Assembly (NCBI GenBank): GCA_900168235.1
Contig: FUZG01000005.1
Span: forward strand, 124,001-188,000
From: Lachnospiraceae bacterium
GTDB lineage: Bacteria > Bacillota > Clostridia > Lachnospirales > Lachnospiraceae
DNA length: 64,000 nt
Reading direction: 5' to 3'
Made by a program: the position numbers and the translations under genes. Under the pieces are notes generated by a model. That model saw nothing but the letters and a program-made list of their open reading frames with translations. It did not search any database and was not told where the DNA came from. Of this stretch, positions 1-64,000 are shown piece after piece. The number at the start of each line of letters is the position of its first letter. Positions within the stretch are counted from its first letter, which is position 1.

Positions 1-18
1 TATTGCACTATCAGTTAT

Positions 19-1098
19 TCATCTCTCAGGTCTTAGATTATTCCTATTAAGATTTGGACTTTGCTGCTCCTTCCTCTGATCAACTATCGCCTGGCTTTCT
101 CTTAGCTTTTGCAAAATGCTTGTTTTAGCCTTTTCAGCTATCTCAGGCTTCTTGGTCTTGTCCCACCACTCCTTGAATGTTTTGAAGGCTTTTGAGACTA
201 TTTTCCCCAATGTAGTCTTGGGATTTTCAAGTGTTGCGTATCTCATGAATTCCTTCTTCATTTCCGAATTCACTACTGAGTCAACATATTGGTCGACCTT
301 ACTTTCGATATCCTGCTTCATTTCTTTAGCCGTATCATCCAAAGCTTCAATCTGTGTCTCCTTCTCCTGGCACTTATCTTCCAGCTTTTCATATTCTTGC
401 TGCTTTAGCCTTAAGTAGAATTCTTTTGAGAAGTCGCTATTCCTTCCTTTTTCCTTTGGCTTTAAGGTTTCATCTCCAAAGATCTCCGGGTGGTCTTTCA
501 TCTGATGCTCTACAAAATCGTGCATTAGATCTTGTATTTTTTCTAGTCTCTCCTGATCAAACACTTTTGTTTTTGCCACCTGTTTGCTTAGTCCTCGTTT
601 GTATCCTGTTGCTACCGGAACTCCTACTACGTGCATATGAGGTGAATCCTCATCCAAGTGAGTTACCGCCGATGCGATTTTGAATTCCGGAACTATCTCT
701 TTTACATATTCAAGCTGTTCTCTCAAGAGTGGCTTCATTTCATTCCACTGCTCCCTCGTCTTATCCGCCCAGAATTCCTTATCCCCTACTTGGAGAATTA
801 CCTCTGTAGCCACATCATTCTTTTTACTTTCGGATACATACTCCAGATAGTCATGAATCTGTCTGTCACTTCTTTTACCTTTATTGTATTCCGAAAGTGC
901 CTCAGAGAATTCCCTTTCATAAATCTCTTTTACATCATCGAGAATATTTACTTCACTCCCGACTTCCACTTCGATCATTTCTTCGTTATACTCTTCACTT
1001 TGAAATAATCGAAGATTATGCTTGCTCACCGATACTACATCTCTTGTTTTGGTTAGCGAATGTTTCTTACATGAGATGTGAAATGTTACTGTTATCAT
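19..1098 (-). CDS. mob: MobV-family relaxase (Pre/Mob)
   Basis: Nicks the transfer origin and pilots single-stranded DNA during mobilization. The HUH metal site is visible as HLDEDSPHMHV at about residue 148, with an N-terminal segment ITVTFHI and a conserved HNLR stretch, as in MobV proteins. The C-terminal third (about residues 225-290) is Glu/Lys-rich and likely coiled coil. I chose the ATG at 1098 (359 aa), which has AAAGGAG seven bases upstream, over a TTG two codons earlier. It is the last gene of the minus-strand set of the element, directly downstream of the palindrome cluster that probably is its oriT. Confidence 0.88.
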   Translation of the reverse strand: MITVTFHISCKKHSLTKTRDVVSVSKHNLRLFQSEEYNEEMIEVEVGSEVNILDDVKEIYEREFSEALSEYNKGKRSDRQIHDYLEYVSESKKNDVATEVILQVGDKEFWADKTREQWNEMKPLLREQLEYVKEIVPEFKIASAVTHLDEDSPHMHVVGVPVATGYKRGLSKQVAKTKVFDQERLEKIQDLMHDFVEHQMKDHPEIFGDETLKPKEKGRNSDFSKEFYLRLKQQEYEKLEDKCQEKETQIEALDDTAKEMKQDIESKVDQYVDSVVNSEMKKEFMRYATLENPKTTLGKIVSKAFKTFKEWWDKTKKPEIAEKAKTSILQKLRESQAIVDQRKEQQSPNLNRNNLRPER

Positions 1099-1155
1099 AA
1101 ACAAACTCCTTTCGTAAAATTTTTTTGCCGCCGGCAGGCCCCTCGGAGAGCCCCC

Positions 1156-1284
1156 GGATAATGATGTGTAATGTCATTATCCATAGGGGGTTACCCATAA
1201 CGACACGTTATGGGGAAGCTCGCTCCGCTCGCCTGCCAAACCATTCATTCCTTGGCTGATTATTACCGGAGCGTGTCACGCTCC
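1156..1284. other. Putative oriT: three perfect inverted repeats
   Basis: Upstream of the relaxase gene lie three perfect palindromes: GGATAATGA with its complement (1156-1182, 9-base spacer), CCCATAACG-ACA-CGTTATGGG (1194-1214), and GGAGCG-TGTCA-CGCTCC (1268-1284). A GGGGG run at 1186-1190 sits between the first two. MobV origins of transfer are typically hairpins just upstream of mob. The nick site cannot be read from the sequence alone. Confidence 0.6.
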
Positions 1285-1305
1285 CGTTCAAACCATCAAG
1301 GGAAA

Positions 1306-1539
1306 TCACCATCTAAAATCCCTGTGCATTCCCACCATATCGAGGTAGTCCTGACGAGCTTTTTCTTTCTCCTCTTCAGTGGGTGCTGTCTTGAACTTTG
1401 AATAGATTTCATGCCTTGCTAGTTTTTCCATCTTGTCTTCAAGTTCTTTTTTGATCAGATTAGTATCTTCGTCAAACTCAAAGACCAGTAATCGTACCAG
1501 CCTTATAAATAATTCTTGTGATATCTGTACGTTTTTCAT
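1306..1539 (-). CDS. Small charged protein of the mobile element, function unknown
   Basis: A 77-residue protein rich in Glu, Lys and Arg, predicted mostly helical, with no transmembrane segment. The start is the ATG at 1539 (MKNVQISQEL), preceded by AAAGGGACGA; an upstream extension to 1566 lacks a ribosome binding site. The C-terminal end reads GMHRDFRW. It sits between the RepA-like ATPase and the putative oriT, so a role in replication or transfer of the element is possible, but this is inference from position only. Confidence 0.65.
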   Translation of the reverse strand: MKNVQISQELFIRLVRLLVFEFDEDTNLIKKELEDKMEKLARHEIYSKFKTAPTEEEKEKARQDYLDMVGMHRDFRW

Positions 1540-1646
1540 TCGTCCCTTTCTTCTAGTCCGCAACAATGCAGTGTCTTTATCTTTTTACAACCTTGCAATC
1601 TTAAGAGTGTAACTTCAGATACCTTACATTGTTGCGGTCTTGATTA

Positions 1647-2621
1647 TCATTCGTTCTCTTTCAATATCCAGTACCAGGTATTGTTGATTCTCCTGGCTTT
1701 TATCCCAAGTTCATTTTTGGCTATCTCCAGAGTTCTTTTTGATATATCCTCTTCTTTAGCCAGTTCTACTGCCTCGTTACTTGGGATCATATTATGGTCT
1801 TCAGCCAATTCTCTCAGAAGAGCTATCGCCTTTTCCTGCTTATTCGCTTTCGGTGCAATTCCTCCGAGAACTTCGTCTGCGGTTATTTCATAATCTCCAA
1901 TCCACTCGAATCCCTTTTCTGATAATCTGAAAGCCTTTGAATGTCCAAATGCTGCTAAGTTGTTCTTTATTTGGACTATTGCCCTTAGTTCCGGTTCTCC
2001 TTCTATCCTTCCTACCAGCAGGACACTTCTTGCTACTGCGTAGAAGTCAATTGATCCCATCCCTCTATAGGCTGCCTTGTTTCCGGAAGCCTTGTTCATG
2101 TGTCCGATTAGGATGATTGCACATTTGTACTTCTCCGCCAGAGCTCCCAGCTTCTTAGTCATATCTCTTGCTTCGTTAGCTCTATTCATATCCATTCCGC
2201 CTCCGAGATATGCCTGTAGTGGATCCAGAATCAAGAGTTTTGCTCCAGTCCTTATGATTGCCTGTTCAACTCTCTCATCTACCATTGATAGCGATTTATC
2301 ACTCTCATCTATCACATGGATTTTGGAGCAGTCAGCCCCGGCACCTTCAAGTCTTGGCTTTACTGTATCAGCCAGTCCGTCTTCTGCTGTCTGATATATG
2401 ATGTTTATTGGTTCCTCACTCTGCAGACCTGTATCTAACGAAATTCCTTTTGATAACTTCGCTGCTGCATTTAGTACAAAAGTTGTTTTTCCATCTCCGG
2501 GATCTCCCTGAATGATGGTAAGCTTTCCATATGGTATAAACGGATACCATAGCCAGGAAACTTCTTCAGCTTCTACATCTGACATCTGGATAAGCTTTAA
2601 TTCTGGTTTGCTTGTTTCCAT
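1647..2621 (-). CDS. RepA-like RecA-fold ATPase
   Basis: A 324-residue P-loop ATPase of the plasmid RepA/RecA-like group. The Walker A motif GDPGDGKTT lies near residue 40, a Walker B-like LLILDPLQAY near 130, and an IILIGHMNKASG segment (sensor-like) near 168. The C-terminal third looks like a winged-helix DNA-binding tail (ISKRTLEIAKNELGI). Such proteins accompany relaxases and integrases in Firmicutes mobile elements and probably act as hexameric helicase or partition-like factors after excision. It is the second gene of the minus-strand series, downstream of the small DNA-binding protein. Confidence 0.82.
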   Translation of the reverse strand: METSKPELKLIQMSDVEAEEVSWLWYPFIPYGKLTIIQGDPGDGKTTFVLNAAAKLSKGISLDTGLQSEEPINIIYQTAEDGLADTVKPRLEGAGADCSKIHVIDESDKSLSMVDERVEQAIIRTGAKLLILDPLQAYLGGGMDMNRANEARDMTKKLGALAEKYKCAIILIGHMNKASGNKAAYRGMGSIDFYAVARSVLLVGRIEGEPELRAIVQIKNNLAAFGHSKAFRLSEKGFEWIGDYEITADEVLGGIAPKANKQEKAIALLRELAEDHNMIPSNEAVELAKEEDISKRTLEIAKNELGIKARRINNTWYWILKENE

Positions 2622-2750
2622 TTTGATTCCTCCAATCTTACTTTTTTGTTGAACTTGGCCGGAACCCTTGCTATACTTTATTTAATCGAATTTACAAAAG
2701 CTCCGGCTTTTCATTCACTCTCTTGTTACCAGCAAGAGAGTTTTTTCATT

Positions 2751-2987
2751 TTAGACTGCTTCTGGACTAAAGTATCCAATCTCTTCCCATACCTTTCTGT
2801 CTGGACAATAGTAGTTGTATTCACTGGAATTCTCTTTCTTCATGGCATATCCAAATTTGAATATCCCCTGCTGGATTCCAATTCTTACGAACTGTGCATC
2901 CTTGTGCATTGCCTCGGCAACCTCAGTTATAGGAACATTTCTACCGGTAAATCTTGGTAGTTCTACATATAACTTTTTGTCTTCCAT
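2751..2987 (-). CDS. Small DNA-binding protein, possible excisionase
   Basis: A 78-residue protein whose centre, PITEVAEAMHKDAQFVRIGI, reads like the helix-turn-helix of MerR/excisionase-type proteins. The ATG at 2987 has GGGAGGTG upstream; the longer reading frame to 3068 runs through the operator repeats and is unlikely to be translated. It is divergent from the XRE repressor, and the two share an intergenic region with repeated TTCGTATT boxes. Position and size fit an Xis-type directionality factor or a replication initiator accessory; the family assignment is tentative. Confidence 0.6.
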   Translation of the reverse strand: MEDKKLYVELPRFTGRNVPITEVAEAMHKDAQFVRIGIQQGIFKFGYAMKKENSSEYNYYCPDRKVWEEIGYFSPEAV

Positions 2988-3008
2988 ACTTTTCACCTCC
3001 CTTCTTTC

Positions 3009-3115
3009 AAAATACGAATTATCAGTTCGTATTTTGATAATACGTCTTAGTAATTCATTTGTCAGCACAAAATATGTATTTATAATTCGTATTACGTTCT
3101 TGCAATTCGTATTAC
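3009..3115. promoter_or_regulatory. Operator array of TTCGTATT boxes between divergent genes
   Basis: AAAATACGAA and TTCGTATTTT form a perfect inverted repeat at 3009-3035. The 12-mer AATTCGTATTAC then occurs twice, at 3084-3095 and 3104-3115, exactly 20 bases apart, i.e. about two helical turns on one face. All four copies share TTCGTATT. This is the layout expected for binding of the XRE repressor encoded immediately to the right. Confidence 0.65.
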
Positions 3116-3146
3116 TACATGTTACAATTCACACAAGGAGGTCAGT

Positions 3147-3674
3147 ATGATGAATAATAGATCTGATATTGGAAATAGAATTAAGCAGGCCCGCAAAGCT
3201 CAGCACCTCAGTCAGACTGAACTGGCTAACAGGCTAGGCAAAACTATGCGTACCGTACAGAAATATGAAAGCGGTGAAATAGAACCTTCAATAGGTATAC
3301 TGAATGAGATCGCAAATATTCTTAATATCTCCCCAGCAGAACTAATTGGATATCAGAAGAAGAACATCACTTTAGATACTCTCTCAGATGTCCTCTATGT
3401 TCTAAACGAATTAAATAAAAAAGCAGGTCTTCACTTCAATATAGACGTAAATCGCCCACCAAAAACTGAAGAGTGGAGCTGTAGCCTTAAATTCATGGGA
3501 AACGATGAGATAGCAGAAAACAACGCAGATCTCTGCCTTTTTCTGGAAAGATACGCAGATGAACGAGAAAGCCTTGAACAAGGCCTATCAAATGAAGATA
3601 GATTTAATCACTGGTTTGAAACAGAACTTGCATACTACGCAAATGTAGCATTGCCCGATAAGAAAGGTGATTAA
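3147..3674 (+). CDS. XRE-family transcriptional repressor
   Basis: A 175-residue regulator with a classic Cro/CI helix-turn-helix (IKQARKAQHLSQTELANRLG) near residues 10-30 and a dimerization-like C-terminal region that I do not recognise. The ATG at 3147 has GGAGG five bases upstream. It is the first gene of the plus-strand pair repressor-integrase and diverges from the excisionase-like gene; the repeated TTCGTATT boxes just upstream are its probable operators. It likely keeps the mobile element silent. Confidence 0.85.
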   Translation: MMNNRSDIGNRIKQARKAQHLSQTELANRLGKTMRTVQKYESGEIEPSIGILNEIANILNISPAELIGYQKKNITLDTLSDVLYVLNELNKKAGLHFNIDVNRPPKTEEWSCSLKFMGNDEIAENNADLCLFLERYADERESLEQGLSNEDRFNHWFETELAYYANVALPDKKGD

Positions 3675-3728
3675 GGGACTATCCCCTTTTTCATAAATTA
3701 CCTGAGCATCAAAGGAGGTCGATAATAC

Positions 3729-4781
3729 TTGAAATTACCAAACGGATATGGAAGTGTTATGAAAATGTCCGGGAAACGCAGAAAGCCCTATATGGTAAGA
3801 GTAACCACCGGATGGACCATTGATCCGGAAAAAGGTACCAAAAAGCAGACGTACAATGTCATAGGATATGCTGAAACCAAGCAGGAAGGATTGCAAATGC
3901 TATCAGATTATCATCAGAATCCATTTGATACAAAAGCAGCCAAAATGACATTCACAGACGTATATAATGCCTGGTCTGAAGCAAAGTATCCTACCATCTC
4001 TAAATCCAATGTGCATGGGTATACAGCCTCATATAACGTATGTGGCACCCTTTACAACAAAACTTTTAGAGATATAAGGCTGGCAGAGCTTCAGAATGTC
4101 ATTGATACCTGCGGAAAAAATTATCCTACACTCCGTAAGATCAAAGTCCTTTTCAATCAGCTTTACGATTACGCTCTTAAGAACGATATCTGTAACAAGG
4201 ACTATTCCGAATTTGTAGATATCCTCAAGTATAAGGATAAAAATCCAAACAAGGTTGAGAGAGATATCTTTTCAAAAGCTGAGATTGACAGGTTATGGGA
4301 ACTCAAGGATGATCCGTTCTACCAGACAGTACTGATGCTGATTTACAACGGCTGTAGAATATCTGAACTACTGGATTTGGAAAAGAAAAATGTTCATCTT
4401 GAAGAACAGTATTTCGATGTGATACTAAGTAAGACTGAAAATGGTATCAGAAAGGTTCCTATAGCAGATAAGGTTCTACCATTCTACAAAGCCTGGTATG
4501 AATCCTCTGACTGTGAATACCTTCTTCACACAGATGACAACAAAAAATTCACCTACAGGAACTATAAAGACAGCTACTGGACACCACTAATAGAAAACCT
4601 TGGTATGGAGCACAATCCTCATGATACTAGGCACACCTGCATATCAATGCTGGCGGAAGCTCATGTGGATCCTACAATGATCAAGAAAATCGTAGGACAC
4701 TCCGGAGCAATGTCTCTGACAGAGAAAGTGTACACACACCTTGATATTCAGTCTCTGGTAGAAGCAATAAATAAAATCTAA
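3729..4781 (+). CDS. int: Tyrosine recombinase / integrase
   Basis: A 350-residue phage-type integrase. The N-terminal part (LPNGYGSVMKMSGKRRKPY) looks like an arm-binding domain, followed by a SAM-like core-binding region and the catalytic domain. The catalytic residues are visible: Arg in NGCRISELL (about 210), HDTRHT (about 300), HSG (about 325) and the nucleophile Tyr in KVYTHLD. The start codon is a TTG at 3729 behind AGGAGG. It ends about 150 bases from the rpsI stop codon, the expected place for an integrase whose target is the rpsI 3' end. Confidence 0.9.
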   Translation: MKLPNGYGSVMKMSGKRRKPYMVRVTTGWTIDPEKGTKKQTYNVIGYAETKQEGLQMLSDYHQNPFDTKAAKMTFTDVYNAWSEAKYPTISKSNVHGYTASYNVCGTLYNKTFRDIRLAELQNVIDTCGKNYPTLRKIKVLFNQLYDYALKNDICNKDYSEFVDILKYKDKNPNKVERDIFSKAEIDRLWELKDDPFYQTVLMLIYNGCRISELLDLEKKNVHLEEQYFDVILSKTENGIRKVPIADKVLPFYKAWYESSDCEYLLHTDDNKKFTYRNYKDSYWTPLIENLGMEHNPHDTRHTCISMLAEAHVDPTMIKKIVGHSGAMSLTEKVYTHLDIQSLVEAINKI

Positions 4782-4878
4782 GACTTGATAATTTTGCTGT
4801 CTACCTGCTGTTTACTCGCTGCTTACGGTACAAAATTTTCTGCGTTTCACCACAACTGAATACAATTATAGATAAAAG

Positions 4879-4912
4879 AAAAACCCCAGAAACACTGAGT
4901 TTCTGAGGTTTG
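4879..4912 (-). terminator. Terminator of the rplM-rpsI transcript
   Basis: On the minus strand the hairpin pairs CCTCAGAAAC with GTTTCTGGGG around a short TCA loop and is followed by TTTTTC. It lies about 26 bases past the rpsI stop codon and marks the boundary between the host operon and the mobile element. Confidence 0.8.
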
Positions 4913-4937
4913 TAAATTCTTTTTGAATCTCGAAAGA

Positions 4938-5336
4938 TTATCTCTTTGAGAACTGAGGAGCGCGACGTGCAGCCTTGAGACCGTACTTCTTTCTCTCCTT
5001 CATTCTAGGATCACGTGTAAGGTAGCCTTCCTTCTTGAGGGCTGCTCTGTACTCGCCATCTACTGTCAGAAGTGCACGTGCGATACCGTGACGGATAGCA
5101 CCTGCCTGACCTGTGTAACCACCACCGAATACGTTAACCTTGATGTCAAACTTATCTTCGGTCTGTGTAGCTACGAGAGGCTGACGAACGATCATCTTGA
5201 GTGTCTCAAGACCGAAATACTCGTCAAGGCTCTTCTTATTTACGATGATATCACCCTTACCAGGAACGAGATAAACTCTGGCAACGGAGCTCTTTCTTCT
5301 ACCTGTACCGTAGTACTGATTTGCTGTCTTAGCCAA
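4938..5336 (-). CDS. rpsI: 30S ribosomal protein S9
   Basis: S9 of 132 residues, normal length. The start [20 protein letters not shown] and the basic C-terminal tail ending in QFSKR, which reaches the P-site tRNA, are both intact. It is translated from the same mRNA as rplM, 21 bases downstream. Its 3' end is next to the integrase gene, so the last codons probably overlap the attachment site of the mobile element; the reading frame has been preserved or restored. Confidence 0.97.
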
Positions 5337-5357
5337 TTTGCTTTCCCTCCTTTATTA

Positions 5358-5786
5358 TCAGAATTTAAGTACTTCAGGCTGCTGAGCTGCATGATCATGC
5401 TCTGCACCAGCGTATACGTGAAGCTTTCTATACATCTGACGTCCAAGAGGTCCCTTCGGAAGCATGCCCTTTACAGCGAGCTCGATAACTTCTTCAGGCT
5501 TCTTAGCGAGCTTCTCACGAAGAGTAGCTGTCTTAAGACCGCCAACATAATCAGAATGTCTCTTGTAGATCTTATTATCAAGCTTCTTTCCTGTTACAGA
5601 AATCTTCTCAGCGTTGATAACGATTACGTAATCACCTGTGTCCAGGAAAGGTGTGTAGGTCGGCTTGTTCTTGCCGCGAAGCACAGCTGCAATTCTGGAT
5701 GCCAGGCGTCCGAGTGTCTGACCTTCAGCATCAACAACATACCACTTTCTGTCGATGTTAGAGGCACTGGCCATATATGTATCCAT
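5358..5786 (-). CDS. rplM: 50S ribosomal protein L13
   Basis: L13 of 142 residues, typical size, recognisable from [19 protein letters not shown] and the [10 protein letters not shown] segment. A strong promoter and a short structured leader separate it from hypF, so rplM-rpsI form their own transcription unit although they follow the truA-hypF genes. Confidence 0.97.
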
Positions 5787-5899
5787 TTTAATCCTCCGAA
5801 TAAAAAAGACGAAATATTTTTTAAGTTTCCGTTTGCTATGAAACCGGGGCTGTGGTTCACAGCGTGTTATATTTTACATTACGAGACTTTCTGTGTCAA
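5787..5899 (-). promoter_or_regulatory. rplM promoter and structured leader (possible L13 leader)
   Basis: On the minus strand TTGACA (5894-5899) and TAAAAT (5871-5876) are 17 bases apart, a near-consensus promoter. The ~75-nt leader has two small hairpins in tandem, GCTGTGAACCACAGC and CCGGTTT/AAACGG, before GGAGG. Autoregulatory L13 leaders are known in Firmicutes; I could not verify the consensus here. Confidence 0.65.
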
Positions 5900-5922
5900 C
5901 AGAATCGAGCCCTGTTTTTTGT

Positions 5923-8355
5923 TTAAAATTCGGTGGAAAACCCGTTTTTAAAGGATTCCTTACTGTAGACCGCTGCGACAGCCTGTCCCAACGCGATCCC
6001 TCCGTCATTAGGCGGAACCATGCTGTGACGGAGAACCTCGAATCCTGCGTCTCTTAATTCCTGCTCTGTGAGCTTAAGAAAAAGACGATTCTGAAATACC
6101 CCGCCGGACAATGCCGCTGTATTGATCCCCGTCGCTTCGCGGGCTTTTTCCATCGATTTCCTGACCTGCCTTGCAAGCCCCATATGGAATGCATATGCCG
6201 TCAGAGCCTTTTCACAGTCTCCGTTCACAGCTTTCTCCACTATCCTTGTAAACAATTTACATGAATCTGTAAGGTTCTCACCGCTTCCCGCAATTTTATC
6301 CATCACAGCAATATCTTCGGCAGATACTTCGTTTTTCAGGACCTTTTCGTCCCATTTTTCTGCCGCGGTTTCAAGCCTGACCGCAGCTTCTCCTTCAAAA
6401 GTCGACTTTCTGCATATGCCAAGCACTGCACATACAGCATCAAAAAGCCGTCCCGCACTTGTAGAAAGTATGGAATTTATGCCCTTTTCCCTCATCATAC
6501 GCAAAATATCGGCTTCTTTTTTACTGCATAGACCCAGCTTTTCCGCCAATAGCGAAATGTTCCCGCTATGATCTTTTTCACCTGAACGGATCTCATCCAT
6601 CATGGAAACCGCTGACCGCCATCCTTCTCTGGCTGCGGAATCTCCGCCCACCATATAAAAAGGATGTATGTGATCAAAGCGTTTTACCTCAGTGTCTCCG
6701 AGTCCGTCCACCTGAAGTATCTCTCCGCCCCAAACCGTGCCGTCCGTTCCATAGCCTGTCCCGTCAAAGGCAACGCCCAGCACAGGGCTGTTCCAGTCAT
6801 TTTCTGCCATGCAGGATAAAATATGTGCGTGATGATGCTGTACACGGATATGAGGGATACCGCGCTCTGCGGATATCTGCTCTGCGACTTTGACAGAGTG
6901 ATAATCAGGATGCATGTCCGATACCACTATTTCAGGCTTTGCGCAGAGCAATTTTTCCATACGGTCAATAGACTCCCGAAGCGCATCGACACTACGCCTG
7001 TCTTCCAGATCACCTACATATGCAGACGGATACAGCGTTGTGCCCTTTGCAACGCAAAAGGAATTTTTTAACTCGCCTCCAACTGCCAGGACACTTCGGT
7101 CACTTTCTCCTGATAGCAGGAAGGGCAGTGGCGCATATCCTCTGGAACGCCTCACCATATATGGCTTTCCGTCAAAAAAATCCATCACCGTATCGTCTGC
7201 ACGGGTCCGTATCTCTCTGTTATTTGACAGGATGATGTCCGCAATGGGTGCCAGCTCTTCAATCGCCTCTTCGTCTGTTTTGCATATGGGAGCACCGCTG
7301 ACATTTCCGCTGGTCATCACCAATACATCCGGCATTTTCCTGCCGTCATCATATTTAAATAAAAGATGGTGTATCGGAGCGTACGGAAGCATCATGCCTA
7401 TCCGGGTGTTATCCGGCGCAATTTCCTCTGAGAGCTTTCCTCCGCTCTTTTTCCTGAGTAAAAGTATGGGCTTCTGATGTCCCGTGAGAATTTCTTTTTC
7501 CTGCTCGCTTATCACGCACTCACGCAGGGCAGTTTTTAAATCTGATGCCATTACTGCAAAGGGCTTTACGGGTCTTTTTTTTCTCTCTCTGAGCTTTCTC
7601 ACTGCATCCGTATCTGCTGCATCGCAGCAAAGATGGAAGCCTCCGATGCCCTTTACAGCCGCTATTCCCCCGGATCGGATAGTGTCACGGACCCGAATGA
7701 TCGCATCCCGTCCCCTTATCTCGTGCTCACCCGCCAGATATACTTCAGGTCCGCAGTTATTACAGCATACCGGCTGCGCATCATACCTTCGTGACATTGG
7801 ATCATGGTATTCCCCTGCACACGCTTCGCACATGGTAAAATCCCTCATGCTCGTGCGCTCTCTGTCATAAGGAAGACCTTCCAAAATCGTGTATCTGGGT
7901 CCGCAGGAAGTGCAGTTTATAAATGGGTGGAGATATCTGGGATTCTCCGGATCGTACAGCTCTTTCGCGCATTTTTCGCATATCGCGATGTCGGGCGGGA
8001 TGTATATTTCTCCCTTTGTATAAGTGCTTTCTATGATGTGAAAGCCTTCCCCTGACGCCAACTCCGTATCAGCAACATCTTTTACATCGATCTTCAGTAT
8101 CACGGCTCGCGGAGGCTTTTCTTTTTTCAGCATAAAAATAAAATTGTCCAGGGCAGATGTCGTGCCCCGGGCAATTATTTCTACATAAGGTCCGCGGTTT
8201 GAGACAGTTCCTGATACGCCCGCTCTGCGAGCAAGCCGGACTGTATTGGGGCGAAAACCCACGCCCTGAACGATACCGTAGACTCTTATACGCTTTTTTC
8301 TTATTTCTATACTGTTTTTCCCGGTTTCTGATCCAAACAAATTTTTGAACCTCAT
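5923..8355 (-). CDS. hypF: Carbamoyltransferase HypF, [NiFe]-hydrogenase maturation
   Basis: HypF makes carbamoyl-adenylate from carbamoyl phosphate and transfers the group to the C-terminal Cys of HypE, starting synthesis of the CN ligands of the active site. All parts are present in the 810 residues: acylphosphatase domain (YGIVQGVGFRP near 26 and VSNRGPYVEI near 51), two zinc-finger pairs (CEKC 126, CTSC 148, CEAC 176, CNNC 198), a YrdC-like domain, and a Kae1-like domain with VQHHHAH and GVAFDGTGYGTDG. It follows truA by 21 bases and precedes the rplM promoter. Only a weak ribosome binding site is visible at the ATG; no better start exists. Confidence 0.95.
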   Translation of the reverse strand: MRFKNLFGSETGKNSIEIRKKRIRVYGIVQGVGFRPNTVRLARRAGVSGTVSNRGPYVEIIARGTTSALDNFIFMLKKEKPPRAVILKIDVKDVADTELASGEGFHIIESTYTKGEIYIPPDIAICEKCAKELYDPENPRYLHPFINCTSCGPRYTILEGLPYDRERTSMRDFTMCEACAGEYHDPMSRRYDAQPVCCNNCGPEVYLAGEHEIRGRDAIIRVRDTIRSGGIAAVKGIGGFHLCCDAADTDAVRKLRERKKRPVKPFAVMASDLKTALRECVISEQEKEILTGHQKPILLLRKKSGGKLSEEIAPDNTRIGMMLPYAPIHHLLFKYDDGRKMPDVLVMTSGNVSGAPICKTDEEAIEELAPIADIILSNNREIRTRADDTVMDFFDGKPYMVRRSRGYAPLPFLLSGESDRSVLAVGGELKNSFCVAKGTTLYPSAYVGDLEDRRSVDALRESIDRMEKLLCAKPEIVVSDMHPDYHSVKVAEQISAERGIPHIRVQHHHAHILSCMAENDWNSPVLGVAFDGTGYGTDGTVWGGEILQVDGLGDTEVKRFDHIHPFYMVGGDSAAREGWRSAVSMMDEIRSGEKDHSGNISLLAEKLGLCSKKEADILRMMREKGINSILSTSAGRLFDAVCAVLGICRKSTFEGEAAVRLETAAEKWDEKVLKNEVSAEDIAVMDKIAGSGENLTDSCKLFTRIVEKAVNGDCEKALTAYAFHMGLARQVRKSMEKAREATGINTAALSGGVFQNRLFLKLTEQELRDAGFEVLRHSMVPPNDGGIALGQAVAAVYSKESFKNGFSTEF

Positions 8356-8376
8356 TTACTGCATTTGAATGGTCTT

Positions 8377-9135
8377 TTAGACTTCCGCTTCCTCAGGATC
8401 GAGGATACGGATATTCATGAGCGTAAGTCCTTCCGGCGGTGCTGTAGGGCCCGATTTTTCACGATCGACCGCATCGAGCATCCTCTTCACTTCTTCCGGC
8501 GGATACTTGCCTCTTCCAACCTCTAGAAGCGTTCCGGCGATTATGCGCACCATGTTGTAGAGAAACCCATATCCGCTCACGAAGATCTTTATCATGTTTC
8601 CTTCACGAACTACTTTTGCATCCGTGATCTCGCGGATCGTGGTCTTCGCCTGAGTATGCACCGAGCAGAAGCTCTTAAAATCATGCTCACCTATGAGATA
8701 CTTTATGGCTTCATCCATTTTTTCGTGATCCAGCGAAAAATAGGTGTAATAGCTGTACATACGCTCCAGCGGATTCGGAAATTTGTCTACATATATTTTG
8801 TAGCAGTATGTCTTTTCCGTACGGGCTGTCCTCGGATGGAAATCCATGCTCACTTCTCTGGAATCCCGGATACGGATGTCTTTCGGAAGGCGCACGTTCA
8901 GCGCATACGAGTACTTATCCCCGGGCATGCGTGCCTCTGTATCAAAAACAGCCAGATTACAAAGGGAATGTACTCCTGCGTCTGTCCTGCTGGCACCGCT
9001 CACAATGATCTCTTCTCCTGTCATCGCAGACAATGCGCGGTTCAGCTCTCTTTCTATGGTAGGCTGTTCGCCCTGAAGCTGCCACCCATGATAGGCTGTT
9101 CCGTCATAGGCTACAGTCAGCAATATTCTTTTCAT
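8377..9135 (-). CDS. truA: tRNA pseudouridine(38-40) synthase
   Basis: TruA converts uridines 38-40 of the tRNA anticodon arm to pseudouridine. The 252-residue protein has the start RILLTVAYDGTAYHGWQ and the catalytic Asp in GASRTDAGVHS near residue 52. Its ATG overlaps the ecfT stop by four bases (ATGA), so it is translationally coupled to the transporter module. Confidence 0.96.
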   Translation of the reverse strand: MKRILLTVAYDGTAYHGWQLQGEQPTIERELNRALSAMTGEEIIVSGASRTDAGVHSLCNLAVFDTEARMPGDKYSYALNVRLPKDIRIRDSREVSMDFHPRTARTEKTYCYKIYVDKFPNPLERMYSYYTYFSLDHEKMDEAIKYLIGEHDFKSFCSVHTQAKTTIREITDAKVVREGNMIKIFVSGYGFLYNMVRIIAGTLLEVGRGKYPPEEVKRMLDAVDREKSGPTAPPEGLTLMNIRILDPEEAEV

Positions 9136-9938
9136 AAAGGACTAAACCTTCCTGCAACTATCACAAGCGCGAAATAGAGTATGAGGACTGCATATGCAAC
9201 CTTGTCCCGTACTTCATATTTCAGCGGTTTCATTTTTGTCCTGCCCTCGCCTCCGCGGTAGCACCTTGCTTCCATTGCCATCGCAAGATCATTTGCTCTT
9301 CTGAAGGCTGATACAAACAGCGGTACAAGGATCGGAACCATGCTCTGCGCACGCTTTATGATATTTCCGTTTTCAAAATCAGCACCTCTCGCCGCCTGTG
9401 CTTTCATGATCTTGTCTGTTTCCTCCAGCAAGATCGGTATAAAACGAAGCGCGATGGACATCATCATTGCTACTTCATGAACAGGAACCTTAAACACCTT
9501 CAAAGGTCCCATCATTGATTCCATTCCGTCAGTCAGATGGTTCGGTGTCGTGGTAAGTGTCATGATGGATGCGCCAATGATAAGGTAAACCAGTCTTATG
9601 GCTGTAAATACCGCGATCCGCAAGCCTTCCTGCGAGATCGTTAATTTCCAGATCTTAAAGATCGGTATTCCCGGTGTGAGGAATAAATTGAACACTACAG
9701 TCAGAAGCAGGAGCATAAAAATGCTCTTCATTCCGCGCATCATGAAGCGGAACGGCACTTTTGACATTTTTATTACTGAAAAAAGAAAAATTGTTGCAAC
9801 GAGAAATGCTCCTGCATTTCTGAAAATGAACAACGAAATAATGTACACCAGTGTTCCAACAAGTTTTGTTCTCGGGTCCATCCGATGAATTATGGAATCT
9901 GTCTGGTAGTACTGTCCAAGTGTGATATCTCTAAGCAT
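9132..9938 (-). CDS. ecfT: ECF transporter transmembrane component
   Basis: EcfT is the membrane scaffold that couples the ATPases to interchangeable substrate-binding S components such as BioY. The 268 residues show several hydrophobic helices and the two coupling-helix signatures, AARGAD (about 176) and EARCYRGG (about 217), through which it contacts the ATPases. It directly abuts the ecfA stop codon. Confidence 0.94.
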   Translation of the reverse strand: MLRDITLGQYYQTDSIIHRMDPRTKLVGTLVYIISLFIFRNAGAFLVATIFLFSVIKMSKVPFRFMMRGMKSIFMLLLLTVVFNLFLTPGIPIFKIWKLTISQEGLRIAVFTAIRLVYLIIGASIMTLTTTPNHLTDGMESMMGPLKVFKVPVHEVAMMMSIALRFIPILLEETDKIMKAQAARGADFENGNIIKRAQSMVPILVPLFVSAFRRANDLAMAMEARCYRGGEGRTKMKPLKYEVRDKVAYAVLILYFALVIVAGRFSPL

Positions 9939-11720
9939 TTATTTTATCCGCCCTTCTGCCCGCAGGATTTCCTGCGCAGCCTCGGGTACTGTGGTGATCC
10001 CGGTATTTACAGGGATTCCTGCATTTTTCAGATCACGCATGATATATGTTACTTCCGGCGCCCTGAGTCCGATTCTCTCCAGTTCATCAACATGTCTGAA
10101 AACTTCCTTCGGCGTTCCGTCCATGAGTATCGAGCCGCGCTCCAAAACAAGAATCCTGTCTACATAGTTAGCGACGTCTTCCATGCTGTGTGATACGAGG
10201 ATTACTGTGATATTCTGCTCTTCCCGAAGGCTCTTTACCAGATCCAGGATCTCATCCCTGCCCTGAGGATCAAGTCCCGCTGTAGGCTCGTCAAGTATGA
10301 GGATATCCGGCTTCATGGCAAGAACACCGGCTATTGCTACTCTTCGCTTCTGTCCGCCGGATAGATCGAAGGGCGATACGTAGAAGTATTCATCAGGCAG
10401 CCGTACAGCTTTAAGAGCCTCAAAAGCCCTGAGCTCTACTTCTTTTTCGCTGAGTCCCAGATTTCTCGGTCCAAAGCATACATCCTTAAATACTGTTTCC
10501 TCGAAAAGCTGGTGCTCCGGATACTGGAATACCAGTCCCACATGTGAACGGAGTTCTTTCAGGTTGTATGACTTATCATATATGTCCTGTCCTCTGAAAT
10601 ATACGTGACCGGAAGTTGCTTTTATGATGCCGTTTAAGTGCTGTACAAAAGTTGACTTTCCGGATCCTGTGTGACCGATAAGTCCGATAAATTCACCTTT
10701 ATTTATAGTAAGTGATACATCATTAAGTGCATGTATCTCATCAGAAGTTCCTGTGCTGTATGTGTAGCTTACATGATCGAGGATGAGGGCATCCTGCAGG
10801 TCATTTTTCCTTGCCGCAGGCTCTTTTTCTGCACTATCTGAAAGTGCAGGACTGTCAGCGGATACCCCGCCCATTACAGCCTTTAATCCTGCAATAAATT
10901 CATTTCGATCGAGGATTCCCTTTTCCAGCTTCATTCCCTTCTGCTGAAGTTCATGCGCAAGAAGAGTCGGCTGAGGCACATCCAGACGAAGTTTTTTTAA
11001 TTCGTCGACTTTTGAAAAGATCTCTCTCGGAGTTCCTCTCATAGCGACTTTACCATGATCCATTACATAAACCTGATCTGCAAATACAACTTCGTTCATG
11101 TAATGTGTTATTAGGATTATGGTTACGTTTTCTACCTGATTCAGCGCTCTTGCCGCTCTGATTACCTCATATCTGCCTTCCGGATCGAGCATGGCTGTTG
11201 GTTCATCCATGATGATGCACTTTGGGTGCATAGCGAGAACGCCTGCGATGGCAACTCTCTGCTTCTGTCCGCCGGAAAGCCTGTTTGGAGAGTGTTTACG
11301 GTACTTTTCCATACCGACTGCTTTCAGAGATTCATCCACGCGATTCCAGATTTCCTCTGTCGGCACACCCATATTTTCAGGGCCGAAACCGACATCTTCT
11401 TCGACCACATTTGCAATGATCTGATTATCAGGGTTCTGGAAAACCATTCCGGCTTCCTGCCTTACATCCCACAGATTTTCAGGTGCTGAAGTATCTTTTC
11501 CGTTTACATATACTGCGCCTTCCGTAGGATACAGTATTGCATTTATATGCTTTGCAAGAGTGGATTTTCCGGAACCATTTCCACCAAGGATAGCGATAAA
11601 CTGGCCCTTTTTTATATCCAGTGTTACCCCATCAATGGCGCGGGTGATCCCTGCCGCGTTCCCCTCTTCATCACGCTTTATATATTCAAATACAAGATTT
11701 CTTGTTTCAACAATTCCCAT
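9939..11720 (-). CDS. Fused ECF transporter ATPase (EcfA1-EcfA2 in one chain)
   Basis: A single 593-residue reading frame holds two complete ABC ATPases. Domain 1 (about 1-285) has Walker A GGNGSGKST, signature LSGGQKQR and Walker B IIMDEPT; domain 2 (about 310-593) has GHTGSGKST, LSGGQKRR and ILILDEPT. A polar linker with AEKEPAARK joins them. In most Firmicutes these are two adjacent genes, ecfA1 and ecfA2, that form a heterodimer; here the heterodimer is built into one polypeptide. The frame is continuous with no sign of a sequencing frameshift. It powers ECF group II importers; bioY in this window is a likely client. Confidence 0.93.
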   Translation of the reverse strand: MGIVETRNLVFEYIKRDEEGNAAGITRAIDGVTLDIKKGQFIAILGGNGSGKSTLAKHINAILYPTEGAVYVNGKDTSAPENLWDVRQEAGMVFQNPDNQIIANVVEEDVGFGPENMGVPTEEIWNRVDESLKAVGMEKYRKHSPNRLSGGQKQRVAIAGVLAMHPKCIIMDEPTAMLDPEGRYEVIRAARALNQVENVTIILITHYMNEVVFADQVYVMDHGKVAMRGTPREIFSKVDELKKLRLDVPQPTLLAHELQQKGMKLEKGILDRNEFIAGLKAVMGGVSADSPALSDSAEKEPAARKNDLQDALILDHVSYTYSTGTSDEIHALNDVSLTINKGEFIGLIGHTGSGKSTFVQHLNGIIKATSGHVYFRGQDIYDKSYNLKELRSHVGLVFQYPEHQLFEETVFKDVCFGPRNLGLSEKEVELRAFEALKAVRLPDEYFYVSPFDLSGGQKRRVAIAGVLAMKPDILILDEPTAGLDPQGRDEILDLVKSLREEQNITVILVSHSMEDVANYVDRILVLERGSILMDGTPKEVFRHVDELERIGLRAPEVTYIMRDLKNAGIPVNTGITTVPEAAQEILRAEGRIK

Positions 11721-11770
11721 TCAGAATACTCCTATGTTTCCGGCGCAGATCGTTTCCGCAGCACCCAATT

Positions 11771-11799
11771 ATTCTAACACAGAATATCACACCTTGAAA
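11771..11799 (-). promoter_or_regulatory. Probable promoter of the ecfA-ecfT-truA-hypF operon
   Basis: On the minus strand TTTCAA (11794-11799) and TAGAAT (11771-11776) are 17 bases apart, about 50 bases upstream of the fused ecfA gene and downstream of the rplQ terminator. A second possible set, TTGCAA with TATAAT, lies further upstream but with 19-base spacing. Confidence 0.5.
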
Positions 11800-11921
11800 T
11801 GCTCGAATCTATACACATTATATGAACTTACATGACCAGTTTTGCAAGCCTTGATAAGGATATTTTTAAATGCGCACTAACAAGTTACACCAGACTCGAC
11901 AAGGCCTCGCTAAGTGCGCCG

Positions 11922-11952
11922 AAAAAAAGAGAGGCACATAAAGTGCCTCTCC
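11922..11952 (-). terminator. Strong terminator ending the S10-spc-alpha supercluster
   Basis: Minus strand GAGAGGCAC-TTTA-TGTGCCTCTC followed by seven T residues, 28 bases past the rplQ stop. It separates the ribosomal transcript from the ECF module. Confidence 0.9.
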
Positions 11953-11979
11953 AAATTCTTCAAATGGAATCTCAATCAA

Positions 11980-12588
11980 TTAAACGAGCTCAAGGAAAAC
12001 TTCCATAGCTGCGTCACCCTTACGAAGGCCGATCTTAACGATTCTTGTGTAACCACCCTTACGATCAGCATACTTCGGAGCGATCTCCTCGAAGAGCTTC
12101 TTGCAAAGGTCAACCTTCTTTGTCTCAGCCTTGCGGTGAGCCTCAGAAGTACCGTGCTCTGTTACAGGGTAAAGAACCTTGAGCATCTCTCTTCTAGCGT
12201 GAAGTCTGGACGGCTGATCCTTCTTGATCTCCTTCTCAACTTCGTCGAAAACAGTAACAGTTACACCGTTCTCGATTCTCTTGATCTTACCGTTCTCATC
12301 TCTGTGAGACTCAGAAAGAACCTTGCTGTGATCGTTCTTGTCAACGATCTGCTTTACTCTGTGGCCATCCTTATCTTTTCTAGCAACCTTTGCAGTAACC
12401 TTTACTGTATCGAAGTTGTCCTTCTCACGGATTGCAAGTGTGATAAGGTGCTCAGCGATCTTCTGAACTTCCTCAGCCTTAGCTGCTGTTGTACGGATCT
12501 TTCCGTTAAGTATCAGAGATGTAACCTGTCCACGAAGGAGTGCCTTTCTCTGAGATGCAGTACGTCCAAGCTTTCTATACTTTGCCAT
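11980..12588 (-). CDS. rplQ: 50S ribosomal protein L17 with a large internal insertion
   Basis: The N-terminal part ([18 protein letters not shown]) and C-terminal part ([17 protein letters not shown]) are typical L17, but the protein has 202 residues while the family usually has about 115-130. The extra ~75 residues (about 65-140) are highly charged ([17 protein letters not shown] and following) and sit in the middle of the fold, not at an end. The gene is the last of the alpha operon. Confidence 0.95.
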
Positions 12589-12740
12589 TATTTTTTCCTC
12601 TTCTTTCTCAATTTAAGTTGCACATGTAGATCATGCGACTACATTGCCTCGCTCATCGGACTTACAGGCTCTGCGTGAGTGGTGTTGACGTGCTCTTTGG
12701 ACTTACCGTCATAACCTTAGTTTCTATGTTTATGATTGGT

Positions 12741-13706
12741 TCAGGCTTCGCCTTCACCTGTTCTTAATGCAAGACCGAGCTCATCGAGCTTAGCAAGAAC
12801 TTCCTCAAGGGACTTACGACCAAGGTTACGAACCTTCATCATATCCTCAGGAGTCTTATTAATAAGCTCTGCTACAGTATTGATTCCTGCACGCTTAAGG
12901 CAGTTGTAGGAACGAACTGAAAGCTCCAGCTCATCGATGTTCATCTCAAGAACCTTCTCTGTCTCATCACTCGGCTTTTCGATCATAACCGGTGTCTTTG
13001 TTGCTGCTTCAGACAGGTTGATGAAGAGACTGAGATGCTCAGAAAGAACCTTTGCAGCAAGGCTTACAGCCTCCTGCGGAGTAAGAGTTCCGTTTGTATA
13101 AACATCAAGTGTGAGCTTATCAAAGTCTGTCTGCTGACCAACTCGAGTATTCTCAACGCTCAGGTTAACTCTCTCAACCGGAGTGTAGATAGAATCAACT
13201 GCGATTACGCCGATCGGAAGATCATCGGACTTATTCTTGTCAACTCCGACATATCCTCTTCCCTTTGTAATAGTAAGCTCGATGTAAAGTCTGCAGTCTT
13301 TTCCACCATTAAGGGTAGCAATGTGCTGATCCTTATTGATGATCTCGATATCCTGATCGATCTGGATATCTGCTGCAGTTACTTCGCCTTCACCCTCGAA
13401 CTCGATGTATGCAGTCTTGGGTTCATCAGACACGCTGTTGTTCTTGATCGCAAGATTCTTGATGTTAAGGATGATCTCTGTTACATCCTCTTTAACGCCC
13501 GGAATCGAAGTAAACTCATGAAGAACACCCTCGATCTTTACCTGACTTACCGCTGCTCCGGGAAGTGAAGAAAGCATAATCCTTCTCAAGGAGTTTCCAA
13601 GCGTAATGCCATATCCACGCTCAAGAGGTTCTACTACAAATCTTCCATATTTGCCGTCATCGGATAAATCTGTAATTTCGATCTTCGGTTTCTCAAATTC
13701 TAACAA
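12741..13706 (-). CDS. rpoA: RNA polymerase alpha subunit
   Basis: A 321-residue alpha subunit: the N-terminal dimerization domain ([20 protein letters not shown]) and the C-terminal domain that binds UP elements and activators ([20 protein letters not shown]). The start codon is a TTG at 13706, seven bases behind AAGGAGG; no in-frame ATG is nearby. A 156-base gap with two stable hairpins separates it from rpsD. Confidence 0.97.
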
Positions 13707-13750
13707 TCAGGTACCTCCTTTGGGATTCCATTTAAAACGCACAAAACGCG

Positions 13751-13845
13751 ATACCGCAGACAGACGCCACAGCGGCGTCCTGTCCCGGTGTCGCGGTATA
13801 CGCCAGCCGAAACACGGTATCCGTGATACAACTGTTATCGGCTGA
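13751..13845 (-). promoter_or_regulatory. Tandem hairpins between rpsD and rpoA
   Basis: Two nested structures stand in this gap. CAGCCGA (13804-13810) pairs with TCGGCTG (13839-13845) around an inner CACGG-TAT-CCGTG. ATACCGC (13751-13757) pairs with GCGGTAT (13793-13799) around GACAGACGCC/GGCGTCCTGTC. Neither has a U tract, so they are not terminators. They could be a ribosomal protein binding site, an RNase processing site or an mRNA stabilizer. Confidence 0.55.
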
Positions 13846-13862
13846 CTTACTGCGGCGCGAAC

Positions 13863-14456
13863 TTACTTGGAATACAGCTCGACGATTGCCAGCTCATCGA
13901 CAGGAACGTCGATCTGATCCCTGGAAGGAAGCTCATTTACAGTACCCTTGAAGTTCTCTGTATCAACAGTGAGCCAAGCCGGTACTGCTCTGTCAGCAGT
14001 TGTCTCAAATACATCTTTGATATGCTGAGAAGATCTAGCCTTTTCTTTGATCTCGATAACATCACCAGCCTTGATAGAATAAGAAGGGATATTGATGCAC
14101 TTTCCATTTACAAGGAATGTCTTATGGTCAACCATCTGACGTGCTTCTCTTCTTGTTCTTGCAAAACCAAGACGGAATACTACGTTATCAAGTCTGCGCT
14201 CAAGAAGGATCATAAGGTTTTCACCTGTCATACCCTTCTGCTTATCAGCCTTTGTGTAGTAATTACGGAAAGGCTTCTCCAGAACGCCATAGATAAACTT
14301 AGCCTTCTGCTTTTCACGGAGCTGAAGTCCGTACTCACTTACCTTTCTTCTGGAATTGGTAAGCTGTCTGTTTGATTTCTTACTGTAGCCGAGATAAGAC
14401 GGCTCCAGTCCAAGGGATCTGCATCTCTTAAGAACAGGTACTCTATTAACTGCCAT
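13863..14456 (-). CDS. rpsD: 30S ribosomal protein S4
   Basis: S4 of 197 residues with the S4 RNA-binding domain ([20 protein letters not shown], about 93). The ATG at 14456 ([10 protein letters not shown]) has GGAGAG upstream; the longer frame to 14495 overlaps rpsK and is not used. S4 nucleates 30S assembly and in many bacteria represses its own operon. Confidence 0.96.
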
Positions 14457-14460
14457 ATGC

Positions 14461-14862
14461 TTACACTCTCCTTCTCTTCGGCGGACGGCAACCATTGTGC
14501 GGTACCGGAGTTACATCTTTAATACTAGTAATCTGAAGACCTGCTGCGGATAAAGCACGAATTGCTGCTTCTCTTCCGGAGCCCGGTCCCTTGACCATAA
14601 CGTCAACAGATTTCAGACCGTGAATGAGAGCTGCCTTAGTAGCTGTTTCTGCTGCTACCTGTGCTGCATAGGGAGTAGATTTCCTTGAACCTCTGAAGCC
14701 AAGACCACCGGCACTTGCCCAGGAAAGAGCGTTACCTTCAGCATCTGTCAGAGTAACAATAGTGTTGTTGAAAGATGACTGAATGTGTGCCTGTCCGTGT
14801 TCAACGTTTTTCTTAACGCGCTTTTTTGTTACTTTCTTCGCGCTAGCCTGCTGTTTAGCCAT
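14461..14862 (-). CDS. rpsK: 30S ribosomal protein S11
   Basis: S11, 133 residues, recognised from [18 protein letters not shown] and the C-terminal PPKRRRV. Lies on the 30S platform. The stop codon is four bases before the rpsD start; the rpsM stop is 62 bases upstream. Confidence 0.97.
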
Positions 14863-14924
14863 TTAAAACTAACCTACTTTCTCTAATCAATTGTTAATGG
14901 GAATACGCGCAAAAAGAGAACAAA

Positions 14925-15293
14925 TTACTTCTTCTTATTTGCAACTGTTCTTCTCGGACCCTTGCAAGTTCTTGCATTGGTCTTTGTCTTCTGACCTCTG
15001 CACGGCAGAGACTTTCTGTGACGAACTCCTCTGTAGCAACCGATTTCTGTAAGTCTCTTGATGTCCATAGCCACCTGTCTACGAAGATCACCTTCGATAA
15101 CCTGTGTACGGTCAATGACATCACGAAGCTTTGCTACTTCTTCTTCCGTCAGATCTCTAACGCGTGTGTCAGGGTTAATTCCAGCCTCTGCCAGAATTCT
15201 TGTGGAGCTAGCTCTACCAATACCATAGATGTAGGTAAGGCCAATCTCAACACGTTTTTCTCTTGGTAAATCAACACCAGCGATACGAGCCAT
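14925..15293 (-). CDS. rpsM: 30S ribosomal protein S13
   Basis: S13, 122 residues from the ATG at 15293 ([19 protein letters not shown]), with the usual basic tail ending VANKKK that reaches the P site. AGGAGG is 12 bases upstream of the ATG, a rather long spacing. The longer frame to 15356 has no supporting signals. Confidence 0.96.
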
Positions 15294-15437
15294 TGTGAGT
15301 ACAAACCTCCTTTTTTCAATTATAGTACGCAAATATAGAATCTTTCCAGCCCACAACTATTTATATAGTAGAAACAGTATGAGCTGAAAAGGAATCAGCA
15401 TAGAAAAATTTATGCACAGCGTACCCCAGGGACAATA

Positions 15438-15551
15438 TTAGCCCTGAACCTGCTTATGCTTCGGGTTCTCACAGATGATTCTGATCTTACCCTTTCTCTT
15501 AATAACCTTGCACTTTTCGCACATAGGCTTAACAGAAGATCTAACCTTCAT
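15438..15551 (-). CDS. rpmJ: 50S ribosomal protein L36 (zinc type)
   Basis: A 37-residue protein beginning [20 protein letters not shown]. The zinc ligands C11, C14, C27 and H32 are all present, so this is the zinc-containing L36. A good ribosome binding site (GGAGG) precedes the ATG. Confidence 0.96.
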
Positions 15552-15625
15552 AATTTCCTCCATTTCCTTCGATATACTTGACTATGAGGAACATAACACA
15601 GCTTTCTAACAGAAAGCCGAATGAT

Positions 15626-15654
15626 AGTATATCATAACATTCAGACACACGCAA
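15626..15654 (-). promoter_or_regulatory. Internal promoter upstream of rpmJ
   Basis: Minus strand TTGCGT (15649-15654) and TATACT (15626-15631), 17 bases apart, in the 123-base gap between infA and rpmJ. It would give the alpha-operon genes rpmJ-rpsM-rpsK-rpsD-rpoA-rplQ their own start. A small perfect hairpin AAGCATAATTTATGCTT lies just upstream of it. Confidence 0.55.
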
Positions 15655-15674
15655 GCATAAATTATGCTTCCGCC

Positions 15675-15893
15675 TTACTTGTCTCTCCAGATTATTCTAC
15701 CTTTGGAAAGGTCGTACGGTGACATCTCAATCGTAACCTTGTCACCAGGAAGAATACGAATGAAATTCATTCTAAGCTTTCCACTGATGTGAGCCAGAAC
15801 CTGATGACCGTTTTCCAGCTCTACCTGAAACATTGCGTTAGGGAGCTTCTCAATAACTTTTCCTTCAATTTCGATGACGTCTGCTTTTGACAT
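15675..15893 (-). CDS. infA: Translation initiation factor IF-1
   Basis: IF-1, 72 residues, an OB-fold protein that binds the 30S A site. Recognised from [20 protein letters not shown] and the C-terminal [10 protein letters not shown]. It follows adk by 18 bases; the methionine aminopeptidase gene usually found between the two in Firmicutes is absent. Confidence 0.97.
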
Positions 15894-15911
15894 ATATACT
15901 ATATTCCTTCT

Positions 15912-16556
15912 TTATGCACCGAGAATATTCTCAATCGCCTGAAACACCTGCTCCGGAGCCACTGTACCGTCTACCGTTTTCAGAACGCCCTGCTTTGTAT
16001 AGTAATCAATAAGCGGCTGTGTCTGATCATGATATACAGTAAGTCTCTTCTTTACTGTCTCCGGCTTGTCATCATCTCTTAATACAAGCTCGGATCCGCA
16101 GTTATCACAGATTCCTTCTGTCTTAGGACGAAGGTACTCAAGATGATATGTAGCACCGCACTTAAGACATGCTCTTCTTCCGGACATTCTGCCGATGATA
16201 TTTTCATCCGGAACTTCGACATTAACGGCATAATCTACTTTTGTACCGAGCTTTGCAAGCTCTGCATCAAGTACTTCTGCCTGAGGAATTGTCCGAGGAA
16301 ATCCATCCAGAACATATCCATTCTTACAATCGTCCTGTGCTACGCGGTCAAGTAAAATTCTGACTGTGAGCTCATCCGGGACAAGCTGTCCCTGATCCAT
16401 ATACTTCTTCGCTTCCTTACCAAGATCAGTTCCGTTCTTAATATTCGCACGGAAGATGTCTCCTGTGGAAACATGCGGGATCTGGTATTTTTCAGCGATT
16501 CTGGAAGCCTGTGTACCCTTGCCGGCTCCCGGGGCACCCAACATAATTATCTTCAT
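15912..16556 (-). CDS. adk: Adenylate kinase (zinc-LID form)
   Basis: Converts ATP and AMP to two ADP. The 214-residue long form has P-loop GAPGAGKGTQ, NMP-binding DGFPRT, and a LID domain with the two zinc pairs CLKC (about 130) and CDNC (about 150), as in many Gram-positive enzymes. Located between secY and infA. Confidence 0.97.
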   Translation of the reverse strand: MKIIMLGAPGAGKGTQASRIAEKYQIPHVSTGDIFRANIKNGTDLGKEAKKYMDQGQLVPDELTVRILLDRVAQDDCKNGYVLDGFPRTIPQAEVLDAELAKLGTKVDYAVNVEVPDENIIGRMSGRRACLKCGATYHLEYLRPKTEGICDNCGSELVLRDDDKPETVKKRLTVYHDQTQPLIDYYTKQGVLKTVDGTVAPEQVFQAIENILGA

Positions 16557-16651
16557 AATACCCTTCCTTATTTATCGGATTTTTGCCGTTTAATATTTAC
16601 CTTTAGATCTATATTCCGAAGGTAATTCCGATCAGATATTATCTGCGCTGT

Positions 16652-17983
16652 TTAAGCAAGGAAGCCCTTGTAGCTTCTAACGAGCATTCTTGACTCTACC
16701 TGCTTCAGTGTCTCAAGGATAACACCAACGATAATGATCAGTGATGTACCACCAAAAGATACGTCCGCACCGAATACGCCATTAAAGAAGATCGGGATAA
16801 CAGCGATGATCGTAAGACCTACTGCACCGATGAAAATGACATAGTTCAGAATATTTGTAAGGTAGTCGTTTGTAGGACGTCCCGGTCTGATACCAGGGAT
16901 AAATCCGCCCTGCTTCTTCAGGTTATCTGACACTTCAAGCGGATTGAAAGTGATAGATGTGTAGAAGTAAGCAAAGAATACTACAAGTACAACGTAGATC
17001 AACAGTCCGATTGAATAAAACGGCTGTGCAGGATCACACCAATTTCCTGAATTAAGCAGACGAAGAATCTGTCCGCCAAGGCTCGTTCCTGCCTGTATGC
17101 CGAAAAGCTGGCAGATAACGATAGGGAACGACATCAGAGATGACGCAAAAATTACCGGAATAACACCTGCTGTATTGACTTTCAGCGGGATATTTGTAGT
17201 TGTTCCGCCGATCATCTTTCTGCCAGCTACTTTTCTGGCATACTGAACAGGTATTCTTCTCTCCGCATTGTTTAACAGGATAGTAAGAACTACTGTTACA
17301 AGGATAACAGCTACAATGATCAGTGCTGCAACTACAGCTACAAGGATCTTGCCGTTATCGATATTGGAGCGGATAAACATATCCCAGAGTGAGTTAAGAT
17401 CACCAGGCATTCTGGAAATAATGTTGATGGCAAGTACTACAGAAATACCATTTCCAACACCATTCTCAGTAACCTGCTCACCGAACCACATAAGAAGTGC
17501 AGAGCCTGCTGTGAGGCCAGTCACGATCATGAGTCCTGTAAGCCACGGGTTGATTGTCATGTCCATGATTCCCTGATTGTAGAAGCCAATAGCCATAGCT
17601 GATGACTCCAGAAGGGCGAGACCTATTGTCACATATCTTGTGATGGCAACCAGAACTTTACGTCCTTCCTGCCCGTCTCTCTGTTTTTCTTCCAGGTACG
17701 GAATTGCGATCGTCAGCAGTTCAATGATGATGGAAGATGTTATGTATGGTGTGATATTCAACGCAAAGATGGACATGTTTTCAAAAGATCCACCTGTAAA
17801 GGCATTGAAAAAGGTAAAAGAATCACCTGTAAGGTTTGCAAACCACTGTGAAAAATATTCACGGTTTACTCCCGGAATAGGGAGCTGACATCCGAGTCTG
17901 ATCAGAAACAGTACCAGTAATGTATACAGGATTCTGTTCCGGATATCCTTTACCTTGAACGCATTACGTACCGTCTGAAGCAT
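16652..17983 (-). CDS. secY: Protein translocase subunit SecY
   Basis: The channel of the Sec translocase, 443 residues with ten membrane segments. Recognised from the N-terminal IRNRILYTLLVLFLIRLG, the plug region and GFIPGIRPGRPTNDYL. Its ATG overlaps the rplO stop by one base, so translation of the two is coupled. Confidence 0.97.
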   Translation of the reverse strand: MLQTVRNAFKVKDIRNRILYTLLVLFLIRLGCQLPIPGVNREYFSQWFANLTGDSFTFFNAFTGGSFENMSIFALNITPYITSSIIIELLTIAIPYLEEKQRDGQEGRKVLVAITRYVTIGLALLESSAMAIGFYNQGIMDMTINPWLTGLMIVTGLTAGSALLMWFGEQVTENGVGNGISVVLAINIISRMPGDLNSLWDMFIRSNIDNGKILVAVVAALIIVAVILVTVVLTILLNNAERRIPVQYARKVAGRKMIGGTTTNIPLKVNTAGVIPVIFASSLMSFPIVICQLFGIQAGTSLGGQILRLLNSGNWCDPAQPFYSIGLLIYVVLVVFFAYFYTSITFNPLEVSDNLKKQGGFIPGIRPGRPTNDYLTNILNYVIFIGAVGLTIIAVIPIFFNGVFGADVSFGGTSLIIIVGVILETLKQVESRMLVRSYKGFLA

Positions 17984-18426
17984 TAGATCACCTCAGCTTT
18001 CCCGCCTACAGCCTCGATCTTTTCTTTTGCGGATGCAGAAAATGCATTAGCCTGAACAGTAAGCTTCTTTGTAAGCTCACCATTACCAAGAATCTTCAGT
18101 CCATCATATGTATCCTTGATGATACGTCTCTCAATAAGGTCTGCAGCTACAACTGTATCACCGTCGTTGTAGTACTTCTCAAGAGTGCTAAGGTTGATAG
18201 CAACGATCTTCTTAGAGTTGATGTTGTTGAAACCTCTCTTCGGAAGTCTTCTGTACAGAGGCATCTGTCCACCTTCGAAACCGATACGAGGTGCACCGGA
18301 ACGAGCCTTCTGTCCCTTGTGTCCGTAACCAGCAGTCTTACCGTTACCTGAACCGTGACCACGGCCCTTACGGAAGCTGTTAGTGTGCTTTGAACCTGCT
18401 GCAGGTCTTAAGTTGTGTAATTCCAT
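17983..18426 (-). CDS. rplO: 50S ribosomal protein L15
   Basis: L15, 147 residues. The N-terminal Gly-rich region [20 protein letters not shown] is typical. It is preceded by AGGAGG and by an unusually long, 222-base gap to rpmD that contains a promoter. Confidence 0.97.
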
Positions 18427-18538
18427 TTCTTTCCTCCTAATGTTTACAGGATATTTCTGTTCCTGCTATGGACGCCCCTTCATCCTATTATGAAAGGACT
18501 TGGATTGTGTTTCAGTTGAGCTTATGCCCAACCCTTTT

Positions 18539-18607
18539 AGAATACCACAAATTTTTAAACTTGCAATATCCTTATATATGACATTAGGTACGCCTTTCGG
18601 CGTACCT
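18539..18607 (-). promoter_or_regulatory. Promoter and hairpin in the rpmD-rplO gap
   Basis: Minus strand: first a 9-bp hairpin with a GAAA loop, AGGTACGCC/GGCGTACCT (18586-18607), then TTGCAA (18561-18566) and TATTCT (18539-18544) with 16-base spacing. A leader of about 105 nt follows before rplO. The hairpin lacks a U tract. This gives rplO-secY-adk-infA an independent start inside the spc operon. Confidence 0.55.
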
Positions 18608-18648
18608 CTGCCAATCAAATCATTATGCGCCGATAAATCGGCTTTTAG

Positions 18649-18831
18649 TTAGATTTCCTCTACTTTAACGAGGTGTCTAACTGCGTTGCACATTCCGCGA
18701 ACTGCATCGTTGTCCGGCAGCTCTACAGATGTATATGTCTTGTGCAGACCCAGAGCCTCAACAGTCTTCTTGTGCTTCGGGATTGCACCGATAGGTGACT
18801 TTACAAGTGTTACCTTTAATTTTCCTGCCAT
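18649..18831 (-). CDS. rpmD: 50S ribosomal protein L30
   Basis: L30, 60 residues (LKVTLVKSPIGAIPKHKKTV), the short bacterial form. Ten bases downstream of rpsE. It is the last gene before the internal promoter region. Confidence 0.96.
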   Translation of the reverse strand: MAGKLKVTLVKSPIGAIPKHKKTVEALGLHKTYTSVELPDNDAVRGMCNAVRHLVKVEEI

Positions 18832-18841
18832 GTTTTCCTCC

Positions 18842-19351
18842 TTAGTTCAGGATTTCCTCAACAGACTTACCACGAGCAGCTGCAACTTCTTCCGGAGTCT
18901 TAAGCTGTGAAAGTGCGTCCATTGCTGCGAGAACTACGTTCTGCTTGTTATTGGAACCCAGAGACTTGGTACGGATATTACGGATACCAGCAAGTTCGCA
19001 GACGATACGAGCCGGACCGCCAGCGATGATACCTGTACCTTCCGGAGCCTTCTTCAGAAGAATGGAAGCTCCTCCGAATTTTCCGATGAAATCATGTGAA
19101 ATAGATCCTACGTTGTCAAGAGCAACGTTGATAAGCTTCTTGGCAGCGTCCTCTCTACCCTTACGGATAGCTTCAGGAATTTCAGCAGCCTTTCCAAGGC
19201 CTACGCCTACGTGGCCATTTCTGTCTCCAAGGACTACCAGAGCTGAGAAACGCATGTTACGTCCGCCCTTAACAACCTTGGTGACACGCTTGATGGTAAC
19301 AACTTTATCTTCCAGCTCAAGGCTGTTTGCATCGATCACGTTGTGTCTCAT
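18842..19351 (-). CDS. rpsE: 30S ribosomal protein S5
   Basis: S5, 169 residues, with the double-stranded RNA-binding N-terminal domain ([20 protein letters not shown]) and the conserved [15 protein letters not shown] segment. Contributes to decoding accuracy. Confidence 0.97.
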
Positions 19352-19369
19352 TGTCTTCTCCTTTCCTCC

Positions 19370-19738
19370 TTAGAAATCCAGTCCGGCTTCTCTTGCAGCT
19401 TCTGCAAGGGCCTTTACTTTACCCTGATAGATAAAGCCGCCTCTGTCGAAGACAACTTCCTTGATGCCCTTCTCAAGAGCTCTCTTAGCGATAACTTCGC
19501 CGAGCTTCTGAGCTGCCTCAACGTTATCTGTATACTTAAGCTCGGAAGCAACTTCCTTCTCAACTGTAGATGCAGCTACAAGTGTGTTTCCTGCCACATC
19601 ATCAATTACCTGAGCATACATGTGCTTGTTGCTTCTGAATACCGCAAGTCTCGGTCTCTCGGGAGTACCACTGAAACGATTGCGGATTTTCATGTGCTTC
19701 TTTTCACGAACTTCCGATCTTGATTTTTTGCTAATCAT
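19370..19738 (-). CDS. rplR: 50S ribosomal protein L18
   Basis: L18, 122 residues, binds 5S rRNA in the central protuberance. Recognised from [20 protein letters not shown] and the end AREAGLDF. Confidence 0.97.
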
Positions 19739-19756
19739 TTCTTACGTCCCTCCTGA

Positions 19757-20296
19757 TTATTTCTTACCGGTCTTGCCGACTTTACGTCTGATCGTCTCGT
19801 CGATATATTTAATACCCTTACCCTTATAAGGCTCAGGTCTCTTCTTATCTCTGATAACAGCCGCATACTGACCAACCTTCTCTTTGTCGATACCCTCAAC
19901 TTCGATCTTGTTGTCTACGACCTTTGTTTCAATACCCTCGGGATCTTCCATGATTACAGGATGAGAATATCCGAGTGACAGAGTAAGTGTCTTTCCCTGC
20001 TTCTGAGCTCTGAAACCAACACCGTTGATCTCAAGAACCTTCTTATAACCCTCTGTTACACCAACAACCATGTTGTTGATCAGAGTTCTTGTAAGTCCGT
20101 GCAGTGCTCTGGTCTCTTTTACATCATTAGGTCTCTCAACCTTGATCTGGCCATCTTCCTGTTTGATAGTCAGAACGGCCGGAAGAACTCTCTCAAGAGT
20201 GCCCTTCGGTCCTTTAACCGTCACTTTATTATTTTCTGCAATCTCGACAGAGACGCCAGACGGGATTGCGATAGGCATTTTTCCGATACGTGACAT
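19757..20296 (-). CDS. rplF: 50S ribosomal protein L6
   Basis: L6, 179 residues, two repeats of the L6 fold; starts [15 protein letters not shown] and has [11 protein letters not shown] near the end. Sits near the GTPase centre. Confidence 0.97.
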
Positions 20297-20314
20297 GCCC
20301 GCTACCTCCTTTAA

Positions 20315-20716
20315 TTACCAAACAAATGCGAGTACTTCGCCGCCAACATTAAGTTCTCTTGCCTTCTTATCAGTGATCACGCCCTGATTTGTGGAAAGGA
20401 TTGCGATACCAAGGCCGCCAAGAACCTTAGGAAGCTTATCCTTGCCAGCGTAAACACGAAGCCCCGGCTTACTGATTCTCTTAAGACCGGAGATGATTCT
20501 CTGGTTCTTGTCATCAGCATACTTTAATGTTACGCGGATATCCTTGAACTTGCCGTTGTCAACAAGATCATATTTCTTGATATATCCTTCATCAACGAGG
20601 ATGTTTGCAATCGCGATCTTCATCTTTGATGCAGGGATATCAACTGTATCATGCTTTGCAGTATTTGCATTACGGATTCTGGTAAGCATATCTGCAATCG
20701 GATCATTTGTTGTCAT
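20315..20716 (-). CDS. rpsH: 30S ribosomal protein S8
   Basis: S8, 133 residues, starts [18 protein letters not shown] and ends [10 protein letters not shown]. In other bacteria S8 represses the spc operon by binding the rplE start region; no such test can be made by eye here. Confidence 0.97.
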
Positions 20717-20787
20717 TACATTGACCTCCTTATATCTTCCGACTGTAACTGTCCGGAAACCGGACAGTCAGTAATTAAATCAATTCT

Positions 20788-20973
20788 TTACCAGGATGCC
20801 TTCTTTACACCCGGAATCTCGCCCTTGTAAGCCAGCTCACGGAAGCAGACTCTGCAAATACCATACTTCCTAAGAACGGAATGGGGACGGCCGCAAATTT
20901 TGCAACGAGTATATGCCCTTGTTGAGAACTTGGGCTTTCTCTGCTGCTTCAGCTTCATAGATAACTTAGCCAT
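20788..20973 (-). CDS. rpsN: 30S ribosomal protein S14, zinc type
   Basis: A 61-residue S14 of the short zinc-binding type, with CKIC (about 24) and CRVC (about 40). This is the form used by most Gram-positive bacteria; the zinc-free paralogue is not in the window. Confidence 0.97.
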
Positions 20974-20984
20974 GTATTTCCTCC

Positions 20985-21524
20985 TTATTTCTCAAAAGGC
21001 ATATTGAAAAGTCTTAACAGTTCCCTAGCTTCCTCATCGGTCTTGGCTGTTGTAACAACGATTACATCCATACCTCTAACCTTGTCGATCTTATCGTACT
21101 CGATTTCCGGGAAGATAAGCTGCTCTTTGATACCCAGAGCGTAGTTACCTCTGCCATCAAATGAGTTTGCGCTTACGCCACGGAAGTCACGTACTCGAGG
21201 AAGAGCCAGGTTAACAAGACGATCAAGGAATTCATACATTTTATCGCCACGAAGAGTTACCTTACATCCGATAGGCATACCCTCTCTGATCTTGAAGTTA
21301 GCGACAGCCTTCTTAGCCTTGGTTACTACTGCATGCTGACCGGTAATTGTCTCCATATCGGAAACAGCGGAATCAAGAACCTTAGCGTTTTCCTTTGCTT
21401 CACCTACGCCCATGTTGACAACGATCTTCACAAGCTTCGGTACTTCCATAACATTCTTATAACCGAACTTCTTCGTCATTGCCTCGACGATCTCGTTCTG
21501 GTACTGCTCTTTCAGTCTATTCAA
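20985..21524 (-). CDS. rplE: 50S ribosomal protein L5
   Basis: L5, 179 residues; binds 5S rRNA and contacts P-site tRNA. Recognised from [16 protein letters not shown] and [17 protein letters not shown]. Confidence 0.97.
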
Positions 21525-21544
21525 CGTTTATTCCCTCCTTCCGC

Positions 21545-21856
21545 TCAATCGATATTCTTTCCGGTCTTTTTAGCGAAACGAACTTTCTTATCGCCCTCGA
21601 TGCGGAATCCAACTCTGGTCGGCTTGCCGTCCTGCTCGTACATTACGTTAGAAAGGTCAAAAGCTGCCTCTCTGTGTACGATACCGCCGTCCTGATTTAC
21701 TGCTGAAGGCTTCTCATGCTTTGCGATCATGTTTACGCCTTCAACAACAACCTTACGCTTATCGTAGTCAACGGAAAGAACCTTTCCGCTTCTGCCTTTA
21801 TCTTTTCCGGCGATTACCTGAACGGTATCACCCTTCTTGATTTTTGCTGTTGCCAT
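21545..21856 (-). CDS. rplX: 50S ribosomal protein L24
   Basis: L24, 103 residues with the KOW motif (KKGDTVQVIAGKDKGRSGKV). One of the two assembly-initiating 50S proteins. Confidence 0.97.
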   Translation of the reverse strand: MATAKIKKGDTVQVIAGKDKGRSGKVLSVDYDKRKVVVEGVNMIAKHEKPSAVNQDGGIVHREAAFDLSNVMYEQDGKPTRVGFRIEGDKKVRFAKKTGKNID

Positions 21857-21868
21857 GACGATCCCTCC

Positions 21869-22237
21869 TTATAATACTTCCGGTGCAAGGGATACGATCT
21901 TCATGAATTTCTTGTCACGAAGCTCACGTGCAACCGGTCCAAAAATACGGGTTCCCTTCGGTGTAAGGTCATCCTTGATAATAACAGCTGCGTTCTCATC
22001 GAATCTGATGTAAGAACCATCCTTACGACGAGTGCTCTTTACTGTACGAACAACAACTGCCTTAACAACGTCACCCTTCTTAACAACTCCGCCGGGTGTT
22101 GCATCTTTAACAGAAGCAACGATGATATCGCCGATGCTTGCATATCTTCTTGTAGAGCCGCCCATAACTCTGATGCAAAGGATTTCCTTAGCGCCGGTAT
22201 TATCTGCGACTTTTAATCTGGTTTCCTGCTGTACCAT
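21869..22237 (-). CDS. rplN: 50S ribosomal protein L14
   Basis: L14, 122 residues; starts [20 protein letters not shown] and ends SLAPEVL. Part of the intersubunit bridge B8. Confidence 0.97.
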
Positions 22238-22260
22238 TGCAAAACTCCTTTCACATCAGA

Positions 22261-22536
22261 TTATTTAGCTCTCTCAATGATCTGAACGAGTCTCCATCTC
22301 TTAGTCTTGCTGAGAGGTCTTGTTTCCATAACTCTTACAGTATCACCAATGTTGCATTCATTGTTGGCATCTTCTGCCTTAAGTTTATATGTCTTCTTAA
22401 CGATCTTCTTGTAAAGGGGATGCTTTACGTTATCTACTACAGCGACCGTGATTGTCTTGTCCATCTTGTTGCTGATGACCTTACCGGTACGTGTCTTTCT
22501 GAGATTTCTTTCTTCCACTTTTATCTCCTTTCCCAA
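22261..22536 (-). CDS. rpsQ: 30S ribosomal protein S17
   Basis: S17, 91 residues, slightly long at the N terminus ([20 protein letters not shown]). OB-fold early-assembly protein. Two bases separate it from rpmC. Confidence 0.96.
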
Positions 22537-22538
22537 GC

Positions 22539-22745
22539 TCAGGCCTTAGCTGATGTCTCAGTGATGATAGTCTGAATTCTTGCGATATTCTTTCTAACTT
22601 CTCTGATTCTGCTTGTGTTGTCAAGCTGATTTGTAGCGTTCTGGAATCTGAGATTGAAAAGTTCCTTCTTTGCTGTTGTCAGCTCTTCACGGAGCTCGGA
22701 AACCGACTTACCTCTTAAATCTGCAACATACTTATCAGTCTTCAT
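22539..22745 (-). CDS. rpmC: 50S ribosomal protein L29
   Basis: L29, 68 residues, helical hairpin at the peptide exit ([20 protein letters not shown]). Its start overlaps the rplP stop by one base. Confidence 0.97.
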
Positions 22746-23197
22746 TAGTTTTCACCGCCTTTTCCTGCAGCTGCGGAAGCTTCTTCAAGGTCAGCCTTTG
22801 CAGCGATCTTGCACTTGCAAGGAAGCTTGTGGGAAGCGAGACGAAGTGCCTCTCTAGCTACATCTTCAGGTACACCTGCGATTTCAAACATTACACGGCC
22901 AGGCTTAACTACTGCTACCCAGTAATCAACTGCGCCCTTACCGGAACCCATTCGAGTTTCAGCCGGCTTAGCTGTAACAGGCTTGTCAGGGAAGATCTTG
23001 ATCCATACCTGACCACCACGCTTTACGTATCTTGTCATAGCAACTCGAGCTGCCTCGATCTGATTGGATCTGATCCAAACAGGCTCTGTAGCAACAAGAC
23101 CGAACTCACCGTAAGTGATCTTATTACCGCTGTTTGCCTTACCTCTTAAGGAACCACGCATCTGCTTACGATGCTTAACTCTCTTCGGCATTAACAT
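22745..23197 (-). CDS. rplP: 50S ribosomal protein L16
   Basis: L16, 150 residues, starts [19 protein letters not shown]. The C terminus is extended by an Ala/Glu/Gly-rich tail beyond the usual ~137-145 residues. The first codon overlaps the rpsC stop by one base. Confidence 0.97.
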
Positions 23198-23880
23198 TAC
23201 TGATCTCTCCCTTCCTTAGCTGCTGCAGGAGCTGCAGACTGCCTATTTTTACTAGGAAGGATCTCACCCTTGTAGATCCAAACCTTGACACCTACTTTAC
23301 CGTAAGTAGTGTTAGCTTCAGCGAAACCATAATCGATATCAGCACGAAGTGTCTGAAGCGGGATAGTACCCTCAGAGTAGAACTCACGACGAGCGATATC
23401 AGCACCGCCAAGACGTCCGGAAACGGAAGCCTTGATACCCTTAGCGCCGTTCTTAAGTGTTCTCTGCATAGCAGACTTCATAGCACGACGGAAAGAGATA
23501 CGGTTCTCGAGCTGCTGAGCGATGTTCTCAGCAACAAGCTGTGCATCCATATCAGGGCGCTTGATCTGCTTGATCTGAATGTCGATGGACTTACCAGTCT
23601 GCTTTGCAAGCTCCTTCTTGGTAACCTCGATATCCTTACCGCCCTTACCGATGATCACACCAGGCTTGGAAGTAAGAACAGTTGCTCTTACCTTGCCTGC
23701 AGATCTTTCAATTTCAATCTTGGAGATACCTGCAGAGTAAAGCTTCTTCTTCAGGTATGTTCTGATTTTGTTATCTTCAACGAGGTATTCTGCGAAATCA
23801 CCTTTCTCAGCGTACCACTTGGAATCCCAATCTTTGATAACACCGACTCTTAAGCCGTGGGGATTTACTTTCTGACCCAT
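23197..23880 (-). CDS. rpsC: 30S ribosomal protein S3
   Basis: S3, 227 residues with the KH domain ([20 protein letters not shown]) and an Ala-rich C-terminal tail. Located at the mRNA entry site. Confidence 0.97.
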
Positions 23881-23900
23881 TCTGATCTCCTTTCGATACC

Positions 23901-24287
23901 TTAGTTCTTCTCGTCAAGTATTACTGTCATGTGACACATTCTCTTGAGGATTCTGTAAGCTCTGCCCTGAGCACGAGGCTGGATTCTCTTCATGATCGGG
24001 CCCTGACTAGCATAGCACTCAGCTACGTACAGATTTTCTTTGTTCATCCCCTTGAGCTCTGCGTTGGCAGCAGCGGAGTCCAGAAGCTTCAGCAGAACGC
24101 TGGAAGCGTATCTCGGGTTATACATCAGAATACCTTTTGCTTCGATGTAGCTCTTACCTCTGATAGCGTCAAGTACGAAGCAAGCCTTCTGTACAGAAAC
24201 TCTAGCGTAGGATAACTTAGCTGACGGTCTGGTATCCTTGTTTGCATTTCTTTCTCTTTTGATCTGGGAACGATGTCCTTTTGCCAT
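23901..24287 (-). CDS. rplV: 50S ribosomal protein L22
   Basis: L22, 128 residues, whose long beta hairpin ([20 protein letters not shown]) lines the exit tunnel and is a known site of macrolide resistance changes; the hairpin here is of normal length. Confidence 0.97.
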
Positions 24288-24313
24288 GGATAAAACCTCC
24301 TTTCAGATTATCC

Positions 24314-24595
24314 TTATCTAGTATTGGTTGTGTTACCTGTGGAAGCGTGTCCCTTGTATGTACGGGTTCCAACGAACTCACCAAGCTTGTGACCAACCAT
24401 ATCTTCTGTAATATAAACAGGAACGTGCTTCCTGCCATCATGTACTGCGATTGTATGTCCTACGAAGGACGGGAAGATTGTAGAACGACGAGACCATGTC
24501 TTGATGACATCCTTCTGTCCTGCCTGGTTCATCGCGTCAACCTTCTTCAGCAGGCTTTCGTCTGCGAACGGTCCCTTTTTAAGTGAACGTGACAT
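24314..24595 (-). CDS. rpsS: 30S ribosomal protein S19
   Basis: S19, 93 residues, starts [19 protein letters not shown] and has the conserved GHKLGEF. In the head of the small subunit. Confidence 0.97.
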
Positions 24596-24606
24596 TGTAT
24601 TCCTCC

Positions 24607-25455
24607 TTATACGTTAAGCGCTTTGCCGTTTCTTCTTCTTACGATCAGCTTGTTGGAAGCCTTCTTGCGCTTTCTTGTCTTAAGACCAAGAGCAGGCTTA
24701 CCCCAAGGAGTACTCGGGCCAGAGCGTCCGATCGGTGCTCTACCTTCACCACCACCGTGCGGGTGATCATTCGGGTTCATAACGGAACCGCGAACTGTAG
24801 GTCTGATACCCATGTGACGAATACGACCAGCTTTACCGTAATTGATAAGGTTGTGATCAATGTTACCGATAGTACCGATTGTAGCTCTGCACTCAACCGG
24901 AACCATTCTCATCTCACCGGAAGGAAGACGAAGTGTAGCATAGAGACCTTCCTTAGCCATGAGCTGAGCACTTGTACCAGCAGAACGAACCATCTGTCCG
25001 CCCTTACCAGGCATGAGCTCGATGTTGTGTACGTTTGTACCAACCGGGATCTTAGAAAGCGGCAGGCAGTTACCAACACGGATTTCTGCTTCAGCGCCGT
25101 TCATGATCTTCATGCCATCCTTAAGTCCTGAAGGAGCAAGGATATATCTCTTCTCACCGTCTGCATATGCAAGCAGTGCGATATTTGCTGTTCTGTTAGG
25201 ATCGTACTCGATACCTACAACAGTTGCAGGAATTCCATCCTTATCGTTTCTCTTGAAATCGATAATTCTGTACTTCTTTGTAGCTCCGCCACCCTTGTGA
25301 CGAACAGTGATCTTACCCTGGTTGTTACGTCCAGAGTTCTTCTTGATCTTTACAACGAGAGACTTCTCAGGGGTCTTCTTTGTAACCTCAGCGAAATCAG
25401 AACCCGTCATATTCCTTCTGGAAGGTGTATATGGGTTATAAGTTTTGATTCCCAT
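24607..25455 (-). CDS. rplB: 50S ribosomal protein L2
   Basis: L2, 282 residues; the catalysis-linked histidine region [17 protein letters not shown] near residue 225 is intact. Preceded by a 100-base gap with a GCGGCA/TGCCGC hairpin. Confidence 0.97.
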
Positions 25456-25555
25456 TTGTTTCTCCTTTTCTATTCAAAGCACACGAATAATTTTCTATTT
25501 TGTCTCGTGAGCCCCGCGGCAATATTGTTTTCTGCCGCTCGCTCACTCGAGGAAA

Positions 25556-25855
25556 TTAAAGTCCAGCGAATACTTCGATATCCTTGGAATCCTCAGTGAG
25601 TGTTACAATGGCCTTCTTCTGCTTAGCAGTCTTGCCAATGATCATTCCTCTTCTCTTATCCTTACCCTGGATGTTCATTGTGTTAACCTTCTTAACCTTA
25701 ACTCCATCGAACATCTTCTCAACAGCCTCTTTGATCTGGCTCTTGTTTGCTTCAGGATTTACGAGGAATGTATATTTCTTCTCAGCCATGCCGTTCATAG
25801 ACTTCTCAGTTACAACCGGCTTCTGGATTACGTCATAGTACTTGATGTCTGCCAT
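25556..25855 (-). CDS. rplW: 50S ribosomal protein L23
   Basis: L23, 99 residues; exit-tunnel protein and docking site of trigger factor and SRP ([20 protein letters not shown]). Its ATG overlaps the rplD stop by one base. Confidence 0.97.
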
Positions 25856-26475
25856 TATGCGTATACCTCCTCAAGTTTCTGAACTGCAGCCTTAGTTGTG
25901 ATAACTGTGCTGTACTTCATGATGTCATATGTGTTGATCGTATTGATCTGAGCAGTGATGACATTCGGGATGTTTCTAGCAGAGAGGATTGCGTTCTGAT
26001 CCATGCTGTCAAGGATTACAATAGCCTTGCTAACCTTGAGTGCATCCAGAACCTCCTGGAATTTCTTTGTCTTGATCTCATCAAGCTTAAGCTCATCGAG
26101 AACGATGAATTTATTATCCTGAACACGGGAGGTAAGTGCGCTCTTCAGAGCGAATCTCTTTTCCTTCTTGTTCATCTTGAAGGAGTAATCTCTCGGAACC
26201 GGAGCGAATACTACGCCACCGTGTGTCCACTGCGGAGATCTTGTTGAACCCTGACGAGCATGACCTGTGCCCTTCTGCTTCCAAGGCTTTCTGCCGCCGC
26301 CGGATACTTCTGAGCGAGTCTTAGCCTTCTGTGTTCCCTGACGGTTGTCAGCGAGCTGCTGAAGAACTGCCTGATGAACCAGGTTCTCGTTTACTTCAAC
26401 TCCGAATAAAGCGTCGTTAAGGTCGATCTTTCCAACTTCGCTTCCTGCCATGTTAAATACTGATACGCTAGCCAT
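25855..26475 (-). CDS. rplD: 50S ribosomal protein L4
   Basis: L4, 206 residues, with the loop [20 protein letters not shown] that enters the exit tunnel. In gamma-proteobacteria L4 represses the S10 operon; the structured leader upstream of rpsJ here makes a similar loop conceivable. Confidence 0.97.
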
Positions 26476-26502
26476 TATATCTGAATCCTCCTTTCTTCCT
26501 TA

Positions 26503-27186
26503 TTATTTATGATTCTTGACTGTCTCTCTGATGGTAACGAGAGCCTTCTTTGCACCCGGGATAGCTCCCTTAACAAGGATGAGGTTCTTGTCGGCATCAA
26601 CGCGGACAACCTGCAAATTCTGAACTGTGATCTTCTTGGAACCCATGTGACCAGGCATTCCCTTGCCCTTAAATACGCGGCTCGGGGAAGAACAAGCACC
26701 GTTTGAACCCTGATGTCTGTGGAACTTAGAACCGTGCTTCATAGGTCCTCTGTGCTGACCATGTCTCTTGATAGCACCCTGGAATCCCTTACCCTTAGAA
26801 GTAGCAGTTGCATCTACGAAATCACCAGCAGCAAAGATGTCTGCCTTGATCTCCTGTGCGATCTGATAATCTGCAGCGTTCTCGAAGCGGAACTCGCGAA
26901 CGAACTTCTTGCTCTCAACGCCAGCCTTCTTAAAGTGACCAACCATAGCCTTAGTTGTTCCGTGAGGATGAGCAACCTTCTTGGCACCGCCTGCATCCTT
27001 AACAACAACCTTGTCCTTTGACTCCATGAAGCCAACCTGTACTGCGTTGTAGCCGTCATTCTCAACAGTCTTGATCTGGGTTACTGTGCAGGGACCTGCT
27101 TCCAGAACTGTGACCGGAGTAACTTCGCCGTTCTCATTGAAGATCTGTGTCATGCCGATCTTCTTCGCTAAGATAGCCTTTGTCAT
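26503..27186 (-). CDS. rplC: 50S ribosomal protein L3
   Basis: L3, 227 residues from the ATG at 27186 ([16 protein letters not shown]), with AAAGGTGAAG upstream; the frame opens 18 bases earlier without a better signal. The central segment [20 protein letters not shown] reaches the peptidyl transferase centre. Confidence 0.96.
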
Positions 27187-27287
27187 TTCTTCACCTTTCT
27201 GCATTGGAATACGTTTTTGCTGTATCGATTTCCTTTCGGAACAGCCCGCTCAGCTAAACGGATTCATACAACACTCTCAAATATTAA

Positions 27288-27605
27288 TTATTTGTTCTTC
27301 ATTTTGATGTCGATGTAGACACCTGCGGGCATCTCAAGTCTTGAAAGAACATCAACTGTCTTCTGAGTCGGAGCGATGATGTCGATGAGTCTCTTATGAG
27401 TTCTCTGCTCGAACTGCTCTCTGGAGTCCTTATACTTGTGGACTGCACGAAGGATAGTAACTACTTCCTTTTTAGTAGGAAGGGGTACCGGTCCGCTGAC
27501 CTCAGATCCGTTCTTCTTGACTGTTTCGATGATTTTCTTTGCGGATGCATCAATAAGCTGATGATCATACGCCTTCAGGATGATTCTCATTACCTGATTT
27601 GCCAT
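27288..27605 (-). CDS. rpsJ: 30S ribosomal protein S10
   Basis: S10 (also NusE, the antitermination partner of NusB), 105 residues from the ATG at 27605 ([15 protein letters not shown]), with AAAGGAGG upstream. First gene of the S10 operon, after a long structured leader. Confidence 0.97.
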
Positions 27606-27640
27606 AAAAAAAGTCGCCTCCTTTTCGCACTTTTTCAGCA

Positions 27641-27873
27641 CGACAAGCGGTGACTGTACACGTTCCCGTGTGTGTCATTCATTCTATGACATAGTAATAC
27701 ACACGGTGTTCTCTACATGAAATTGCAGAACTTGTTACGTTACAGTGACTTGTCGCCAGTTTCTCGACTTGACATTCGCTCCACGGAGATACCTGCATAA
27801 GCAGCAACTTCACGCTTCATAGCTATCATGCCACAGCACTTGCCATTATAACACATACGGGGCATTTTGCAAG
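27641..27873 (-). promoter_or_regulatory. S10 operon promoter and ~230-nt structured leader
   Basis: Minus strand TTGCAA (27868-27873) and TATAAT (27846-27851), 16 bases apart. In the transcript the arm at 27742-27755 (CGACAAGTCACTGT) pairs with 27641-27657, closing a domain that contains a further hairpin built from CCGTGTGT and ACACACGG. The second arm ends about 20 bases before the rpsJ ribosome binding site. The layout suggests autogenous control; the ligand is not known. Confidence 0.65.
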
Positions 27874-28124
27874 AATTTTTTCAAAAAAATTTTTTCTGCA
27901 TCCCGCATGGATAAAGGCATTTCAAATTCATTGCTTCCTTTATATAATATTGAAGCAGTTCTTTACGGATTCATGTGAACCCTACAACGATTAAGGATTA
28001 TACGTCATGATCTCCGGTATGGGAATACCTTATTTTGACTGCATTTAAATTTATACTTTTTTGAGGCTCTTTGTTATTTTTACGGGCATCATACGAGTAT
28101 CTTCATTATATAAAGGAGCATTTT

Positions 28125-28571
28125 ATGTCATTCAAAACAACAAACGAACTGGAACACTTTGATTTCAACGAGGCTGTGATCTTTGAGATCCGCCAGAGCC
28201 TCGATTCTCTTTCTATCGTTTTAGATAATGTAAAGATCCTTCCTGAAAACTCATGTAACAGGGATATCCGCACAATGCGCACGAACCAGCTGACCCTTAC
28301 TCTTTTAAATGGAAAGATCTCCGAGCTGGTTGATGAAGGCTACCAGCTTTACGATATAAATATGAAGCCTTACAAATCCGTCCCTGACCGCATGATCGAG
28401 CCGGATCAGTACGAGGAAGCTTTTAAGGAGCTCACAGACTGCACTATCCATTCTATAGAAAGAACGGATCAGGGATATCTTGTTTCTATTGATACATTTG
28501 ATCACACCTGGAGAATCTCTGTGGAAGCCGATAGTGACACAGAGGAATGGAACAGATTTATGAATCTGTGA
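28125..28571 (+). CDS. Conserved-looking protein of unknown function
   Basis: A soluble 148-residue protein, acidic, without signal peptide or membrane segment. The ATG at 28125 has AAAGGAG upstream; an earlier in-frame start at 28071 lacks one. The ends read MSFKTTNELEHFDFNE and EEWNRFMNL. The middle has regular polar/hydrophobic alternation as in a small alpha/beta domain. I do not recognise a family. The gene diverges from the S10 operon and has its own -10 box (TATAAT at 27954). Confidence 0.75.
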   Translation: MSFKTTNELEHFDFNEAVIFEIRQSLDSLSIVLDNVKILPENSCNRDIRTMRTNQLTLTLLNGKISELVDEGYQLYDINMKPYKSVPDRMIEPDQYEEAFKELTDCTIHSIERTDQGYLVSIDTFDHTWRISVEADSDTEEWNRFMNL

Positions 28572-28589
28572 TAAGACACGCTTTACAAA

Positions 28590-28739
28590 AATATCTTCCT
28601 TATATAATATATGAAGTCAGGGTCAAAAGGTCCTTGTCCGTTGTGCCTGCACAAAGAGGATTTAAAACCGTGAACCCGGCAGCAGTAAAAGCAATATTTA
28701 CTATCGAACCATAAACACATTTATAATAGAAGGAATATT
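28590..28739 (+). promoter_or_regulatory. Long leader of the methyltransferase gene
   Basis: A TATAATAT box near 28605 is followed by about 125 bases without a reading frame, containing TGTGC-CT-GCACA and other short pairings and the purine-rich stretch before GAAGGAA and the ATG at 28740. The box and its flank (TTATATAATAT..GAAG) closely resemble those upstream of the gene at 28125. I could not match the leader to a known riboswitch class. Confidence 0.35.
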
Positions 28740-29615
28740 ATGTGGAAAGCAGAAAACTGGAAAGATTATGAAGTACTGGATACATCCTCAGGCGAAAAGC
28801 TTGAGCGTTGGGGCGATTTTCTCTTGATCCGTCCTGATCCGCAGGTTATCTGGGATACCCCAAAGACAAACCGCGGATGGAAAAAGCCTAATGCACACTA
28901 TCACCGAAGCTCAAAGGGCGGCGGAAACTGGGAGTTTTTCGATCTTCCTCAGGAATGGTCCATTAATTACAAAACCCTTAAGTTTAACCTGAAGCCGTTC
29001 TCATTTAAGCATACGGGTCTGTTCCCTGAGCAGGCCGTGAACTGGGACTGGATGACTGAGCAGATCCAGAACGCTAAAAAGGCAGACCCCGGCAGGACGC
29101 CCGAAATCCTGAACCTCTTCGGATATACCGGTGGTGCTACTCTCGCATGTGCAGCAGCCGGCGCTCACGTGACTCACGTTGATGCATCCAAGGGCATGGT
29201 TCAGTGGGGTAAGGAAAACTCCAGACTCTCCAACATCCCCGAAACATCATTCCGCTGGCTTGTGGATGACTGCACAAAGCTCGTCGAGCGTGAGATTCGC
29301 CGCGGCCATCACTATGACGGAATCGTAATGGATCCGCCTTCCTATGGAAGAGGTCCGAAGGGCGAGATCTGGAAGATCGAAGAGCAGATCTATCCGCTTA
29401 TCCAGCTCGTTGAACAGCTTCTGTCCGACGATCCGCTCTTTGTCCTTGTTAATTCATATACTACAGGTCTTCAGCCTGCAGTCCTGACTTATATGCTCTC
29501 TACAGCCATTAAGTCAAAGCACGGCGGACATGTGGATGCAGACGAGATCGGTCTCCCTGTTAAGGATAACGGACTGGTTCTCCCCTGCGGTGCAAGCGGA
29601 CGCTGGCATAAATAA
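28740..29615 (+). CDS. Class I SAM-dependent methyltransferase, RlmI-like
   Basis: A 291-residue methyltransferase with motif I LNLFGYTGGATLACAAAG near residue 123, the acidic VDAS at the end of strand 2, and motif IV MDPPSYGRGPKGE near 197. These match the COG1092 group that methylates C5 of cytosine in 23S rRNA (RlmI), but the N-terminal PUA domain of RlmI is replaced by about 100 different residues, so the RNA target is uncertain. Ends convergently with hypE, sharing a terminator. Confidence 0.82.
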   Translation: MWKAENWKDYEVLDTSSGEKLERWGDFLLIRPDPQVIWDTPKTNRGWKKPNAHYHRSSKGGGNWEFFDLPQEWSINYKTLKFNLKPFSFKHTGLFPEQAVNWDWMTEQIQNAKKADPGRTPEILNLFGYTGGATLACAAAGAHVTHVDASKGMVQWGKENSRLSNIPETSFRWLVDDCTKLVEREIRRGHHYDGIVMDPPSYGRGPKGEIWKIEEQIYPLIQLVEQLLSDDPLFVLVNSYTTGLQPAVLTYMLSTAIKSKHGGHVDADEIGLPVKDNGLVLPCGASGRWHK

Positions 29616-29645
29616 TTTTCAAAATCTAATATTTTATTATAGAAG

Positions 29646-29690
29646 AAACTCCTGCGAGCACATCACACGATGCATCCGCAGGAGTTTTTA
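29646..29690. terminator. Bidirectional terminator
   Basis: AAACTCCTGCG pairs with CGCAGGAGTTT around a 20-base loop; both strands show a T run after the stem. It lies between the convergent methyltransferase gene and the hydrogenase operon (hypE stop at 29693). Confidence 0.85.
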
Positions 29691-29692
29691 TA

Positions 29693-30688
29693 TCAGCATA
29701 TTCTCGGCAAACCTTCTCCGTATAAAGGTCCTACAGTCCGAAGTCCGCCTATTTCTGTCCGAAGAACCAGTGCAGGCGAATCGGAATCTTCCATGACTTC
29801 GCCGATGCCCACGGCATTTTCGCCGTATTTACTGCTTCTCATGATCTCAAGCGCAGAATCCGCATCCTCAGGACTTACAACCACGATCATTTTTCCTTCA
29901 TTTCCCATATAAAGAACATCAAGTCCCAGTATCCCGCAGAAATCCTTCACAGTCGGGCTCACAGGAATAAAGCTCTCTTCCACACGGATTTCTTTTCCCG
30001 AGCTTTCTGCAAATTCATTCAGTACAGTGCCCAGTCCTCCGCGCGTCACATCACGCATGGCACGTATACCAAGTCCTGCCTCCATAAGAGCACGGGTCAT
30101 TTCGCCAAGGGGAGCGGCGTCACTTACAATATCATTTTCGATCCCGAGACGGCTTCCGAGGATTGCCACATGGTGATCTCCGAGATAACCGGACACGATT
30201 ATCCGGTCACCCGTCTTTATTTTTTCAGGTCCAAGGTCAATCCCTTCGGGAACAAAGCCCACACCTGCTGTATTAATGATAAGTCCGCCGATAGCGCCCT
30301 TTTCTACGACCTTTGTGTCTCCTGTGACCACCTGTACTCCTGCTTCTTCCGCAGTTTTCTGAAGTGATTCAACGATTTTTTCCAGATCTTCTGTGTCCAG
30401 TCCTTCTTCCAGCACAAAGCCTGCTGTCAGATACTTCGGAACTGCACCACTCATGAGCAGATCATTTACCGTCCCGCATACAGAGAGACGTCCGATATCT
30501 CCTCCCGGGAAAAATATAGGATTTACCACAAACGAATCTGTTGTCATGGCAAGTCTCGATGCCCCCGGAACCACCGCAGAGTCACCGAGCTTATCTAAAT
30601 ATTTATTTGAAAAATGTTTTGAAAAAACACCTGAGATCAGCTTAGATGTAGAATCTCCGCCTGATCCATGTGCCATTGTTATCTTCAT
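29693..30688 (-). CDS. hypE: Hydrogenase maturation protein HypE
   Basis: HypE takes the carbamoyl group from HypF on its C-terminal Cys and dehydrates it with ATP to a thiocyanate, the source of CN ligands. The 331 residues start with KITMAHGSGGDST and end in the required GLPRIC, so the acceptor Cys is present. The ATP-binding segment GDTKVVEKGA is visible near residue 125. Last gene of the ech-hyp operon. Confidence 0.96.
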   Translation of the reverse strand: MKITMAHGSGGDSTSKLISGVFSKHFSNKYLDKLGDSAVVPGASRLAMTTDSFVVNPIFFPGGDIGRLSVCGTVNDLLMSGAVPKYLTAGFVLEEGLDTEDLEKIVESLQKTAEEAGVQVVTGDTKVVEKGAIGGLIINTAGVGFVPEGIDLGPEKIKTGDRIIVSGYLGDHHVAILGSRLGIENDIVSDAAPLGEMTRALMEAGLGIRAMRDVTRGGLGTVLNEFAESSGKEIRVEESFIPVSPTVKDFCGILGLDVLYMGNEGKMIVVVSPEDADSALEIMRSSKYGENAVGIGEVMEDSDSPALVLRTEIGGLRTVGPLYGEGLPRIC

Positions 30689-30714
30689 TTAAGTCCCTCT
30701 CTATTGCTAAAAAT

Positions 30715-31794
30715 TCACGCCCTGCTTCGCGGCTGTGCCCCTGAGATAAATCTATTAAAGCAGGCGCCCTCCTGACTCACCATGCAGGCACCCTTCGGAT
30801 GCTCCGGTGTACATACCCTTCTAAAAAGCGGGCACTGCGTGCTGTCCTCTTCTCCGGTTATTATCTTTGAGCAGTGGCATCCATTGCTTTCGTGATCTGT
30901 ATCAAGTCCGCGGCTCCCTGCGTCGAACCGCTCATATTCAGGTCTGAGATACATTGCAGAGCCTGCGATGGTTCCCATTCCTCTCCAGATTCCGTCTCCG
31001 GCTTCAAAGTACTTGCTTACCTGCGCCCTGGCAGACAGATTTCCTTCGCGGGTCACCACATCACCATACAGATTTTTTACCACGCCTCTGCCCTTAAGCT
31101 TTACAAGAGCAAAAATCGCCGCCAAAATCTGCTTTGCCTCGAAATTAGACGCAACAAACGGCACTGCATGCTTCTCCGCTATATGTTCAAAAATTTGATA
31201 TCCCGAAACTGCGCACACATGTCCCGGCGCTATATAGCCGTCAACCGCAGGTCTTTCAGAGCCATCCTCTGCCAAAACGGTTCCGGAACTCACCCAGTCA
31301 ACTACCGCAGGCATGGTTTTAAGCGAGGTCAGAATCTTTATATTACTGATTCCCCGCTCTTCTGCATTTGATAAAAGCATTGCATAAACAGGTGTCGTGG
31401 TCTCAAAGCCTACCGCTGCAAAAATATATGTGTGCTCTGCATCTTTTTCTGCCATATCCAGCATATCAAGAGGAGAATACGCCATTTCTATCCTTGCACC
31501 GAGAGCTTTTGCCTCTCCCATTGAGCGAACAGAGCCCGGAACCCGTATGAGATCCCCAAATGTGACCACCACATTTTCAGGTTCCATGGCAAGCTCTATC
31601 AGCTTATCGATATATGCTGTTACCGTCACACAGACCGGACATCCCGGCCCCGATATCATGTGGATCTGCGGGCTCAGCACCGAACGAATGCCGCTTTTTG
31701 CTATCGCAGCTGTGTGAGAACCGCATATTTCCATTATCCTGACTTCCGGACCGTCATAATTTTTCAGGAAATCCAGGATCTGACTATCATTCAT
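30715..31794 (-). CDS. hypD: Hydrogenase maturation protein HypD
   Basis: HypD is the iron-sulfur scaffold on which the Fe(CN)2CO unit is built together with HypC. The 359 residues contain MEICGSHTAAIAKSGI, SGPGCPVCVT (about 50-58) and the C-terminal Cys cluster (NGCHCSKIITGEEDSTQCP, C near 309-326) for the [4Fe-4S] cluster. The start overlaps the end of hypC by eight bases. Confidence 0.96.
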   Translation of the reverse strand: MNDSQILDFLKNYDGPEVRIMEICGSHTAAIAKSGIRSVLSPQIHMISGPGCPVCVTVTAYIDKLIELAMEPENVVVTFGDLIRVPGSVRSMGEAKALGARIEMAYSPLDMLDMAEKDAEHTYIFAAVGFETTTPVYAMLLSNAEERGISNIKILTSLKTMPAVVDWVSSGTVLAEDGSERPAVDGYIAPGHVCAVSGYQIFEHIAEKHAVPFVASNFEAKQILAAIFALVKLKGRGVVKNLYGDVVTREGNLSARAQVSKYFEAGDGIWRGMGTIAGSAMYLRPEYERFDAGSRGLDTDHESNGCHCSKIITGEEDSTQCPLFRRVCTPEHPKGACMVSQEGACFNRFISGAQPRSRA

Positions 31795-32005
31795 TCATTT
31801 CCTCGATTTCCCGGAAGAGATCTTCCATTATATCTGCCTCATTTTCATCAAGTTTCTGTATGATGCATCCTGCATGCACCAGCACCCGGTCTCCGGGCAC
31901 AGCATCAACCAGCCCGGCTTCAGCGTTCACACGATTTCCATTAAAATCCACTACCGCCGTATGACCTTTTACCTCTATCACTTTTCCGGGAAGTGCTACA
32001 CACAT
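31787..32005 (-). CDS. hypC: Hydrogenase assembly chaperone HypC
   Basis: A 72-residue chaperone beginning MCVALPGKVIEV; the N-terminal Cys2 that binds iron and the large subunit is present. The short acidic C-terminal extension (after about residue 60) is unremarkable. Followed directly by hypD, its partner. Confidence 0.96.
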   Translation of the reverse strand: MCVALPGKVIEVKGHTAVVDFNGNRVNAEAGLVDAVPGDRVLVHAGCIIQKLDENEADIMEDLFREIEEMNE

Positions 32006-32073
32006 AATAATACCTTTCTAAATCTAATACGCAGAAAAGGACCGCCGATACCGACAGTCCTCCGCAATATCTC

Positions 32074-32538
32074 TTACTCTGCCGAAGCCTTTGCAGCAGC
32101 CTCAGCCTCCGCTTTTTTCTTTGCTTCCATCGCAGCCTTTGCCGCCGCTGCGCGTTCTGCCGCAGCTTTTGCCTGAGCCGCAAGAGCCTCTTTCTGAGAA
32201 TCCGACAGATCAAATGTCTTTGATATCTTTTCCTCTCCGGGCTCCTGATACTTTCTGCCCATGGAAAGAGACTTCTTCGGACAGCCATCCACACAGCATC
32301 TGCACTGTATGCAGGAAAAAGGACGGATAGTCCATGTCTGTTCTTTTTTATCTACCGTTATCGCGCCTGTCGGGCATTTCATCTGGCAGAGACCGCAGAG
32401 GATACATTTATCCATGTCATTTTCAACATGTCCTCTGGTCCTCTCCTTGAAATCCGCAGGCTCAAAAGGATATTTTGTAGTAGCAGGCTTGGAAAAAAGA
32501 TTTTTCAGCGCCCGCCCTGTATAGTTTAACGCACTCAT
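32074..32538 (-). CDS. echF: Ech hydrogenase ferredoxin-like subunit
   Basis: The 154-residue polyferredoxin subunit passes electrons between ferredoxin and the small subunit (NuoI-like). Two [4Fe-4S] motifs are visible: CILCGLCQMKCP near 44 and CIQCRCCVDGCP near 75. Beyond about residue 110 the protein carries an unusual Ala/Lys/Glu-rich helix (KAAAERAAAAKAAMEAKKKA), likely a single alpha helix, which is not part of the family core. Confidence 0.9.
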   Translation of the reverse strand: MSALNYTGRALKNLFSKPATTKYPFEPADFKERTRGHVENDMDKCILCGLCQMKCPTGAITVDKKEQTWTIRPFSCIQCRCCVDGCPKKSLSMGRKYQEPGEEKISKTFDLSDSQKEALAAQAKAAAERAAAAKAAMEAKKKAEAEAAAKASAE

Positions 32539-32569
32539 TCGTGACCTCCAATACGCAGTTACTGTAAAA

Positions 32570-33649
32570 TCAACGCTCCGTACAGCTGATGCAGGGATCT
32601 ATAGCCAGCACAAGTATCGGAACATCCGCAAGATCACAGCCCTGAAGGGTCTGGGTGAGCGCCGGAATATTCGCGAAGGTTGGAGTCCGCACCCTGAGTC
32701 TGTCGATAAATTTCTTTCCGCTCGCCTTTACATAGAAACAAGCCTCTCCGCGGGGCTGCTCGATCCTTGTCATATATTCGCCGTTGGGGAATCCCTTAAC
32801 AAGTGTCTCAACAGGACCATCGGGAATTTTTGTGATAGCCTGACGGATGATGCTGATAGACTGAAGGATCTCCATCGCGCGGACATAAGTCCTGCCGTAA
32901 GTATCGCAGTCATCGCTGGTCACAATATCAAATTCGATGTCGTCATATGCCGCGTAGCCAAGCTTTCTCGTGTCTCTTCTGACACCGCTTCCGCGAAGGT
33001 AAGGACCGCAGCATCCGAGGGCTTCCACCTGCTCCGGTGTCAGCACACCAACACCGCAGAGACGGGACTTAACTGCCCTGTCATTAAGGAAAGTGCGAAT
33101 TATGATCTCCAGATCCTTCTCTATCTCATCGATAGTCTTCAGGAAATCACTGAGCATCTCATTCGGAATGTCTCTCCGCATGCCGCCTATCTTTACGATA
33201 GAAAAAATAACTCTTCCTCCGGTAGCTGCTTCAAACATATCCAGAATTTTTTCACGGACTCTCCATGAATCCATGAAAAGGCTCTCAAATCCGAAAGCAT
33301 CCGCCATGAGTCCGAGCCACAGGATATGGCTGTGCATACGGGACATTTCAAAAAGGATGGTGCGCAGATAATCCGCTCTCTTCGGCACTTCAATGTCCAT
33401 GATATGCTCTACCGCATCGCAGTATCCGAAACCATGGCCAAAGGAACAGATTCCGCAGATACGCTCCGCAACATAGACCATCTCGTTAAAATCTTTTTTA
33501 TCGACCAGTTTCTCCAGTCCTCTATGAATAAATCCGATGGACGGGATCGCATCAACGACCTTTTCATCCTCCAGCACCAGATCAAGATGAATAGGTTCCG
33601 GAAGAACAGGATGCTGCGGACCGAAAGGAACAACGCTTCTATTTCCCAT
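32570..33649 (-). CDS. echE: Ech hydrogenase large (catalytic) subunit
   Basis: Carries the [NiFe] active site. Both metal-binding motifs are present in the 359 residues: ERICGICSFGHG near 62 and DPCISCTER at the very C terminus. The protein ends right after the second motif, so there is no peptide for a maturation protease to remove, as known for EchE/CooH-type subunits. NuoD-like; it lies between echD and echF in an uninterrupted operon. Confidence 0.95.
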   Translation of the reverse strand: MGNRSVVPFGPQHPVLPEPIHLDLVLEDEKVVDAIPSIGFIHRGLEKLVDKKDFNEMVYVAERICGICSFGHGFGYCDAVEHIMDIEVPKRADYLRTILFEMSRMHSHILWLGLMADAFGFESLFMDSWRVREKILDMFEAATGGRVIFSIVKIGGMRRDIPNEMLSDFLKTIDEIEKDLEIIIRTFLNDRAVKSRLCGVGVLTPEQVEALGCCGPYLRGSGVRRDTRKLGYAAYDDIEFDIVTSDDCDTYGRTYVRAMEILQSISIIRQAITKIPDGPVETLVKGFPNGEYMTRIEQPRGEACFYVKASGKKFIDRLRVRTPTFANIPALTQTLQGCDLADVPILVLAIDPCISCTER

Positions 33650-33654
33650 ATCTG

Positions 33655-34011
33655 TTACTTACCCTCCTCTTCCTTGTGCGCAAACGGTGCTTTCTCATTT
33701 GTGCGGTAAAGTCCGCCTCTGAAATCCAGCACCATATCACAAATCTCAAGACCGAAGAGGTCATGAATCTCATTTTCATAAAGCCATGCAGGTGAAAAAA
33801 TATGGCTTATCGACTGTACCGGCTTCTTTCCGTCTGTGTGAAACCGGAGATTCATCTCGTCGTAACCTTTTCCAAATGTATAAAGGATCTCGTATCCGCC
33901 CTCTTTCACTGTTGTGGCGCAGATCTGTATCAGGCGATAGCCCTCTGCACGGATAGCCTGAGTCTCATTAAGGAGGCTTTCTTCAGGAATTTCCTTTAAT
34001 TCTCTTTCCAT
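33655..34011 (-). CDS. echD: Ech hydrogenase subunit D (NuoC-like)
   Basis: A 118-residue NuoC-like peripheral subunit (LIQICATTVKEGGYEILYTF; FSPAWLYENEIHDLFGLEI). The ATG overlaps the echC stop by one base; five bases separate it from echE. Confidence 0.92.
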   Translation of the reverse strand: MERELKEIPEESLLNETQAIRAEGYRLIQICATTVKEGGYEILYTFGKGYDEMNLRFHTDGKKPVQSISHIFSPAWLYENEIHDLFGLEICDMVLDFRGGLYRTNEKAPFAHKEEEGK

Positions 34012-34487
34012 TACTTATCCTCCTTTTCAGGCTTCTTGCTGTAATGAACTTCGCAGGAAGCATGGTTCTTCATAGCTTCTCTCTTTTCATCAAGGAGCTT
34101 CACAGCCTTAACAACGCCGTCAATCAGCGCTTCCGGTCTCACAGCACATCCCGGTACATAAATATCAACAGGGATGACCGTATCAACTCCGCCATTTACA
34201 TTGTAGCACTCCTTGAAAATACCGCCGTCGCACGCACAGATCCCCGCCGCGATCACAACCTTCGGATCGGGCATCTGGGAATAAAGCTGCTTCACAACCA
34301 TCTTTGTCTGGTTATTTACACCGCCTGTAACCACCAGAATATCTGCATGCTTCGGATTACCTGTATTTATCACGCCGAATCGTTCCACATCATACCGCGG
34401 TGTGGTAGACGCCAGCACCTCTATATCACATCCATTGCAGCTCGATGCATCATAGTGCAGGAGCCACGGAGATTTTGACATTTTCAT
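34011..34487 (-). CDS. echC: Ech hydrogenase small subunit (NuoB-like)
   Basis: Electron-transfer subunit with one [4Fe-4S] cluster. The four Cys ligands are visible in the 158 residues: SSCNGCDIE near 17-20, GICACDGGIF near 84 and PGCAVRPE near 113. Pairs with EchE. Confidence 0.95.
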   Translation of the reverse strand: MKMSKSPWLLHYDASSCNGCDIEVLASTTPRYDVERFGVINTGNPKHADILVVTGGVNNQTKMVVKQLYSQMPDPKVVIAAGICACDGGIFKECYNVNGGVDTVIPVDIYVPGCAVRPEALIDGVVKAVKLLDEKREAMKNHASCEVHYSKKPEKEDK

Positions 34488-34527
34488 GATAACTGCCTTT
34501 CTTAAAAAACTTCCGTATTTTTATACT

Positions 34528-35412
34528 TTACTTACCTGCAATTTTCAGCATGGTAAGTATCAGGAAATTGCCTCCGCCAAGTATAAATGTCACTGCCCAT
34601 GTACTTGAGAGCATCACTTCCCACTTAACTCTGGGGAAAATATTGTCTGCGAGAAGTACAAAAAAGTACACAACGATGACAGCAACCACTGCAACTACGT
34701 AGCTTATAGGATTTTTACATATAAAGAAAAGTCCGGCGATCGCAAGCATCTGCACTGATGCATAAAGCTCGCCAAGCTCCTGCAGACCGTAAATATTTCC
34801 CGCAAGATCCTGTGTGAGTCCCTTTACCATCTCCTGATGAGCATGGTGGGAAGTTGCCAGATCAAACGGTGACTTCCTGAAAATGATCAGCAGGCAGAAA
34901 CAGAATCCAAGGAAGATTCCCGGCGCACGTACTATCGCAGGCACGTCCTGATTGATAACATCAGAAACATTGAAGCTTCCGCATACCATATAAAATCCGA
35001 TGGCAGTGAGAAGTGTCATAGGCTCGTAAGCCATAGTCTGCATAAATTCACGCTGGGCGCCCAGTGATGAATAGGGTGAATTTGCGCTGTATGCCGCAAG
35101 TATCAGGAACATGTCAGCAAGGGAATGTGCAAAAAATACCAGCAGGATATCTCCTCCTGCAAAGAAAATGCATCCCGTAAAAATCGTGAAAATTACAAAT
35201 CCCAGCACCAGAGCTGTCTGCATATTATTTACGACAATCGACTGCTTCTGGAACAATTTACAAAGATCATATACCGGCTGAAAAAATGACGGTCCCTTTC
35301 TATTCTGCATGCGGGCTGAAACCACGCGGTCATAGCCCTCAAAGGCAAGCCCCACGACCGGAGCCGCCACGAGATAGATCAGGATACTGACCAAAGCCAT
35401 TGTGATATTCAT
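34528..35412 (-). CDS. echB: Ech hydrogenase membrane subunit B (NuoH-like)
   Basis: A 294-residue membrane protein with about eight hydrophobic segments, related to NuoH; anchors the soluble arm and takes part in ion movement. GYDRVVSARMQNRKGPSFFQ and YEPMTLLTAIG are typical. Its ATG overlaps the echA stop by four bases (ATGA). Confidence 0.95.
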   Translation of the reverse strand: MNITMALVSILIYLVAAPVVGLAFEGYDRVVSARMQNRKGPSFFQPVYDLCKLFQKQSIVVNNMQTALVLGFVIFTIFTGCIFFAGGDILLVFFAHSLADMFLILAAYSANSPYSSLGAQREFMQTMAYEPMTLLTAIGFYMVCGSFNVSDVINQDVPAIVRAPGIFLGFCFCLLIIFRKSPFDLATSHHAHQEMVKGLTQDLAGNIYGLQELGELYASVQMLAIAGLFFICKNPISYVVAVVAVIVVYFFVLLADNIFPRVKWEVMLSSTWAVTFILGGGNFLILTMLKIAGK

Positions 35413-37340
35413 AATGCACCTCCCACTGCAACGATCATCATAATAGTAACTGCCGCTGCCGAAAGGTAAAGCGACGGATTCAGTATCTTTTTCTCACCAA
35501 ACCAGTCTTCCATATACCAGTTACTAAGATAAGAAGGACGGATGCCTCCCACGGAATCAATAAAATGACGGTCATCTCCGGCATTTACGCCTGACATGTA
35601 CGCCATGGTCATTTTTTCCTTTCTGTTCTTTATAAGAAGTGCCGCAAGAACAGGCATGAGACCGATCATTACGAGCATCATCAGCATGACACGGATATCG
35701 TTTTCACTGATGATAGTTCCTACAGTCTTTCCAAAAGACTGGGACAGCACCGGCTGAACAAATACAGAACCGATCATCGGGAAAAGCGTACAGAGCGCAA
35801 CGATCATAGCGGTCAGGCAGTACATTACGCGCCACTCGCTCTTATGGACCACATCGCGGTGTCTTTCTGACTGATGGAGCACCACATACAGCTTTCCGAG
35901 CCACTTGCCCCAGTAAAACATTGTTGTTGCCGAGCCAAATACAAGGAAGATAACAAGAGTCACATTATTTGAATCGATATAAGCCTTGAGCGCCGCCCAC
36001 TTTGCAACGAGCATACCAAAAGGCGCAAGGAACATACCGCAGATACCAACTGTCATGACGTAAGCCATCTTCGGGAACTTTACGATCATTCCGTGCATAT
36101 CCTCAACATCACGGCTTCCTGTAGCATTTTCAACAGCGCCGACTGCAAGGAACATAAGAGACTTTGAAACCGCATGGAAGAGAAGGAGCATAACTGCCGC
36201 CCATGTAGCCGCAGGCTGGCCGACTCCGGCGCATGCCGTGATAAGTCCGAGGTTTGAAATTGTAGAGTAAGCAAGCACTTTCTTTCCATCGCTCTGTGAT
36301 ATTGCAAGGAGTGATGCCGCAAAGAATGTGAAGCCGCCGATGGTCGTTATCATGATACCACCGAGATTTCCCTCGAAAAGAGGAGAAATACGGATAAGCA
36401 GATAAACTCCGGCTTTTACCATCGTTGCAGAGTGAAGTAGTGCTGATGAAGGCGTAGGTGCCACCATCGCACCGAGAAGCCATCTGGAAAACGGCATCTG
36501 TGCGCTCTTTGTGATAGCCGCAAGTGACAGAAATACCACAGGGATCACGATTCCTTCAGCCTTAGGTCCGAGCTCCACAAGCTCCGTGATACTGCCGACA
36601 TGCAGGCAAAGTGCACAATACATGATAGCGACCATAAAACCGCATCCGCCCAGAAGGTTCATCCACAATGCCCTAAATGAATTAGTGACTGCTTCCGGCT
36701 TACGGGTATATCCGATAAGGAGGAATGAGATCGTGCTCGTGATCTCCCAGAAGAAAAACATCCAAGACAACGCATCAGATGTGATCAGACCGTACATGGC
36801 TGTTAAGAACAAAAACAGAAGTGCCTGAAAGTGCTGAGATCTGTTTTCCACATCCTTATGATGGATGTGATAATCATGTAAATATCCTACTGCATATATA
36901 CTTATGAGTCCGCCGACGATACCTACTACCATGAACATCATGATCGTCAGATCGTCTATCTTCAGCATAGGCAGATTTTCTACTGCTTTATGCGTCACAT
37001 CAAGCCACAGCACCGGAAATGTTCCGAATGCAGAAAGCAGGATGCAGTACCACTTTCCATGCTTTACAGAAAGAACTGAGATAAGTAAGAAAAGAAATAC
37101 TTCTGCCGCCATAAATACATATGTACAAGTTTCTGTAACGGCAGATTCCGGCAGGAACCTCATGACTCCATTTTGACTTACTCCGTGTGTAAATGCCCAA
37201 ACGCAGAATACGATATCTGCGATCATCATTACGATACTTCCTGTGATCACGACAGCTCCACGGAGCTTTTCCTCGCGGATCATTGCCGTTACCACTGACA
37301 TCATCAGAGTGAAAAAGAAAAGAAACAATAATATCAGCAC
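35409..37340 (-). CDS. echA: Ech hydrogenase membrane subunit A (NuoL-like antiporter)
   Basis: A large antiporter-like membrane subunit that couples electron flow to H+ or Na+ transport; about 16 hydrophobic helices, with the conserved Lys-bearing segment KSAQMPFSRWLLGAMVAPTP and LLHSATMVKAGVYL. I place the start at the GTG at 37340 (643 residues), seven bases behind GGGAGG. The frame opens upstream to 37412, but that codon lies upstream of the -10 box at 37401-37406 and cannot be in the mRNA. First gene of the operon. Confidence 0.93.
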   Translation of the reverse strand: MLILLFLFFFTLMMSVVTAMIREEKLRGAVVITGSIVMMIADIVFCVWAFTHGVSQNGVMRFLPESAVTETCTYVFMAAEVFLFLLISVLSVKHGKWYCILLSAFGTFPVLWLDVTHKAVENLPMLKIDDLTIMMFMVVGIVGGLISIYAVGYLHDYHIHHKDVENRSQHFQALLFLFLTAMYGLITSDALSWMFFFWEITSTISFLLIGYTRKPEAVTNSFRALWMNLLGGCGFMVAIMYCALCLHVGSITELVELGPKAEGIVIPVVFLSLAAITKSAQMPFSRWLLGAMVAPTPSSALLHSATMVKAGVYLLIRISPLFEGNLGGIMITTIGGFTFFAASLLAISQSDGKKVLAYSTISNLGLITACAGVGQPAATWAAVMLLLFHAVSKSLMFLAVGAVENATGSRDVEDMHGMIVKFPKMAYVMTVGICGMFLAPFGMLVAKWAALKAYIDSNNVTLVIFLVFGSATTMFYWGKWLGKLYVVLHQSERHRDVVHKSEWRVMYCLTAMIVALCTLFPMIGSVFVQPVLSQSFGKTVGTIISENDIRVMLMMLVMIGLMPVLAALLIKNRKEKMTMAYMSGVNAGDDRHFIDSVGGIRPSYLSNWYMEDWFGEKKILNPSLYLSAAAVTIMMIVAVGGAL

Positions 37341-37400
37341 AACCCTACCTCCCAATACAGTGTAAACTGCACACTTTATCGCAAAACCGCGACTTCTCAA

Positions 37401-37429
37401 ACTATAGCACACCCGATTTTAGCTTTCAA
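37401..37429 (-). promoter_or_regulatory. Promoter of the ech-hyp operon
   Basis: Minus strand TTGAAA (37424-37429) and TATAGT (37401-37406), 17 bases apart, giving a leader of about 55 nt before the echA GTG. Confidence 0.7.
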
Positions 37430-37650
37430 GAAAACTCACGTATTTGCTGTTATTTTTTTGACACACTATAGTTTTTACGTCTGTCCGCACCACTATTGTA
37501 CATTTTAACGAAGAGTTTTTGTAGACTTTTCACAATATATTTTCCTCATTCAACGATGTTTGCACCGTTAATTCTGACAAAACCATGCCAAATGTCGTTT
37601 ATCAGCATGTATATCAAAAATTTGCACACTGAACTCAGACATTACAATTC

Positions 37651-37679
37651 TTGAATTTTGACAGATGTTCTTTTATGAT
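37651..37679 (+). promoter_or_regulatory. Promoter of the DUF2971-like gene
   Basis: TTGAAT (37651-37656) and TATGAT (37674-37679) with 17-base spacing, about 60 bases before the ATG at 37745. The rest of the 300-base divergent region is AT-rich and shows no reading frame. Confidence 0.6.
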
Positions 37680-37744
37680 AGAAATGCAAGTTGTTTTATC
37701 CGCACTGCCTGGTGCGGTATGTTTTCAGAGAGTTATGGGGAATT

Positions 37745-38380
37745 ATGAAAGAGTGGGAGTATGAACTTAGAAGCGACATCTTCTCGGCGTTTCTTGCGAA
37801 CAACAAGAACATGGCGTCCGCGTTGATGTGGGACCTTATCGGAAAAAAGAGCGGCGGGCTCTTCTATCGTTATCGTCCTCTTGATCTCGCCGAGCTCACA
37901 AGCCTCCGGTATGATCAGTTGTATTTTTGCCGCGCCATCCGTTTTGACAATCACGGCGACGGTATGATCCGCTTCAAAAGCTATGTAACGTGTTTTACTG
38001 ACAGAAAAAATTCACTGACGATGTGGAATGACTATGCAGACACCGCAAAGGGCATCTGCATGGAGTATTCTTATGACGATATTTCGACTTTTGCGCAGGA
38101 CAACAACCTTTTCTTCGCACCTGTCCGCTACACCGACAAGGAGCTTGAGATCACTGACAAGGTGAGCTCTGTTATGTCCATGATGAGCAAGCCAAAGGTT
38201 GACTCGGACGAATACGAGTGGCGCCTCTGGAAGATTGATTTTCATTCTACTGATATCGGAAAGATCATGGCGGGAATCCGCCCGAGAAAGATCTACATTG
38301 GAAGAAATGCCGATGACGATGAACTGATCCGCGAACTCCGTGAGATCGGTGAGGAGAAAGAGATCGAGATCATCGGCTGA
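37745..38380 (+). CDS. Compact DUF2971-like protein
   Basis: A 211-residue soluble protein. The segment YVTCFTDRKNSLTMWNDYAD with KGICMEYS (about 79-110) and DEYEWRLWKID (about 160) match the pattern of DUF2971 proteins (cysteine/serine-rich 'CFS..MW..YA' and a late 'E.EWR'). It is shorter than typical members (~250-300) and lacks most of the C-terminal part. The function of the family is unknown; some members occur near defence genes, but nothing around this gene supports that here. Start chosen at MKEWEYELR, with a modest GGGG upstream. Confidence 0.6.
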   Translation: MKEWEYELRSDIFSAFLANNKNMASALMWDLIGKKSGGLFYRYRPLDLAELTSLRYDQLYFCRAIRFDNHGDGMIRFKSYVTCFTDRKNSLTMWNDYADTAKGICMEYSYDDISTFAQDNNLFFAPVRYTDKELEITDKVSSVMSMMSKPKVDSDEYEWRLWKIDFHSTDIGKIMAGIRPRKIYIGRNADDDELIRELREIGEEKEIEIIG

Positions 38381-38398
38381 TACATTTTCAAATACGAC

Positions 38399-38665
38399 TT
38401 ACCAGTCCTCTTCGATAACCTGGAGTTCCAGATAATCGAAGGGGACTTCGTCTATAAAGCTGTCTGCACGGAATCTTGTTTTTGCAGACCGCTGAAATTC
38501 GGATATATTGCTCTGAAGCCATATCGGAACGCTGAGATCCAGTTCGTTACACGCTGATGTTAATGCGTTCATGATCTTATGGGTACGGGTTTCTTCTGAA
38601 TAGTCTTCTATCACCGTATCCTGAATCATATGACTGTTTTTCCACTCTCTAAACCAGATTCTCAT
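38399..38665 (-). CDS. Small protein of unknown function
   Basis: An 88-residue soluble protein, MRIWFREWKNSHMIQDTVIE at the start and LQVIEEDW at the end; no recognisable domain. It follows the next gene by 15 bases, forming a two-gene unit, and is convergent with the DUF2971-like gene 18 bases away. Confidence 0.65.
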   Translation of the reverse strand: MRIWFREWKNSHMIQDTVIEDYSEETRTHKIMNALTSACNELDLSVPIWLQSNISEFQRSAKTRFRADSFIDEVPFDYLELQVIEEDW

Positions 38666-38680
38666 TGTTTTTCCTATCTT

Positions 38681-38950
38681 TTAGGAGAAAATATGCAGTA
38701 TACTGCTTATCTCCTTTGCTTTCTTTTTTATTTCTTCTTCGTTTTCTTTTAAATAGTCCACCATCTGGTGCACTTCGTCATCCGTGAACCCCGCACTTTT
38801 CAGCACTCTCCCACCGGGCACACGCATCTCCGCCTCGTCTATACCGTTTTTTTCGTTTTTACGCTCAAATCTGACACAGACAAATGCTTTCCCCTCTTTG
38901 TCATGCAGAACACCGGAATGTGTCATGCTGACTTCTCCGTTATTATCCAT
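38681..38950 (-). CDS. Small protein of unknown function
   Basis: An 89-residue protein with a beta-rich first half (HDKEGKAFVCVRFERKNEKN) and a helical, Lys/Glu-rich second half. The ATG at 38950 has GGAGGGG upstream. Coupled to the 88-residue gene downstream. No family recognised. Confidence 0.68.
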   Translation of the reverse strand: MDNNGEVSMTHSGVLHDKEGKAFVCVRFERKNEKNGIDEAEMRVPGGRVLKSAGFTDDEVHQMVDYLKENEEEIKKKAKEISSILHIFS

Positions 38951-39170
38951 ACCGCCCCTCCTTTCGGTACATCCATGCGTAGGATATCATAAACAGGCTT
39001 ATGTGTATATATCGGACACATTGACGGAGGCGTAGAGGGTTGCTTCCTGATTGTGGCAGACCCTGCCTGTGCCGTCCGTTACTATGTAAACAGCACGCAG
39101 TTTTTGCCAAAAATATCACACAGGTCTGATATACTTATAGGTATGAGGCAAAACAAAAGGAGGAATCTCC

Positions 39171-39737
39171 ATGAAATTTAAGTCGCTGAAAAAGCTCCAT
39201 GAAGGGGCGTTTATCACGCGTTATGATCTGAATTATGAAACCGTTGACGGGAAGCCTAAGGTTTATGAAATGATAAGCAGAAGTCATGACCTGAAGTCCC
39301 TGGAAGATCTGCAGAATAACCCGGTCGAGGCGGTTGTTTTGATACTGACGGATGAGAGCGGTGACAGGATTCTTTTGAATCGTGAGTTCCGCATGGCTAC
39401 GGGGTGCTGGGTTTATAACTTCCCGGCGGGACTTATTGATCCGGGAGAATCCCCTGAGATCGCCGCTGCCCGCGAGCTCCGTGAAGAAACAGGGCTCACG
39501 CTTTCTGAGATACGGGATATAATGGGTCCCAGCTACAGCGCCATCGGATTTTCAAACGAGAAGAATGTCTGCGTCATCGGCACCGCCACAGGCGAATTTA
39601 CAAAAAGCACCTCTACCTACGAAGAGATAGAGGCGCGCTGGTACACCCGCGCAGAGATCCGAGAGCTCGTAAAAACCGAGCCATTCGCCGCCAGATCTCA
39701 GGCATGGTGCTACTGTTGGAGTCATGAAAAAGAATAA
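39171..39737 (+). CDS. NUDIX hydrolase, probably ADP-ribose pyrophosphatase
   Basis: A 188-residue NUDIX enzyme. The box GLIDPGESPEIAAARELREE plus TGL (about 86-108) has every catalytic residue. The long N-terminal beta region (TRYDLNYETVDGKPKVYEMI) is as in ADP-sugar pyrophosphatases. Probable role: cleaning up ADP-ribose or a related nucleotide; the exact substrate is not evident. AGGAGG precedes the ATG. Confidence 0.85.
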   Translation: MKFKSLKKLHEGAFITRYDLNYETVDGKPKVYEMISRSHDLKSLEDLQNNPVEAVVLILTDESGDRILLNREFRMATGCWVYNFPAGLIDPGESPEIAAARELREETGLTLSEIRDIMGPSYSAIGFSNEKNVCVIGTATGEFTKSTSTYEEIEARWYTRAEIRELVKTEPFAARSQAWCYCWSHEKE

Positions 39738-39746
39738 AACTATCTG

Positions 39747-39782
39747 AAAAAAGCCGCCCGGCATCACTGCCGAACGGCTTTC
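39747..39782. terminator. Bidirectional terminator
   Basis: AAAGCCG pairs with CGGCTTT, with an inner CCGGCA/TGCCG, flanked by an A run on the left and T-rich sequence on the right. It serves the convergent NUDIX and glnA-ANTAR transcripts. Confidence 0.75.
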
Positions 39783-39821
39783 AAACGTTGAGTCGAAACT
39801 ATCTATGCAATTATAAAATCC

Positions 39822-40379
39822 TCAGATATCCGTAGAATCAAGCGCATTTAAGAACATCTTCGCAACTTCCACCATAGGTGTCGAGCTCTCCATGCTTCGC
39901 TTCTGAAGGAAGCGGTAAGCCTGATCTTCGCTCATCTGGTTTCTGTCCATAATGAGCTGTTTTGCGCTCTGGATGATATCCTTTTCCTCTTTACTGCGTT
40001 CAGGACGAGTGTCGTGGTTACGACGTTCATCAAGTTCTACAAGTATTCTCGCACTACCACAGATTTCTCCGCTGGAAGCCGGCAGGCTGAGTCTGAAAAG
40101 ATTTTCATTTTCGCAAATGTCCAAATCTCCGGGACGGCCCGCCACCAGAAAGAAAGCCATATCACTAAGCTCATCTGCAAGTTCATCCGCAGTCATGTCA
40201 GAAAGTCTCGGAGAACAGATCACGACTCCGCCGCCCATGCGCTTAATATATCGCAGCACTTCCAGTCCGGTCTTACAGGCTACATGAACCTGTATTCCGT
40301 TTCGCTCAAGCGTATCTGTGATTGTATTCCTTAATTTATCATTTGAAAATGCAACTACAGTCCGCAGCAATTCCGTCAC
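39822..40379 (-). CDS. ANTAR-domain regulator with atypical receiver
   Basis: A two-domain antitermination regulator of 185 residues. The C-terminal ANTAR domain (SAKQLIMDRNQMSEDQAYRF, about 125-165) binds paired hexaloop RNA hairpins in this family. The N-terminal part has the receiver fold outline, but where the phosphate-accepting Asp should be it reads VVICSPRLSDM, so it is probably not phosphorylated in the usual way. GTG at 40379 touches its own GGAGAG; a TTG nine bases later (40370) has better spacing and may be the true start. It lies 64 bases after glnA in the same operon. Confidence 0.85.
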   Translation of the reverse strand: MTELLRTVVAFSNDKLRNTITDTLERNGIQVHVACKTGLEVLRYIKRMGGGVVICSPRLSDMTADELADELSDMAFFLVAGRPGDLDICENENLFRLSLPASSGEICGSARILVELDERRNHDTRPERSKEEKDIIQSAKQLIMDRNQMSEDQAYRFLQKRSMESSTPMVEVAKMFLNALDSTDI

Positions 40380-40443
40380 CTCTCCGCAAAAAGTTGTACA
40401 TGTTTCAACGGCAGCCTATAAAGCACGCCTGTACTGACACGAC

Positions 40444-41772
40444 TTAGAAATTAACCATGTACTTATCAAGCTCCCACTTGCTGACCTGAGTACGGTACTC
40501 ATCCCACTCAGCTCTCTTACCCTCGAGATACTGTGAAAGCAGATGCTCACCAAGTGTCTCCTTGATAACATCATCCTTCTCAAGCTCATCAAGAGCTTCC
40601 TCAAGGCTTCCCGGAAGAGAATCGATTCCATTTGCCTTTCTTGTAGCCTTGTCCATAGCAAAGATGTTGTCAGTAACCTCTTCCGGAGGTGTCATGCCCT
40701 TCTCGATACCGTCAAGACCTGCTGCAAGACATACAGCGAGGTTCAGGTAAGGGTTGCAGGACGGATCCGGGCATCTGAGCTCTACTCTTGTGCCTGCGCC
40801 TCTTGAAGCCGGGATACGGATAAGAGCAGAACGGTTAGATGAGCTCCATGCAAGGTAGCAGGGTGCTTCGTAACCGGGTACAAGTCTCTTGTAGGAGTTT
40901 ACGAGCGGATTTGTGATAGCAGCCATTCCCTTCATGTGTGCCAGGATACCTGCGATGAAGCTGTATGCTTCCTTGGAAAGCTGGCGAGGATCATTAGGAT
41001 CAAAGAAGATATTCTTTCCATCCTTGAAGAGAGACATATTTGTGTGCATACCGGAACCGTTTACTCCGAAGAGAGGCTTCGGCATGAATGTTGCGTGCAG
41101 ACCGTTCTTCTGAGCAAGAACCTTAACTGCAAGCTTGAATGTCATGATCTTGTCTGCTGCGCGAAGAGCTTCATCATACTTAAAGTCGATCTCGTGCTGT
41201 CCGATAGCTACTTCGTGGTGTGATGCCTCGATCTCGAAGCCCATCTTCTCAAGGTCGATACAGATCTCACGACGTGTGTTTGAGCCGTGATCAAGAGGAG
41301 CCAGATCGAAGTAGCCAGCCTCATCACCTGTGTTTGTTGTAGGTCTTCCGTTCTCGTCTGTCTCAAAGAGGAAGAACTCACACTCAGGTCCTACATTGAA
41401 GGAGTAGCCCATATCAGCTGCCTTCTTCAGTGTCTTCTTAAGTACATATCTGGGATCTCCTACGAAGGGAGTCCCATCCGGCTTATAAACGTCACAGATG
41501 AAACGTGCAACCTTGCCGTGCTGCGGTCTCCAGGGGAATACTGTGTAGCTGTCGAAATCAGGACGCAGATACATATCAGATTCATGGATACGAGCAAATC
41601 CCTCGATGGAGCTGCCATCAATCATAACTTCATTGTTTACAGCCTTCTCCAGCTGAGAACGAGTGATAGCAACATTTTTCAGCTGACCGAAAATGTCAGT
41701 GAACTGCATGCGGATAAATTCTACATCATCATCAGCAGCCATACGGAGGATATCTTCTTTTGTGTTACTCAT
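40444..41772 (-). CDS. glnA: Glutamine synthetase, type I
   Basis: Makes glutamine from glutamate, ammonia and ATP. 442 residues, the length of the GSI-alpha form without the adenylylation loop. Visible motifs: DGSSIEGF, the ATP-site stretch [12 protein letters not shown] near 250, and [10 protein letters not shown]. The ATG at 41772 has AGGGAG upstream. The leader has a promoter, a terminator-like hairpin and a small upstream reading frame; an ANTAR regulator follows in the operon. Confidence 0.96.
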
Positions 41773-41852
41773 GTCAAAATCTCCCTTCGATTTTTTGTTA
41801 CAAGTCTTTGGCGAATCTTTAAATAAAAAAAGGGCAGAAGGTTGCTCACCAT
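41769..41852 (-). CDS. Possible 27-residue leader peptide overlapping glnA start
   Basis: A reading frame of 27 codons starts with ATG at 41852, about 22 bases from the expected transcript start and shortly behind AAAGGTG. It runs through the right half of the terminator-like hairpin and its T run and stops with TGA that overlaps the glnA ATG (ATGA). The peptide begins [15 protein letters not shown]. This could couple leader translation to termination and to glnA initiation. It may also be a chance frame; its length alone proves nothing. Confidence 0.4.
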
Positions 41853-41910
41853 CAAGCACCTTTGCCCTTTGTTGGTACGAATTATAAAACCACATCCAAA
41901 TACTTGTCAA
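41828..41910 (-). promoter_or_regulatory. glnA promoter and leader terminator/attenuator
   Basis: Minus strand TTGACA (41905-41910), 18 bases, TATAAT (41881-41886). The expected RNA starts near 41874 and immediately enters a long hairpin: AAAGGGCA with TGCCCTTT and, inside, AAGGTGCT with AGCAACCTT, followed by seven T residues. This is a complete intrinsic terminator upstream of glnA. Confidence 0.75.
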
Positions 41911-41984
41911 GCGGTTAGCGTAAATTTACTTCATTCTATTAAAACTTTACTCTTTGAAAATTTTTTATACACATACACCTTTTT

Positions 41985-42111
41985 TATAATATAATAGGAC
42001 TTGCTGTGGCGTGATAAAGGGCTGCAGAATAAATTTTATCCAGCCTTTTTCCTCATAGTAAAAGCACTTTTTAATCCGTTACCGGTGCGGGCTATACGCA
42101 CGTACGGTAAC
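41985..42111 (+). promoter_or_regulatory. purC promoter region and two leader hairpins
   Basis: TATAAT at 41985-41990 has no good -35 partner at 17 bases (TTGAAA is 25 bases upstream). The RNA then shows AAAGGGCTG (42016) pairing with CAGCCTTT (42041), followed by T residues, and further on a long stem GTTACCG-GTGCG / CGCAC-GTA-CGGTAAC (42078-42111). The first hairpin resembles an attenuator. No known purine or PRPP riboswitch consensus was recognised. Confidence 0.5.
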
Positions 42112-42158
42112 CTTTAGATTTAGTTTGGAGCAACATGCCCCGGAATGGAGAAAGAAGC

Positions 42159-43034
42159 ATGCAGGAATTTAAGCCGATCAAAGAAGGCAAAGTCAGAGAG
42201 ATTTACGACGCTGGTGACAGCCTCATCATGGTTGCGACCGACCGTATCTCCGCTTTTGATGTGATCCTTAAGAACAAGGTTCTGAAAAAGGGAGCTGTTC
42301 TGACTCAGATGTCAAAATTCTGGTTCGATCTTACTAAGGATATCGTACCGAATCACATGCTGAGTGTGGATGTTAAGGATATGCCGGAATTTTTCCAGCA
42401 GCCTGATTATACCGGCAACAGCATGATGGTTAAGAAGCTTACTATGATCCCTGTGGAGTGTATCGTTCGCGGTTACATTACAGGCAGTGGCTGGAACAGC
42501 TACAAGGAGAATGGTACTGTATGCGGTATCAAGCTTCCTGAGGGTCTTCAGGAGTGTGATAAGCTTCCTGAGCCTATCTACACACCTTCTACTAAGGCTG
42601 AGATCGGTGATCACGACGAGAACATCGATTTTGAGCGTTCTGTAGAGGTTCTTGAGAGAGATTTCCCGGGACACGGACGCGAATATGCTGAAAAGATCCG
42701 CGACTATACTATCGCTCTTTACAAGAAGTGTGCTGATTACGCCCGCACAAAGGGTATTATCATCGCTGATACAAAGTTTGAGTTTGGTCTGAATGAGGAT
42801 GGCGAGGTTGTTCTCGGTGACGAGATGCTCACACCGGATTCCAGCCGTTTCTGGCCTGTTGAGGGTTACGAGCCCGGTCATTCACAGCCGTCCTTCGACA
42901 AGCAGTTCGTTCGTGACTGGCTGAAAGCTAATCCGGACAGCGACTATGATCTGCCTCAGGACGTTATCGACAAGACTATCGCTAAGTATAAAGAGGCTTA
43001 TTCCCTGCTTACAGGACATGAGCTCGAGGTTTAA
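42159..43034 (+). CDS. purC: SAICAR synthase (purine biosynthesis)
   Basis: Joins CAIR and aspartate, with ATP, to form SAICAR. 291 residues from the ATG at 42159 (MQEFKPIKEGKVREIYDAGD), eight bases behind GGAG; the frame opens 24 bases earlier without a site. Motifs VECIVRGYITGSGW and DEMLTPDSSRFW are typical of the longer form. It stands alone here and is not linked to other pur genes. Confidence 0.96.
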   Translation: MQEFKPIKEGKVREIYDAGDSLIMVATDRISAFDVILKNKVLKKGAVLTQMSKFWFDLTKDIVPNHMLSVDVKDMPEFFQQPDYTGNSMMVKKLTMIPVECIVRGYITGSGWNSYKENGTVCGIKLPEGLQECDKLPEPIYTPSTKAEIGDHDENIDFERSVEVLERDFPGHGREYAEKIRDYTIALYKKCADYARTKGIIIADTKFEFGLNEDGEVVLGDEMLTPDSSRFWPVEGYEPGHSQPSFDKQFVRDWLKANPDSDYDLPQDVIDKTIAKYKEAYSLLTGHELEV

Positions 43035-43049
43035 TAACCAATAGATCAC

Positions 43050-43095
43050 GAAAAAAGAGAAGCTGTGTACATTCCGTACACGCTTCTCTTTTTTG
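43050..43095. terminator. Bidirectional terminator between purC and trxB
   Basis: AAAAAAGAGAAGC-TGTGTAC / GTACACGCTTCTCTTTTTT, a nearly perfect stem with A and T runs on both sides. Confidence 0.9.
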
Positions 43096-43139
43096 TATAT
43101 ATGCTGTTTTATTGATCCAGCGAAATGAGTTGTAAGCTA

Positions 43140-44036
43140 TTAAACCTCTGCAGCTGCGAGAGCGGCTACTGCGCCGTCTGCTGCGGCTGTTGTGAGCTGG
43201 CGGACTGTTTTAGTACGGCAGTCTCCTGCTGTGAACACTCCGTTCACGCCTGTCCTGCAGCTCTCGTCTGCTTCGATATAGCCCTTTTCATCAAGCTTTA
43301 CGAGATTCTCAAAATCTTTATTTTCAGGAGCCTGACCTACTGCTACAAAGAATCCGGCAACTGCGATATCTCTTGTCTCGCCTGTATTCTTATCCTTTAC
43401 ACGGACACCCTCTACCTTTGCATCACCAAGGATCTCTACCACATTTGAATTAAGGACAAATTCCACGTTTTCTTTCTTTCTGAGCTCCTCTACATCCTTC
43501 TCGTCCGCACGGAACTGGTCACGTCTGTGAATTATGTAAACCTTACTGCAATAGTTGGACAGGAACGCTGCGTCTTCTACTGCTGTATTTCCGCCTCCTG
43601 CTACTGCAACTTCTTTTCCGCGGAAAAATGCACCGTCGCAGGTTGCACAGTAGGACACTCCGCGTCCTGTGAGCTCCTGCTCCTTCGGAAGTCCGAGAGA
43701 ACGGTTCTTTGCACCGGTTGCGAGGATGACTGCACGAGCTTCATAGTCTCCCTCTTCTGTATGTACCAGTCTGAAGTCGCCTGTATCCTCTACACCGATA
43801 ACCTTCTCATACTTCAACTCTGCACCGAGAGCTGTAGCCTGCTCATAGAGACCATTAGCAAACTCAAAGCCGGAGATATGAGCGATACCCGGATAGTTCT
43901 CGATATCGGGTGTATTTACGATCTGGCCGCCCACCTGATTTGCTTCAAATATCAAAACAGACTTTCCCGCGCGAACACCGTATATCGCTGCTGAAAGACC
44001 CGCTGTACCTGCACCTACGATAATGATATCTGTCAT
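43140..44036 (-). CDS. trxB: Thioredoxin reductase
   Basis: NADPH-dependent flavoenzyme that reduces thioredoxin. 298 residues from the ATG at 44036 (MTDIIIVGAGTAGLSAAIYG). Motifs: FAD-binding GAGTAGLSAA, redox CATCDGAFF (about 133), NADPH-binding GGGNTAVEDA, and FTAGDCRTKTVRQ near the end. Slightly shorter than the usual 305-320. No thioredoxin gene is next to it. Confidence 0.93.
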   Translation of the reverse strand: MTDIIIVGAGTAGLSAAIYGVRAGKSVLIFEANQVGGQIVNTPDIENYPGIAHISGFEFANGLYEQATALGAELKYEKVIGVEDTGDFRLVHTEEGDYEARAVILATGAKNRSLGLPKEQELTGRGVSYCATCDGAFFRGKEVAVAGGGNTAVEDAAFLSNYCSKVYIIHRRDQFRADEKDVEELRKKENVEFVLNSNVVEILGDAKVEGVRVKDKNTGETRDIAVAGFFVAVGQAPENKDFENLVKLDEKGYIEADESCRTGVNGVFTAGDCRTKTVRQLTTAAADGAVAALAAAEV

Positions 44037-44164
44037 AATGTATTTCCTTTCTGCCCTGCAAAACCACAAAAGCATTACTTACTGTTTTTCATTTTTCGAC
44101 AGTATAATTCTAAATTAGATTGTTGTCAATTTAATTTTGCATTTTTAACTCTTTATATCCTCAA

Positions 44165-46651
44165 TTAATCATTAAGTGAAAATGTCGAAAACAACTCTCC
44201 ATCGTAAGTATTATAGCCATCGATCATGGATATGGGCAATTTTTTGAGCGTATGACGGATGATATCCACCGCATCCATTTCCTCGATAGGAAGCCCGGTA
44301 TCAGCTAATGCCACGCCTTCATCCTGGAATCCATGCTTATATCTCGCAAGCCTCAGTACGCTGTCCTCCCCTTTGCTGTTATCCTCAGACGAGCCCTTCG
44401 CTTTTTCCTCTTCATCCTGAGACTCGATCTCCCATCCTCCCGGAACTTTTTCCGGTCGGATATAGTATGTTCCGTAAAAACCATCCTTCGTCTCGGTCAC
44501 TTCCTTATGATCCACTATAGAATCATCCGGCACGCCGAGATCAGCGAGCGTTCCCTCATAGCCATAGGGCATAAATACATGACGCACGAACAGCCCGTCA
44601 ACCATCTCGTCACTGCTGTGGGCTGCCTGTCCTGTCTTTTTCCCGCTTTGCGCGGCTGCGCCCTCTGTTGCCTCACCTTCTGAGGGATCCCCTGTCCCTT
44701 CCTCAGCGGCTGTATCTATCTTCACGTAATAGGTTCCGTAAAATCCCTCTTCCTGTTCATCAATAGTCTTGTATTCGTATGTTCCCTCGGCAGGGGCACC
44801 GATGTCCTGCGCCGTTCCGGGGTAACCCCTTGGCATAAATACGCGGTATACCCTGTAAGGAACATCATCCACCAGCGTATCGTAGGATGATGAATACGCC
44901 TTTGCAGCGATATCTTCCGCGGTTTCCTCAGCAAGTACCAGCTCCGCTCTGAGCCTCAGATTTGGGCGCGCATGAACATTTGCAGGGGTTGCTGTGGTCA
45001 CACTGCTTGCTGACGTACCTATGGTATTTATGCAGTACACGTGAGGTCTTTCATATTCAGGGTTCAGCCCGCCTATCAGCGAATTTGCCTCAGAGGCTAT
45101 CTGTTTACCGTATGTCACATCCTCAACTGACGCTCCTGTGTAATACGCCACGCCAAAACGCAGTACATTGGGTGTTTCCTCCAGTGTCACGTACGCTTTG
45201 CTTCCTTCCCTCACGCGGCCGACTATGACTACTATGTGTGTTTTCCATGCAAAAAGATCCCCGGGCAGAAGATTTTCTCCCATATACAAGGGCTTAAAAC
45301 AGCTCTGCTTCGTAAAATATCTGGCGGCAGTATTTACCTTATAATCGTCCTGGATCTGATTGTAGAGCCATGAAGCATATCCACTGCAGTCAAGTCCATC
45401 CAGAATATGCGCATTTACGCCGTTTGAATAATCTACTGTCGACAGCATATCCCGATACTTCTCGTCCGTGAGATCAATCTTATCAAAAAGCTCCGAGCGC
45501 AGGTCTATATACTGCTGCAGTGAATATATAGTCTCTCCATGGAACGAGGTGGATACATACCCGTGTATCGGACACCACGAACCGGAAGGCTTTATGCATG
45601 TGCCAAAACCTTCTGTCTTTATACCGTTATGCGATTCTGTTCCATTCTCATAGGGTTCACTCGGGTACAGATTTTCAAACTGATTCCAAACGGGATTTAT
45701 ACCCTTTATGTATGAAGCCCCGCTGTGACCTCCGCCCCACACATAGCGCACATCTCCCACAAGGGACATTGCCGCTGTCATCATATTTTCGCGGGTGGTG
45801 AGCCCTATCTCATAGGGATAAACATAGGCATCCGTGAGCTTATCAATATTGTCGTTTTTGAACAGCACCTGATCGTGGGAAAATAGAACCGCAAGAGTTT
45901 TCAGTGCACGGTGGCTCGTGATCTTTGCTTCACGCAAAATTTTCTGAAATTTCTTTCGAATAACAGGCTCGTTTTCTTTTAATTCAATTACATTTTCGTT
46001 TGCCTCTTTATCGGTGAGGATTTTTTCGTAGATATTCTTAAATGAGTTTATCTTTTTTTCTGATTCACCTATATGCAGTAGGATCGCCTCATAAAAATCG
46101 ATGGTTCCCTGGGTATCTGCATTTAATGAATTGTAGTAGACGTTGTCACTTTTTTTATTGAAGGTATGACGAGTAAGCGCCAGCTCTTTTATTTCTGACG
46201 CGATTGTCTGAAGTGTCTTATCCGATCTTTCATCATCGGACGACACGAAAAGCTCATAGATCATTCCCACCTGCTGAGGATCCATGTTGTTTTCTTCTGA
46301 AACATTTCGGATCTCTGTCATAACAAGTGTATTTGTTCCATGAGAGGCGTTCTTTGATGAATTTTCACTTATTTTTGCGAGTAATTGGGCAGAATCGCCC
46401 TCTGATACTGTATTTTCGGAGACAGATGTTTCCGGAGGGGTGATAAACGGCTGATGCCATATATACGTAAACACGCCAAAAATGACGGCAGTCCGAACAC
46501 ACCTAAGGACTGTCGCAGAATACGTGAAACCATTATCCGGCATTGTCGCTCCAACAGATTCTACCAGACCTTTGCATCGGTCCACACAGAAACGTTGAAG
46601 GCGCTTCATCACATCTGCAAATCCAAACATTATTTTGCAAGCTGACCGCAA
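44165..46651 (-). CDS. NlpC/P60-like surface protein with new C-terminal repeats
   Basis: An 828-residue protein with one membrane helix (about 51-66, VRTAVIFGVFTYIWH), then about 230 charged residues, then a split NlpC/P60-type cysteine peptidase. VGDVRYVWGGGHSG (298-310) and GLDCSGYASWLYNQ (Cys 422) are separated by about 110 extra residues, and THIVVIVGR (His 472) supplies the second catalytic residue. The C-terminal third has two copies (598-646, 686-733) of a unit VFMPxGYxGT..DxGxP...GFYGTYYV, linked by acidic Glu/Ser/Gly stretches, plus a degraded third copy (765-805). The start is uncertain: no candidate has a good ribosome binding site. Probable cell-wall hydrolase; function of the repeats unknown. 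Confidence 0.75.
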   Translation of the reverse strand: MRSACKIMFGFADVMKRLQRFCVDRCKGLVESVGATMPDNGFTYSATVLRCVRTAVIFGVFTYIWHQPFITPPETSVSENTVSEGDSAQLLAKISENSSKNASHGTNTLVMTEIRNVSEENNMDPQQVGMIYELFVSSDDERSDKTLQTIASEIKELALTRHTFNKKSDNVYYNSLNADTQGTIDFYEAILLHIGESEKKINSFKNIYEKILTDKEANENVIELKENEPVIRKKFQKILREAKITSHRALKTLAVLFSHDQVLFKNDNIDKLTDAYVYPYEIGLTTRENMMTAAMSLVGDVRYVWGGGHSGASYIKGINPVWNQFENLYPSEPYENGTESHNGIKTEGFGTCIKPSGSWCPIHGYVSTSFHGETIYSLQQYIDLRSELFDKIDLTDEKYRDMLSTVDYSNGVNAHILDGLDCSGYASWLYNQIQDDYKVNTAARYFTKQSCFKPLYMGENLLPGDLFAWKTHIVVIVGRVREGSKAYVTLEETPNVLRFGVAYYTGASVEDVTYGKQIASEANSLIGGLNPEYERPHVYCINTIGTSASSVTTATPANVHARPNLRLRAELVLAEETAEDIAAKAYSSSYDTLVDDVPYRVYRVFMPRGYPGTAQDIGAPAEGTYEYKTIDEQEEGFYGTYYVKIDTAAEEGTGDPSEGEATEGAAAQSGKKTGQAAHSSDEMVDGLFVRHVFMPYGYEGTLADLGVPDDSIVDHKEVTETKDGFYGTYYIRPEKVPGGWEIESQDEEEKAKGSSEDNSKGEDSVLRLARYKHGFQDEGVALADTGLPIEEMDAVDIIRHTLKKLPISMIDGYNTYDGELFSTFSLND

Positions 46652-46754
46652 TTAATTGTACAACGGTCACCCCTCCCCTTCGACAATTATATCCGAAAAT
46701 CATCGTAAGAGGTGCACTTCAACAGAAACAAGACGTTACTATTACTTTTTCCTG

Positions 46755-46954
46755 GTTACTGTTCACTCGCTTGCAGCTCGCTCACGTAACGGATTTTGCC
46801 AATTAAATCGCCTGTGGCGATGGGCAAAATCCAATGGCTATTCATATTTCTTGTTCGTAAACAGCTAAAGCATACACTCTCACTAAGCTCACATGCGTTC
46901 GCTAAGTGTTCGTAGCATCCGCAGTAAATGCTCCGTTTACGTATGAACTGTAAC
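46755..46954. repeat. 200-bp element with imperfect terminal inverted repeats
   Basis: The left end GTTACTGTTCA is matched by the right end read backwards, GTTACAGTTCA. TTTTCCTGGTT flanks both sides as a direct repeat (46747-46757 and 46955-46965). Inside, GGATTTTGCC / GGCAAAATCC encloses ATCGCC-TGT-GGCGAT. No reading frame. This looks like a miniature inverted-repeat element or a dispersed structured repeat; copies elsewhere in the genome would decide. Confidence 0.5.
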
Positions 46955-46975
46955 TTTTCCTGGTTCTTTTTTATT

Positions 46976-47015
46976 TATAATTCTACTAGAATTATATTTA
47001 TGTCTTAAATATAAT
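46976..47015 (+). promoter_or_regulatory. Operator palindrome and -10 box of the BrnT/BrnA operon
   Basis: A perfect 21-base palindrome, half-site TATAATTCTA around a central C, lies at 46976-46996. TATAAT follows at 47010-47015, only six bases before the brnT ATG, so the transcript would start at or next to the start codon. BrnA proteins repress their own operon, and the palindrome overlaps the expected -35 region. Confidence 0.6.
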
Positions 47016-47021
47016 ATAAAT

Positions 47022-47315
47022 ATGGACGATTTATATTTTGAATGGGATGAACACAAAAACCAAATCAATCAGTTTAAGCATCATGTATCTTTTGAGGAAG
47101 CAACAACAGTATTTAATGATGAGCACTCACTTTTAGAATTTGATGAAGATCATTCGGATTATGAAGACCGTTTTCGTATTTTGGGACGTAGCGCAAGCGA
47201 TAATCTTTTAATAGTCGTGCACTGTATCCGCGAAGAAAACAGAATCAGAATCATTTCATCAAGAAAAGCAACGCCAACCGAGCAACGTGGATACGAAAGG
47301 AGTCTATTGTTATGA
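47022..47315 (+). CDS. brnT: BrnT family toxin
   Basis: A 97-residue RelE-fold ribonuclease toxin of the BrnT family, recognisable from FEWDEHKNQINQFKHHVSFE, the middle ILGRSASDNLLIVVH and RIRIISSRKATPTEQRGYE. There is no Shine-Dalgarno sequence; the -10 box is six bases upstream of the ATG, which suggests a leaderless mRNA. Its end overlaps brnA by four bases. Confidence 0.88.
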   Translation: MDDLYFEWDEHKNQINQFKHHVSFEEATTVFNDEHSLLEFDEDHSDYEDRFRILGRSASDNLLIVVHCIREENRIRIISSRKATPTEQRGYERSLLL

Positions 47316-47551
47316 AAAAAGATATGACTGATGAAGAATTTTTAGAAAAGGAATTTGATTTTAGCAAAGCTATAAAAAACCCTTACGCAAACAGGGTTAA
47401 AAGGACAATTACTATTAATATCGATAATAGTGTCTATGATTATTTCAAAGACCAGTCCAAAACATCCGGGATACCGTATCAGACACTTATAAATATGTAT
47501 CTCCTGGATTGCGTTCAGAATCATCGAGAATTAGACATTCAGTGGAAGTAA
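47312..47551 (+). CDS. brnA: BrnA family antitoxin
   Basis: A 79-residue ribbon-helix-helix antitoxin (VKRTITINIDNSVYDYFKDQ, then SGIPYQTLINMYLLD). The acidic N-terminal part is expected to wrap the toxin and the RHH part to bind the operator. GGAG upstream and the four-base overlap with brnT indicate coupled translation. Confidence 0.85.
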   Translation: MKKDMTDEEFLEKEFDFSKAIKNPYANRVKRTITINIDNSVYDYFKDQSKTSGIPYQTLINMYLLDCVQNHRELDIQWK

Positions 47552-47606
47552 TCAACTCACTCAGACAAGCGGAAGCGTTTGCTATTATCTGAGCTTCCGG
47601 ACAGCC

Positions 47607-47643
47607 AAAAGCCCCCGACGGCTAAACCGTCGGGGGCTCTTAT
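47607..47643. terminator. Bidirectional terminator
   Basis: AGCCCCCGACGG-CTAAA-CCGTCGGGGGCT, a 12-bp GC-rich perfect stem with AAAA on the left and CTTATT on the right. Between brnA and the convergent secreted-protein gene. Confidence 0.85.
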
Positions 47644-47673
47644 TCAAGTTCTTAAATCCTTTTCAGGTTTTAA

Positions 47674-48519
47674 TTACTTAACCTTTGCAGGCTTAACTTC
47701 AACAGAACCTGTGTAGTTCTTGTTGAGCTCGTTTGTAGAGATAACGATCTTATTGTCGCTAAGCTTTACTACGAAGAAGTCCTTAGCCTTCTTAGCGTTT
47801 GCATCGTTCTTAGCGTTCTGCTTAAGAGTGATCTTCTTATCCTTGCCGCCTACGCTGTAAACAAGTGTAGCGCCAGAAAGCTTGTCGTTCTTTGTTGCGA
47901 ACTTCTTAGCAGAAACCTTCATGCCAGACTCAGAAACTGTGGAAAGGTTAAGCTTCTCGATTGTGAATGTGAAAGCGTTCTCCTTTTTCTTAGCAGCCTT
48001 TGTAAGAGTCTTTACATCATCCTTGTTGTTCTTCTTCCATTCCTTGTTGAAGTTGAGCTTAAGAGTGAATGTAGCATCACCAGCATCCTTGTTGTTCTTG
48101 AAAGCAACCTTTGTCTTAGCTGTGTTAAGGGCATCCTTTGTTACGTCCTCACCAAGAGCACCGTTCTCAGAGATCTTGCAAACGCTTACTGTAACCTCAA
48201 CATCGTTAGCCTTAGACTTAGACTCCTTCTCAGCCTTTGAAACATGCTTTCTGCCGTTGAAGGAAACCTTCTCTGTGTAAGTTACAACTACCTGATAGTT
48301 CTTAGAAGCTACCTTGGAGTTAGAAACAGTAACCTTGGAGTCAGAAACTGAACCCTCAGATACTGTCGGAGCAGATGCTTCGTTCTCAGCAGCAACTTCC
48401 TCAACTACAGCTTCCTCAGCAACCTCAGCGATTTCCTCTGCGTATGCAGCTACGTTCATGGACAGAGCCATAGATGCAGCGAGCAGAAGGGAAACTACCT
48501 TTTTCCAATTCTTTCTCAT
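47674..48519 (-). CDS. Secreted Lys/Asn-rich protein of unknown function
   Basis: A 281-residue protein with a clear Sec signal peptide (MRKNWKKVVSLLLAASMALS, cleavage after AYA near residue 27). An acidic low-complexity stretch (EEIAEVAEEAVVEEVAAENE) follows, then about 220 residues of beta-rich sequence with very high Lys, Asn and Thr/Val content and a single Cys (about 113). No sorting signal or anchor is seen at the C terminus. Family unknown. Codon use is strongly biased to a few codons (AAG, AAC, GTA), as in highly expressed genes. Confidence 0.75.
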   Translation of the reverse strand: MRKNWKKVVSLLLAASMALSMNVAAYAEEIAEVAEEAVVEEVAAENEASAPTVSEGSVSDSKVTVSNSKVASKNYQVVVTYTEKVSFNGRKHVSKAEKESKSKANDVEVTVSVCKISENGALGEDVTKDALNTAKTKVAFKNNKDAGDATFTLKLNFNKEWKKNNKDDVKTLTKAAKKKENAFTFTIEKLNLSTVSESGMKVSAKKFATKNDKLSGATLVYSVGGKDKKITLKQNAKNDANAKKAKDFFVVKLSDNKIVISTNELNKNYTGSVEVKPAKVK

Positions 48520-49069
48520 TTCCTTTTCCTTCCTCTCTCTTTATAGTGTAGATGAATTGATTTATCTATGTAAAACCCGCCGTGATCTGTGTGTGCCCGC
48601 ATACCACAAGCGAATACATAGAACGTGATGTTTTATAATCTCTCGATGAATGTAAATCTTTAAGTTTTAATGCGGAGACATGTGCACATTAAAATTTATC
48701 ATTCATATAAAGAGAGATTTATCTGAAAGAAACTTCATGTCCCCGCAGGTAAAACTCATACTGTACATACGGATTATAGTAACCCGTCTTAAACATGTCA
48801 ATCGGTTTCATACAGTTTTTTCCAAGGATTCCTTAATAAAATCTTAATTTGTATACAGTATTCATTAAGAAATGCCGATTTGATGCATGTTGCGATTGTA
48901 TACACGATGCAAATTTCTGTTATGTTCTTTTTTCTGAACATTCCGAAAATTCACAACTGTTATAAAGTACCGCACATATTTCAGTTGGATTTAAATATTT
49001 TTTCATCTTCAGAATTTCTTAAGAAAATTTATTGTCACCACGAATGTCACCCAGTGTTTACATTTATAG
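48520..49069. other. Intergenic region with inverted repeats, no gene
   Basis: About 550 bases without a convincing gene. TGCGGAGACATG (48671-48682) and CATGTCCCCGCA (48736-48747) form an 11-of-12 inverted repeat, and TTTTAATG/CATTAAAA lies within the left arm. The rest is AT-rich and contains the promoters of the flanking divergent genes. Confidence 0.5.
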
Positions 49070-49098
49070 TTGACATTACTCAAAAGCCCTCGTATAGT
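49070..49098 (+). promoter_or_regulatory. bioY promoter
   Basis: TTGACA (49070-49075), 17 bases, TATAGT (49093-49098), about 40 bases before the start codon. No convincing biotin repressor box was found. Confidence 0.7.
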
Positions 49099-49140
49099 AG
49101 ACCTCGACATCACTATATACTCACAAGGAGAACACAGATC

Positions 49141-49707
49141 ATGGCAGATCAGACTTCAACAAACACTATCACTAATCCTATGGCAAAGACCCGAAGACTC
49201 GTGACAAACGCTCTTTTTGCCGCCCTTCTTGCGATCTCAGCCTATTTCAGTTTTTCTCTTCCTCTTCCGGGTGCACCTCATGTGACCATGCAGAACTTCT
49301 TCGTATTTTTGATAGCTCTGCTCTTTTCCGTACCTGATTCAGTCCTTATCGTACTCGTATGGATGCTTCTCGGTGCCATCGGACTTCCGGTTTTCATCGG
49401 AGGCGGTGCAGGACTCGGATACCTCATCCAGCCCTGGGGCTTTTATACTGTAGCTTTTCTCTTTACAGCGGCTCTGCTCCCTCTTATACGAGGTAAACTT
49501 TATAATAGGATAAGATTCACCATCGCAGCCCTTATAGGTATGCTGGTCATCGATCTTTCCGGCATGTTTTACCTCATGGCAATGAATCATTATGACCTCA
49601 CAACAGGTCTTACAATCGGTTTCCTGCCGTTTCTTCCGCTTGATATTCTGAAAGCCATCGTTGCAGCCCAGATAGTACCTGCTTTCCGGAGGTTAATTAA
49701 CAGCTAA
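49141..49707 (+). CDS. bioY: Biotin ECF transporter S component BioY
   Basis: A 188-residue membrane protein of six helices that binds biotin and docks on EcfA-EcfT. Typical motifs: LPGAPHVTMQNFFVFL, GLPVFIGGGAGLGYLIQPWG and FLPLDILKAIVAA. The ATG at 49141 has AAGGAG upstream and follows a good promoter; longer in-frame starts lie upstream of that promoter. No bioM or bioN is adjacent, so it must use the shared ECF module at 9.1-11.7 kb. Confidence 0.93.
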   Translation: MADQTSTNTITNPMAKTRRLVTNALFAALLAISAYFSFSLPLPGAPHVTMQNFFVFLIALLFSVPDSVLIVLVWMLLGAIGLPVFIGGGAGLGYLIQPWGFYTVAFLFTAALLPLIRGKLYNRIRFTIAALIGMLVIDLSGMFYLMAMNHYDLTTGLTIGFLPFLPLDILKAIVAAQIVPAFRRLINS

Positions 49708-49820
49708 CGTAAAATTGGGGAGTATTTTGTACAGAATTTTGTTCATATCTCTTACCAGTCCGATTTATGCCGATACAGTAGTCAGATACGGTGTTTTTTC
49801 TGATTACTGTGAGGTCGGAC

Positions 49821-51278
49821 ATGGTTCATAACCGCTATATCATCATAAGCAACATCATGCTCATAATCCTGCTGCTCATAGGCTTTACGCTTATAGAGCT
49901 CAGCAGCGTCCAGCAATACAACACTATCGTCGACCAGAAGATCGAGAGCGATCTTTACCAGACTGCACTTACAATAGAATCCGATCTTGAAAATTCGGCA
50001 AGTGTCCAGCTTGCTGTTGCTTCCTATATGGCTAAGGATGATACTGTGCGCCACTGGCTTGAAAACGAGCGTTATGCCAGCACCGCAGCAATCATTCACT
50101 ATTTAGCTGAAAAAAGCAAAGCTTTCGGCTATGACAGAGCCTTCATTATTTCCGAAGAGTCCCGTGACTTCTATTATGACAGAGGATTCTTACGCAGAAT
50201 GAATCCAAATGATCCAAGAGACCGCTGGTACGACCTTTTCACCAGATCCGGCATAACAAGCCACGTTCTCATTAATCTCGACGAATCTAATGACTATGCC
50301 TTATCTATATTTACTGACTGCCGTGTAGAGGATAAACAGGGAAAACTCCTCGGCATCATTGGTATAGGTAAGAACCTCGCCCCTCTTTGGGAAATATTTG
50401 ATGAAAAAGAGAAAGTTCTTGGTCAAAAGATCTATATCACGCCGGTAGGAGAGATAAGAACTTCACTCAATACCAGTATAGGACACTATGTACTCCATGA
50501 AGACCTTATGGAAAAGCTCGATATAGACGAAGATCTGCTTGAAAATTCCACCACCGGCGGAACTTTTTCTACTATAGGAAATCAGCGTATCTTTATAAAA
50601 AGAATTGAAAGATTTGGCTGGAATATCATCGTTACCCAGCCCGACGTAAGCCTCATAGATACACTGCTGGCAAGTTTCCGCACCAATTCCGTATATGTGG
50701 TAATGCTCAGCGTACTTCTGGTGCTGATGTCTGTCCTCGGTATGAGGCGTATAAACCGCAAGCTCCACCAGCTGGAGAATATCGATTCTCAGACAGGTAT
50801 TCCAAACCAACTGTTATTCTCTGACCAGTTTAAGGCCCTCAACGCCTCTGAATTTTTGAATCCATGCAGTTTCTTCACTCTTACCGTGGATGATCTGGAT
50901 TCTATTTCAGAGGATCTCGGTATCGCGTACCAGAATGCGATTCTTAATATCGTGTCTGACGAACTCATGAAGATCACGGATCAGCACGGTATCATAGGAC
51001 GTTGGGAACGGCGCGAGTACATAGGCTGGCTCGATATGAGTCCTGACAACGCCTATAAACTCCTGCTCCGCCTGAACCTGCGCCTGAGCGAAAGAGACAA
51101 AAAAATTCCGATACAGGTAAGTATCGGAATCACTAACGCACGCAATAACCGCAATCTCCCGATCCTCGCCATGCAGGCAGAGCGTGCCATGTACCGCTCC
51201 ATAAGGAACGGTTCAGGTCTGTGCACGATCTATGACCCGGAGATCGACGGTATTGTTTCTATTATTGCCGCAGACTGA
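49821..51278 (+). CDS. Membrane sensor with Cache domain and degenerate GGDEF domain
   Basis: A 485-residue protein: first membrane helix (about 10-28), extracellular dCache-type sensor region (about 35-285), second helix (about 293-312), then a GGDEF-fold domain starting DSQTGIPNQLLFSDQF. Where the active site should be it reads GRWERREYIGW, so both Gly and the catalytic acidic pair are lost; it cannot make c-di-GMP in the normal way. It may be a receptor or scaffold. The ATG at 49821 has GAGG upstream; the GTG at 49791 has none. GCCGATAC, like a sigma-D -10 element, lies at 49769. Confidence 0.8.
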   Translation: MVHNRYIIISNIMLIILLLIGFTLIELSSVQQYNTIVDQKIESDLYQTALTIESDLENSASVQLAVASYMAKDDTVRHWLENERYASTAAIIHYLAEKSKAFGYDRAFIISEESRDFYYDRGFLRRMNPNDPRDRWYDLFTRSGITSHVLINLDESNDYALSIFTDCRVEDKQGKLLGIIGIGKNLAPLWEIFDEKEKVLGQKIYITPVGEIRTSLNTSIGHYVLHEDLMEKLDIDEDLLENSTTGGTFSTIGNQRIFIKRIERFGWNIIVTQPDVSLIDTLLASFRTNSVYVVMLSVLLVLMSVLGMRRINRKLHQLENIDSQTGIPNQLLFSDQFKALNASEFLNPCSFFTLTVDDLDSISEDLGIAYQNAILNIVSDELMKITDQHGIIGRWERREYIGWLDMSPDNAYKLLLRLNLRLSERDKKIPIQVSIGITNARNNRNLPILAMQAERAMYRSIRNGSGLCTIYDPEIDGIVSIIAAD

Positions 51279-51309
51279 GTATTATCGCAGGCTGAGCAGG
51301 CTTTGACAT

Positions 51310-51792
51310 TCACCTGTTATTAATTGTTTCAGGGTACATGTCGTGCTGTGCCAGTCTGTCCCAGGCTGCCTTTTCCCACTTTGTGCCTTCCTTGCCGTGG
51401 TTGCAGTAAGGATCGATGGATAGACCGCCTCTCGGCAGGAACTTGCCCCATACTTCGATGTACTTCGGATCAAGGAGCTTTATGAGGTCGTTCATGATCT
51501 CATTTACAACATCTTCATGGAAGTCACCGTGATTTCTGAAGGAGAAGAGATAGAGCTTCAGGCTCTTGCTCTCGACCAGCTTCTTATCCGGTACGTAGGA
51601 AATATAGATAGTTGCAAAGTCGGGCTGTCCTGTGATGGGGCAGAGGCTTGTAAACTCAGGGCAGTTAAACTTTACAAAATAATCATTTTCCGGATGACGG
51701 TTGCTGAATGACTCGAGTACGCTCGGGTCATATTCATATTTATACTTTGTCTCCTGATTTCCAAGGAGTGTCAGATCTTCTTTTTCTCTCAT
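51310..51792 (-). CDS. queF: NADPH-dependent preQ0 reductase
   Basis: Reduces the nitrile of preQ0 to the amine of preQ1. The 160-residue short (type I) form has the nucleophilic Cys in [17 protein letters not shown] and the substrate motif [20 protein letters not shown]. Last gene of the queuosine operon. Confidence 0.96.
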
Positions 51793-51824
51793 TTTGTCTG
51801 TCCTTTCAGGTATTATATCGCGTG

Positions 51825-52508
51825 TTATGCAAGTGCCGGGTCCTTTACGCCGTTTGCTTCAAATGCTGCTGCCCTGTCAATGCAGGTTCCGCACTTTCCG
51901 CAGGGCTTGTCATGACCTTCATAGCAGGACCATGTGAGCTCATAGGGAACCTTAAGCTCAAGTCCCAGCTTTACAACTTCAGCCTTATTTATATTTACAA
52001 AAGGTGCTTCGATTCGGAGCTGATGACCTGAACCCTCATAGATCGCTGTATTCATGGCTTCATTAAATGCAGGGGAGCAGTCAGGGTATGCAAATCCTGC
52101 TGAATCGTCCGCATGAGCGCCGTAGTAGATCACGCTGCATCCCTTGCTGAGAGCGATACTCGCCGCAGTTGAGAGAAACAGGCCGTTTCTAAAAGGCACA
52201 TAAGTGCTCACAGGTACCTCACCCTCAGTGTCCTTTATCTGCTCGGAATAAGCTTTTTCAGGAATCGCCTCAGTTGACTGCTTTAAGAGGGAACAGTTGC
52301 TGTACTCAAAAATCTTACTAAGATCCATGAAAAGCTGCTCGACGCCATAGTACTCTGCAACCGCCTTTGCGGCCTCGATCTCTTTATCGTGCTTCTGACC
52401 ATAAGATACAGAAAGTGTTATTACATTCTCAGCACCGAACTTTTTTACTGCGAGTCCGAGTGCTGTTGTGGAATCAACACCTCCGCTTGATAAAACCATT
52501 GCTTTCAT
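51825..52508 (-). CDS. queC: 7-cyano-7-deazaguanine (preQ0) synthase
   Basis: Converts CDG to preQ0 with ATP and ammonia. 227 residues; P-loop [13 protein letters not shown] at the start and the zinc site [16 protein letters not shown] near residue 195. Confidence 0.96.
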
Positions 52509-52554
52509 TGACTTTTCTCTCCCATCAAAGATACAGTTTTTTGTACACTAAAAC

Positions 52555-53124
52555 TTATTTCAGATAGAGCTGGAGCGCAGGATCTGTTCTGAAACGTCCT
52601 CTGAGCTCTGCTGTAAAGGTCTTTGCGTTCTCTTTCTTTATACCTCTTGCGGATACGCAGCTGTGGCATCCTTCGATGGTCACTGCGATGTCTTCCGTAC
52701 CGGTTATCTCAGAGATAACATCTGCTATATCACTGCCGATCTTCTCCTGAAGCTGGAGTCGCTTTGCCACCATATCGCACACCCGCGCGATCTTTGACAA
52801 ACCGATCACCTTTCCCTTCGGGATATATGCGACACTTGCCTTCATATCATACATGAGTGCCATATGGTGCTCGCAGTATGAAAAGATATCGATATCTTTC
52901 ACGACCACGACACGGCCGGAATCATTACTCTCAAAGCCTTCTTCAAAGCACTTATCAAACATCTGCGCGATCTCATGGTTTGTATAGTTCATTCCGGCAA
53001 AGACTTCTTCATACATAGCAGCAACACGTGCCGGAGTATCCTTAAGTCCCTCACGGTCCGGATCATCTCCAAGAGCCACGAGGATACCTCTTATATGCTC
53101 TTCTATTGCTTTTGTATCTATCAT
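52555..53124 (-). CDS. folE: GTP cyclohydrolase I
   Basis: Opens GTP to dihydroneopterin triphosphate, the first step shared by folate and queuosine synthesis. 189 residues; zinc ligands in YCEHHMA (Cys, His) and the late [11 protein letters not shown]. Its place inside the que operon says it serves preQ1 synthesis here. Confidence 0.96.
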
Positions 53125-53126
53125 TT

Positions 53127-53780
53127 TCAGACTCCTCTTTTTTCCGGATCCCAGATCACCTTATGTATCTGAAGCTGGAGTCTCACTCCGTTCATCCGGT
53201 TTCCTGTAATAAACTCTACGATCTCAACAGGCTCAATACTTCCAAATATAGGACTGATGTAAACGTGACACCTGTGGGTCAGGTCGTACATATCGATAAC
53301 TTCCTTCGCACGGACAAGATCCTCATGGCTTCCCGCAACGAATTTCACAGTGTCACGGCTTGTAAGATGGGAAAAGTTCGTAAATATCATGCCCTTTTCG
53401 CATCCGCTTCCCGGAAGCTTGTAATCCATGGTAAATGAAGGTCTGGGATCACCTGTGAAAGGCTCGATATCAACAGCACCATTTGTCTCTATCTCAACCT
53501 CATTTCCGTTATTGATAAGGACTGTTATCAGTTCTCTGATATCCTTCTGAAGAAGGGGCTCTCCGCCCGTCAAGGTAACATTTGTTATCCCTGTAGAAGC
53601 CACATATTCTGCGATCTCCGCAGGTGTCTCATCTGTGTACGGACAGTTCTTCTCATTCGCCCATTTTGTGTCACAGTATGTGCAGGCAAGATTACATCCC
53701 TGAAATCTTATAAAAACCGCAGGTTCTCCGGCTTTAACGCCCTCTCCGTTTATGCTTACAAATTTTTCTACAACTCTCAT
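53127..53780 (-). CDS. queE: 7-carboxy-7-deazaguanine synthase (radical SAM)
   Basis: Radical-SAM ring contraction of CPH4 to CDG. 217 residues; [12 protein letters not shown] carries the three cluster Cys in the usual CX3CX2C form, with TGGEPLLQ later. It starts nine bases after queD and stops two bases before folE. Confidence 0.95.
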
Positions 53781-53789
53781 GCTCTTACT

Positions 53790-54209
53790 TTATTCCTCAT
53801 AAGCCGCGCAGTTATTAGGAGTCTCATAAACCTCTATCCTGTGCACATCAAAACCTTTTTCAGTAAGTTTTTTATAAAAATATTCTGAGAAGTTCTCAGC
53901 AGTCGGACGGAAAGGAACTTCGTTAAGAGCGAAGCCTTCTTCACGGAGCGCTTCAAGGGTCTTTTCCTTAAGAGAATCCTTTTCATAGATAAAGCTGTGA
54001 TCCAGAGCGTCGCAGGCACCTTTAAGCGCCTTTTTTAACTCGGAAAAATCTACCAGCATACCGCGTTCCTGACGGTCTTCGCTTAACTTTTCTCCCTGTA
54101 TCTCAGCGATCACTCTCCAGCGGTGACCGTGGATATTACTGCATTTTCCCTCGTAGCCTTTAAGGAAATGAGCTGCATCAAAAGCTGATTCTGTCTTAAG
54201 AAAGTACAT
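53790..54209 (-). CDS. queD: 6-carboxytetrahydropterin synthase
   Basis: Makes CPH4 from dihydroneopterin triphosphate. 139 residues of the PTPS fold; zinc histidines in FDAAHFL and NIHGHRWRV, catalytic region with ALDHSFIYE and the late VYETPNN. First gene of the operon; GGAG precedes the ATG. Confidence 0.95.
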   Translation of the reverse strand: MYFLKTESAFDAAHFLKGYEGKCSNIHGHRWRVIAEIQGEKLSEDRQERGMLVDFSELKKALKGACDALDHSFIYEKDSLKEKTLEALREEGFALNEVPFRPTAENFSEYFYKKLTEKGFDVHRIEVYETPNNCAAYEE

Positions 54210-54235
54210 AATTTCTCCTGTTTATCTATAATTAA

Positions 54236-54389
54236 ACATAAAAATCCCTGCGCTTTTACACGCAGGGACTGGTGGTCAAAAATATAAAACAATCATCAGT
54301 CCCGGTTTTATTTTTCGACAGGAGGGTACAAATGAACTGTCGTTATGCGATTCGCAAGGGATTATACTCTTAGAATCAGCCTATGTCAA
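54236..54389 (-). promoter_or_regulatory. que operon promoter with preQ1-I-like riboswitch and terminator
   Basis: Minus strand TTGACA (54384-54389), exactly 17 bases, TATAAT (54361-54366). The RNA then has stem CGACAG (54337-54342) / CTGUCG (54316-54321) with a loop starting UUC and containing UACCC, followed by an A-rich tail (54303-54315): the layout of preQ1 class I aptamers. GGGACTG (54297-54303) can pair with CAGTCCC (54265-54271) as antiterminator, competing with terminator stem CCCTGCG/CGCAGGG (54246-54267) and its T run. The context, preQ1 synthesis genes, fits. Confidence 0.75.
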
Positions 54390-54393
54390 ACAA

Positions 54394-55752
54394 TCATCTC
54401 GTTAAATTTTTTATCCACTTGTATTTTTTGAAGTGATGCATGACCCACGGTATCTTTCCGACTTCATCAAGACAGGTGCAGGCGTATACTGCGAGAACAT
54501 GCCAGTGCAGGATGAATGCGCCGAGACATGCCACCGGGATCGCTACTATCCACATGGAGACCACAAGTGAATATACATCAAACTGTGTATCTCCTCCTCC
54601 ATCAAAAATGCCATTGATAACAACTGTATTTACACATCTGCCTATCATATAAAATGAAGTAATGGCAAGCATGCCGTACAAAAGCTTCTTTGCTTCGGGC
54701 GTAAGGATCATGAACTCCGCAACCGCAGGAGTCACAGCAAGAATGATCAACATAGTCAGGATGCCTGTGAGCCATGACAGGTCACGAAGGTAATGCCCAT
54801 ATTTTCGCGCCTGCTCCATTTTTCCCGCACCAAGCTCATATCCAAGCATGATACCGCCTGCACTTGCAATACCGTTACAGAAACAGCATGTCAAGTCACG
54901 GACCACCGCCGCCACTGAATTTGCCGCTGCCGCATCTGCTCCGAGATGCCCCATTATGGCTGTATATGAGGTAAAGCCCACACCCCACAGCAGACACGCA
55001 CCGAGTATCGGCGCTGCGATCTTAAAGAAGTCTTTCTCAAGGAGCCTGTTCCTCTTAAATATCCGCTTAAAATCCGGATGTATAAAGCCTTTCTGATACG
55101 ACGAGATTACGCACCAGACAAGTTCTATAACACGCGATATCAGTGTAGCAAGTGCCGCCCCTTCCGCTCCCATGGCGGGACTTCCAAATAATCCAAAGAT
55201 AAAAACGGCATTGAGTATGATATTTATGACCACCGCAGTTCCCGATATGAGAGCTGTCCGTCCCGCGCGCTCAGAAACCTTCATCATCGCAAGGTATACC
55301 TGTGAAAATCCGGTTATGAGATACGACCATCCGGCGATCCGGAGATACTTACATCCTATCTCAGAAAGCACAGGATCATTCGTGAAAAACAGCATGAGTA
55401 CCCATGGGATAACTATGCACGCTGCAGCAAAAGCAATATCCACGATCCCCACCAGATTCAGCATCAGGCTGTAGATATCATTCAGGGTCTCTTTATCCCG
55501 CTTTCCCCAGTACTGGGCGCCAAGGATAACACCTGTTGACGTTGCAGATGCAATGAACATGTTCAAGACAAACTGAACCTGCGTCGCAAGAGAAACTGCT
55601 GCCATGGAGTTCTGATCCAGCCGCCCCAGCATAACAGCATCCGCAGCAGCGACAGATGCCAGCAGCAGGTTCTGCACGGCTATAGGAAACATTAATGTAT
55701 TTAATTTTGTAATAAACTTCCTGTCTCTGAAAATCTCCAGGATCGCTTTCAT
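54394..55752 (-). CDS. MATE-family efflux transporter
   Basis: A 452-residue membrane protein with 12 helices and the two-fold repeated MATE architecture (AVQNLLLASVAAADAVMLGR near the N terminus; CNGIASAGGIMLGYELGAGK in the second half). Exports a drug or metabolite using an ion gradient; substrate unknown. It ends just upstream of the que promoter. Confidence 0.9.
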   Translation of the reverse strand: MKAILEIFRDRKFITKLNTLMFPIAVQNLLLASVAAADAVMLGRLDQNSMAAVSLATQVQFVLNMFIASATSTGVILGAQYWGKRDKETLNDIYSLMLNLVGIVDIAFAAACIVIPWVLMLFFTNDPVLSEIGCKYLRIAGWSYLITGFSQVYLAMMKVSERAGRTALISGTAVVINIILNAVFIFGLFGSPAMGAEGAALATLISRVIELVWCVISSYQKGFIHPDFKRIFKRNRLLEKDFFKIAAPILGACLLWGVGFTSYTAIMGHLGADAAAANSVAAVVRDLTCCFCNGIASAGGIMLGYELGAGKMEQARKYGHYLRDLSWLTGILTMLIILAVTPAVAEFMILTPEAKKLLYGMLAITSFYMIGRCVNTVVINGIFDGGGDTQFDVYSLVVSMWIVAIPVACLGAFILHWHVLAVYACTCLDEVGKIPWVMHHFKKYKWIKNLTR

Positions 55753-55890
55753 ATAGTTATACCTTTATCCCATAAAATTCACACAAATAAGGTGCTCCGA
55801 CAACAATATCATTAACAGTCATTGCTATCAATACGCAACCATGCACGAATTTTTGTCGATTTTTTTGTCCTTTATTAATCTTGTGACACT

Positions 55891-55898
55891 GCCGATAT
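55891..55898 (+). promoter_or_regulatory. Sigma-D-like -10 element before the PilZ gene
   Basis: GCCGATAT, identical to the preferred -10 sequence of flagellar sigma-D (sigma-28) promoters, about 75 bases before the start codon. The -35 side is only TTTAT/TTAA-like, not a clean TAAA at 15 bases, so the assignment is tentative. Confidence 0.45.
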
Positions 55899-55976
55899 AG
55901 AGTATGAAAATCTAGAGGATCATTATGCGCGCTTAGCCATACTCTTAGTATCTGTAATAAAAGGGGGAGCATGCGA

Positions 55977-56558
55977 ATGAAAGCAGCCGAGACACTGCAC
56001 GAAGGCGATATCATCATCATCCGGTGGAAGACAAGCCGGTTCACGAGACTGTATAGAACTGTGGTATTAAAGGTAGAAGGCAACATCGTTGCACTTGAGC
56101 CCATATACGATAAACTCGGGATCGTGCCCTTTGACCGCGGTGTTACAGAGCTTATCCCGGTTGGTGAAGAGACAGTTTACCAGAATCTCCACGTTACACT
56201 ATCTCACCTGAACGGCAAGGATATTTATCTGGTTTCCGGACATTCCGAGGGCAGTATTTATACAGAACACCGTAAATTCGTTCGTTTCACGGTAAATATG
56301 AAATGCTCTATCGGAAATAACTCAGCGATCCTCGCGGATATCAGCTCCGGCGGTTTCAGGGTCGTTCTTAAAAACGACTATCCTATAGGCGCATGGCTGA
56401 AGCTCAATGAGTACTTTGATGTACCGGGACTCATCGTTCGTAAGTCCAAAGTGAACAGCGAGATGTTTTCCTATGGATGCCAGGTTCTGGATCCAAACAA
56501 TGCTTTCCTGAACTTCGTAACAGCAAGAGAAGCTGAAGGCGCACCGGTACTTAATTAA
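55977..56558 (+). CDS. PilZ-domain c-di-GMP receptor (YcgR-like)
   Basis: A 193-residue protein with an N-terminal YcgR-N-like beta region (EGDIIIIRWKTSRFTRLYRT) and a PilZ domain holding both binding motifs: RKFVRF (RxxxR, about 98) and DISSGG (DxSxxG, about 120). Such proteins bind c-di-GMP and often slow the flagellar motor. I prefer the ATG at 55977, seven bases behind GGAG, over the one at 55971. Confidence 0.88.
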   Translation: MKAAETLHEGDIIIIRWKTSRFTRLYRTVVLKVEGNIVALEPIYDKLGIVPFDRGVTELIPVGEETVYQNLHVTLSHLNGKDIYLVSGHSEGSIYTEHRKFVRFTVNMKCSIGNNSAILADISSGGFRVVLKNDYPIGAWLKLNEYFDVPGLIVRKSKVNSEMFSYGCQVLDPNNAFLNFVTAREAEGAPVLN

Positions 56559-56578
56559 CCAAAAACTTAGATCATCAC

Positions 56579-56612
56579 ACCGGAAGGTCCTGTCATGGCC
56601 TTCCGGTATTTT
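56579..56612 (+). terminator. Terminator of the PilZ gene
   Basis: ACCGGAAGG pairs with CCTTCCGGT, followed by ATTTTG; 20 bases past the stop codon. Confidence 0.8.
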
Positions 56613-56689
56613 GTATTCATTTTGTTCCTGACGTTATGCACAAGATGACGTGGAACAGGATATTTCAGTTCGTATATTTAGTTGAAAAG

Positions 56690-56867
56690 ACACTTCGGTG
56701 ATCCTACCGGATCCTGATCGTTGCAGCATTCTCTCCCGTCAGACCTCCATCTGAAAAGATGCTGCAGCCCCCCGTCAGGATCCGGGTTAAGATATACCTC
56801 CAAGATCTCTTAAACTTAGGATCTCAGCACCACTTAAAAACAGCCGGCGAAATCGTCGGCTGTTTTT
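56690..56867 (+). ncRNA. Candidate small RNA with CCUCC loops
   Basis: No reading frame, but strong structure. CCGGATCCTGA (56707-56717) pairs perfectly with TCAGGATCCGG (56775-56785). Inside, TGCAGCAT (56722) pairs with ATGCTGCA (56759), and inside that TCAGA/TCTGA exposes the six-base loop CCTCCA. A second CCTCC lies single-stranded at 56797. The 3' end is a terminator (56836-56867). A weak -10 TATATT is at 56673. C-rich loops of this kind in Firmicutes regulatory RNAs pair with Shine-Dalgarno sequences. Confidence 0.6.
56836..56867. terminator. Bidirectional terminator
   Basis: AAAAACAGCCG pairs with CGGCTGTTTTT; it can end both the candidate small RNA (plus strand) and the small membrane protein gene (minus strand). 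Confidence 0.85.
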
Positions 56868-56898
56868 ACATGTCATATTTTCTTAAATTCTTCGCATT

Positions 56899-57216
56899 TT
56901 AACAAACGCTGCACAAATGACAACATATGATTACCATAAACCACATTGCGACGCACATTCCTGTATATGCTGCCACTACAAAACGGGTGTTTTTCTGGAT
57001 AGCCTTGATCCCCCAGTATACCGACAACGGAAGAAGTATTATGAACCCTATCATATAAAGGACTGCCGGAATAAAAAGAGCAGCTCCCAGAATGCAATGA
57101 AAAGCGGCTGTATCAGCTTCCCACTGTTTTTCACTAAGTGTATCGCTCAATGCGATTTCCGAAAAAGCGATCCTTGCTCTTTCTCCATAGTCTGCTTCGT
57201 ATCTAAAAACATCCAT
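56899..57216 (-). CDS. Small membrane protein of unknown function
   Basis: A 105-residue protein with two hydrophobic helices (AALFIPAVLYMIGFIILLPL near 46-70 and AAYTGMCVAMWFMVIICCHL near 82-101) and a charged N-terminal part. The ATG at 57216 has AAAGGG upstream at a long spacing. Two Cys pairs cluster at the C terminus. An overlapping frame at 56873-57097 is less likely. Family not recognised. Confidence 0.6.
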   Translation of the reverse strand: MDVFRYEADYGERARIAFSEIALSDTLSEKQWEADTAAFHCILGAALFIPAVLYMIGFIILLPLSVYWGIKAIQKNTRFVVAAYTGMCVAMWFMVIICCHLCSVC

Positions 57217-57484
57217 ACGCCAAATCCCTTTCTTACAGACATGTCATGCTGAGCTACGTTTTTAGAATTTCTTTTCCCTCTCACAACCGGAGATCATCCG
57301 ATCCCTGATTGATACCTGCTATTTCGGGCAAGCATTGTATACACTTTATGGTATTTATTCCCAAAATCCTTCCTTTTTACTTTGTATACTTGTACTTATA
57401 CGTTTTAAGTACGCTAAATATGGTATCTCCGATTTTTATTTTTCATTTCCGTAAGTAATTCGCATCATAAAAAATACATAGCAT
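57217..57484. other. Intergenic region, no gene
   Basis: About 270 AT-rich bases; repeated GTATAC-type stretches (57338-57405) but no reading frame, no strong hairpin and no clear promoter for the minus-strand membrane protein. Confidence 0.5.
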
Positions 57485-57526
57485 ACAAAAAACCCCTCCG
57501 GTGCATCACATGCAGACCGGAAGGGC
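57485..57526 (-). terminator. Terminator of the sugar ABC operon
   Basis: Minus strand CCCTTCCGGT / ACCGGAGGGG with an inner GCAT/ATGC, followed by six T residues, about 40 bases past the last stop codon. Confidence 0.85.
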
Positions 57527-57565
57527 TTTCTGGCTATATTAAGGTTTTTACAAAATCCTCAGAGC

Positions 57566-58831
57566 TTAGTCGTAAAGGTTAGGAGCGATCTCAGCATCGT
57601 TCATGTTTGAAGAATCATACCAGTAACCATCTGTAGGAAGATCTGTTACAGAGTCACCGTTTGCTGCCTTTGTCAGAGCGTAGATCATGTAGTAACCCAT
57701 CATAAGAGGAGACTGAGTAACTGCGCCATACATTGTTCCGTCAGAGATAGCACCCTTGATTACAGAACCGGCGTCGAAACCAACACCGATTACATCGCCT
57801 GCAGCTGCGTCTGATCCAAGAAGGTTCAGGTTGCTGTTTGCTGCGAGAAGACCCTCAGCTGATGTCTGGTTGGAACCAAAGATAGCGATGCAGTCTTCCT
57901 TAGAAAGGATTGAGGAAGCCTCAGTTGTGCAAAGCTCAACAGTTGTCTGAGCCGGAACTGCTACTTCGATAACAACATCTGCAGAAGCTTCATCGCCGTC
58001 AGCGCCTTCAGCTGCGTTTACATAGAACTCATTACCTGTAACTGCTACAGTCTTGCCGTCAGCCTTTACGAGCTCGATCATCTTGTTGATGAATCCGAGA
58101 CCACGCTGCTGGATGTTAAGAGCTGTTGCATCCTGGTTTACTTCACCGATACGAACCTGACCGGAAGCGTTTGCGATAACGTCCTTAACTGCCTCATACA
58201 TGTGCTCAGCAGCAACTTCGCCGGCCTGAGTATTGTCTGTAGCTACAGTTGCTACTACAGATCCATCAGGAGCATCAGCAACACCTGTATCGAAACATAC
58301 AACCGGAACACCTGCATCCTTAGCATCCTGAAGTGAATCAAGAACTGATGTAGTATCACATGCAGCGAGACCGATTCCAGCCGGCTTACCTGTGATAGCG
58401 GAGTTCAGCATGTTTACCTGATCGGCGATATCAGACTCGGAGTTCGGGCCCTGTGCATCATAAGTGACGCCGAGCTCGTCCTTAGCCATATCCATACCCT
58501 TGATAGCTGCCTGCCAGTATGTTGACTGGAAGGACTTAACTACTACTGAGAAATTATATGCTTCGTTAGCTGTAACACCCTCAAACTCTGTTCCCGTGAG
58601 CTTGTCATCATCACCTGCGTGAGCGCCTGCTGCAGCTGCTTCTGTAGAAGCTGCCTCAGATGCCGGAGCTGCTTCGCTTGCTGCGGGAGCTGCTTCAGAT
58701 GCCGGAGCTGCCTCACTTGCTGCGGGAGCTGCTGAACTAGCTGCGCTTGAGCCTGATGCACCACCGCATCCTGCGAGCAGAGAAGCTACCATTGCTGCTG
58801 AAAGTAATACGGAAACTACCTTCTTTTTCAT
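57566..58831 (-). CDS. Sugar-binding lipoprotein of a CUT2 ABC transporter
   Basis: A 421-residue periplasmic-binding-type protein tethered as lipoprotein (lipobox LLAGC, Cys 22). A linker of about 60 residues made of repeated Ala-Pro/Ser-Glu-Ala units follows, then a two-lobed RbsB-type domain (NFSVVVKSFQSTYWQAAIKG near 90; PVVCFDTGVADAP near 170; the late VIGVGFDAGS). Such proteins bind monosaccharides; the sugar is not evident. The domain contains about 25 extra residues (AEGADGDEAS) compared with RbsB. Confidence 0.88.
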   Translation of the reverse strand: MKKKVVSVLLSAAMVASLLAGCGGASGSSAASSAAPAASEAAPASEAAPAASEAAPASEAASTEAAAAGAHAGDDDKLTGTEFEGVTANEAYNFSVVVKSFQSTYWQAAIKGMDMAKDELGVTYDAQGPNSESDIADQVNMLNSAITGKPAGIGLAACDTTSVLDSLQDAKDAGVPVVCFDTGVADAPDGSVVATVATDNTQAGEVAAEHMYEAVKDVIANASGQVRIGEVNQDATALNIQQRGLGFINKMIELVKADGKTVAVTGNEFYVNAAEGADGDEASADVVIEVAVPAQTTVELCTTEASSILSKEDCIAIFGSNQTSAEGLLAANSNLNLLGSDAAAGDVIGVGFDAGSVIKGAISDGTMYGAVTQSPLMMGYYMIYALTKAANGDSVTDLPTDGYWYDSSNMNDAEIAPNLYD

Positions 58832-58921
58832 TTGTCTTCCTCCTTTTTTGAGTTAACCCTCTTGAAAAATATTTATATGAATGGCTTTTACTGCCTTTTC
58901 ATATCCCTTGTCCAAAAACCT

Positions 58922-59914
58922 TTAATCGCCTACGAGTGCAGCCTTTCGCTGCTTGATAACGTCTACGATAACCGCACCGATGAGCACGAGACCTGTGATG
59001 ATCTGCTGCCAGTTAGCTTCCAGTCCGATGAAAGGAAGTCCTGTTTTAAGGAGCTGGATAACCAGTACACCGAGGAGTGTTCCCTCAACTGTTCCGTATC
59101 CTCCGGCTGCCGATACACCGCCTACGATAGCGCCGCCGATAGCGTCGAGCTCAAGTCCTGCACCTGTACCGGGCTGGATCGTCGGAACTGCTGCTGCATA
59201 TGCAACAGATGCAAGTCCTGCGAAAAGACCTGAGATAGTATATGCTGCGATGTGGTAGATCTTTACATTTACACCTGAAAGTCTTGTTGCTTCTTTATTG
59301 GATCCGATAGCGATGGTGTAACGTCCGATCCTCGTATGGTTCAGTACGAATACCATTATCAGGATGATCACTGCCAGAACGATGACACCTACAGGATAGT
59401 TGCTGGCTCTTCTTCCGGATCCTACAGTGTACTTAAAGATCCTGTGGAACCATCCGCCCGGCTCTTTTACGCCCGGCCACGGCACTGCGAAGTTGTGTGC
59501 CATCATGGAACCAAGACCTCTTGTGATCATGCAGGAACAGAGAGTTGCGAGGAACGGCGGAAGTCCGAGGATTGATACGAGACATCCGTTCCAGATACCA
59601 ACTATAAGTCCAAAGGATACCGCTACCAGCATTCCTACCCATGAAGGAAGTCCAAGGAACTTTACCAGATATCCTCCTGTAAGGGCGTAGCAGACCATTC
59701 CTGTACCGATGGAAAGATCAACACCTCCTGTGATCAGCGGGAAAGTAACACCTATTGCCATGAGCAGGACGTAATATGTTGAGTCCAGCATCATGACCAT
59801 TGTTGACGTTTTATGAAACTCCTTACTCACAATGGAAAAGAATCCATAGAGAAGGATTACAATGATCAGTACGATCCATTTCTGTTCGAGTACGAACTTC
59901 TTTTTGTTATTCAT
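58922..59914 (-). CDS. Sugar ABC transporter permease 2 (RbsC family)
   Basis: A 330-residue membrane protein of the BPD_transp_2 family. Typical segments: PLITGGVDLSIGTGMVCYAL and GGAIVGGVSAAGGYGTVEGT. It lies 15 bases after the ATPase gene and before the binding protein gene. Clearly different in sequence from the other permease of the operon. Confidence 0.92.
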   Translation of the reverse strand: MNNKKKFVLEQKWIVLIIVILLYGFFSIVSKEFHKTSTMVMMLDSTYYVLLMAIGVTFPLITGGVDLSIGTGMVCYALTGGYLVKFLGLPSWVGMLVAVSFGLIVGIWNGCLVSILGLPPFLATLCSCMITRGLGSMMAHNFAVPWPGVKEPGGWFHRIFKYTVGSGRRASNYPVGVIVLAVIILIMVFVLNHTRIGRYTIAIGSNKEATRLSGVNVKIYHIAAYTISGLFAGLASVAYAAAVPTIQPGTGAGLELDAIGGAIVGGVSAAGGYGTVEGTLLGVLVIQLLKTGLPFIGLEANWQQIITGLVLIGAVIVDVIKQRKAALVGD

Positions 59915-59929
59915 CTCAGCCTCCCAGTT

Positions 59930-61426
59930 TTAGTTCATCTGACGCGTAGCCTTATCCATGATAATCTCCTGAGTAGCTTCTTCGATCCGGAGTTCTCCGG
60001 TCTTTCTTCCTTCACACATGATCACGATACGATCACTCATACGGAAGATCTCAGTCATTTCTGAGGAGATCATGATAATGGATTTGCCCTGCTGCGCCAG
60101 TTTATTCATCAGCTTGTAGATCTCATTCTTCGCGCCGACATCAATACCTCTGGTAGGCTCATCAAATATCAATATGTCACTGTTTTTAACTAACCACTTT
60201 GCGATTACGACTTTCTGCTGATTACCGCCTGACAGGTTTACTACCAGCTGATCTGCGGAAGGCGTCTTTGTCGCAAGTTCTTTAATGTACTTCTGAGTGA
60301 TCTCAAGTTCCTTTTTCTTATCGATAAAAGGTCCCTTCATATACTCATCAAGCGATGCCATGGTGGAATTTTCCGTAATAGTCTTTCCGACTACTACACC
60401 GTATCTTCTGCGGTCCTCTGAGAGATAACCGATACCATGCTTAACAGCGTCCTCGGGAGAGTTGATCTCGACCTTTTTGCCGTTTACATATATATCACCG
60501 CTCTGCTTAGGATCAGCTCCAAAGATCGCTCTTGCAGTCTCTGTACGGCCCGCGCCCATAAGTCCCGAGAATCCGAGGATCTCACCTTTTCTAAGTTCAA
60601 ATGATACGTCCTGTACCATCTTTCCTGCTGTCAGATGCTCGACCTTCAGAACTACCGGTGCATCATCAGGAACCATGCTGTGTTCCTTCGGTTTCTCATA
60701 AATGACACGGCCAACCATCATGTTGATGATGTCTTCTTTTGTACAGTCCTTTGTAATGAGTGTTCCTACGTAACCTCCGTCTCTCATTACCGTAACTCTG
60801 TCTGTGATGACCTTGATCTCATCCATTCTGTGAGAGATATAGATGATACCTATGTTCTGGCTGCGCAAGTCTCTGATGATCGTGAAGAGATCCTCGATCT
60901 CCTTCTCTGTAAGAGCTGCGGAAGGCTCATCAAATACGATGATCTTTGCGTTGTGTGAAATAGCTTTTGCGATCTCGCACATCTGCTGTTTACCTACAGT
61001 CAGATGGCTCATTTTTTCTCTCGGATTGATATCGATATGGAGCTTATCGAAAAGTGCCTTGGAATCCTCGATCATTTTTTTGTCGTCGATCCTGAATCCC
61101 TTTCTGGGCTCACGACCGATGAATATATTCTGCGCAACAGTCAGATCGCCGACCATATTAAGTTCCTGATGAACGATGACTATACCTGCTGCCTGTGCAT
61201 CCCTTGTATTGTGGAACTCAACTTCTTTTCCCTGATATGTGATGGAACCGGAATCTTTCTTGTAGATTCCCGTAAGCACCTTCATAAGTGTTGATTTTCC
61301 TGCACCGTTCTCTCCCATCAGAGCATGAACCTCACCTGCCCTGACATCGAGGCTTACATGATCAAGTGCATGAACGCCGGGGAAAGATTTGTCGATGTCT
61401 TTCATCTGTAAGATTACTTCACCCAT
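59930..61426 (-). CDS. Sugar ABC transporter ATPase, two-domain (RbsA family)
   Basis: A 498-residue fused ATPase. First cassette: Walker A GENGAGKST, signature LTVGKQQ, Walker B IIVFDEPSAALT. Second cassette: GLMGAGRTE in place of the P-loop, signature LSGGNQQK, ILIFDEPTRGID; the second site is typically inactive in this family. The ATG at 61426 has AAGGAG upstream; the earlier start at 61477 overlaps the preceding gene. Confidence 0.93.
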   Translation of the reverse strand: MGEVILQMKDIDKSFPGVHALDHVSLDVRAGEVHALMGENGAGKSTLMKVLTGIYKKDSGSITYQGKEVEFHNTRDAQAAGIVIVHQELNMVGDLTVAQNIFIGREPRKGFRIDDKKMIEDSKALFDKLHIDINPREKMSHLTVGKQQMCEIAKAISHNAKIIVFDEPSAALTEKEIEDLFTIIRDLRSQNIGIIYISHRMDEIKVITDRVTVMRDGGYVGTLITKDCTKEDIINMMVGRVIYEKPKEHSMVPDDAPVVLKVEHLTAGKMVQDVSFELRKGEILGFSGLMGAGRTETARAIFGADPKQSGDIYVNGKKVEINSPEDAVKHGIGYLSEDRRRYGVVVGKTITENSTMASLDEYMKGPFIDKKKELEITQKYIKELATKTPSADQLVVNLSGGNQQKVVIAKWLVKNSDILIFDEPTRGIDVGAKNEIYKLMNKLAQQGKSIIMISSEMTEIFRMSDRIVIMCEGRKTGELRIEEATQEIIMDKATRQMN

Positions 61427-61442
61427 TTTCTTCTCCTTCCCT

Positions 61443-62414
61443 TTAGTTCTTTCTGCGTCTTGCAGATACGTCAGCATATACGGCTACGATAACGATTAGA
61501 CCTGTGATAACGAGCTGTACGTCCTTTGTCATCTTCAACGCCAGGATTCCTTCCTGCAGGAGAGAGATGATGAGAACACCGATCACAGTACCTGCGATGG
61601 AAGCAGAACCGCCTGCCATGGATGTACCGCCCATTACGCATCCTGCGATAGCCTCGTTATTGTACTGATCGCCGTAACCCGGCTGAACAGTTGTATATGC
61701 ACCTACAAAGAAGATAGCGGCGATACCGACCAGAAGTCCGCATAATGCATATGCGAGCATCTCCCACTTCTTTGTGTTTACGCCGGAAAGACGAACCGCT
61801 TCACGGTTATCACCGAGGCAGAGGATGAAGCGTCCAAACTTTGTCTTGTTCAAGATAACCGCACAGATAACTGCGACTAAAAGGAACAGAAACAGACCTG
61901 TGGGGAAGCTGCCTGCCTTTACAAGATTTCTGAACCATCCTGCCGGATCCTGAGATCTCGGCCAGCTCACGGACTGGGTTTTTGTAAATACAGAAGCAAG
62001 TCCCTTAGCAATGTTCATGGATGCCATGGATACGATGAACGGAGGAACTGTCCAGTAAGCAACCAGATATCCGTTCCAAAGTCCAAACGCAAGTCCGATG
62101 AGCATGCTCACTACCAGAGATATTCCTGTCGGAACTCCGTAGCTCATCATGCAGTAACCTGAGATCAGACCGCAGCAGAACATTACAGGTCCTATTGAGA
62201 AATCGATACCGCCCGTAGCGATAACGAATGTAACTCCGAGTGACAAGAACCCCAGGAAGTACGCGTAATTCAACGCTCCCATGATGTGTGACATTCCCGC
62301 AAAGCCGGGAACAAGTATTGAGAACATTATGTACATCACTACAAGCACACAACAGAGGATGATACGATTAAATCCAAGTTTTTTTACGATTGGATTTTGT
62401 TTGAAATTTTCCAC
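61443..62414 (-). CDS. Sugar ABC transporter permease 1 (RbsC family)
   Basis: A 323-residue permease with the family segments IATGGIDFSIGPVMFCCGLI and GCVMGGTSMAGGSASIAGTV. I place the start at the GTG at 62414, seven bases behind GGAGGG; the TTG/ATG codons at 62438 and 62429 lie on the operator and the binding site itself. First structural gene of the operon. Confidence 0.9.
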   Translation of the reverse strand: MENFKQNPIVKKLGFNRIILCCVLVVMYIMFSILVPGFAGMSHIMGALNYAYFLGFLSLGVTFVIATGGIDFSIGPVMFCCGLISGYCMMSYGVPTGISLVVSMLIGLAFGLWNGYLVAYWTVPPFIVSMASMNIAKGLASVFTKTQSVSWPRSQDPAGWFRNLVKAGSFPTGLFLFLLVAVICAVILNKTKFGRFILCLGDNREAVRLSGVNTKKWEMLAYALCGLLVGIAAIFFVGAYTTVQPGYGDQYNNEAIAGCVMGGTSMAGGSASIAGTVIGVLIISLLQEGILALKMTKDVQLVITGLIVIVAVYADVSARRRKN

Positions 62415-62438
62415 TTCTTTACCCTCCATACCTTCCAA

Positions 62439-62542
62439 GTGAAACGTTTCGCTCTTGTGTAATTATCCTATAATAACCCTGAAGTGTCAATAGTTTTTAG
62501 TCATTTTGCAAAACATTCGACGATTATTACAAACCGTTTCGC
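62439..62542 (-). promoter_or_regulatory. Promoter with LacI-type operators
   Basis: Minus strand TTGACA (62485-62490), 17 bases, GATAAT (62462-62467). The palindrome GTGAAACGTTTCGC (62439-62452) sits just downstream of the expected start point, and a second copy, CAAACCGTTTCGC, at 62530-62542; a half-site GTTTCGC is at 62556. These match the GAAACGnTTC type bound by LacI/GalR regulators, here probably the adjacent lacI-type gene. Confidence 0.75.
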
Positions 62543-62640
62543 ATATAAATACATTGTTTCGCTCATATATGTCCTTTTTCATGACACTTTTCACAAAGAA
62601 CGATCATTTAGCGCACCCTCAAGTGCATATTTTTGTTGTT

Positions 62641-63666
62641 TTAAACTGTGAGATCACGCACGGATTCGCCTTCAAACATGTGCGTAGAAAGAATTACATT
62701 GATATGTCCATCGTCATTGACGCCCTTGTTTTCTTTTTTCTCCCGAATACGCTGCATAAGTATCTCTACACCCTTCTGACCGAAACGTTCCATCGGCTGT
62801 TCTACAACAGTCAGTCTGGTCTTCAGGACGTTTGAAAGGAGCAGATTATCGAATCCCACAACGGATATATCCTCAGGATAGTTCACCTGTGCTTCATTCA
62901 GAGCCATGATTACACCTAAGTTTATACCGTAATTTGTGCAGAGCACCGCTGTAGGACGATCCTTTATCTTCAGCAGTTTTTGCATTGCTTCATAGCCGTA
63001 TGCTGTGGTCGCCGTTCCATCGTTCAGGATGTATTCCTTCGGAATCTCCAGATCTGCGTCTTCCATGGCATCTCTGTACCCGCGGAATCTTTCACGGCTT
63101 GTTGATTCTTCATTACCGCAGATGACCGCTATTTTTTTATGCCCTTTTTTTATGAGATAATTTACTGCTTTTGCAGCGGCTTCTCTGTTGTTGATAGTCA
63201 CACCGTCAAGGGATCTGTCCCGGAACTGTCTGTCCACCAGCACTACAGGAATTTCTGCGTTAAATGCTGATTCCAGAACGGAGGAATTTGTCGAAGCAGG
63301 AAGACAGAGTATTCCGTCTACTTTTTTATTCACAAGGAAACGGATATTGCTCCTCTCTCTCTCGGGATCATTGCTCGCATCCACTATGAGGAGCCCGTAT
63401 CCCAGTTCTCCCAGCTCTATCCCTATCTGGTGCAGTATCAAACTGCAAAACATATCTGTTACGTCAAAAACACTTACCCCTATTGTCCTGGTACTATTTG
63501 TGACCAGCCCCCTCGCTATTTCGTTTACCTCATAGTGCAGCTTTTTTACGGCTGCTTCGATCATCTCCCTGTTTTTCGGGAGCACGTTTCCGCCGTTCAG
63601 GTACTTAGAGATCGTCGCGAGCGAAAGACCCGTTTCTTCTTTTATGTCCTTGATCGTTGCAGGCAT
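62641..63666 (-). CDS. LacI-family transcriptional repressor
   Basis: A 341-residue regulator with an N-terminal HTH (ATIKDIKEETGLSLATISKY) and a periplasmic-binding-like sensor domain (TIGVSVFDVTDMFCSLILHQ onward). It probably represses the transporter operon by binding the GAAACGTTTC sites at its promoter and, through the second site, its own distal region. The effector is likely the transported sugar. Confidence 0.9.
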   Translation of the reverse strand: MPATIKDIKEETGLSLATISKYLNGGNVLPKNREMIEAAVKKLHYEVNEIARGLVTNSTRTIGVSVFDVTDMFCSLILHQIGIELGELGYGLLIVDASNDPERERSNIRFLVNKKVDGILCLPASTNSSVLESAFNAEIPVVLVDRQFRDRSLDGVTINNREAAAKAVNYLIKKGHKKIAVICGNEESTSRERFRGYRDAMEDADLEIPKEYILNDGTATTAYGYEAMQKLLKIKDRPTAVLCTNYGINLGVIMALNEAQVNYPEDISVVGFDNLLLSNVLKTRLTVVEQPMERFGQKGVEILMQRIREKKENKGVNDDGHINVILSTHMFEGESVRDLTV

Positions 63667-63698
63667 CCTGCACTCCCCTCCCCTTTGTTAATAGTGAC

Positions 63699-63752
63699 GT
63701 AACCGCTGATATACAATCCAACGAGATGTCGGATCTGTATATCAGCAGTTAC
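63699..63752. repeat. Long hairpin between the reductase and the repressor gene
   Basis: GTAACCGCTGATATACA (63699-63715) pairs with TGTATATCAGCAGTTAC (63736-63752) with one mismatch, and the inner ATCC/GGAT adds pairs. Neither strand has a T run, so it is not a standard terminator. Possible mRNA processing or stability element. Confidence 0.5.
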
Positions 63753-63767
63753 CGGTATTTCAAAAAA

Positions 63768-64000
63768 TTACTGAACTATAACTCCATCCTCGTCCCAGAG
63801 ATCATGCCAGCTGTTTGCACCCGGCCACAGGAAAACCTGTCCCTTAACGAGACGGTTATTCTTTTCCATTGTTCCGATCGCCTTCATCTCTTCATCGGAA
63901 AGCGGATCCTCTGTTACGCACTTAAGGTTAGCGACATAATTATGTACAGAGAACGGAATAGCCATTTCGCCTCTCTGATGAGCCCACTTGAGGCAGATAA
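63768..64000 (-). CDS. Aldo/keto reductase, C-terminal part (cut by the window edge)
   Basis: The frame is open to the edge; the visible 77 residues read like the end of an aldo/keto reductase: ICLKWAHQRGEMAIPFSVHN, then NLKC, LSDEEMKAI and the C-terminal NSWHDLWDEDG. The segment IPFSVHNYVANLKCV corresponds to the cofactor-binding loop. Substrate unknown; position upstream of the LacI-type gene suggests sugar metabolism. Confidence 0.75.
   Translation of the reverse strand, partial: ICLKWAHQRGEMAIPFSVHNYVANLKCVTEDPLSDEEMKAIGTMEKNNRLVKGQVFLWPGANSWHDLWDEDGVIVQ

Follow-up and report, generated by a model that had tools for sequence, protein, structure and literature searches.

The window analyzed here, a stretch of 64,000 nucleotides from a contig of a Lachnospiraceae bacterium, contains a candidate small RNA gene flanked on one side by a PilZ-domain gene and on the other by a convergent minus-strand gene for a 105-aa protein, probably a small membrane protein (Table 1). 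PilZ is a cyclic-di-GMP effector. The first-pass annotation had placed a noncoding RNA between a PilZ gene and a gene for a small protein, and this placement is borne out. In keeping with the statement that no protein is encoded, no open reading frame is common to the RNA and its relatives. The true start of pilZ is probably the ATG at 55977. In a promoter scan of the window, no plus-strand promoter was listed before the RNA. The inverted repeat at its 3' end could serve as a terminator for both the RNA and the convergent minus-strand gene, and an equivalent inverted repeat follows the RNA in the relatives; the strong terminator announced earlier is thus present as a putative one.

Table 1. 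Features of the candidate RNA locus, in window coordinates.
Feature	Coordinates	Strand	Remarks
Ribosome-binding region of pilZ, AGGGGGAGCATGCG	55962..55975	+	Candidate target of C-rich site 1
pilZ-domain gene	55971..56558	+	PF07238, E 6e-08; syntenic neighbor
Terminator-like hairpin after pilZ, between pilZ and the RNA	56579..56607	+	1 found vs 0.8 expected in shuffles
Possible -10 element, TATATT	56673..56678	+	Weak, without a good -35; from sequence only
Candidate small RNA gene	56698..56867	+	About 170 nt, counted from where conservation begins to the T-run of the terminator; 5' end putative
P1, outer stem, GATCCT/AGGATC	56700-56705 / 56818-56823	+	6 bp; closes the three-way junction
P2, perfect stem, CCGGATCCTGA/TCAGGATCCGG	56707-56717 / 56775-56785	+	11 bp; recovered by RNAalifold
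P3, stem, TGCAGCAT/ATGCTGCA	56722-56729 / 56759-56766	+	8 bp, of which 7 are kept in relatives
C-rich site 1, UCUCUCCCG, unpaired	56730..56738	+	Identical in 4/4 genomes; internal loop P3/P4
P4, hairpin, TCAGA-CCTCCA-TCTGA	56739-56754	+	5-bp stem, six-base loop; hexaloop of the first-pass annotation
C-rich site 2, GCCCCCCG, unpaired	56767..56774	+	CCCCCGTCAG part invariant; internal loop P2/P3
P5, hairpin, TTAAGA-(TATACCTCCAAGATC)-TCTTAA	56787..56813	+	Displays C-rich site 3
C-rich site 3, ACCUCC, P5 loop	56796-56801	+	Invariant
Inverted repeat, A5 at start, T5 on the plus strand	56836..56867	both	14 bp; putative terminator, from sequence
Convergent 105-aa gene	56899..57216	-	Probable small membrane protein; synteny kept in the four carriers

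We are confident that the region encodes an uncatalogued, conserved structured RNA. Its plus strand folds at -76.2 kcal/mol, compared with -43.6 +/- 4.0 kcal/mol in dinucleotide shuffles (z -8.1), and none of 200 such shuffles folded as well. Folding is strong on the opposite strand too (z -5.65), so that fold strength by itself does not decide between the two. All three distinct sequences available have the same three-way junction as their minimum free energy structure, followed by the inverted repeat. In the predicted architecture, P1 closes the junction, the long P2-P3-P4 hairpin and the P5 hairpin form its arms, and the terminator lies after it. The 11-bp stem, the 8-bp stem, and the hairpin with the six-base CCUCCA loop that were described earlier are all present; contrary to what had been supposed, however, the 6-bp P1 lies outside the 11-bp stem and encloses it, and the further CCUCC described as single stranded lies within the loop of a hairpin, P5, that had been overlooked.

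The structure is supported by the pattern of substitutions among four homologous sequences (three distinct, representing essentially two lineages). The 34-pair structure has a standard pair in 100% of the alignment cells, versus at most 45% when it is slid along the alignment. Both partners have changed in five pairs, of which P2 holds four, versus 1.7 in shuffles, of which 4 of 500 reached as high a count; slid versions of the structure gave 0 or 1 such change. Between the lineages, P2 has one further pair changed on one side and none broken; covariation in relatives, proposed earlier as a check, is found in this 11-bp stem in the form of four double compensatory changes. P3 has one pair changed on both sides and one changed on one side. 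P1 is invariant in all four genomes, and 26 of the 27 positions of P5 are identical in all four, the sole difference being the base before CTCTTAA. Unaided, RNAalifold recovered P1, P2, P4, and P5; it missed P3 because of an insertion in one homologue (L007), yet P3 forms in each individual fold.

The distribution of this RNA is narrow. Searched with blastn within the genus, homologues were found in three other species (G009, G014, and G031), and the same 4 of 48 genus genomes were identified as carriers both by a covariance model and by a tolerant pattern; in the genome studied here the RNA is present in a single copy. No homologue was found by blastn in 392 genomes of the order, by pattern in 397 genomes of the family, or in phages, plasmids, and viral contigs. 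A GTDB scan for two CCCGTCAG motifs, which leaves out near relatives, gave no covariance-model homologue among the matches listed (80 of 113 stretches). One match in the family (L162/L062, CCCGTCAGA-CAC-TCTGA) was rejected because it lies inside the ribBA coding sequence. The genomes of the family and of the order searched here are samples, and the covariance model scored first-look candidates up to a limited number in each genome, so that diverged copies could have escaped these searches.

Where the contig allows it to be seen, the RNA lies downstream of pilZ and upstream of the convergent 105-aa gene. The latter, which matches nothing in Pfam or NCBIfam, occurs in 4 of 48 genomes, exactly those with the RNA. 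The pilZ orthologue occurs in 3 of 48, all of them carriers (outside the window only G014 and G031, with gene order kept); the contig of the fourth carrier starts 590 bases ahead of the match. As the carriers may be one clade, their shared gene content argues only weakly for a functional link. In the three relatives, pilZ and the RNA are separated by an open reading frame of 237 aa that the window locus lacks, and the RNA begins a few bases at most from the stop codon of this frame. A strongly conserved protein of 230 to 237 aa is encoded at L006 (757-1470, plus strand) and L007 (1698-2390, minus strand); it has no match in Pfam or NCBIfam, and the 237-aa protein gave no tblastn match in about 1.6 Mb of G000. 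These genomes also contain a dispersed, REP-like palindromic repeat, GTTACgTGAGCGAGCtGaAAGCGAGTGAACaGTAAC, about 36 nt long (for example, at 46755-46790 on the minus strand of the window and at L194 8713-8757). It was matched 6 times in G000 (about 1.6 Mb searched), 10 times in G031 (about 0.8 Mb searched), and once in G014. A diverged 36-nt copy is inserted in P3 of the G031 RNA, where all C-rich seeds are intact and open.

Among the most conserved parts of the RNA are its unpaired C-rich segments. Between the window sequence and the L006 homologue, 28 of 28 unpaired C-rich columns are identical, versus 20 of 43 other unpaired columns and 56 of 68 paired ones; the p-value of 7e-7 for this comparison is optimistic, the C-rich class having been named after the alignment was seen. 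The open seeds CUCUCCCG, CCCCCG, and ACCUCC are invariant, and only ACCUCC lies in a hairpin loop. Site 1 falls inside an invariant 19-nt motif, CAGCATTCTCTCCCGTCAG (56724-56742). Calculated opening costs are low, at 0.6 to 1.2 kcal/mol for CUCUCCC of site 1, 0.0 to 0.35 kcal/mol for the accessible CCCCC of site 2, and 0.2 to 0.4 kcal/mol for ACCUCC of site 3. Conserved, accessible UCCC/CUCCC or CCUCC motifs, the mark of Gram-positive anti-Shine-Dalgarno small RNAs, are therefore present (CUCUCCC, CCCCC, and ACCUCC). The core of the first-pass annotation, a noncoding structured RNA with unpaired segments resembling an anti-Shine-Dalgarno sequence, is supported by the compensatory changes in P2 and by C-rich segments that are invariant across two lineages and cheaply opened.

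The candidate targets of such seeds were ranked over about 1.6 of 3.8 Mb in G000 and about 0.8 of 4.3 Mb in G031, with heuristic gene calls and start sites and 240 reciprocal-best orthologue pairs. The ribosome-binding region of pilZ is predicted to pair with site 1 (CAGCAUUCUCUCCCGUCAG) at -18.8 kcal/mol in the window, -19.8 kcal/mol in G031, and -18.0 kcal/mol in G014. For site 1, pilZ ranks 1st of the 240 pairs by both the weaker and the summed hybrid energy, a position to be read in the knowledge that pilZ was noticed before the ranking and that four RNA segments were tried; with 200 permuted motifs, it never ranked better than 4th. Its rank is 8 of 240 with an accessibility correction, and 29 of 1,301 and 3 of 346 in G000 and G031 taken singly. 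The register of the extended RNA-pilZ duplex differs between the two lineages. We regard the evidence as suggestive and pilZ mRNA as a tentative candidate target, the best single one.

Across the genome, pairing is less distinctive. Against about 1,300 start regions of G000, neither the best nor the mean complementarity of the conserved motif significantly exceeded that of permuted motifs, the best energy being reached by 6% of full permutations and by 23% of those in which the core was kept. An extended complement of the P5 loop showed no excess over the reversed control. The target pattern for site 1, TGRYGGGRGRGRR, occurs at similar counts in carriers and noncarriers, with many matches inside coding sequence; those in sugar-ABC ATPases are read as Walker-A codons. 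In G031, one start region, that of a nuclease/helicase-like gene, stands out at -29.1 kcal/mol (0 of 120 permutations); it was set aside because the gene has no clear orthologue in the other carriers. The gene queC (window 52508) offers a strong complement that is not conserved in G031, and it too was rejected. In G000, this queC-like gene (window 52508-52527, minus strand) and a gene for a 256-aa protein (G000:C11:384774-384786) have a leader in common, TTTGATGGGAGAGAAAA, which complements site 1 over about 14 bp if G-U pairs are allowed. The start region of a sugar-ABC ATPase gene in G014, TTGACGGGGAGGAG (L193 10778-10830, minus strand), pairs at -20.2 kcal/mol with site 1 and at -16.9 kcal/mol with site 2; at the best-scored start of its window orthologue, the strong pairing seen in G014 is missing.

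On balance, we think that this RNA probably is a stand-alone, trans-acting riboregulator of the anti-Shine-Dalgarno type, like LhrC/RNAIII or NfeR1 but unrelated to them in sequence. Given its anatomy and the known small RNAs with UCCC-type or redundant anti-Shine-Dalgarno seeds, we infer that it is transcribed and represses translation in trans by seed pairing. Its scaffold would present three constitutively open C-rich seeds; on a target mRNA, one of these would base-pair at the G-rich Shine-Dalgarno region, and the duplex would extend into the neighboring stems and block 30S binding. A narrower form of the proposal, in which a dedicated small RNA feeds back on the adjoining PilZ mRNA and its redundant seeds cover the pilZ ribosome-binding site, seems to us rather unlikely. 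If true, it would amount to an RNA brake on the cyclic-di-GMP response that forms one unit with pilZ in a subclade of Lachnospiraceae.

Of comparable, low probability is the idea that the RNA belongs to the 3' untranslated region of the upstream transcript (pilZ here, the 237-aa open reading frame in the relatives), where it might protect the 3' end of the mRNA or be processed off and feed back in the manner of OppZ and CarZ in Vibrio. OppZ and CarZ are processed from operon mRNA by RNase E. The absence of a convincing promoter in the window is consistent with such an origin, as is the position of the RNA a few bases past a stop codon in G009, G014, and G031 with no terminator between; furthermore, pilZ is the top comparative target, and the principle of autoregulation is published (PMC7398697). 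However, in the window pilZ is followed, ahead of the RNA, by a terminator-like hairpin, a terminator-like repeat belonging to pilZ is present in the relatives too, and the RNA is kept at the window locus, from which the 237-aa open reading frame is absent. A plain protector of the 3' end would also need no invariant unpaired C-rich segments. Slightly less probable again is a scaffold whose open C-rich segments bind an RNA-binding protein instead of mRNA. The large invariant architecture, which extends beyond short seeds to the stem of P5, and the lack of significant genome-wide mRNA complementarity would suit a scaffold, but the RNA matches no known structural RNA family above threshold, and the unpaired segments that stay invariant in it complement Shine-Dalgarno cores.

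We give very little credence to the proposal of the first-pass annotation that the CCUCCA hexaloop makes the RNA a global translational repressor. The loop is indeed fully unpaired in the fold, with an opening cost of 0, and CCUCC complements GGAGG, a sequence that 20 of 60 window genes have upstream. Yet the hexaloop is private to this genome: all three relatives carry the same hairpin as TCAGG-TTAT-CCTGA, with the stem kept, its last pair changed from A-U to G-C in compensation, and a UUAU tetraloop in place of the supposed active part. Targets cannot be selected by a five-base complement that one gene in three shares, and the search of about 1,300 start regions, with no excess complementarity, speaks against broad repression. 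Nor does AGGAGG dominate upstream regions as had been claimed, as it precedes 12 of 60 window genes (GGAG precedes 36 of 60), by heuristic gene calls and starts. Equally improbable is a functional transcript on the minus strand, or a mere bidirectional terminator with a decorative hairpin. The strong minus-strand fold and the symmetry of the inverted repeat would allow either, but the minus-strand gene would end at the terminator before reaching this region, and conservation with compensatory changes extends 130 nt beyond the terminator.

The stand-alone anti-Shine-Dalgarno regulator that we favor is a covariation-supported, lineage-specific candidate RNA whose conserved parts are anti-Shine-Dalgarno seeds and whose candidate target adjoins it. 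Conservation here tells the parts under selection apart from a loop that is eye-catching but private. Little study seems to have been devoted to the small RNAs of Lachnospiraceae, and a literature search found none on that family.

With respect to known systems, this is a narrowly distributed new RNA family whose proposed function is of a known kind. No Rfam 15 family reaches the gathering score or comes near it at the locus, even with relaxed thresholds, and the homologue is likewise unmatched. The sole match of the window at the gathering threshold is the S10-Clostridia ribosomal protein leader (RF03136, 79.9 bits, 27750-27828, minus strand). AaHKsRNA41 (RF02901) shares a long hairpin, a middle part, and a terminator with the RNA at a subthreshold 29.2 bits (gathering score, 97) and does not match the L006 homologue; we consider this a chance resemblance. 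There is no Rfam match to 6S RNA or other housekeeping noncoding RNAs, and the RNA, found in only 4 genus genomes among those searched, does not show a wide phylogenetic spread.

OppZ and CarZ of Vibrio cholerae are autoregulatory small RNAs from 3' untranslated regions that feed back on their mother operon (PMC7398697). The RNA described here likewise lies downstream of an adjoining gene whose ribosome-binding region is the candidate target, but terminators appear to separate it from pilZ, and regulation is only proposed. In alpha-proteobacteria, the NfeR1, alpha-r14, and cuckoo RNAs carry three unpaired anti-Shine-Dalgarno copies as redundant seeds (PMC10746234, PMC3927594), and functional redundancy is documented for NfeR1 (PMC10746234). 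The resemblance consists in three unpaired anti-Shine-Dalgarno sites in one RNA. In alpha-r14 and the cuckoo RNAs, of another phylum, an identical CCUCCUCCC is displayed in three separate hairpins, whereas here three differing sites are arranged in a junction and the CCUCCUCCC loop does not occur.

UCCC/CUCCC-type seeds are a known tool of Gram-positive small RNAs that block initiation, and in RNAIII, RsaE, and SprD of Staphylococcus aureus, FsrA of Bacillus subtilis, and LhrC, accessible UCCC-type boxes pair with Shine-Dalgarno sequences (PMC4132741, PMC3861533). The RNA shares the accessible UCCC motifs of RNAIII, RsaE, SprD, and FsrA but has a different fold and no Rfam match; RNAIII also has a coding part, which is lacking here. 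No covariance-model match at the gathering score was obtained for LhrC, RsaE, FsrA, or RNAIII as Rfam-type families. LhrC of Listeria monocytogenes bears three redundant C-rich (CUCCC/UCCC) sites in loops or single strands, which pair with the G-rich Shine-Dalgarno region of the target, and binding opens a stem of the small RNA (PMC4132741). It is present in five copies, versus the single copy here, and has no sequence or Rfam match to our RNA, in which the sites lie in a three-way junction and the targets are only candidates. What the two would have in common is the plan of a Firmicute small RNA with three C-rich sites.
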